A stretch of 26,522 nt of DNA from a virus. The notes beneath the pieces are model-generated. The model made no database searches. It had not been told where the DNA came from and worked only from the letters and a program-made list of their open reading frames with translations. Each line of letters begins with the position of its first letter. Within the stretch, counting starts at the first letter, position 1. The DNA is taken from positions 1 through 26,522 of IMG/VR virus record IMGVR_UViG_3300010885_045493. One strand, written 5' to 3'. This document shows positions 1-26,522 of this stretch, in pieces. Position numbers and translations under genes: made by a program.

Positions 1-558
1 CCTGAAGCCGTCGGGCCGGTCGTCGTGTATAACATGGGCAAGGGCTCTCAGACGTCCGCGTGGGGCGCAGCCAACGCCTATCTGGCGGCGGGCCTGCGCC
101 CCACGCACATCCTGTCCGAGGGGTTCGCCATCAACGACTGCGCGCTCGTAGGCGGCGTACCGCAGGTCAGTCAGGCCGACCACCTGCTGAACATGGCCAG
201 CATGCGCGCGACGTGGAAAGCTGCCAACCCGAACGTGGACATCACGTGGCAGACCATGAACAGTGTGGGAGTGACGACAGGCACGGGCCGCCCCAACCTC
301 GCGGACTATTACGCCGACGAGATGACCTACGCCGCCGCGCAAGGCGACACGGCTGTCAACAACTACCTCGGCCCGGGAGGCGCGTACCCCGGCCCTGTTG
401 GGGGTTGGCCGAAGCCGCTCTCAGACGCGCTGACTGACAGCAGCGACGGGCTCCACCCTATCTGGCTCGGTGCCGACGACACTTACCTCTTCCCAAACGT
501 GCGCTGGTGGGCCCGCGTCAAGATGGCGGCCTACTGGGGCCTGCCTGCCCCAACCTGA
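1..558 (+). CDS. SGNH/GDSL-hydrolase-like phage protein, C-terminal part (truncated by window edge)
   Basis: The frame is open from base 1, so only the C-terminal 185 residues are seen. Two stretches fit an SGNH/GDSL esterase fold: an early 'SEGFAINDC' that resembles the block III Gly/Asn region, and a late 'DGLHPIWLG', which matches the Asp-x-x-His block V holding the catalytic Asp and His. The nucleophile Ser block would lie left of the window. In phages such domains are found on tail spikes or fibres, where they deacetylate surface polysaccharide; that role is inferred from the family and from the adjacent virion genes. The start codon is not visible; GTG at 25 is only an in-frame candidate. 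It ends 9 bases before the next gene. An unrelated structural protein with chance motif matches cannot be excluded. Confidence 0.6.
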   Translation, partial: PEAVGPVVVYNMGKGSQTSAWGAANAYLAAGLRPTHILSEGFAINDCALVGGVPQVSQADHLLNMASMRATWKAANPNVDITWQTMNSVGVTTGTGRPNLADYYADEMTYAAAQGDTAVNNYLGPGGAYPGPVGGWPKPLSDALTDSSDGLHPIWLGADDTYLFPNVRWWARVKMAAYWGLPAPT

Positions 559-567
559 GAACGCTGC

Positions 568-2094
568 ATGCCCGAAAACATCATCCGCATCCAGTCTCAG
601 CCCGGCATCAAGCGCGACGGCACGATGCTGGAGGGCGACGCGTATGTTGATGGACAGTGGGTCCGCTTTCAACGCGGCCTACCCCGGAAAGTGGGCGGCT
701 ACCGCTCGATCAACAAGTTCCTGTCCGAAGTCAGCCGGGCCCTGAACGCCTACACGCAGAACGCCCTGACGTACGTACATTCCGGCTCGGCCAACAAGAT
801 TGAACGCTTCACGATTGACACGTCGAACAACACCTCGGTCATCACCGACCGCACCCCGGCGTCAGGTTTCACAACCGACGCCGCAAATGTCTGGCAGTTC
901 GACATTGACAGCGACAGCAGCCAGAACCTGATTGTCGCCCAAGTGGCGCCGAATGGTGTAAACATTGCCAACAGCACCGGCGGGCAGTTGTTCTCCGGCC
1001 CGGTCCTTGGCACATCCGCCCTGACGTCAATCGCCCTGCCTTCGGGCGGCAACTGCACGGGCGGCGTCGTGTCGCTGCACCCCTACACCTTCATTTACGG
1101 GACCAACGGCTACGTCGCGTGGTCGATCCCGGGCGACCCGACCAACTTCACCGGCTCCGGGTCTGGCAGCGCGAACGTCGCGTCGCAGAAACTGGTCAAG
1201 GCTCTGCCGCTGCGCGGCGGCCCGGGCAACTCCCCGTCTGGCCTGTTCTGGTCTGCTGACGCTGTTGTGCGAGCCACTTTCGTCGGCGGGTCGTCCGTCT
1301 TCCAGTTCGACACCATCAGCACCGAATCGTCGATCCTGTCACCCAACAGTGTCATCGAGTACGACGGCGTGTTCTATTGGTTGGGGGTTGACCGCTTCCT
1401 TATGTTCAACGGCGTGGTGCGCGAAGTGCCCAACGCCATGAACATCAACTGGTTCTTCGACGGCCTGAACGTCAACTACACGCAGAAGGTGTTCGCCATC
1501 AAGGTGCCGCGCTACGGCGAAATCTGGTGGTGCTACCCTCGCGGCGAGGCGACGGAGTGCAGCCACGCCGTCATCTACAACGTGCGCGAAAACACGTGGT
1601 ACGACTGCGAACTTCCCAACGGGGGGCGCAGCGCTGGTGTCTCGCCGTCCGTGTTCCGCAAGCCGCTGATGACCGGCGTGCAGGCCTCGGCCAGCGGCTA
1701 CAAGATGTGGGTCCACGAGACGGGTGTTGACGAGGTGGACGGCACGTCCACTCAGCCAATCTACTCGTTCTTCGAGACGGCTGAAATCTCTCTGCCCGTC
1801 TCCTCGCAAGTCAACAAGCAGCTTGAAGTCCTCTACATCGAGCCTGACTTCGTGCAGTCTGGCGACATGACCGTGTCGGTGCATGGCCGCTTCAACACCC
1901 GCTCGCCGGAAGTGGAGGGGCCGTACATGTCTTTCCCGGCGGTGGCGACAAGTCAAACAGATCAGGTCGTCTACCTTAAGGCACAACGCCGCCAGATGCG
2001 TTTCCGTTTCACGTCGAACGTGGTTGGCGGCGACTATCAGATGGGCCTGATTCTTGGGCACTTCCAGCCGGGCGATGGGACGATGATCGGATGA
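568..2094 (+). CDS. Phage stabilization / tail accessory protein (P22 gp10-like architecture)
   Basis: The 508-residue protein is rich in beta-prone segments and has no signal peptide or membrane segment. The N-terminal part ('PGIKRDG', 'YVDGQWVRFQRG', then 'GGYRS') and the central 'GEIWWCYPRG ... AVIYNVRENTWYD' resemble a family of podovirus virion proteins with a propeller-like body, comparable in layout to P22 gp10, the packaged-DNA stabilization protein. The role as head-tail plug or tail component is inferred from this resemblance and from its place directly before the probable ejection proteins. The ATG at 568 is followed by a continuous frame; no strong Shine-Dalgarno is visible. The stop overlaps the next start in ATGATCGGATGA, so the next gene is probably translationally coupled. 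Another tail tube or fibre-base function is possible. Confidence 0.6.
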   Translation: MPENIIRIQSQPGIKRDGTMLEGDAYVDGQWVRFQRGLPRKVGGYRSINKFLSEVSRALNAYTQNALTYVHSGSANKIERFTIDTSNNTSVITDRTPASGFTTDAANVWQFDIDSDSSQNLIVAQVAPNGVNIANSTGGQLFSGPVLGTSALTSIALPSGGNCTGGVVSLHPYTFIYGTNGYVAWSIPGDPTNFTGSGSGSANVASQKLVKALPLRGGPGNSPSGLFWSADAVVRATFVGGSSVFQFDTISTESSILSPNSVIEYDGVFYWLGVDRFLMFNGVVREVPNAMNINWFFDGLNVNYTQKVFAIKVPRYGEIWWCYPRGEATECSHAVIYNVRENTWYDCELPNGGRSAGVSPSVFRKPLMTGVQASASGYKMWVHETGVDEVDGTSTQPIYSFFETAEISLPVSSQVNKQLEVLYIEPDFVQSGDMTVSVHGRFNTRSPEVEGPYMSFPAVATSQTDQVVYLKAQRRQMRFRFTSNVVGGDYQMGLILGHFQPGDGTMIG

Positions 2095-2321
2095 TCAATC
2101 CTCGAAACATGACGCTGACAGACTGGGCAGATAGTGTTATCCTTGTCGCGAGTGATGCGTGGTCCTTCGGCAAACTGGAGGACGAAGCGCGTTGGCAAGA
2201 CTGGGCCATCGCCTTCGTGAGAGCCTCACCGTTCGCACAGCAGACGATCCCTGACCCTTACCTATTTGAGGACTGGCGCGACTGGGCCGAGCGCGTCTAC
2301 CCCCTGCTCGAGGTGCACTGA
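2091..2321 (+). CDS. Small conserved-type phage protein, unknown function
   Basis: This is a 76-residue acidic protein with many Trp residues in 'DW' pairs (TDWADS, WQDWAI, FEDWRDWAERVY). It has no membrane segment and no recognised domain. It starts at ATG 2091 inside the end of the preceding gene and ends one base into the next ATG, so it sits in a tight translational chain between two virion genes. This position suggests a small structural or assembly protein, but nothing in the sequence proves that. The coding call rests on the tight junctions on both sides and on the lack of any alternative frame in the interval. Confidence 0.7.
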   Translation: MINPRNMTLTDWADSVILVASDAWSFGKLEDEARWQDWAIAFVRASPFAQQTIPDPYLFEDWRDWAERVYPLLEVH

Positions 2322-4216
2322 TGCCTGACTTTGCCGTGAACGTCCCGGGCCTGAACTCGGCTCTTGCTGCGCAGGGCTTTGACGAGGACGCCGCAATTAA
2401 GGCCTACCAAGCCACGCCTGAAGGTCAGGCCGCGCTGCGAGCGCAAACTGAGCGCGACGCTCGACTGGCCGCGTACAAGGTTGCAAACCCCAACATCAGC
2501 GACTTTCAAGCGAACTTCTACTCCAAGACCCCCGAAGAGCAGGCGACGTTTCAAGCTATGTATCCCGGGATGGCCAAGGCCAACCTTAAGGGGCAACATT
2601 ACACCGGCGTGGCACCAGAAGCTGGCCAGTCAATGTTCGACTACATGTTGGCTCACAACGGCGCCACGCCCGAGACCAAGTTAAACGAAGGGCCGGGGCT
2701 CGGTCAGGCTTTGCTAAACGCCGCGTTGCTGGCGGGCGGCGGCGTGTTGACGGGTGGTGCTCTCAATGCCTTGATGGCGGGCGGAGGCCTTGGGGCCCTT
2801 TTCGGGGGCGGGGCAGCAGGGGCAACCGCTGCCGGTGCTCCGGCAACCGCTATTGGCGCTGGCACAAGCCTTGTCCCAACGATCACAGCAGCAGGTATGG
2901 TTCCCACCAGCACGGCGCTCGGAGCCGGAAGTGCAGCCGGAGCCCTTGGGGCAACGCTGGGGACGGCTGGCGCTACGGGAACGCTAGCCGCACTGGCCCC
3001 GGCGGCGGCAGGTGTTGGCACCTCCGTTGAAGAGGTTGTGATCATAGGGAAGCTGGCCGCCGCAGGCATGAGTGTCCCGCAAATTGCCGCCGCCGTCGGC
3101 CTCCCCGCGCTGGCGGTCAACAGTGTTCTGCATGGCTCGTTGGGTCTGGACGTTGCGCAGGGTGGGTCGGGTGGCGACCCTGTGAGCCAACCTACAGACG
3201 TTGAAGAGGTTGTCGTTAATGGGGTAAAGCCGACGCCTCCTCCGACACTCGTCCCGCCGGTCATCAATCCGTTCCAGCCCGGTTTGACCTCCACACCCAA
3301 CCCGACGCCAGACACTGCTGCCCCGGACGAACCGGAGGTCAGCGAACTTGAGGTGACGGCAGCAAAGCCGACGCCTCCTCCGACACTCGTCCCGCCGGTC
3401 ATCAATCCGTTCCAGCCCGGTTTGACCTCCACACCGAACCCGACACCGGACCCTGTTGCCCCGGACGAACCGGAGGTCAGCGAACTTGAAGTGGTTGCGC
3501 CCAAGACCGTTGACCTCCCGACACTCGTCCCGCCGATCATCGACCCGGGCCCGTTGACCTCCACACCGAACCCGACGCCAGACACTGCTGCCCCCGACAA
3601 AAAGCCGCCGGGCATGAGTTGGGAAGACTGGCTCAAACTTATCTTGACCGTTACCGGAGCAGGCGGTGGAGCGGCTGCAGGCGGCAAGAAAGGCCCCTCG
3701 ACCCTACCGCCGGGCGTCATGGACGCAGGCCAACCCGGCAGCACATCAAGCATCTTCCGCTCCACCCTGCCACCGCCGTCGGGGCCCTTCGCTAACATGT
3801 CGGCGCGCAACGTCAGCATGACGCCAGAGGAGTGGAAGACCTACGGGCAGCGTGGGCAAGTCGCCTTCCTGAACAGCACGCCGCAGCGCCCATCGGGCAT
3901 CATCGACAACAGCAAGCGCGTTGACGACACCAACATGGCCCCCGGCACTGGCTTCGCCCGGGGTGGCTTTGCTGTGCGCGGCCCCGGCACCGGGCGGAGC
4001 GACGACATCCCTGCACGCCTGAGCGACGGGGAGTACGTCGTTGACGCAGAGACCGTGTCCCTGCTCGGTGACGGCTCGACCAAAGCTGGCGCGAGCAAGC
4101 TCGACCAGTTCCGTGTAAACATCCGCAAGCACAAGGGCAGGAAGCTGGCCAAGGGTGCGTTCAGCGTGGACGCCAAGAAACCCGAAGCCTACCTGCGTGG
4201 AGGACAAGCCCGATGA
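2321..4216 (+). CDS. Repeat-containing phage structural/internal virion protein
   Basis: The 631-residue protein has four visible regions. Residues 1-120 are hydrophilic. Residues ~125-290 are a long Gly/Ala-rich hydrophobic stretch. Residues ~295-430 hold a Pro/Thr-rich region built from a 46-residue repeat (138 bp period, two near-identical copies and one shortened copy). The C-terminal ~90 residues contain 'GTGRSDDIPARLSDGEYVV' and 'RKHKGRKLAKG'. This C-terminal module (IPA-LSDGEYVV followed by a basic segment) is common at the ends of phage internal or tail-associated proteins. The function is unknown; an internal or ejected virion role is inferred from the neighbours. Short motifs such as 'VEEVVIIG' and 'VEEVVVNG' recur before the repeats. 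The next gene starts at 4213, overlapping the stop by four bases. Confidence 0.65.
   Translation: MPDFAVNVPGLNSALAAQGFDEDAAIKAYQATPEGQAALRAQTERDARLAAYKVANPNISDFQANFYSKTPEEQATFQAMYPGMAKANLKGQHYTGVAPEAGQSMFDYMLAHNGATPETKLNEGPGLGQALLNAALLAGGGVLTGGALNALMAGGGLGALFGGGAAGATAAGAPATAIGAGTSLVPTITAAGMVPTSTALGAGSAAGALGATLGTAGATGTLAALAPAAAGVGTSVEEVVIIGKLAAAGMSVPQIAAAVGLPALAVNSVLHGSLGLDVAQGGSGGDPVSQPTDVEEVVVNGVKPTPPPTLVPPVINPFQPGLTSTPNPTPDTAAPDEPEVSELEVTAAKPTPPPTLVPPVINPFQPGLTSTPNPTPDPVAPDEPEVSELEVVAPKTVDLPTLVPPIIDPGPLTSTPNPTPDTAAPDKKPPGMSWEDWLKLILTVTGAGGGAAAGGKKGPSTLPPGVMDAGQPGSTSSIFRSTLPPPSGPFANMSARNVSMTPEEWKTYGQRGQVAFLNSTPQRPSGIIDNSKRVDDTNMAPGTGFARGGFAVRGPGTGRSDDIPARLSDGEYVVDAETVSLLGDGSTKAGASKLDQFRVNIRKHKGRKLAKGAFSVDAKKPEAYLRGGQAR
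3227..3601 (+). repeat. 138-bp in-frame tandem repeat, about 2.7 copies
   Basis: Units start at 3227, 3365 and 3503, each beginning with an AAG (Lys) codon. Units 1 and 2 are nearly identical in DNA and encode a 46-residue Pro/Thr-rich block with 'TLVPPVINPFQPG', 'LTSTPNPTPD' and 'EPEVSELEV'. Unit 3 is diverged and shortened but keeps 'TLVPPIIDP' and 'LTSTPNPTPDTAAPD'. The period is a multiple of three, so copy-number change would alter linker length without breaking the frame. Confidence 0.9.
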
Positions 4217-5283
4217 CCCTAGACCCCGCGCTCACCTCGACGACCCCCGCCGGAGGGGGCGACAACGGGCTGACGACCTTCCTGAACAGTGGCAACGCGG
4301 CGGTACAGCCGAAGGCCTACACCAAGGAAAACGTCCTTCCCGACTGGTACAACAACTACACTCAGCAGTTGCTGTCAAATCAGGCTGCGACGATGAACGC
4401 GCCGTACCTGACGTACCAAGGCCCTCGGGTTGCGGGCTTCACGCCCCAACAGCAGCAGGGCATGCAGATGGTAGGGCAGGCGGCCACCGCCTACCAGCCC
4501 GGACTCAACACGGCGCAGCAGGCTACGCAGGACCTGATGAAGGCTCCGGGCGGCCTCGAGGCTGCGCAGCCCTACCTGACCAACGCGGGGCAGACCAGCG
4601 CCTCGCAGGTGCAGCAGTACATGAACCCCTATCAGGAGGCCGTGGTTGACCGCATCGGAGACCTCGGCGCTCGCACCCTGCGCGAAAAGCTGCTGCCCGA
4701 GATCAGCGACAACTTCATCAAGTCCGGTCAGTTCGGCGGGTCGAGGCAGGCTGAGATGATCGGTCGCGGCCTGCGCGACACCATGGAGGGTATCTCCGCG
4801 CAGCAGGCCCAAGCCCTGTCGTCGGGCTACACCGGCGCCCTAACCGCCGCCGGAAACGACATGTCCCGTTTCGCTGGTCTCAGCCAGACGGCTGGCGCAC
4901 TCCAACAAGGCGACATCACTTCCGGGCGTGCGAACGCGGCGCAACTGGCCAGCATGGCAGGGCAGCAGCAGGCTCTCGGCCTGACGGGAGCCAACGCCGT
5001 GCAGCAGGTCGGTGCCCTGCAGCAGGCACAAGACCAAAAAAACCTCGACGTAGGCTATCAGGACTTCATCAACGAGCGGGAAGACAAGCAGAAGCGCATC
5101 AACGACGCCGCCGCGACGCTCAAGGCGGTGTCTGGTTCGGTGCCGACGGCGGAGACTTACCGTGGGTACGAGCCGCAGGGCAGTCCCGTCGGTCCCGGGC
5201 CTACGACCGGGCAGAACATCCTAACCGGCCTCGGCCTGAGCACTGCGGCGATCAAGGCTCTCAAAGACGCCGGGATTATCTAG
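4213..5283 (+). CDS. Probable internal/ejection virion protein (356 aa)
   Basis: This Gln/Ala-rich, largely helical protein has a central segment, 'YMNPYQEAVVDRI' followed by 'SGQFGGSRQAEM' and 'RDTMEGISAQQ', that is characteristic of a widespread podovirus structural family. It has no signal peptide or membrane helix. Its position (before a 468-residue protein and a very long virion protein) mirrors the three-gene ejection cassettes of podoviruses, in which the proteins are packaged in the head and leave with the DNA. That role is inferred. The ATG at 4213 overlaps the upstream TGA, so translation is likely coupled. The C terminus (INDAAATLKAVSG and a Gly/Pro linker) looks like a flexible tail. 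Confidence 0.65.
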   Translation: MTLDPALTSTTPAGGGDNGLTTFLNSGNAAVQPKAYTKENVLPDWYNNYTQQLLSNQAATMNAPYLTYQGPRVAGFTPQQQQGMQMVGQAATAYQPGLNTAQQATQDLMKAPGGLEAAQPYLTNAGQTSASQVQQYMNPYQEAVVDRIGDLGARTLREKLLPEISDNFIKSGQFGGSRQAEMIGRGLRDTMEGISAQQAQALSSGYTGALTAAGNDMSRFAGLSQTAGALQQGDITSGRANAAQLASMAGQQQALGLTGANAVQQVGALQQAQDQKNLDVGYQDFINEREDKQKRINDAAATLKAVSGSVPTAETYRGYEPQGSPVGPGPTTGQNILTGLGLSTAAIKALKDAGII

Positions 5284-5294
5284 GAGCAAGACAC

Positions 5295-6701
5295 GTGCTG
5301 AACCCCCTTGCAGTAACTCCGCCCACGGAAGAACAGACGGCTGAAGAGGAGGCGTCTCCGCCGCTGTCCATGCTGTCCAGCATCCAGCAGACGCGGCAGG
5401 CGGCGTTCGACGAGTACACGAATAAGCTCCGCGCCGCCCGCACGGCTGCCGCGCCTAGTGCCCTAGACCGTTTGTCGCAGGCCCTTGTCGCGGCGGGCAA
5501 GCCCAACCGCTGGGGCTCGACCATGGTTGGCGTGCAGCAAGGCCTAGAGAACTGGCAGCAGAGCGGCAACGACGCGCGAGCGCTGCAGGCGAAGTACGGC
5601 GCAGAGGACGCCGACCTCGAGTTGAAGCGCAAGCTCGCCGCGTCGGACCTCGACCTCAAGTACGCAACCAAGAACGCACCGAAGCCTGCCAATCTGGCCA
5701 AGCTCGTCACGCAGTACAACGACACGACAGGCAAGATGGAGAGCTTTAACCCCTTCACTGGGGCGAAGGTCCCCGACGGTATGGTCGTGCTGATGTCCGG
5801 GCAGGTGGTGCCGTTCAACAGTTTGGCGAACGCGGGGTCTGCAGACCCGGCGTATGTCGGCGGAGCCGCCGGGCAGGCATCGCAGATGCAAGGGCAGGCG
5901 CCGCAGATGCAAGGGCAGGCGCCGCAGATGCAAGGGCAGGCCCCTTCGGCTCCCGGCGCCGCGTGGCAGCAGTACGTGGGGCAGACCGTGCCGGGTGACA
6001 CCATCGGCCTGAACCCGGGCACCATGTACCTCGTAGAGACCACGGGCCCAAAGGCGGTCCCCGGCACGCGAATCGTGTCCGGCGATAAGGCTTTGAAGGC
6101 GAGCGGCGGCACGTACAACCGGGGTCAGGTTGATCAGGACAGCAAGTTCACCCCCTTCAGCGACAAGGATCGCCTCGGTACGCCTGACGAACTGCGGGCC
6201 GGGCTCACAGGCATCAACGCCGCAATTGCCGAAACCACGGACAACTACAACCAAATCCAAGCCCTATCCACACGCTTCAACGGCCTCACGACAGGCATGC
6301 TCGGCAAGGGGTTGTCTCTGGTGCCCGGCACGCCGCAGTACGACGTGGCCGCGTCGCTCAAGCGCTCGGTCTCGGCTATTGCCCTTAACAAATTGAAGGA
6401 ACTGAAGCAGCAGAGCGCCACCGGCGCGTCCGGCCTCGGCGCTGTGACAGAGCGGGAACTGGCCCTGCTTGAGGCCAGCATTGCGCCGCTCGATCAAGCG
6501 CAAAGCCCGGAAGCTATCCGCGAAGCCGCGCAGACGGTCATGAAGCACTACAAGGCCCTGCTCGAGTCGCTGAGAAACGACGGTCAGCAGATGGGGCGCA
6601 GGTTTCAGCAGGCGGTGAAACCGCAAGGCGCTGCGCCTGCGGGCGGGAAAGTGCTACGGTACGACCCGAAGTCTGGCACGTTCAAACCCGCAGGGGACTG
6701 A
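5295..6701 (+). CDS. Probable internal/ejection virion protein (468 aa) with QMQGQAP repeats
   Basis: The start is GTG at 5295, chosen because a GGAG lies just upstream and the preceding gene ends at 5283. The N-terminal ~130 residues are charged and probably helical or coiled. The middle holds three copies of a seven-residue repeat (QMQGQAP). The C-terminal third is helical, with 'LKRSVSAIALNKLKELKQQ' and 'AVTERELALLEASIAPLDQ'; this resembles a segment seen in large phage internal proteins that pack helical bundles. No enzyme motif is visible. It lies between two other virion genes and is best read as an internal or ejection component. Its C-terminal 'GGKVLRYDPKSGTFKPAGD' is a typical short terminal module of such proteins. 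Confidence 0.6.
   Translation: MLNPLAVTPPTEEQTAEEEASPPLSMLSSIQQTRQAAFDEYTNKLRAARTAAAPSALDRLSQALVAAGKPNRWGSTMVGVQQGLENWQQSGNDARALQAKYGAEDADLELKRKLAASDLDLKYATKNAPKPANLAKLVTQYNDTTGKMESFNPFTGAKVPDGMVVLMSGQVVPFNSLANAGSADPAYVGGAAGQASQMQGQAPQMQGQAPQMQGQAPSAPGAAWQQYVGQTVPGDTIGLNPGTMYLVETTGPKAVPGTRIVSGDKALKASGGTYNRGQVDQDSKFTPFSDKDRLGTPDELRAGLTGINAAIAETTDNYNQIQALSTRFNGLTTGMLGKGLSLVPGTPQYDVAASLKRSVSAIALNKLKELKQQSATGASGLGAVTERELALLEASIAPLDQAQSPEAIREAAQTVMKHYKALLESLRNDGQQMGRRFQQAVKPQGAAPAGGKVLRYDPKSGTFKPAGD
5879..5943 (+). repeat. 21-bp in-frame tandem repeat, about three copies
   Basis: The unit CCGCAGATGCAAGGGCAGG plus two bases repeats with period 21 and encodes QMQGQAP three times in the 468-residue virion protein. 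Copies are essentially identical, which points to recent slippage or unequal exchange. Confidence 0.9.
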
Positions 6702-6704
6702 TCC

Positions 6705-9700
6705 TTGGAACCGCAGATCGTAGAACTGCCCGACGGCACCCGGCTCGAGTTCCCTTCGGACATGAGCCAAGCAGACGTGCTAACGGCTACCAAGCGGTAC
6801 TATGCCCAGCAAGCCCCTGCGCGCGCCACTGGCGACAAGCCTCCCGAGGCGCTGACCGAGACGGCGCCCGGAGAGTTCGCCGGAGAGCGCTCCTCGTACT
6901 CCGAGAAGCCGCGCGGCCCGTCGCGCGCCCAGACCTTGACAGCGCAGGACCTCGCCGAGACAAACTACGGCGCGCGGGCCATGGGTGTGGAAGACCTCAA
7001 GGCCTCCATCGAGCGGGCGGTAGGCCGGGGGGCCAAGCCGCAGGACATGTCGTCCCTGATCCGGCAGTCCCGCGTGCCGGAAGGGATACCGGGCCCCGCA
7101 GGAGCGCTGGTCCGTGGGGCAACGCAGAACGTCGCGCCGACGGCTGGCGCCATCGCCACAGGGGGTGCCGGGGCCGGACTCGGCGCCCTAGCGGGCACGG
7201 CTGCGGGCTTCGGTATCCCCTTGTTGGAAGGCATCACGATCCCCGTCGGAACGCTCATCGGCGGGCTGGGCGGAGCCATCGTCGGTGCAGAAGGCGTTAA
7301 CGCCGCCCAGAACAAACTCCTAGAGTCCCTCCCCGAGAAAACGCTGCAGGACCTCGGCCTGAGCAACCTGCAGCGCGAACGCGACGCGAGAGAGCACCCT
7401 CTTGCGCGAGCGATAGGCGAGGGCGTCCCGGGGTTCATGGCCGGTAGGCCTTCCACGAAGCTGGGCGAGACCGTCGTGTCTGGCGCCTTGGGTGCGGGCA
7501 CGGAAGCCTACCGTCAGTCGCAAACCGGAGAGATGCCGGACCTTGCACGTATCCTCGCAATGGGCGGGATGGGGGCCCTGCAGGCAAAGGGCTACGGCGC
7601 AAGCAACGTGGCCTTCGGCGTCAAGGAGTCGCCCCTCGAGCGGGCGGCGCGCGAGACCGTGCAGCCGAACGGCAAACCTGCGCTGAGTTCAGCACCCACA
7701 GAGATGGCCTCCGACGTGGGTACGCTCCGCAACCTCGGCTACAACCCCTCCGCGCTTGACGTCGCACCGCCTGAATTTACACGCCGCCTTGTTGAAAACG
7801 CGGTGCCCGCCTCGGACGAACTGGCCGCTCGCATTACGAAGCAGAGAGACAAGGTCCTCGGGCCCGGCGAAACCGGCACGCAGGCCCTCGGTACGAAGGC
7901 TGTGGAGCCCGTCAGCGAAGCTCCGCCCTACGTGACCGGAGAAGCCGTGCGAGGCGCCGAGGAGGCAGGCCAGCGCGTGGCGGGAAAGAGCGTCACGCCG
8001 GAGGGTGAACTCGGCACAGCGACCGCCGCCTTCGCAGAGCGAACCAAGGCTGACGCCGCCGCCGCCAAGAGCGACATGAACGCGGCCTACGACAAAGTCA
8101 GCGAGAACCCGGCTGGCGCCACGGCGGTGATGTCACGCGACGGCGGCCAGACCGTCGGCAACTGGAGGCGCATGACGCCACAGGAGCGCAAGTACTACGC
8201 GCAGCGCTTCAAGGACCAAGGCATCGAGTACAAGGACGGGGGGGACTACTTCATCCGCGACATGCCCGGCGGACCGCCGGAGGTGCAGACCCGGGAGGCG
8301 CTCGGCCCGGCAACGGTGGCCGAGTTCAATCAGGGGCTGCGCGAATCCCTTCAAGACTTCACGCGCTCGCCGGACGAGATCAAGCCTGTCACCAGCGCGC
8401 TCGCAGACTTCGAGGCCCCGAAGATGTCCGGCTTGACATCTACGGATGTTTTCGGCCTGCGTCGCGAGATGTCGGCCATTGAGCGCACCCGGCCCGGCAC
8501 TCCTGCGGCGGATGCCGCAGGCAAGGTCCGCAAGCAGATCGACCGGATGGTCGAGGAGATGTACGAGGCGGGGCGGTTCGTCGGCGACGACAGCGCCGTG
8601 GGCGACATGCGCGAAGCCATCGGCAAGGCGCGCACCTACTATCGTGACTACGTCAACGAGCCTACCGTCGCCGCGCTGGTGGGCGCCGACGCGGGCCGTG
8701 CGCGCGGCCTGATCTTCGGTACCCTGACGGACAAGAGCCCGGGCGCCATCGCCAACGTCGATCTCGTGCGGCAGCGTGCGGGGGGAGGCTGGGAAGACAT
8801 CCGCAAGGAGGCGCAGGCTCAAATCCTTGGCGACGACCCAGCCAAGACGGTCGCCAAGTGGGACAAGTGGAGCCGCGAGAACCCGCGCCTGCGCGACATG
8901 CTGTTCACGCCGCAGGAGCAGGCCGCCTTCCCCGAGGCGGCGCGGGGACTGCGCGAGAGCGAGGGTACGCTCGGCGCGCTCAAGGTGGGTGCACAAACCC
9001 TCGACGCAATACCCGCCGACTTCACGACGGCCATGGCTGGTATGTCCCGCAAGGAGCGCTGGGCGGCCAAGGTCTCCCTGCGCAGCACGCTGCAGTCCCT
9101 GCTCGGCAAGAGCGGCAGCGCAGAGACCGTCCTTCAGGGCCTGTCCAAGAACACGAACGCCCGCCAGAACCTCGAGGCTATCCTAGGCCCCGAGGAAACA
9201 GCCGCGCTGCTGAAGCGGGCTGAGACCCTCGCCCGGCGCAGCCAGAACGTGAAGAGCGCAGCCCGGCAGGCGGAAACCAGCCGTGGTGAGAACGTGGACC
9301 CGGCGGCGGCCAATGCTGTCGAGCGTGCGGCTCGCGGTCAGTCTTTCGTCGGGTCAGCGGTGCGGTGGTTGGAAGGGCGCAACATGGACCGCGCGGAGGC
9401 GGAGGCTGTCGTCTCCGACCTTCTGGACCCCGCCAAGACGGACGCCGTCGTGGCACGCCTGACCAAGCTGTACGGCGAGGGCCCTACGCAGGTGCTGCTT
9501 CGCCGCATACGCGCGGCTACGTCCGGCTCGACCATACTACGAGGCCTGCCCCGCCGCCTGTCTGTGGCTGCAGGGATGTCTGCGGGGCAGGAGGAGGGCG
9601 AGAAGCCCGTCGCCCCGGAACCGCTGGCAACCGAGCAGATCGACCCGGAGAACGTCCCCTCGCAGGAGGAGGCGGACAGGAAACTGCTCGAACCGTACGG

Positions 9701-10091
9701 CCTCACGTTGGAGGCGCCCGCCGCCCCGCAAGGCGACAAGAGCGCGCCGCGCGGCAAGCGTAACAACAACCCCGGCAACATGCGCATTTCGCCTTGGGTC
9801 AAAAAGCAGCCCGGGTATGTCGGCGATGACGGAGAGGGCTACGCCGTCTTCGAGACCACACAGCAGGGCATCGACGCGCAGCACCGCCTCCTGACAAACA
9901 ACTACGCCGGTAGGACGGTGAACCAGATCGTCGAAAAGTACGCCCCGCCCAACGAGAACACACCTGCGCAGCGCCGAAACTACAAGGCGCATATCGCCAA
10001 GACTCTAGGGATTGGTATAAACGACGTAGTACGCCCGGAGCAGGTCGAGGCCCTAGGGGCCGCCATGCGCGCGTTTGAGAACGGAGCTTGA
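6705..10091 (+). CDS. Very long virion protein with C-terminal peptidoglycan-hydrolase-like domain
   Basis: At 1128 residues this is the longest gene here. The start is TTG at 6705, preceded by AGGGGA at a good distance; the first segment 'IVELPDGTRLEFP' is a module also seen in other phage internal proteins. Residues ~145-200 are Gly/Ala-rich and hydrophobic and could cross a membrane. A long charged helical body follows. The last ~115 residues ('NNNPGNMR', 'GYAVFETTQQGIDAQ', 'IVEKYAPPNENTPAQ') match a virion-associated lysozyme/transglycosylase-like domain found in phages. The likely role is local cell-wall opening during DNA ejection, like T7 gp16, although there the domain is N-terminal. 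Family assignment is by motif memory; the catalytic residue cannot be fixed from sequence alone. Confidence 0.65.
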   Translation: MEPQIVELPDGTRLEFPSDMSQADVLTATKRYYAQQAPARATGDKPPEALTETAPGEFAGERSSYSEKPRGPSRAQTLTAQDLAETNYGARAMGVEDLKASIERAVGRGAKPQDMSSLIRQSRVPEGIPGPAGALVRGATQNVAPTAGAIATGGAGAGLGALAGTAAGFGIPLLEGITIPVGTLIGGLGGAIVGAEGVNAAQNKLLESLPEKTLQDLGLSNLQRERDAREHPLARAIGEGVPGFMAGRPSTKLGETVVSGALGAGTEAYRQSQTGEMPDLARILAMGGMGALQAKGYGASNVAFGVKESPLERAARETVQPNGKPALSSAPTEMASDVGTLRNLGYNPSALDVAPPEFTRRLVENAVPASDELAARITKQRDKVLGPGETGTQALGTKAVEPVSEAPPYVTGEAVRGAEEAGQRVAGKSVTPEGELGTATAAFAERTKADAAAAKSDMNAAYDKVSENPAGATAVMSRDGGQTVGNWRRMTPQERKYYAQRFKDQGIEYKDGGDYFIRDMPGGPPEVQTREALGPATVAEFNQGLRESLQDFTRSPDEIKPVTSALADFEAPKMSGLTSTDVFGLRREMSAIERTRPGTPAADAAGKVRKQIDRMVEEMYEAGRFVGDDSAVGDMREAIGKARTYYRDYVNEPTVAALVGADAGRARGLIFGTLTDKSPGAIANVDLVRQRAGGGWEDIRKEAQAQILGDDPAKTVAKWDKWSRENPRLRDMLFTPQEQAAFPEAARGLRESEGTLGALKVGAQTLDAIPADFTTAMAGMSRKERWAAKVSLRSTLQSLLGKSGSAETVLQGLSKNTNARQNLEAILGPEETAALLKRAETLARRSQNVKSAARQAETSRGENVDPAAANAVERAARGQSFVGSAVRWLEGRNMDRAEAEAVVSDLLDPAKTDAVVARLTKLYGEGPTQVLLRRIRAATSGSTILRGLPRRLSVAAGMSAGQEEGEKPVAPEPLATEQIDPENVPSQEEADRKLLEPYGLTLEAPAAPQGDKSAPRGKRNNNPGNMRISPWVKKQPGYVGDDGEGYAVFETTQQGIDAQHRLLTNNYAGRTVNQIVEKYAPPNENTPAQRRNYKAHIAKTLGIGINDVVRPEQVEALGAAMRAFENGA

Positions 10092-10093
10092 TC

Positions 10094-11026
10094 GTGCCTA
10101 AGAACCCCCTGTCCAGCATCCTCGACGACCCGCTGGTTGAAGGCTCTAAGGCTCTGGCGTCGCGCTTAGGTCGCTACGTCGGGAGCGGCGACGCCTTCCG
10201 CGACTCTGCCAAGCTGGCCGTGCGCGTGGCGCCGGACATGATTGCCGGGGGCCTGCCTCGGGTCTTGCAGAACCAAGTCGCCAAACCCATGGCGGACAGC
10301 CTCGTGGCGGATTTTAAGGACAACCCCGGGCGCACTCTCGCCGAGAACACACCCATCATCGGCGACATTATGAGCGTGCGCGACGCGGCGGACATGCGCA
10401 ATAAAGCCCTTGAGGCTCGCGCTCGCGGCGACATGGAGGGCTACCGCCGGTACAGCGAGTTGGCGGCGATGGTCGCAGGCACGACCTTGGCAGGCATGAT
10501 CCCGATACCTGCAGCCAAGGCCGCCAAGGCTGGCACCAAATCCGCGATCAAGGCCGCAGAGCGCGACGCCGTGCGAGGCATGGCTGGCATGGTCGAGAAG
10601 TATGGGCTGGAAGTGCCCAAGATTAAAGTAGATAACCCGGGCGGGGACTGGTTGGCCGGTAAGGTTTCCAACATTAGAGAAGACGCAGCCAAACGCGAGC
10701 AAAACGGGTACGCACCCGGCGCGCCCGCTGGTCCCGTGACTGGATACATGGGTGGAAAGCAGGCGATGCTTGTTGATCCCGCTAAATTGAAAGGCGTTCC
10801 GGGGGCCATGCGTGAATCTCCCGCGCCGGGTCAAGCTAAATACGATGCCCTTGCGGAGTCTATAGGGCGCAGCGGATACGACGCCGAGCAAGGTGGTCCT
10901 CTCTTGATCGGTGTGAACCACGCAGGCGAACCCTACATCATGGAAGGCAACAACCGCGCCGCCGTTGCGCGCGACCTCGGCATACCCGCCATCCCTGCAG
11001 AAGTGCGCTACTTTGCGGGGGGGTGA
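10094..11026 (+). CDS. Phage accessory protein with a C-terminal ParB-like segment
   Basis: The start GTG 10094 is preferred over TTG 10088, because the GGAG at 10083-10086 is seven bases from GTG but only one from TTG. The product is about 310 residues. A hydrophobic segment near residues 130-155 (AAMVAGTTLAGMIPIPAAKA) could be membrane-active. The C terminus 'LLIGVNHAGEPYIMEGNNRA' followed by 'IPAIPAEVRYF' resembles the start of the ParB/Sulfiredoxin-like fold, in which 'GNxR' contacts nucleotide or DNA. This is a resemblance only. A motif 'MAGMVEKYGLE' is shared with the next gene. It follows the ejection cassette and may be virion-borne, but nothing proves it. Confidence 0.5.
   Translation: MPKNPLSSILDDPLVEGSKALASRLGRYVGSGDAFRDSAKLAVRVAPDMIAGGLPRVLQNQVAKPMADSLVADFKDNPGRTLAENTPIIGDIMSVRDAADMRNKALEARARGDMEGYRRYSELAAMVAGTTLAGMIPIPAAKAAKAGTKSAIKAAERDAVRGMAGMVEKYGLEVPKIKVDNPGGDWLAGKVSNIREDAAKREQNGYAPGAPAGPVTGYMGGKQAMLVDPAKLKGVPGAMRESPAPGQAKYDALAESIGRSGYDAEQGGPLLIGVNHAGEPYIMEGNNRAAVARDLGIPAIPAEVRYFAGG
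10580..10605 (+). repeat. 26-base motif shared by two adjacent accessory genes, copy 1
   Basis: ATGGCTGGCATGGTCGAGAA and the next six bases recur at 11091-11116 with only two differences. It encodes MAGM(V/A)EKYG, inside the first gene and near the start of the second. Confidence 0.8.
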
Positions 11027-11042
11027 GGGGGCCGAAGGACCT

Positions 11043-12248
11043 ATGGCCCCTTCCCGCCTGAGTGAGTACCTGTATCGCCCAGCAGACGACATGGCTGGCA
11101 TGGCCGAGAAGTACGGCGTCGAGGGGGCGGCGGAAATCGGCGCACCGGCCCTCGTAAAGTCGGAAAGCGGCGCTGCACGCCGCGCGCCCAGCGCGGGCCT
11201 AGACCGCGAAAAACTGCGAGAGCAATACCCAGACCCCGCTCCGTCAGAACAGAAGTGGGATAAAAATAAAGGACAATTTTACGAAGGTAAAGGTTCCGAC
11301 ACACCGGAAATCCAAGCCTTGACGAAGGTACGGAAGCAAGCCACCGCAGACATAAAAGCGGGCAACTACACGCCCATCTTCGACGTATCCAAGCGCGATT
11401 ACGTAGACCCGTCGGACTACCCCCTCTCCGGCTCTACGCTTCTCGACACCCTCCCCAAAAAAGAAGCCACCGTTTTGGCTCACACCGAAAAGGCGCAAGA
11501 CCCAGCAGCTATTCGCCGTCTGGAGGAGGGGTTTCTGGCGCAGCAGGGCAACCCGGACGCAGAGCATTGGTATGCTATGCTGCAACTGCAGCAGGCATAC
11601 ATGCAGATGTACGGCCCCGAAGAAGGCCGGATGCGGTTCAAGAAGTATTTCGCCGACAGCATGGCGGGAACGACCGGCGGCGCCGATCCGGCGACAAACT
11701 TCCTGTCCACCGGGTACCTGAACCACCTCGATCTGACCGGAACGCCCACACCGCTGAAAAGTTATGAAATCCCGTATCCAATCGGCGGCGGCAAGCACGG
11801 CGCGATGGGCAACATTGTGCTGGGCCGAAAGTTCATGAATAGCCCGGAGCTGTTCACCACCGCCGGGAACCCCAAAAGGTTCAACTTCAAAGGCAACTTC
11901 CTCGGGCACCGCGACAAAGCCACCATCGACGAGCAGATGATGGGTGCGTGGGACCCTACCGGAAAAATGGCGCAACCGAAGTACTACGGCCTATACGAGC
12001 AACCCGTGCACGACCTTGCGGCGAAGTACGGCGTAGCCCCCGCCAACTTCCAAGACGTCGCTTGGGCGGGCCTTAAGACGGGAAAAACACCCAACTTCAA
12101 ACCGCATCCGATGATCTCTGTTGTCAACGAAGCCGTGGAAAGAACTTCGAGGGTCCTCGGCATAAGCCCGGACGAGGCGCTCCAACACATTTTGTCTGGT
12201 GGTCCCGTGTACGCTAAAGGTGGCCTTGTGGAGAAGTACGATGCCTAA
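11043..12248 (+). CDS. Large accessory phage protein of unknown function (about 401 aa)
   Basis: The frame is open from 10965, but ATG 11043 is preferred: it lies after the end of the preceding gene and follows GAGGGGGCCGAAGGA, whereas the upstream extension reads as a shadow of that gene. No enzyme motif is recognised. Conserved-looking segments include 'QLQQAYMQMYGPEEG', 'GGADPATNFLSTGYLNHL' and 'ISVVNEAVERTSRVLGI', the last one resembling a helix-rich fold found in some uncharacterised phage proteins. It starts with 'MAGMAEKYGVE', a copy of the motif in the preceding gene, and ends 'GGLVEKYDA'. Its stop TAA overlaps the stop of the convergent helicase gene. Confidence 0.55.
   Translation: MAPSRLSEYLYRPADDMAGMAEKYGVEGAAEIGAPALVKSESGAARRAPSAGLDREKLREQYPDPAPSEQKWDKNKGQFYEGKGSDTPEIQALTKVRKQATADIKAGNYTPIFDVSKRDYVDPSDYPLSGSTLLDTLPKKEATVLAHTEKAQDPAAIRRLEEGFLAQQGNPDAEHWYAMLQLQQAYMQMYGPEEGRMRFKKYFADSMAGTTGGADPATNFLSTGYLNHLDLTGTPTPLKSYEIPYPIGGGKHGAMGNIVLGRKFMNSPELFTTAGNPKRFNFKGNFLGHRDKATIDEQMMGAWDPTGKMAQPKYYGLYEQPVHDLAAKYGVAPANFQDVAWAGLKTGKTPNFKPHPMISVVNEAVERTSRVLGISPDEALQHILSGGPVYAKGGLVEKYDA
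11091..11116 (+). repeat. 26-base motif shared by two adjacent accessory genes, copy 2
   Basis: This is copy 2 of the motif at 10580-10605. It lies 48 bases after the ATG of the second gene. The same gene ends with a reduced form, LVEKYDA. Confidence 0.8.
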
Positions 12249-13618
12249 GGCTTTTTCCGCCGGTTCATGGCGTCCAGAAGCACGTCCTGCAGGCTGCGCT
12301 TGGTGCGCAGGCGCTCAAGGATAAGCTCGTCCACGGTGTTCTTGGCGATGATCCGGAGGATGAAGACCGGACGGTCAATCCCTGCCTGCTTCTGACGCAT
12401 GGGGCCGATGCGCTCAATGATCTGATCGTGCTCCTCGCTGTTCCAGTTCGGCGTGAAGAAAGCGAGAATGTTGCCGCCCTTGGCGAGGTTCAGGCCGTGA
12501 CCCGCCGACTTGGGGTGCGCCAGCAGGATTTCGATCTTGCCGTCGTTCCACTCCCTGATCGTCTTGGGGTTAGTGTCCAGCACCCGCGCCTTGGGGAAGG
12601 CCGCCTTGAGGCGTTCGAGGTCGCTCTTGAACTGGTAGGCAACCAAAACAGGTGCACCGGAGGCCTCCTCGATGATGCTCTCCAGCACCTCGATCTTTGC
12701 GCGGTGAAGCTCCAGCCACCCCTTGCCCTCGTCCGTGTAGATGGCGCCTGACGCCGCCTGTTGCAGCTTGCCGGTCAGCACCCCACCGTTGGCGGCAGTG
12801 ACGTTCAGGTCGTCCGGCAGGTCCGCGTAGAAGGCGGTCTCGAGTTCGTCGTACACATTGCGGGCGCTGGGCGGCAGGTCCACGACGAGGTCGTTGATGA
12901 TGGGTGCGTCCACCGGCAACCCGGAGACCGTCAGGCAGATGTCCTTCAGCTTGCCCTCGATCTCCTTCTGAGAGTGTGAGTGCGGCTTCAAACTGTGCCC
13001 ATCCCAGCTCTTGGCGAACCACCTCGACTCGAAAGCCGCAAACGTCTTTCCGAGGCGCAGGCCCCTGTCGAGGAACCACGTCTGCCCCCACAGGTCCGTA
13101 AGGCCGTTCGGGGACGGCGTGCCAGTCAAACCGATGAAGCGCTGAACCTCTTGGTGCGCGACGCGGGACAGGGCCTTGGCGCGCTGCGAACCCTGCCGCG
13201 TGCGGTAACCCTTGAGGCGTGTAAACTCATCCGCGACGACCGTCTTGAAGGGCCACCCCTCGAGGTACTCCGTGACCAGCCACTGCAGGTTCTCGTAGTT
13301 AACCGTGTAGATGTGCGCCTTGGCCTTCAGGGCCCGCTCGCGCTCCTTGATCGGCCCAGCGATGACGCCGACCTTGAGGTGCTCGAAGTTCGACCACTTG
13401 TCGATCTCGTCCGGCCACGTGGAGCGCGCCACGCGAAGCGGCGCCAGCACCAGCACGGGGTATACGTCCTCCTCGACGAGAGACAGGTGGTCGAGGGCCA
13501 GCAAAGTCGAGGCCGTCTTGCCCGTGCCCATGCCCGCCCACACGGCACAGCGGCGGTTGTTCTGAATCCAATCGGTGATGTCGTTCTGGTAGTCGTGGGG
13601 GATGAAGGTCGGCTTCAT
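12245..13618 (-). CDS. SNF2/DEAD-type helicase
   Basis: The product is a 457-residue superfamily 2 ATPase. Visible motifs are Walker A 'AGMGTGKT' (28-35), motif Ia 'VLVLAPLRV', motif II 'VVADEFT' (a D-E-F variant of DEAH), motif III 'LTGTPSPNG' (164-172), and late motifs V/VI 'GHGLNLAKGG' and 'IERIGPMRQKQ'. This set defines the compact phage SNF2-type helicases that usually sit next to a VRR-NUC gene. The start is ATG 13618, which overlaps the TGA of the nuclease gene (ATGA); the frame stays open farther upstream, but that part is the nuclease gene in another frame. Its role is probably DNA remodelling or branch processing in replication and recombination. Its stop overlaps the convergent plus-strand gene. 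Confidence 0.9.
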   Translation of the reverse strand: MKPTFIPHDYQNDITDWIQNNRRCAVWAGMGTGKTASTLLALDHLSLVEEDVYPVLVLAPLRVARSTWPDEIDKWSNFEHLKVGVIAGPIKERERALKAKAHIYTVNYENLQWLVTEYLEGWPFKTVVADEFTRLKGYRTRQGSQRAKALSRVAHQEVQRFIGLTGTPSPNGLTDLWGQTWFLDRGLRLGKTFAAFESRWFAKSWDGHSLKPHSHSQKEIEGKLKDICLTVSGLPVDAPIINDLVVDLPPSARNVYDELETAFYADLPDDLNVTAANGGVLTGKLQQAASGAIYTDEGKGWLELHRAKIEVLESIIEEASGAPVLVAYQFKSDLERLKAAFPKARVLDTNPKTIREWNDGKIEILLAHPKSAGHGLNLAKGGNILAFFTPNWNSEEHDQIIERIGPMRQKQAGIDRPVFILRIIAKNTVDELILERLRTKRSLQDVLLDAMNRRKKP

Positions 13619-13896
13619 TGCGCGGCCTCCGCCACGAACGCGTCTGCCTCCTCTAGGGAAGACACGACGCGTACCCGGAAGCCGGATGCGCGCAGACGAG
13701 CGTGCTCGGCACTCTGCAGGGGTGTCAGGCGCCCGGTGGCGCTCTTGACCTCCACGAACCACACGTGCGGCCCGTCCCACCACACGAACAGGTCCGGCGC
13801 GCCGCGACGTCCCGTCCACTCTAGCTTGCGGTGGTGGCCGCCAGCCTCGGTGATGCGCTTGCGCAGATAAACTTGAACCTTACCCTCTGGGGTCAC
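13615..13896 (-). CDS. VRR-NUC domain nuclease
   Basis: This 93-residue protein is a minimal VRR-NUC nuclease. The catalytic pattern is present: an N-terminal helix with 'TPEGKVQVYLRKR', 'RGAPD' (31-35) and 'FVEVKSATGRL' (47-57) followed by Gln 61, giving the D-(E-x-K)-Q array of the PD-(D/E)XK fold. Known relatives act as Holliday-junction or structure-specific nucleases. The start is GTG at 13896, five bases past the polymerase stop; AGGAAAGGG just upstream is a good ribosome site. It overlaps the helicase gene by four bases, and the pair is likely a functional unit that handles branched DNA made by the polymerase. Confidence 0.9.
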   Translation of the reverse strand: MTPEGKVQVYLRKRITEAGGHHRKLEWTGRRGAPDLFVWWDGPHVWFVEVKSATGRLTPLQSAEHARLRASGFRVRVVSSLEEADAFVAEAAQ

Positions 13897-13899
13897 ACA

Positions 13900-15813
13900 T
13901 CACCCTTTCCTGTATCGGTGCGTCTCGAAGCCAGCCGCCGCGAGGGGCAGACCGACCGTCCACTGGGAGGTCTGCGACATGAGGGCCGCAAGCCCCTCGG
14001 CGGTGAACGACGGGTCGTCTGGGGTCTCGCAGATAATCTCGTCGTGCACGTGCAGGACGGGATTGTAGCCAGCCTTCTCGGCCAGCACGAGGCCCGCCGC
14101 CAGCACGTCCCGCGCTGCGGCCTGCGTGGCGTTCTCCACCAGCTTTCCGCCGTAGGTGACTACGGTAACCCACTGCTTGGTGAAGTCCTGCCCGTCGTAC
14201 ACAATGCGACCCCCGTCGTCGATGCGCGCGTTGGGGTAGCACAGGCTGCGGCGACCCGACGGCAAGAAACACCGCAGCCACGAGCCATCCATGCGGTACG
14301 TCAACAGACCCGCCGTGAACGTCCGCCCGGGCACGGCCAGAGCCCGGCGCACGGCCTCCTCGGTCAGGTACCACAGGTTCTTGATGGAGGAGTGCGCTCC
14401 GCGCCACGCCATGACGATCTCGTGCGCCGTGTAGTCGGGCAGAACAATGCCGTAGTTCGCGCCCATGGTTAGGAAGGCCCCTCGGCTTCCTTGATAGCCG
14501 CAGTTGTGAACCACGAGCGCGCCGCTATCCGTGAGGATCGTAAACCTGTTGCGCGGCCCCGCATGTGCAATGTCGTAGACAGGCCTCCAGTGCGTCGAGT
14601 CGCTGTTGCAGGTCCCTGACCTTTCGGACGTTATTCCGGTTGGCGCGTCGAGTGATGAACCGAAGGTTTCCGGGCTCGTAGCCTCTGTTGACGTCGATCC
14701 GGTCAAGTTCGAGTTCGGGTTGGTCCCAACCGTCAAGCCCAACGAGATGAGAGAGGTATGCCGCTCTGTCCTTTCGCCACGGTTCGTATACGTAGATGCC
14801 GCGCCCCCCGTAACTGGGGAAGCCCGCGTCGTTCGGGTTGTGGCAGCGGTTGATGGCAGCGGATATGCGGTTGCAGAGCCGACGTCGATGGGTGTCGTCC
14901 GGGCAGACGTCGGCATATCGGAACCAGTCTTTCCGCCGTTTGCCCCCGGCTTTCTTGGCGCAGTTGTTACACCGTGTGCTGGCACCCCGGCGAAGGTTGC
15001 TGACTGCAACGGAGTGTGGAGCCGCGCCACAAGAGCACTTAACGACCACGCTTCGCAGTCCACCCCTCGTGCCGAGATCAAAACCAACGACCTCAAGCTC
15101 GCCGAACCTGTCGCCGACGCTAGGTCTCGGAAAGTCTGGCAGGAAGCGACCGTCTTCGCCGACCGCCAAATCTCTCCGCACAGCACCTCGTGGTCGGGCG
15201 TTATCTCCACCCCGTCCAGTAGCATCACCTTTCGGTTTCCCCGAGTTATAACCCCCTGATGCTTCACCCACGTTTGTCCATCCCATAGCCGGTGATAAAC
15301 GGTAATGTCCTTAATAGCCACCGGACCATGCTGGGTCAACACTTGGGTATCAGGGCCGAAGCAGGCCAACTCCATCACCTTACCAATCTGTCGCTGGTCC
15401 GGTGTCACGTCCTCTGGCTTGATGTTGTACGAGCGGGCGTAGGCCAACTTGTACAGGTCGTGGCCCTCGCCTTGGTCGTAGGCCGCAAAGGCGTCCAGCT
15501 TCCACTGCTCTCCGGCCAGAAAGGCCAGCATGCGCCCCTCGATGTTGGACAGGTCGGCGATGACCAGCTTTCGCCCCTCTGGTGCCACAATGCAGCCACG
15601 AATGGCACTGGTGCAAAGCTCCATGACGTTGTCGAAGAGCAAGTCCTCGACGCCCAGCTTCATGGCCTCGATGCCGTTCTCGATGGCGTCGTTCTTAAGC
15701 GTCGGTCGCGGCAGATTTTGGGGCTGGAAAATGCGCCCTGAGTTGGAGACGATGCGCCCGTTCGCCATAAAGCGGTTGCGCGGGCCAGCGTTCACGATGT
15801 CATACGTCCGCAT
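13900..15813 (-). CDS. Family A DNA polymerase, C-terminal half, beginning with a C-intein and containing a second intein
   Basis: The product has 637 residues from ATG 15813. This start is preferred over the in-frame ATG at 15858, because GCGGGGG lies 8 bases upstream and the longer form would lie inside the endonuclease gene. Residues 1-24 are a C-intein ending in Ser-Asn; the extein then resumes at Ser 25 with 'SGRIFQPQNLPRP'. Motif A is 'LVIADLSNIEGR' (Asp 87). Motif B begins 'RQIGKVMELA' (Lys 145), is broken by a second intein (151-437), and resumes 'CGYQGSRGAF ... YG'. Motif C is 'HVHDEI' (Asp 591). All palm and finger residues are present, but the exonuclease and thumb are in the upstream gene. 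After both splicing events the polymerase would be about 645 residues, normal for this family. Confidence 0.93.
   Translation of the reverse strand: MRTYDIVNAGPRNRFMANGRIVSNSGRIFQPQNLPRPTLKNDAIENGIEAMKLGVEDLLFDNVMELCTSAIRGCIVAPEGRKLVIADLSNIEGRMLAFLAGEQWKLDAFAAYDQGEGHDLYKLAYARSYNIKPEDVTPDQRQIGKVMELACFGPDTQVLTQHGPVAIKDITVYHRLWDGQTWVKHQGVITRGNRKVMLLDGVEITPDHEVLCGEIWRSAKTVASCQTFRDLASATGSASLRSLVLISARGVDCEAWSLSALVARLHTPLQSATFAGVPAHGVTTAPRKPGANGGKTGSDMPTSARTTPIDVGSATAYPLPSTAATTRTTRASPVTGGAASTYTNRGERTERHTSLISLGLTVGTNPNSNLTGSTSTEATSPETFGSSLDAPTGITSERSGTCNSDSTHWRPVYDIAHAGPRNRFTILTDSGALVVHNCGYQGSRGAFLTMGANYGIVLPDYTAHEIVMAWRGAHSSIKNLWYLTEEAVRRALAVPGRTFTAGLLTYRMDGSWLRCFLPSGRRSLCYPNARIDDGGRIVYDGQDFTKQWVTVVTYGGKLVENATQAAARDVLAAGLVLAEKAGYNPVLHVHDEIICETPDDPSFTAEGLAALMSQTSQWTVGLPLAAAGFETHRYRKG
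14503..15363 (-). other. Intein 2 in polymerase motif B, contiguous in frame (287 aa)
   Basis: It begins with Cys (TGC, 15363-15361) after 'KVMELA' and ends with Asn (AAC, 14505-14503) before Cys+1 of 'CGYQGSRGAF'. Block A is 'CFGPDTQVL', block B 'ITPDHEV' has the Thr-x-x-His pattern, block F is 'VYDIAHAGPRNRF', and block G ends 'VVHN'. The Hint parts are roughly the first 90 and last 30 residues. The ~170 residues between them in this frame are Ser/Thr/Pro-rich and show no domain, while another frame of the same DNA encodes an HNH endonuclease. The insertion point is the conserved finger helix of family A polymerases. Confidence 0.88.
14525..15286 (-). CDS. HNH homing endonuclease nested out of frame within intein 2
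   Basis: The frame is open for 253 residues, in a frame shifted from the polymerase. Recognisable protein starts near residue 54: 'VGDRFGELEVVG', then four Cys in a zinc-ribbon pattern (84, 86, 106, 109), 'RISAAINRCHNPND', 'YGGRGIYVYEPW' (159-170), 'LELDRIDVNRGYEPGNLRF' (192-210) and 'RANRNN'. This is the AP2/HNH type of phage homing endonuclease. The first ~50 residues overlap the Hint N-part and are probably not translated; GTG 15181 and TTG 15169 (with GGAGA just before it) are better start candidates than ATG 15286, which has no ribosome site. The stop TAG lies inside the intein's block F coding region. Expression from within the polymerase message is inferred. Confidence 0.8.
   Translation of the reverse strand: MGWTNVGEASGGYNSGKPKGDATGRGGDNARPRGAVRRDLAVGEDGRFLPDFPRPSVGDRFGELEVVGFDLGTRGGLRSVVVKCSCGAAPHSVAVSNLRRGASTRCNNCAKKAGGKRRKDWFRYADVCPDDTHRRRLCNRISAAINRCHNPNDAGFPSYGGRGIYVYEPWRKDRAAYLSHLVGLDGWDQPELELDRIDVNRGYEPGNLRFITRRANRNNVRKVRDLQQRLDALEACLRHCTCGAAQQVYDPHG
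15742..15813 (-). other. C-intein (IntC) of the split intein 1, 24 residues
   Basis: It reads M-R-T-Y-D-I-V-N-A-G-P-R-N-R-F and closes 'NGRIVSN' before Ser+1. It holds block F (YDI...GPRNRF) and block G only. It aligns end to end with the last 24 residues expected of a Hint fold and lacks the extra ~12 N-terminal residues that usual natural C-inteins carry. The residue before the terminal Asn is Ser, not the usual His. It closely resembles the end of intein 2 (YDI.(N/H)AGPRNRF). Confidence 0.85.
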
Positions 15814-16717
15814 TGGCGAGCCCCCGCTTGGCCGCCGCAGCCGCGCGGCGCCGCGCACCCACCTCGGCGCGGCGCTCTGGCGTCCAATAGGCTATGAGCG
15901 CCACCTTCTGGTGCCGCTTCCGCTTATCGTGGTCAATGCGCGCCCGTGCAGCGGCGAGTTGTGCCTGCCGTTCCGCACGCTGCTCGTCGGGCAGTTGAGC
16001 GTTAAAGGCCACCATGCCGTCGGAAATCTTGGCGCTCACGTCCGCGACTTGTTCAGGAGTGCGCGCGTTCCATAGATGCTTCGCCCGCACGCGGGCCGCA
16101 CGCTTGGCTTTCAACTTTTCAGACGGCGTGCGCTCCGCAAAGCGTTTCAAAAGCCGTTCACTCTGCGCCTTGCGGTCCTCGTCGGTCCACGCCTTGGGGT
16201 TTACGTTTTTGCGTTCGGCTTTCAAGGCTAGACGCAGGTTCCGACGCGCTATGCGGTACGCCTCGCGCGGGTTGGCCAAGCGCCAGTCTCTAGCCAGTGC
16301 CGGGAGTTCGGCGGCGTGTGCCTGATGCGCTTCACTCTCGCGGCAGCCCCGGGAAAGCGCCGCGCGGTAGGCGGCTTCCCACGCCGGGTCGCGGAGAAGC
16401 TCTGCGGCGGCCGAAGTTCCCGCAGGGCCGTCAAACGCCCCTTCCGGCGACAAGTTGTACGGGTTGAGCAGCGCCGCAATCTCTTCGATCTCGGCGACAA
16501 AAGCCTCCTCAAGCGTGTCGCATGCCCGCAAGACCTCGACGGTTAACGCCTGCGCGCCGTACTTGCGGATAGCCGCGCAGAATGGGTGGTGCGCGCCCTT
16601 GGCCGCGCGCCGCACATGCTGCCCCCAGCGAACCTGTAACGGTTGAGACGTGAGACCGACGTAGCTGCGCCCGCTAGGACTGGTCAGCCGGTAAATCGTG
16701 TAGCGTTCCCTCTCCAT
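15800..16717 (-). CDS. Free-standing GIY-YIG homing endonuclease between the two polymerase halves
   Basis: The 305-residue protein has an N-terminal GIY-YIG domain: 'YTIYRL' (GIY variant, 7-9), 'SYVGLT' (YIG variant, 19-21), Arg 30 and His 34 in 'VRWGQHV', Glu 76 in 'EAFVAEIEEI', and Asn 88 in 'NPYNLSPEGA'. The C-terminal two thirds are basic and helical, with repeated Trp-Thr/Asn-x-E/A segments ('HLWNARTPEQVADVSAKI', 'AYWTPERRAEVGARRRAA') that resemble NUMOD3-type DNA-binding modules. It starts at ATG 16717 with AGAGAGG eight bases upstream, overlapping the end of the N-polymerase gene by 34 bases; its TGA overlaps the C-polymerase start by 14 bases. It presumably cuts the intein-free polymerase allele and spreads the split element. 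Confidence 0.92.
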   Translation of the reverse strand: MERERYTIYRLTSPSGRSYVGLTSQPLQVRWGQHVRRAAKGAHHPFCAAIRKYGAQALTVEVLRACDTLEEAFVAEIEEIAALLNPYNLSPEGAFDGPAGTSAAAELLRDPAWEAAYRAALSRGCRESEAHQAHAAELPALARDWRLANPREAYRIARRNLRLALKAERKNVNPKAWTDEDRKAQSERLLKRFAERTPSEKLKAKRAARVRAKHLWNARTPEQVADVSAKISDGMVAFNAQLPDEQRAERQAQLAAARARIDHDKRKRHQKVALIAYWTPERRAEVGARRRAAAAAKRGLANADV

Positions 16718-17928
16718 AGGGGTAGCCCTCTCTGCTTTGCCTCTCCGAGAGTAACATGTTCTGAAGTTGAAACATACACTTTATGTTCAGCCGTCGCACA
16801 AACCCCGTCGTGCGTAATCACAGGTTTGTCGCCGGAAAACACCACGCCTTCGTGTCGAACCCACGACTCGCCGTCCCACACCAAGTCGTCGGTCGTGACA
16901 TCCTCTATCGGTCGCTCCAAGATGCGCCCGGTGTCATCTTTGACCCGGACGAGTGTGCCTTCCGCCAAGCAGAAACGCCCCGTGCGCGACGCGCCGCAGA
17001 ACTGCAGGGTTCCGCGCAGCCGCCCGTCGGGCGACACGCTGTCGCAAAGGGCCTTGTACTTGGCGGGGCTGGTAGCCGACGCCGCCGCGCGGTTCTCGAG
17101 CACCAGCCGTGCGAGTTCCGGCAAGTCTTCCTCCTTGAGCGCCTCCGCCACCGTGCTCGCGCGCAGGTCCGGCAACTCCACGCCCAGCGACGACAGCAGG
17201 TAGCGCGTCTTCTCCCTCTGCGTGGACTTCGTGAGGGCGCCGCCGGTCGCCTCGGACAATTCCTCGGACAGGCGCGCAAAAGTCTTCCGGGCGGCTTCCT
17301 GCGCCGCCTCGGCCAGATGCAGGTCCACGGCCACGCCTCGGGCGTTGATGGTCTGGTCCAGCAGCCACAGGTCGCGCTCGCGCTCCGTGAGGTTCCAGTC
17401 CGGCATGGCCTTCCGGCACTCGCGCATGGAGATGACGTCTAGGCGTGCGTACTCAACAAACTCCGCCCACTCCTTGGGGTGCGTCTCTCGCGTGGCGCGC
17501 GACAGCTTGCGGTTCTTGGCGAGGGGCTTGGTGAGCAGTTGGATCAAGGCCTGACCGCGCTTGCTCTTGGCCTTGTCCTCTGGGATGCCGAGCACTTCGC
17601 ACAGCTTGGACAGCTTGCCGGGCAGGCTGTGCGCCAAGGCCTGAACCATGGTGTCGTGGACCTTGTGCACAGGCACGTCGAGGCCGTGTTTAGACAGGAT
17701 GGTGCGGTCAAAGGCGCTGTTGTGGATGACGATGCTGTCGGCGCTTTGCACGGCCTCTGCGAGGCGGGCCATCGGCCCCTCTGCGCCCAGAGTGCAGTCC
17801 AGCACCTCTACGGGCCCGTCGTCCTGCGCCATGGCAATCAGCAGGATTTCCGACCCCTCGGCATAGGCGTGCGCGCCGCAGGTGATAGGCACAGTGCTGT
17901 ACGTCTCAAGGTCGAGAAAAAGCATCAT
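16684..17928 (-). CDS. Family A DNA polymerase, N-terminal half (3'-5' exonuclease and thumb) fused to an N-intein
   Basis: The product has 414 residues. Exonuclease motifs are Exo I 'FLDLE' (Asp 6, Glu 8), Exo II 'IHNSAFD' (Asn 70, Asp 74) and Exo III 'YARLD' (Tyr 160, Asp 164), a DEDDy proofreading site. The polymerase thumb follows, up to 'GTLQFCGASRTGRF' (306-319), which in family A enzymes leads directly into the 'FQPQNLPR' motif. Instead, Cys 320 starts an intein and the gene stops 95 residues later. The sequence downstream of the stop has further in-frame stops (TAA 16545, TAG 16251, TAG 16230), so readthrough cannot rejoin the polymerase. The start is one of two adjacent ATGs (17928, 17925); AGGA lies upstream after a strong hairpin. 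Confidence 0.92.
   Translation of the reverse strand: MMLFLDLETYSTVPITCGAHAYAEGSEILLIAMAQDDGPVEVLDCTLGAEGPMARLAEAVQSADSIVIHNSAFDRTILSKHGLDVPVHKVHDTMVQALAHSLPGKLSKLCEVLGIPEDKAKSKRGQALIQLLTKPLAKNRKLSRATRETHPKEWAEFVEYARLDVISMRECRKAMPDWNLTERERDLWLLDQTINARGVAVDLHLAEAAQEAARKTFARLSEELSEATGGALTKSTQREKTRYLLSSLGVELPDLRASTVAEALKEEDLPELARLVLENRAAASATSPAKYKALCDSVSPDGRLRGTLQFCGASRTGRFCLAEGTLVRVKDDTGRILERPIEDVTTDDLVWDGESWVRHEGVVFSGDKPVITHDGVCATAEHKVYVSTSEHVTLGEAKQRGLPLWRGNATRFTG
16687..16971 (-). other. N-intein (IntN) of the split intein 1, 95 residues
   Basis: It starts at Cys (16971-16969) directly after 'TGRF'. Block A is 'CLAEGTLVRVKD' and block B 'ATAEHKVYV' with the Thr-x-x-His signature. The middle 'VWDGESWVRHEGVV' parallels 'LWDGQTWVKHQGVI' of intein 2, so the two Hint domains are paralogues. 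The last ~15 residues overlap the start of the GIY-YIG gene and may be a non-conserved tail. Cys1 and block B are the residues needed for the first splicing step. Confidence 0.88.
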
Positions 17929-17945
17929 CGTGTCCTGAAGGGGGT

Positions 17946-17986
17946 GCGCCCCCCGCCGGGAGACCTGACTTCTCGGCGGGGGGCGC
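17946..17986. terminator. Strong GC hairpin between the GapR-like gene and the polymerase
   Basis: A perfect 13-bp inverted repeat (GCGCCCCCCGCCG at 17946-17958 and its complement at 17974-17986) encloses a 15-base loop that can pair a little further. It fills nearly all of the 66-base gap between the two genes. No T-run follows it on either strand, so it is not a standard intrinsic terminator. It may act as an attenuator, an RNA-processing or stability element, or a bidirectional stem; in the minus-strand message it lies just before the polymerase ribosome site. Confidence 0.5.
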
Positions 17987-17994
17987 GGGGCTGC

Positions 17995-18258
17995 CTAGAC
18001 GAGGTCCAGACAGCCGAGGGCGGAGGCGTAAAGCTCGAGGATAGCCTTGTCCTCGAGGACCTTGGTGCGGTCCTTGCGACGCAGGGCGACGAGGCGACGC
18101 ATGGACTTCACGTCGAAGCCAGCCGCCTTCGCCTCGGCGTACACACTCTTGGCCTGCTCGCCAATCGCGATACGCTCGTCGTCGAGGGTCTCCACGCGCT
18201 CCATCAGAGCCTTAAGCTCCTGCGCAGCGACGGGCGCGTTGTGCCCGGCACCAGCCAT
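17995..18258 (-). CDS. GapR-like / DUF2312 DNA-binding protein
   Basis: This is an 87-residue protein. 'LKALMERVETLDDERIAIG' and 'VYAEAKAAGFDVKSMRRLV' followed by 'LRRKDRTK' and 'EDKAILELYASALG' match the DUF2312 family, whose cellular member GapR in Caulobacter is a nucleoid-associated protein that binds overtwisted AT-rich DNA ahead of replication forks. The start is ATG 18258, overlapping the stop of the SSB-like gene (ATGA). The frame is open upstream of it, but that extension is the SSB-like gene out of frame. As part of this replication operon it may help the phage fork or compete with the host protein; both are inference. The family is typical of alphaproteobacteria and their phages. 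Confidence 0.9.
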   Translation of the reverse strand: MAGAGHNAPVAAQELKALMERVETLDDERIAIGEQAKSVYAEAKAAGFDVKSMRRLVALRRKDRTKVLEDKAILELYASALGCLDLV

Positions 18259-18815
18259 CAGACGAAGTCCTGCGGTTCCACGGGAGCGCCAAACTCGGAC
18301 GCGGAGGCCGGAGTCCCGCCGCCGAAGCTCTCGCCGTGTGCCACGAACCGGACACCACGCAGGCCGCAGTTGATGCGACGGCCCCACTTGTTGTCCTGCG
18401 CGTAGATTTCCACCGACGCGTCCACGAAAGCGCCGCTGTAGATCAGGCCGTCAGCCGAAGTCGTCGGCAGGTTGGCGCTGTTCCACGCCGACGGCTTGAC
18501 CGTCGCGCTCCGCGAAGATAGGTGGAAGGCGTCTGCAAACCCTGCGTAGGGCTCGCCGTTCTTGTTGAGGTACGGGCCCTCAACGAAGGCGACCTTCTTG
18601 TCGGCAGTCAGGAGCTTCAGGACCGAAGGGGCCTTGTCGTTCCACTTGCCCGTGGCGGATGCCTGAACCGCGTTGCGGATTTCATCGACCTGCGGGTGGT
18701 TCGGGGGAATGATGAACTTCGCGCCGTACGCAGGCTCGCCGTCGCCAACAGCCTGCTTCTCGAAGATAGCCGGAAAGGCGATTGCCACATTCCGAATTAC
18801 AATTTGCACGCTCAT
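18258..18815 (-). CDS. ssDNA-binding protein, DUF2815 (Enc34-like) family
   Basis: The 185-residue protein has an OB-fold-like order of strands: 'IRNVAIAFPAIFEKQ', 'PAYGAKFIIPPNHPQ', 'FVEGPYLNKNGEPYAGF', and 'GAFVDASVEIYAQDNKWGR' with 'INCGLRGVRFVAHGE'. This pattern is the DUF2815 family of phage single-stranded DNA-binding proteins. The tail is Gly/Pro-rich with an acidic end (VEPQDFV), as in SSBs that recruit partners. The start at ATG 18815 has a clear AAAGGAA eight bases upstream. It is followed by the GapR-like gene with a four-base overlap and preceded by the nuclease gene. It most likely coats ssDNA for the polymerase and primase-helicase encoded nearby. Confidence 0.88.
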   Translation of the reverse strand: MSVQIVIRNVAIAFPAIFEKQAVGDGEPAYGAKFIIPPNHPQVDEIRNAVQASATGKWNDKAPSVLKLLTADKKVAFVEGPYLNKNGEPYAGFADAFHLSSRSATVKPSAWNSANLPTTSADGLIYSGAFVDASVEIYAQDNKWGRRINCGLRGVRFVAHGESFGGGTPASASEFGAPVEPQDFV

Positions 18816-18837
18816 ATCGTAGTTTCCTTTTTGCAGT

Positions 18838-19962
18838 TCAGCCGAACTCGTCGGCGGTTGCGGAGGCCGACGCTGCCGGTCTCCGATCTGTGGCAGGCGC
18901 CACGGATAGCTTACCCTTCGAGCGGTCGATGTGGTCCTCGAGTTTAGACCACCGCCTCGGGCTCGTCTTAAGGAGCTTCTGCGCCTTAGTGGGTGAAATC
19001 AAGCTGAAATCGTAGGCCTCTTCCTTTTTGAGGCGCCACGATTTGAAGATGGCCTCGACCGCGCTGGCGTCTTTCCACGCGCGCGACCCTTGGCGCCCTT
19101 CGACCAACTTCCAGCCCGGCACTTCGCTGTTGACCAGCAGGCGGCGCTCGACTTCGGCGCGCACACCCTTGCACCACACCTCAACGAGGGCGACGTGGTC
19201 CATGGCTTTGGCCAGCACGTCTGTGTCCTGCGGCACAACCGGGTCGAACTCCTCCGCACCCGCCGCCACAAGGCTGTACACCTCTCCGCGCAGGGCCTCG
19301 CAGGCACCCTTGCCCCGGCAGAAGCGGCACTGCTTCTCGCCCGGGCTGAACTGTGGGTCGGGGCCCAGCGCCGCCTGCGCTCCGGCCTTGGCCTGCTCGG
19401 CGAAGGCCTTCAGTTCCTCGACCGACACCACGTGCTCGCTGACGTGGTTCAGGCGCGGCATGTGGATGACGAGGCGCACCTCGCTGAACTCCCCATACCA
19501 GCCGAACTCGTTTAGACAACCCAAGGCGTAGAGCATGAGTTGCTCGTTGTCCTCGGCGTCCACGCGCACGCCCATGCCGTACTTGAGGTCCACGACGGTC
19601 AGGGTACGGGGGTGCAATATAACGGCATCCGACGTGCCAAAAGTTGTAGCCTGTTGCGCTACGTCTCCCAGCCACGGCCCAAAGTTTACGCGCTGCTCCA
19701 CGAGCAGGTTCCCGCCCTCGGTCAGTTCCCCCACGAGCTTGACGTAGGACTGCACGTGCTCAGGCATGCCGGTCGCGATGTCAACCGGAGCGTACTCGTG
19801 CGCTAGGCCGGTGAGGATGGCTGCAGCCGCCTCGTGGGCGCGCGTGCCTTCGTCGGCGTAGACGCTGCTCGAGTCGGGGAACTGCTCCTCGTAGGTGAGG
19901 GCCGCGTGGCAGCGCATCCAGCGGTGTGCGCCGGAAGGTGAAAGTCTGGCGTGTTGGCTCAT
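18838..19962 (-). CDS. DUF2800-type Cas4/AddB-like PD-(D/E)XK nuclease
   Basis: This 374-residue protein belongs to the DUF2800 family. Nuclease motifs are 'GTSDAVI' (Asp 112), 'VVDLKYG' (Asp 125, Lys 127) and 'NEQLMLYALG' (Gln 141, Tyr 145). Cys 18 together with Cys 212, 215 and 221 ('CRFCRGKGAC') matches the C...C-x2-C-x5-C spacing of the iron-sulfur staple in Cas4 and AddB exonucleases, so a 4Fe-4S cluster is expected. The likely job is end-processing for recombination, next to the SSB-like protein. The start ATG 19962 lies one base after the upstream TGA without a strong ribosome site, which suggests translational coupling. The last ~30 residues are Ala/Ser-rich and probably flexible. Confidence 0.88.
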   Translation of the reverse strand: MSQHARLSPSGAHRWMRCHAALTYEEQFPDSSSVYADEGTRAHEAAAAILTGLAHEYAPVDIATGMPEHVQSYVKLVGELTEGGNLLVEQRVNFGPWLGDVAQQATTFGTSDAVILHPRTLTVVDLKYGMGVRVDAEDNEQLMLYALGCLNEFGWYGEFSEVRLVIHMPRLNHVSEHVVSVEELKAFAEQAKAGAQAALGPDPQFSPGEKQCRFCRGKGACEALRGEVYSLVAAGAEEFDPVVPQDTDVLAKAMDHVALVEVWCKGVRAEVERRLLVNSEVPGWKLVEGRQGSRAWKDASAVEAIFKSWRLKKEEAYDFSLISPTKAQKLLKTSPRRWSKLEDHIDRSKGKLSVAPATDRRPAASASATADEFG

Positions 19963-19963
19963 G

Positions 19964-20311
19964 TCAGTCGGCCAGCATCGCTTCGGCGGCAGCCATGACT
20001 TCAGGATACCGCTCGGCGGGAATCTCCTGAGCGTTGGTCACGGCGCCGAACTTCGCCAGCAGGGCGTCTACGCCCGCCCGGCCCTGCTTCTGGGCCACGC
20101 GCAGGACTGCGGTGCGCACCTGCTCGTAGGGGATGGGCGCGTTGACGGCTGCAGCCAAGGCTTCAGCGCGCGACGCGGGCGGCGACGGGACGGGGGGTGT
20201 CGTGGTTGTGCTCTCGTACACGACAGGGGGTGCGCCAAACTCGGCGGCGAGGGCGCGGACGCGACCGGACAGTTCGGCAAGCGACTCGGCGCGGATGGTC
20301 AGTTCGTACAT
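19964..20311 (-). CDS. Small phage protein in replication operon, unknown function
   Basis: This is a 115-residue protein. The start is ATG 20311 with AAGGAGACCTGAAC directly before it, an excellent ribosome site; upstream frame is not coding. The N-terminal ~30 residues look like a helix ('RAESLAELSGRVRALAAEF'). A Thr/Pro linker follows, then a C-terminal helical part with 'AVLRVAQKQGRAGVDALLAK', 'FGAVTNAQEIPAERYPEV' and a short hydrophobic end. A similar C-terminal pattern is found at the end of several phage recombination or replication accessory proteins, where it is of unknown role. It is upstream of, and probably coupled to, the nuclease gene. Confidence 0.7.
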   Translation of the reverse strand: MYELTIRAESLAELSGRVRALAAEFGAPPVVYESTTTTPPVPSPPASRAEALAAAVNAPIPYEQVRTAVLRVAQKQGRAGVDALLAKFGAVTNAQEIPAERYPEVMAAAEAMLAD

Positions 20312-20330
20312 GTTCAGGTCTCCTTGGGGG

Positions 20331-20489
20331 TTAATCGTTGGGTCCGCCGGTCCACTCCAGCATATCAAGCACGTCCTCGTAGCGCTCGATGAGCGCCGTG
20401 ACGTACGCGTCGGTGAAGGTGGTGGCTTCCTTGCCGTAAAGGAGCAGGTCGCGATCCGGCAGCATGCGGAAGTAGTCTGTGGTCTTCAT
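20331..20489 (-). CDS. 52-residue phage protein, first gene after a probable promoter
   Basis: This short gene fills the gap between the primase-helicase and the 115-residue gene. ATG 20489 is preceded by AAGGAGACCTGAC, nearly the same leader as that of the following gene. The protein starts MKTTDYFRMLPDRD, contains 'YVTALIERYEDVLDMLEW' as a predicted amphipathic helix, and ends at TAA 20333-20331. It is acidic and has no recognised domain. The strong ribosome site, complete frame and fit in the gap support it as real; its function is unknown. Confidence 0.75.
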   Translation of the reverse strand: MKTTDYFRMLPDRDLLLYGKEATTFTDAYVTALIERYEDVLDMLEWTGGPND

Positions 20490-20509
20490 GTCAGGTCTCC
20501 TTGCCTTTG

Positions 20510-20538
20510 ATATTGCACCCAGTTGGGTGATGGGTCAA
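20510..20538 (-). promoter_or_regulatory. Candidate promoter with a palindromic operator in its spacer
   Basis: On the minus strand TTGACC (20538-20533) and CAATAT (20515-20510) are separated by exactly 17 bases, a sigma70-like arrangement, although the -10 box is weak (3/6). The spacer contains CACCCAACTGGGTG (20529-20516), a 6-bp palindrome around a two-base centre. It lies just before the strong ribosome site of the 52-residue gene. A repressor bound there would block the promoter that could drive the nuclease-SSB-GapR-polymerase operon; the neighbouring Cro/YdaS-like protein is the obvious candidate. This is inference from sequence pattern. Confidence 0.45.
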
Positions 20539-22580
20539 GCGGGAAATGCGCCAAAAGATACAAATCCGTTTTCGATGTGCAGGGGCGCGTCGATGCCCTT
20601 GGTCAGAGAGCGGATGGCGCGCAGGCTGTTCTGCCTGCGCAGGTCGCGCTGCCCGTCCTCGGGCGGTGGCGCGTCAGCCGCCACCGCATCGGCTAGGGCA
20701 CCAAGCTCCATGCCGGAGAAAGTCAGGCCTAGGCTCTGAATGTGGTCCATGACGACCTGCTCCCACGCTCCGAGGACGCGGCGCACCTTCGGCTCGGGGA
20801 TCGGCAGGTCGGCCTCCTTGACCACGAGGGACGTGACCTCGTCTCCGTCCGCGTCGAAGTCCACGATGACGCTCTCGAAGGTGAAACCCCACGACTGATC
20901 GTCGCGGCCATCCTTCTGCTTGGTGACCTTCAGGACGCGAGCCTCGCTGTCCTCGACCCGGAAAACCTCGATAGACGTGTCGGAGGCCGCGTTCAGGCCG
21001 GACCAGCCTCGTATGCCCTTGGTGTGGTCCTTGCCTGTGTGCGCCACGAACATGATCACGGCGCCCGTCGCCTTACGTATGGCGCGGGCATGCTTCAGGG
21101 CCAGACCCATGTCCTCGGCGCTGTTCTCGTTGGCGCCCGGCGTCACCTGCGCGAGGGTGTCGAGGATGATCAGGTCTGCGTTGCCTGCGTCCATGATCGA
21201 CTTGACGAGGGACGACGCGTCCTCCTCCACCATGAGGTTCGGCACGTCGTGGATGATACCAAGCGGCAGACCCTTAAGCGGCACACCGTGGTGCAGGCTG
21301 TAGGCCTTCAGGCGCTGAGAGACGCCCCCTCCGCCCTCTGCCGCGACGTACAGGACGCGCTTGCGTTTAACCTTCCTGCCGCGCCACTCCACGCCCCGCA
21401 CAAGGGACATGGCCATGTCGAGGACGCAGAAGCTCTTCCCTGAGCCGCTCGCTCCGTACACCACAATCAGGTCAGCGCTCTCCGGCAGGACGCCCTTGAT
21501 CATCCACTCCACGGGCGGGCGCTTGGCAAACTCGTCGCCGGGGTGCACACGGAAGGGGCCCGTCCAGTCGGGCGACGAGGCGAGGACCAGAGGGTCCGTG
21601 CTGGCCGCCTCTGGCGCCGACATCTCGATCAGGCTGCGCGCTGGCAGGCCCTGCTCCCTGCGCGCGTCTGCGCTCATTTTCTTGACGCTGCGCATGGTGA
21701 CCGGCTTGCCCGCGTGGTCCCTGCGGTCGAAGCTCTGCCACTGCTTGGCCAGTTCGTCGGGCCCGGGGTAGCTGCCGCCGTCGCACGACCAGTCGTTCCA
21801 AAGCTCGAAGCCCTCGTCGCCGAACTCGTGGTGCAGCGCCAGACCGACGTACAGCCACGGCTCTCGACCCATGCCCGGGTCGAGATCAGACAGGTAGGCT
21901 CGTGCCTCGTCGGGCTTGAGACCTAGGATGGGCTCAAAGGTCTCGAACGGGTCTCGAGACGTCGTTGTCTCTCGCGGCCCCACGGAGCCAAAACGCGCCT
22001 TGGCAAGAGACAAAACACTCTCGTCGGCGTGCGCCACGGTGTCGTCCAGACCGAGGGCCTCCGTGAAGGGCAGGGTGTTGCCCGTGAAGGTCACGAAGCC
22101 AGACGACGAGAAGACCTCGAAGCCGTAGCCGTTCGTGGCGTCGAGGTGGCTCTTGTAGTTGCCAAGGACGCCGCGCACGAAGGCCCGCACGCCCTTGCCG
22201 CTCGGCGAGTACTCTGCGTACGTGCGGCTGACGATGTCCTCGACCTCCCTCGGCAGGCTGCCGTCGGGCGCCACGCAGTGGTCGAAGTCCAGCGCCGTGA
22301 CGCCGAACTCTGGCAGGAGAGCCAAGCCCACGCCGTCATAGCCTAGGCGCGCCGCCGCGTCGCGTGCGGCGGCAAACGTGACCATCTTGGCCCTGTCCTC
22401 CGGCGCGCCCTGCTTGCCAAAGCGGCGCTGGCCGGTGGCGTAGTACGGCACCTTGCGTGGCTTGGCCTCGCCCTGATGGTGCTCGTTGCGCCAACACAGC
22501 CAGCCCGCAAGCTCGCGCAGTTCCGAGGGCGCTTCCACCCGACGCACGTGCGGCGTGATCGTACTCACCTGCGCGGACAT
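20535..22580 (-). CDS. Primase-helicase (prim-pol-like N-terminus, RepA/AAA-type ATPase C-terminus)
   Basis: The 681-residue protein has three parts. Residues ~20-190 resemble the bifunctional primase/polymerase fold: 'GVGLALLP', 'VTALDFDHC' (acidic pair 98/100), 'YSPSGKGVRAFVRG' and 'GFEVFSSSGFVTFTGN'. Residues ~210-290 resemble a PriCT-2 linker ('ARAYLSDLDPG ... WLYVGLALHHEF'). Residues ~340-560 are a RecA-fold ATPase with Walker A 'GASGSGKS' (376-383), Walker B 'LIILDT' (470-475) and 'FVAHTGKD'. The C-terminal ~100 residues are probably a winged-helix region. It would unwind DNA and prime the polymerase encoded downstream. The start ATG 22580 is five bases from the stop of the regulator gene, with no strong ribosome site, so it may be coupled. 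Confidence 0.85.
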   Translation of the reverse strand: MSAQVSTITPHVRRVEAPSELRELAGWLCWRNEHHQGEAKPRKVPYYATGQRRFGKQGAPEDRAKMVTFAAARDAAARLGYDGVGLALLPEFGVTALDFDHCVAPDGSLPREVEDIVSRTYAEYSPSGKGVRAFVRGVLGNYKSHLDATNGYGFEVFSSSGFVTFTGNTLPFTEALGLDDTVAHADESVLSLAKARFGSVGPRETTTSRDPFETFEPILGLKPDEARAYLSDLDPGMGREPWLYVGLALHHEFGDEGFELWNDWSCDGGSYPGPDELAKQWQSFDRRDHAGKPVTMRSVKKMSADARREQGLPARSLIEMSAPEAASTDPLVLASSPDWTGPFRVHPGDEFAKRPPVEWMIKGVLPESADLIVVYGASGSGKSFCVLDMAMSLVRGVEWRGRKVKRKRVLYVAAEGGGGVSQRLKAYSLHHGVPLKGLPLGIIHDVPNLMVEEDASSLVKSIMDAGNADLIILDTLAQVTPGANENSAEDMGLALKHARAIRKATGAVIMFVAHTGKDHTKGIRGWSGLNAASDTSIEVFRVEDSEARVLKVTKQKDGRDDQSWGFTFESVIVDFDADGDEVTSLVVKEADLPIPEPKVRRVLGAWEQVVMDHIQSLGLTFSGMELGALADAVAADAPPPEDGQRDLRRQNSLRAIRSLTKGIDAPLHIENGFVSFGAFPA

Positions 22581-22587
22581 CGCTACG

Positions 22588-22800
22588 TCAGGATGTGATC
22601 AGGGAGGCGATGTGCAGCAGGGACGGGTCCACCAAATCCCGCGCGGGCACGCCGTACTGAAGCTCGATCTCAAAGGCGCGTTTGGGCGGCACGTGGCCGC
22701 GCTTCACCCACCTGTTGGCGACCTGATGCGAGATGTTGAGTTTGCGCGCGAGGGCCGAGATCGACCCGGCACGTTGGATGGCCATTTCGATGCCAGTCAT
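22588..22800 (-). CDS. Small Cro/YdaS-like helix-turn-helix regulator
   Basis: This is a 70-residue protein. The start ATG 22800 is chosen over ATG 22821/22815 because AAGGAG lies six bases upstream. 'GIEMAIQRAGSISALARKL' and 'ISHQVANRWVKRGHVPPKR' form a helix-turn-helix, and 'AFEIELQYGVPARDL' is the typical end of the YdaS/Cro group of phage and toxin-antitoxin repressors. It probably dimerises and binds short palindromes. It sits at the head of the primase-helicase gene. CACCCAACTGGGTG-type palindromes before the 52-residue gene and near this gene's own start are candidate targets, which is inference. Confidence 0.85.
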   Translation of the reverse strand: MTGIEMAIQRAGSISALARKLNISHQVANRWVKRGHVPPKRAFEIELQYGVPARDLVDPSLLHIASLITS

Positions 22801-22824
22801 GTGTTGCTCCTTCATGTGCACAGC

Positions 22825-23097
22825 CTACTGCAACCGATTGGGTTCAGCAAGGTGCTTGCGGTACTGCGTCAGCGCGTGGCGGATGGTGGACGGGTCGCGG
22901 CGCATGTGCTGCGCGATGCGCCCAAACGTGAAGACAGGCCGCCCGGCCTTGTCCGTGATCTGCCGCATCCGGTACACGGCCTCCCACCTCGCCAGCACAA
23001 GGTGTCGCGTGCGGCGAGGGCCGTAGAACTCGTTGCGCCGAACCCTGTGCTGTTTACACACTTCTTCGACGATGTCCGTCATGCGTGCGTTGATCAT
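22825..23097 (-). CDS. DnaA domain IV-like DNA-binding protein
   Basis: This is a 90-residue protein. 'EVCKQHRVRRNEFYGPRRT' followed by 'HLVLARWEAVYRMRQ' and 'FTFGRIAQHMRRDPSTIRHA' matches the DnaA C-terminal DNA-binding domain, with the basic loop and the helix-turn-helix signature (rDPSTIrhA for the usual DHSTVxHA). The AAA+ ATPase domain of DnaA is absent, so it cannot melt DNA by itself; it could mark an origin or regulate. The start ATG 23097 overlaps the stop of a 16-codon ORF (CGATGA); ATG 23082 is an alternative. The gene precedes the HTH regulator and primase-helicase, consistent with a role at initiation of phage replication. Confidence 0.85.
   Translation of the reverse strand: MINARMTDIVEEVCKQHRVRRNEFYGPRRTRHLVLARWEAVYRMRQITDKAGRPVFTFGRIAQHMRRDPSTIRHALTQYRKHLAEPNRLQ
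22831..22844 (-). promoter_or_regulatory. Possible second operator near the HTH regulator start
   Basis: AACCCAATCGGTTG agrees at 10 of 14 positions with the palindrome in the candidate promoter at 20516-20529. It lies in the end of the DnaA-like gene, 31 bases before the regulator's ATG, between weak TTGCTG and TAGGCT boxes 17 bases apart. It could be autoregulatory. The overlap with coding sequence makes chance similarity a real possibility. Confidence 0.25.
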
Positions 23098-23144
23098 CGG
23101 TCGAGGGCCGCCAGCAACAGGACGACGGCGATAGCAAGCAACAT
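23094..23144 (-). CDS. Possible 16-residue hydrophobic microprotein
   Basis: ATG 23144 shares its A with the methyltransferase stop (TAATG) and the TGA (23096-23094) overlaps the DnaA-like ATG. A ribosome site, GGAG, is found 11 bases upstream. The peptide MLLAIAVVLLLAALDR would be one short membrane segment. It fills the gap exactly and is coupled at both ends, but its size means that it may only be a translational link between its neighbours. Confidence 0.35.
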   Translation of the reverse strand: MLLAIAVVLLLAALDR

Positions 23145-23203
23145 TATCCAAACTCCGGTTGTTTGGGCAAATAGTCAGCCTTGACGGCGGCGATACGGCG
23201 ACC
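23144..23203 (-). repeat. Diverged repeat of gene 3' ends, copy 1 (other copy 24592-24652)
   Basis: About 60 bases at the methyltransferase end are roughly three quarters identical to the end of the 59-residue gene just upstream (24592-24652). Both encode AAVKA-x-x-LP-x-x-PEFG-stop and contain CCGGAGTT, which serves as the ribosome site of the following gene. Confidence 0.75.
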
Positions 23204-24595
23204 GATCCAAACCATGACCGGAACGGCCATGCTGTTCCCCAAGGCTTTGTATCGGGGGCCATCTGAGGTGGGCTTTCCGCGATAGGAGATAGCGGTCCAG
23301 CCGTCCGGAAAACCCTGTAGGCGCTCGCACTCGGTTGGGGTGAGGCGGCGGACTTGGGGGGCGGTTGCAACGTGCGGGCTGCTATCTCCCTGTCCCGCCA
23401 AAGAAGAAAGCGTGTGGACAACGTCGCTGGGTTCGCCGCCCATCCGCTCTCGATCTGAGTAATACCGGGGCTGTCCGCCTCCGGTCGGGGATTGCTTCGT
23501 AAGCGTCAGCGCCAAGTCCTCTGCAAACTTAGGCGTCTGCTCCGTGGTCAGGCCGTAAGCCACACCCTGCGTAAGGACCGTCGGGCCGGAAGCGGTTACG
23601 CTGCTGCCGGGAGTGCCCATCGTAGCCGCCACGTCGCCCGTGAGCGCGCCGTTGTAGCAGTCAGCACCGACAGCGAACGCCACGGCCACGACCTCAGACT
23701 GGAAGCGCGTCGTCTGGTTAGCCCCGACACCCAGCGTGTCCGCAATCTCGACGGACATCTGGCGCTGGGGCTCAACGATCATCGTCTGGCCTTTGTCCAT
23801 TGTGGTGTTAACGCCCTTGTGCATCCGCGCGGTCAGCGGATTGGCAATCGCCGGGACCGCCACTAAGGGGTCCTGTCCTCGGGTGTCTCCGGTTCGCTCG
23901 ACGCCCCGGCCACTTGCGACAGGGCTTGGAGCAACATCGGCGGAAGTGCCTTTCCCCGGTTCTCGGCTCGGCGGAGAATCCCCGCGCAGGCTTTGGGGCT
24001 CAAGAAGAATCGGCGATCGACCGGCCCAGTCTCCAAAGTCTGCGAGAGCGAACACGCGACGGCGCCGTTGCGCCACTCCGAACCATTGCGCGTCCAGCAC
24101 GGCCCACTCGACCATTCCTTCGGAGCCAACGGCGGCACCCTCCGTGCCCCAGCCCTTGGGCGGGACGGCGAGGTAGACACCCGCCAGTTCGCCAACCACT
24201 GTTGCAAAGTCGCGTCCTTTGTTGCTGCTGAAGGCTCCGGGGACGTTCTCCCACAAGGCCCATCGGCATCCGCAATACTCTCTTGCCCATCGCACGATGT
24301 CGATGGCGGCGTGAAACAGTCCGCTGCGCTCACCGGCCAGCCCCTCCCTCTTGCCCGCCACGGACAGGTCCTGACAGGGCGATCCAAATACCACAAGGTC
24401 AATGCGACCCAGTGCGGCGAGAGCCGCCGCGTCGATCTTCGTTACGTCGCCGAGGTTCGGGACGGACGGGTAGCGGTGCGCTAGGACCGCGCTGGCGAAC
24501 GCATCCACCTCCGCGACGCCAGCGCACTCCCACCCCAGCGGCTCCCACGCCACGCTCGCAGCCTCAATGCCGCTGAACAGGGACAGGTACCTCAT
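23144..24595 (-). CDS. C5 DNA cytosine methyltransferase
   Basis: This 483-residue enzyme transfers a methyl group from SAM to C5 of cytosine. Motif I 'LFSGIEAAS' (6-14), motif IV 'VFGSPCQDLS' (catalytic Cys 74), motif VI 'WENVPG' (115-120), motif VIII 'QRRRRVFAL' (176-184), and motifs IX/X 'RRLTPTECERLQGFPDGW' and 'ALGNSMAVPV' are all present. The long section between VIII and IX is the target-recognition region. The start is ATG 24595 with GGAG six bases upstream; it overlaps the TGA of the 59-residue gene. The sequence recognised cannot be read from the protein. It probably protects phage DNA from host restriction. The tail 'AAVKADYLPKQPEFG' repeats the tail of the gene before it. Confidence 0.93.
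   Translation of the reverse strand: MRYLSLFSGIEAASVAWEPLGWECAGVAEVDAFASAVLAHRYPSVPNLGDVTKIDAAALAALGRIDLVVFGSPCQDLSVAGKREGLAGERSGLFHAAIDIVRWAREYCGCRWALWENVPGAFSSNKGRDFATVVGELAGVYLAVPPKGWGTEGAAVGSEGMVEWAVLDAQWFGVAQRRRRVFALADFGDWAGRSPILLEPQSLRGDSPPSREPGKGTSADVAPSPVASGRGVERTGDTRGQDPLVAVPAIANPLTARMHKGVNTTMDKGQTMIVEPQRQMSVEIADTLGVGANQTTRFQSEVVAVAFAVGADCYNGALTGDVAATMGTPGSSVTASGPTVLTQGVAYGLTTEQTPKFAEDLALTLTKQSPTGGGQPRYYSDRERMGGEPSDVVHTLSSLAGQGDSSPHVATAPQVRRLTPTECERLQGFPDGWTAISYRGKPTSDGPRYKALGNSMAVPVMVWIGRRIAAVKADYLPKQPEFG
23863..24402 (-). CDS. Possible overprinted ORF inside the methyltransferase gene
   Basis: A second frame is open for about 180 residues inside the methyltransferase. Its last third (23905-24051), 'RRFFLSPKACAGILRRAE' followed by 'GKALPPMLLQAL', has the composition and the helical Cys/Arg pattern of a motif that I remember as common in phage hypothetical proteins; its first two thirds look like a plain shadow of the methyltransferase. 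The frame opens at a non-ATG codon and no clear ribosome site is visible, so the expressed form, if any, is probably shorter. The same DNA in the methyltransferase frame encodes 'LEPQSLRGDSPPSREPGK'. Which of the two frames is selected here needs an alignment. Confidence 0.3.
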   Translation of the reverse strand: MTLWYLDRPVRTCPWRARGRGWPVSAADCFTPPSTSCDGQESIADADGPCGRTSPEPSAATKDATLQQWLANWRVSTSPSRPRAGARRVPPLAPKEWSSGPCWTRNGSEWRNGAVACSLSQTLETGPVDRRFFLSPKACAGILRRAENRGKALPPMLLQALSQVAGASSEPETPEDRTP

Positions 24596-24652
24596 CCGAA
24601 CTCCGGCGTCTCGGGCAGATGGCCAGCCTTCACGGCGGCGTATCGGGCGACC
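24592..24652 (-). repeat. Diverged repeat of gene 3' ends, copy 2 (other copy 23144-23203)
   Basis: This is the end of the 59-residue gene; it pairs with 23144-23203. Here the GGAG in the repeat lies six bases before the methyltransferase ATG. Confidence 0.75.
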
Positions 24653-24771
24653 TTGTAAAGGCCAAATTGCCAAATCCACCAAGTTAGACGAGAAGGGGCT
24701 TTGCTCCGTTCCGCGTCCATCATCGCGTCATGGGCGTCGTAGTAGGCTTGCAGTTCGGTCGGGTAGGTCAT
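24592..24771 (-). CDS. Small phage protein, unknown function (59 aa)
   Basis: The start ATG 24771 overlaps the stop of the upstream small membrane protein (ATGA), with GGAG ten bases before. The protein has 'YPTELQAYYDAHDAMMDAE' (acidic helix) and 'RLTWWIWQFGLYKVARYAA', an amphipathic or membrane-touching segment rich in Trp. It ends 'AAVKAGHLPETPEFG', a near copy of the end of the methyltransferase that follows. No domain is recognised. Its start and stop both overlap neighbouring genes, which supports it as a translated gene. Confidence 0.7.
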   Translation of the reverse strand: MTYPTELQAYYDAHDAMMDAERSKAPSRLTWWIWQFGLYKVARYAAVKAGHLPETPEFG

Positions 24772-24923
24772 CTCATAATGCTCCAAAGGACAACGGCAAG
24801 GACGGTAGCCGCAACACCAAGGCACGCCGCGAGGGCCTTGGAGCAGTAGATGCTTCGCTCGACGCGGTTTGATGGGACGCGGATGGCGTCAAGGAAGTGC
24901 CAAAAGAGCCAGTCAGGGTTCAC
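24768..24923 (-). CDS. Small single-pass membrane protein (51 aa)
   Basis: GTG 24923 overlaps the upstream TGA (GTGA) and has GGAGG eight bases before. The protein begins with 'NPDWLFWHFLDAIRV', then a basic stretch 'SNRVERS', then one membrane helix 'ALAACLGVAATVLAVVLWSI' and a terminal Met-Arg. The topology (basic segment before the helix) would favour an N-in orientation. Its stop overlaps the next start (ATGA). No family is recognised. Holin-like or superinfection-exclusion roles are possible for such proteins, but no lysis gene is nearby, so no function is assigned. Confidence 0.7.
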   Translation of the reverse strand: MNPDWLFWHFLDAIRVPSNRVERSIYCSKALAACLGVAATVLAVVLWSIMR

Positions 24924-24935
24924 TGGTCAGCCTCC
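24920..24935 (-). repeat. Junction repeat copy 1 (gene end plus ribosome site)
   Basis: TCACTGGTCAGCCTCC (plus strand) is identical at 25231-25246. On the minus strand it encodes the end of one gene (ADQ-stop), carries GGAGG, and gives the GTG start of the next. Confidence 0.85.
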
Positions 24936-25234
24936 GCGACTTCGCTAAACTCGCGCTCTGATTTGGTTTGCGCCGCCTTGTCGGGCAGGGCGCGAAGGAT
25001 GCAGCGTTCCAAAGTTGCACGGCCTGCGTTTGTTAGGCGGTTGGGCGGCAGCAGGGCCAGCGACATAGCCATTGCTGCGCGGAGGTCAGCAGCTTCCTTT
25101 TGGGTGTTTCGCATGGCGATTTGAACCCCGGAACTGATAGCCTGAGCCGCCTCTCCCGCTAGATCGGGGTATTCAGACAGGATGGAGTGGATAGTGTTGA
25201 TGAGTTCGTGTCGGCGTTGATAGTAGTCACTCAC
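24920..25234 (-). CDS. Small helical phage protein, unknown function (104 aa)
   Basis: The GTG start at 25234 overlaps the TGA of the upstream gene, with GGAGG nine bases before it; the junction is a 16-base copy of the junction at the other end of the gene. The protein is helical with 'RHELINTIHSILSEYPDLA', 'QEAADLRAAMAMSLALL'-like segments and a conserved-looking 'LTNAGRATLERCILRALPD'. No motif is recognised. It ends 'EADQ', as does the gene upstream. It is one of a run of early-type accessory genes. Confidence 0.7.
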   Translation of the reverse strand: MSDYYQRRHELINTIHSILSEYPDLAGEAAQAISSGVQIAMRNTQKEAADLRAAMAMSLALLPPNRLTNAGRATLERCILRALPDKAAQTKSEREFSEVAEADQ

Positions 25235-25246
25235 TGGTCAGCCTCC
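25231..25246 (-). repeat. Junction repeat copy 2 (gene end plus ribosome site)
   Basis: This is identical to 24920-24935 and has the same functional parts: the ADQ-stop end of the upstream gene, GGAGG, and a GTGA restart. Confidence 0.85.
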
Positions 25247-25545
25247 TTGAGCAGAGCGCGGGCCTTCTCGACGGGGTGCATGTCGCGTTCGATGCGTCGG
25301 GGGAGGTCGTTGACAGAGCGGCCATGAACCTCCGCCTCCAAAGCGTCGGCGCACTCCCTCAGCAGTTCCTCCAGCGCCTTTATCCGCTCGGCGGATGCGG
25401 CCTGTCCGGCGCGGTAAACGCGGACACGCACCTTAATGTCGGGCCAGTTGTCGAACTCTCCCGCCAGAACTCGCGGCGCGTCGTCGTCATACAGGTGCGC
25501 CGCGTCCTCCCTCGCCCACAGCAGGGCCTTGTCTGGCTTGCTCAT
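25231..25545 (-). CDS. Small acidic phage protein, unknown function (104 aa)
   Basis: ATG 25545 overlaps the TGA of the gene before it (ATGA) and follows GGAGGACTGCGCG. The N-terminal 'ALLWAREDAAHLYDDDAP' and the C-terminal helix 'ERIKALEELLRECADALEA' (probable coiled coil) are the visible features. The end 'RALLKEADQ' shares its last four residues, and the following 16 bases, with the next gene. The function is unknown; no catalytic residues are recognised. Confidence 0.7.
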   Translation of the reverse strand: MSKPDKALLWAREDAAHLYDDDAPRVLAGEFDNWPDIKVRVRVYRAGQAASAERIKALEELLRECADALEAEVHGRSVNDLPRRIERDMHPVEKARALLKEADQ

Positions 25546-25940
25546 CGCGCAGTCCTCCCGGCTTTGTAGGCGGTGACGGCGGCGGCTGCCATCTTTGCAA
25601 AATTGGGGCTGTATTTAGAAATGTAATCCAGCACATCCACCACCCTCTTCGCCCGTTTCTGTTCCTGTTCTCGGGCCATGCGGGCACCGGCGAGGAAGCC
25701 GGTTGCGGTGATGTCTCGATCCCATTTCCCGGCAAGCACTTCTTCCCGGTAGCCGTGATTTCCAAGCTGGCTAACTTCCCATTTTCGATAAGCCAACAGG
25801 TCCGGGTCAACCGGCTCTGGCGGGGTCCAGCCTTCGCGGGTCACTTCGATGATATAGTGTTCAACGGGGGCACCCCCTCCTCCGTCTTCAATGGCACGAC
25901 GCTCGGCCTCGGCTACAATCTGCTCATTCGTCGCGGTCAT
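25542..25940 (-). CDS. Small phage protein, unknown function (132 aa)
   Basis: ATG 25940 overlaps the TGA of the preceding gene; AAAGGAGACTGCACG before it is a strong ribosome site. The visible parts are an acidic N-terminal helix ('NEQIVAEAERRAIEDG'), a Pro-rich centre ('REGWTPPEPVDPDLLAYR') and a basic helical end ('AREQEQKRAKRVVDVLDYI'). It resembles other short accessory proteins of high-GC phages only in general pattern. It ends 'RTAR', and the junction to the next gene is similar to that on its own upstream side. Confidence 0.7.
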   Translation of the reverse strand: MTATNEQIVAEAERRAIEDGGGGAPVEHYIIEVTREGWTPPEPVDPDLLAYRKWEVSQLGNHGYREEVLAGKWDRDITATGFLAGARMAREQEQKRAKRVVDVLDYISKYSPNFAKMAAAAVTAYKAGRTAR

Positions 25941-26290
25941 CGTGCAGTCTCCTTTGCGATGGTGGCGGGGTCTAAGGCACGGATGTCAGCACGCATGTGG
26001 TCAGGTCTAAGCCACTCGTCCCCTCCTTGCGTATTGAGAGACAGGTCCACCCGCTCCATTATCTCCCTTGCAGCAGCCTCCAGCCCTAGCCGGATGCCCT
26101 CTAGGCGGGCAGCGTCGATCAGGTGTTGGTTGAGGATGCGGTATTCAAGCCATCCCACCCAATTGATTTCGTTCGCAGGGCCATCACAATTGGTTTCGTT
26201 CGCAGGGCCATCATAAGTGTCGCGGATTGCCACCCACACATCATCCGCAACCGGCTGGGGTCCGGCGTCGTGTTCGATCCAGTCAGTCAT
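25937..26290 (-). CDS. Small phage protein with internal nine-residue repeat (117 aa)
   Basis: ATG 26290 is preferred over earlier in-frame starts: it overlaps the upstream TGA and follows GGAGGACAAGCG. The N terminus 'DWIEHDAGPQPVADDVWVA' is a pattern common in phage proteins of unknown function, where a Trp-rich N-terminal domain is followed by a helical part ('ARLEGIRLGLEAAAREIME'). Two copies of 'DGPANE(T/I)N' lie in tandem between the two parts. No enzyme motif is seen. Confidence 0.7.
   Translation of the reverse strand: MTDWIEHDAGPQPVADDVWVAIRDTYDGPANETNCDGPANEINWVGWLEYRILNQHLIDAARLEGIRLGLEAAAREIMERVDLSLNTQGGDEWLRPDHMRADIRALDPATIAKETAR
26161..26214 (-). repeat. 27-bp tandem duplication in a coding region
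   Basis: Two copies of a 27-base unit (26161-26187 and 26188-26214) differ at two positions and add the nine residues DGPANE(T/I)N(C/W) to the 117-residue protein. The copies are in frame, so the duplication leaves the gene intact. Confidence 0.9.
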
Positions 26291-26522
26291 CGCTTGTCCT
26301 CCGCGAGCAAGATGCTGATCCGGTGCCAGAGGTTCTCCTCGCGGCTTCCCGGCGCGCAGCCACGGTAGTTCGCGCGGATATCCTCCAATAGGGCTCGCGC
26401 CTCTTCCTCCCACGACAGGCCGGGCCGCCAGCCGACCCGGGCCAGCCTCGCCGCCTCAATCCCGGCACGGGCGTAATTCTCGGGATGAGTGCTGTTCGCC
26501 CGCAACCAGCGCGCCTTGTCCA
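26287..26522 (-). CDS. Phage protein of unknown function, C-terminal part (truncated by window edge)
   Basis: The frame is open to the right edge of the window, so the N terminus is missing; TTG 26505 is only an internal candidate start. The visible end contains 'STHPENYARAGIEAARLAR', 'WEEEARALLEDIRANYRGC' and 'ENLWHRISILLAEDKR'. It appears helical and charged. Its stop overlaps the ATG of the 117-residue gene, so it is the first visible member of the same operon. Confidence 0.65.
   Translation of the reverse strand, partial: DKARWLRANSTHPENYARAGIEAARLARVGWRPGLSWEEEARALLEDIRANYRGCAPGSREENLWHRISILLAEDKR

What the first reader, a model, noticed from the sequence alone, without database searches (positions are those of the whole stretch)
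15742..16971. DNA polymerase gene fractured by a split intein with a GIY-YIG endonuclease gene in the gap
The exonuclease/thumb half ends 'TGRF' plus a 95-residue N-intein; the palm/finger half begins with a 24-residue C-intein, then 'SGRIFQPQNLPRP', the exact continuation of the family A polymerase motif. A complete GIY-YIG gene with its own ribosome site lies between, overlapping IntN by 34 bases and IntC by 14. The two polymerase parts share one frame but at least four stops (TGA 16686, TAA 16545, TAG 16251, TAG 16230) separate them, so only protein trans-splicing could give a full enzyme. Split inteins with free endonucleases ('fractured genes') are known from environmental phage sequences; a polymerase of this type with a GIY-YIG partner is, as far as I can judge, unusual.
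Basis: partly seen in the sequence, partly recalled or inferred. Interest (0 to 1): 0.93.

Follow-up and report, generated by a model that had tools for sequence, protein, structure and literature searches.

The report
Split intein breaks phage DNA polymerase
A phage's DNA polymerase gene is cut in two by a mobile element (a split self-splicing protein with its own DNA-cutting enzyme gene in the gap), and a second intein in the same gene hides another DNA-cutting enzyme in a different reading frame; together they suggest how split inteins may arise.

Summary
Window 17928..13903 (-) encodes a BPP-1/RW-type family A polymerase as two proteins. The first ends TGRF + 95-aa IntN; the second starts with a 24-aa IntC, then SGRIFQPQNLP. 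A 305-aa GIY-YIG gene lies between, overlapping by 34 and 14 nt. Ten in-frame stops separate the halves.
It is a real, mobile natural split intein. The same element sits in another phage lineage (found in two metagenomes) at 92-96% DNA identity, while the polymerase around it is only 63-69% identical, with sharp borders. Three more contigs carry diverged versions at the same site. dN/dS is low (IntN 0.03, IntC 0.10, GIY-YIG 0.23), the IntC start codon is kept, and IntN+IntC model as one Hint fold (Z 15).
This is a new variant of 'fractured genes'; a GIY-YIG partner is already known (AceL NrdHF). Splicing itself is untested.
Beyond the finding, the second intein of this gene is continuous and holds an HNH endonuclease out of frame. 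Across 112 related inteins no intact continuous intein has its HNH in frame. Continuous ones keep the host frame open (0 stops, about 5 expected); split ones have stops at the neutral rate.

The parts
16972..17928 (-). N-extein of the family A DNA polymerase (3'-5' exonuclease and thumb, 319 aa, ends TGRF)
   Evidence: PF01612 E 4.3e-6; phrog_17 DNA polymerase 1.9e-51; gapless alignment to BPP-1 and RW
16684..16971 (-). IntN, 95 aa plus stop TGA; C1, TAEH block B
   Evidence: 99% identical to L007; modelled as Hint half with pLDDT about 95
16726..16733 (-). Ribosome-site-like AGAGAGGG, 8 nt before the GIY-YIG ATG
   Evidence: read; the same sequence in L007
15800..16717 (-). GIY-YIG homing endonuclease gene (305 aa, with stop)
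   Evidence: PF01541 1.4e-5, TIGR01453 5.4e-7, phrog_314 1.2e-11; relatives L007, L110, L111, L112
15821..15825 (-). G-rich ribosome-site-like stretch (GGGGG; GGAGG in L007), 7 nt before the IntC start codon
15742..15813 (-). IntC, 24 aa, MRTYDIVNAGPRNRFMANGRIVSN; start ATG here, GTG in L007
   Evidence: modelled IntC pLDDT 79-90
15364..15741 (-). C-extein part 1 (palm, motif A ADLSNIEGR, up to motif B QIGKVMELA), Ser+1
   Evidence: PF00476 5.7e-12 for the whole C-half
14503..15363 (-). Second, continuous intein (I2, 287 aa; ELA|CFGPDTQ..VVHN|CGYQG)
   Evidence: matches to intein-bearing phage polymerases; Hint fold at 1-90 and 256-287, low-confidence insert 91-255
14525..15286 (-). HNH endonuclease ORF (longest reading 253 aa; true start uncertain) in another frame inside I2
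   Evidence: phrog_374 HNH endonuclease 4.5e-31; frame offset checked
13900..14502 (-). C-extein part 2 (fingers/palm, motif C VHDE), 200 aa, with stop
   Evidence: phrog_17 1.4e-51 for the C-half

Best explanation
A natural class 1 split intein interrupts the polymerase at TGRF|SGRI. The two halves are made as separate proteins. IntN and the 24-residue IntC associate, fold into one Hint domain and splice in trans, using C1, the block B Thr/His, the terminal Asn and Ser+1, which joins the exonuclease/thumb half to the palm/finger half. A second intein in the C-half removes itself in cis. The free GIY-YIG gene in the gap, translated from its own ribosome site, cuts polymerase genes that lack the element, and repair copies the whole IntN-GIY-YIG-IntC cassette into them (homing). 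Shown here: anatomy, restored extein, shared fold, selection on all three parts, conserved independent IntC start, horizontal spread with sharp borders. Inferred: trans-splicing, endonuclease activity, and which DNA site is cut.
For: Gapless extein on joining. Cassette 92-96% identical between the window and L007 (contigs 3300044643_000612 and 3300034018_000646) against 63-69% for the flanking exteins, with borders at the intein ends plus about 18 nt left and 40 nt right. dN/dS 0.03, 0.23 and 0.10 for IntN, GIY-YIG and IntC. IntC start ATG in the window, GTG in L007, ATG in L110-L112, always 24 codons before the junction; a clear Shine-Dalgarno in L007, L110 and L112, weaker in the window and L111. 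GIY-YIG homologues in the same gap in L110, L111 and L112. The five inteins form one clade, 100/97. Read-through model: residues 1-90 and 387-410 form one Hint fold, Z 15.2, rmsd 2.4, 116 residues aligned to Mtu RecA intein, 14.8 to Npu DnaE. No Rfam intron.
Against: No splicing or cleavage experiment. The penultimate intein residue is Ser, not His, though DnaE split inteins also end ..SN (own knowledge). The window's ribosome site before IntC is weak (GGGGG) and L111 lacks a clear one. IntC is shorter than the 35-40 aa typical of natural split inteins (PMC10189870). IntN has no sequence match in the PDB.
Confidence: 0.9

Rival explanations
1. The halves work as a two-part polymerase held together by IntN/IntC without splicing, like the genes-in-pieces NrdA of phage Aeh1.
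For: A free endonuclease inside a gene can leave two working subunits (known case, cited in PMC10448857).
Against: Only intein chemistry explains the strict conservation of C1, TxxH, the terminal Asn and Ser/Cys+1 in all five loci and the neighbouring family and dN/dS of 0.03 for IntN. Intein remnants would be expected to decay.
Confidence: 0.05
2. A group I intron carrying the GIY-YIG gene, removed at RNA level, leaving a continuous intein.
For: GIY-YIG enzymes are often intron-encoded (TIGR01453 hit).
Against: No Rfam match at E up to 1 over 13500-18300. IntN has its own stop and IntC its own start 24 codons from the junction in all five loci, in L110 in a different frame from IntN.
Confidence: 0.02
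3. Sequencing or assembly error, or a dying pseudogene.
For: Single contig from a metagenome; about 10 stops are what neutral sequence would have (10 seen, 9.1 expected).
Against: Identical architecture in three contigs and diverged versions in three more; low dN/dS in all three parts.
Confidence: 0.01
4. Stop read-through or programmed frameshift makes one long polypeptide.
For: IntN and IntC share a frame in the window.
Against: Ten stops; IntN and IntC lie in different frames in L110 and in nearly all HNH-type relatives.
Confidence: 0.01

Closest known systems
AceL NrdHF split intein (Hoffmann et al. 2020, PMC7891396; PDB 6zgq)
   Same: Phage-like contig, fractured gene, natural split intein with an intervening GIY-YIG putative homing endonuclease; trans-splicing measured there; same fold as our model (Z 12.3).
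   Different: Host gene is a ribonucleotide reductase beta subunit; class 3 mechanism (no nucleophile at position 1, 98 + 48 aa). Ours is class 1 (Cys1), 95 + 24 aa, in a family A polymerase.
Fractured genes / split inteins with free endonucleases (Dassa et al. 2009, doi 10.1093/nar/gkp095; not held, known from citations and memory)
   Same: Conserved phage replication-type gene broken by a split intein with a free-standing endonuclease gene in the gap.
   Different: As recalled, the endonuclease family there is EDxHD (VSR-like); here GIY-YIG, or HNH at the neighbouring site.
gp41-1, NrdJ-1 and DnaE natural split inteins
   Same: Typical split position where endonuclease domains insert; Hint fold (Z 14.1, 13.3 and 14.8).
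   Different: IntC about 35-40 aa is typical (PMC10189870); here 24 aa, and 25-26 aa in most HNH-type relatives.
ShiLan domain (Arsenault, Gosselin, Gogarten 2025, PMC11855218)
   Same: Mobile insertion in a phage gene, read through in the host frame, with an HNH endonuclease hidden out of frame, as in the second intein here.
   Different: ShiLan shows no intein or intron splicing domain; the second intein here has an intact Hint domain around the hidden HNH.

Membership tests
Natural split intein (class 1) | Two separately encoded parts that together hold intein blocks A, B, F and G | tested here: met
   one Hint fold from both parts, Z 15.2
Natural split intein (class 1) | Cys/Ser at position 1, TxxH in block B, terminal Asn, Ser/Thr/Cys at +1 | tested here: met
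   C1, TAEH, SN|S; invariant C1, T60, H63 over five loci
Natural split intein (class 1) | Independent translation of the C-part | tested here: met
   Start codon conserved as ATG/GTG; clear Shine-Dalgarno in three of five loci; not measured
Natural split intein (class 1) | Ligation of exteins in trans | not testable with these tools
   needs co-expression
Fractured gene (Dassa type) | Free-standing endonuclease gene between the intein halves of a conserved gene | tested here: met
   GIY-YIG gene 16717..15803
Fractured gene (Dassa type) | Mobility: cassette spreads independently of its host gene | tested here: met
   92-96% against 63-69% identity with sharp borders
GIY-YIG homing endonuclease | GIY-YIG catalytic domain with conserved Tyr, Tyr, Arg, Glu | tested here: met
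   PF01541 above cut-off; Y9, Y19, R30, E76, N88 invariant with L007 and Vibrio phage VP-1
GIY-YIG homing endonuclease | Cleaves the intein-less allele | not testable with these tools
   needs purified enzyme and an empty-site substrate
Group I intron | Conserved intron core | tested here: not met
   no Rfam hit at E up to 1

The most novel reading that the evidence does not exclude
In this family of phage polymerase inteins the homing endonuclease is as a rule captured out of frame with its own start codon. The host frame then has two fates: it stays open by overprinting (continuous intein with a spacer shaped by the hidden endonuclease) or it fills with stops once the C-part gains its own start (split intein). 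Split inteins would then arise as a by-product of out-of-frame endonuclease capture, and the window's gene shows both outcomes side by side.
Probability: 0.5. Interest if true: 0.82.

Novelty: new variant of a known kind. Interest (0 to 1): 0.66.

Why it matters
It adds a compact natural split intein (24-aa IntC) with close relatives, useful as a trans-splicing tool. More generally, it ties the origin of split inteins to a testable cause: an endonuclease gene inserted out of frame. The same gene carries a split intein at one catalytic motif and a continuous intein with a hidden endonuclease at another, so the two outcomes can be compared directly.

Tried and rejected
Group I/II intron: Rfam search of 13500-18300 found nothing. 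PDB sequence search with IntN: no match. More GIY-YIG relatives by the enzyme itself: only the two near-identical contigs in viral contigs and none in genome contigs; the diverged ones came only through the C-half search. Foldseek on the models gave no E below 0.001, inteins on top; VIA-align gave the clear match. Held papers: no report of an intein with an out-of-frame endonuclease, but the library lacks most subscription journals, and Dassa 2009 could not be read. One clade for all split inteins: the free tree needs 3 changes; the AU test does not reject one clade (p 0.10), so the number of splitting events is open. Zero stops in 'cis' inteins is partly by definition; the argument rests on the contrast by site and on the gap between 0 and 4-27 with nothing between.

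Full report
What is there. The window is a 26.5 kb IMG/VR virus contig with a BPP-1-like replication block: DUF2800, Enc34-type ssDNA-binding protein, GapR-like protein, polymerase, VRR-NUC, SNF2-type helicase. The polymerase is encoded as two proteins on the minus strand. The first is 319 aa of exonuclease/thumb ending TGRF plus a 95-aa IntN. The second opens with a 24-aa IntC, then SGRIFQPQNLPRP and the palm. A 305-aa GIY-YIG ORF overlaps the first by 34 nt and the second by 14 nt. Read through, the IntN frame has ten stops before IntC. Spliced, and with the second intein removed, the protein is 645 aa and aligns without gaps at both junctions with BPP-1, BcepC6B and RW; RW has the empty site TSRF|SGKVFQPQNLP.

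It is real and mobile. Two identical contigs from other metagenomes (L007 = L045) carry the same cassette in a polymerase only 52-65% identical in protein. DNA identity is 63% in the N-extein, 96% in IntN, 92% in the GIY-YIG gene, 94% in IntC and 69% in the C-extein. The jump falls at the intein ends, with about 18 and 40 nt of extra identity as expected from co-conversion. Between the two copies dN/dS is 0.03 (IntN), 0.10 (IntC, few changes) and 0.23 (GIY-YIG), so all three products are under selection. The enzyme's N-terminal domain keeps Y9, Y19, R30, H34, E76 and N88 across L007 and a Vibrio phage VP-1 homologue.

A small family. A search with the C-half found three more contigs at exactly the same codon, TGR[FYW]|C...N|S[GS]R: L110, L111 and L112, with GIY-YIG ORFs in the gap. 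In L112 the enzyme is cut down to 79 aa while both intein parts remain. The C-part always starts 24 codons before the junction with ATG or GTG; L007 (GGAGG), L110 (GGAGG) and L112 (AAGGAG) have clear ribosome sites, the window (GGGGG) and L111 weaker ones. In L110 IntN and IntC are in different frames. These facts exclude read-through, frameshift and assembly error. No intron model matches.

Fold. AlphaFold2 on the read-through cassette (a device to place both parts in one chain; not a natural protein) gives confident IntN (pLDDT about 95) and IntC (79-90) and nothing confident between. Together they match inteins over 116 residues: Mtu RecA Z 15.2 (rmsd 2.4), Npu DnaE 14.8, gp41-1 14.1, NrdJ-1 13.3, AceL NrdHF 12.3.

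The neighbours. At a position one or two codons away (TGRWGG|C...HN|SDxxNLQN) 34 distinct elements are split; 32 have a detectable HNH gene in the gap and 2 have none. IntC there is mostly 25-26 aa with a ribosome site. All site-a inteins form one clade (39 rows, 99/97), and the five GIY-YIG elements a clade inside it (100/97): the simplest reading is one split lineage in which the endonuclease was exchanged. One site-a member (L169) is continuous. L174 is split at a different site (motif B), carries a GIY-YIG (PF01541 1.2e-10) and sits next to a continuous HNH intein, which suggests a second, independent splitting.

The second intein. Window 15363..14503 is a continuous intein in polymerase motif B (GKVMELA|CGYQG) like those of Jerseyvirus, Dhillonvirus, Pseudomonas MR14 and others. 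The HNH ORF 15286..14525 (phrog_374, 4.5e-31) lies in another frame. The model has a confident Hint domain at residues 1-90 and 256-287, and residues 91-255, read from the overprinted part, are below 50. Of 66 continuous inteins in the set with a detectable HNH, none has it in the intein frame (41 in one other frame, 25 in the other). I shuffled synonymous codons of the endonuclease and counted stops in the intein frame. Continuous inteins: 0 seen, 5.4 expected on average, 49 of 64 with p below 0.01 (the window's own: 2.0 expected, p 0.04, weak because of its G+C). Split inteins: 14.7 seen, 14.6 expected. 'Continuous' is defined by an open frame, so the zero is partly built in; but the state follows the insertion site almost perfectly and nothing lies between 0 and 4 stops. 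Related sequences are not independent. In Jersey-like copies the HNH frame has dN/dS mostly 0.12-0.17 and the intein frame over the same stretch mostly 0.5-1.5. So the HNH is the selected product and the spacer need only stay free of stops.

Known and new. Split inteins with free endonucleases are known (Dassa 2009, cited). A GIY-YIG partner is known in AceL NrdHF, where trans-splicing was measured (PMC7891396). A hidden out-of-frame HNH in a phage gene insertion is known from the ShiLan domain, which has no splicing domain (PMC11855218). What I did not find described in the held library: this polymerase element and its family, natural IntC of 24-26 aa as a rule, and out-of-frame endonucleases as the rule in a whole intein family, with split and overprinted outcomes in one gene. 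About ten loci have both kinds in one polymerase (for example L062, L063, L069, L072, L079, L143).

Verdict. The finding is right, and ordinary in kind for specialists in fractured genes, but a good new variant. The wider pattern is the more interesting part and remains an inference on mechanism.

Noticed in passing
14525..15286 (-) inside 14503..15363 (-): HNH endonuclease ORF out of frame inside a continuous intein whose own frame stays open.
   Followed up: yes
L095 (Vibrio phage VP-1, MH363700.1) 1501..4843: Terminase large subunit with a continuous intein and an apparent atypically split intein (QST|CGIMFKTN... / ...VSHN|CSFLG) whose N-part runs in frame into a GIY-YIG enzyme; annotated as two terminase genes.
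   Followed up: partly
L089 (Sodalis phage SO-1) 1552..4740: Polymerase with nested HNH gene annotated as a self-splicing type I intron; the sequence reads as a continuous intein with an out-of-frame HNH.
   Followed up: partly
L174 4412..5502: Split intein at polymerase motif B with a GIY-YIG gene; a likely second origin of splitting.
   Followed up: partly
L077 5100..5506: Split intein with the endonuclease gene lost: IntN and IntC about 100 nt apart in different frames.
   Followed up: no
L181 (Spirabiliibacterium mucosae contig) 2732..4066: Split intein in a bacterial contig (probably a prophage); the 1056-nt gap holds two similar-looking ORFs (about 160 and 130 aa) that are not recognised endonucleases.
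   Followed up: no
L039 7337..8234: Motif B intein whose frames are broken (IntN, HNH and IntC do not line up as in its close relatives); error or decay.
   Followed up: no
L001 (Caulobacter phage RW) 4717..5634 and L094 (APSE-2) 3001..3918: Cultured phages with a continuous intein before motif C (GGK/SGK|CEN) and a hidden out-of-frame HNH, annotated only as DNA polymerase.
   Followed up: partly
17998..18258 (-): GapR-like DNA-binding protein (PF10073, 1.1e-24) encoded next to the phage polymerase.
   Followed up: no
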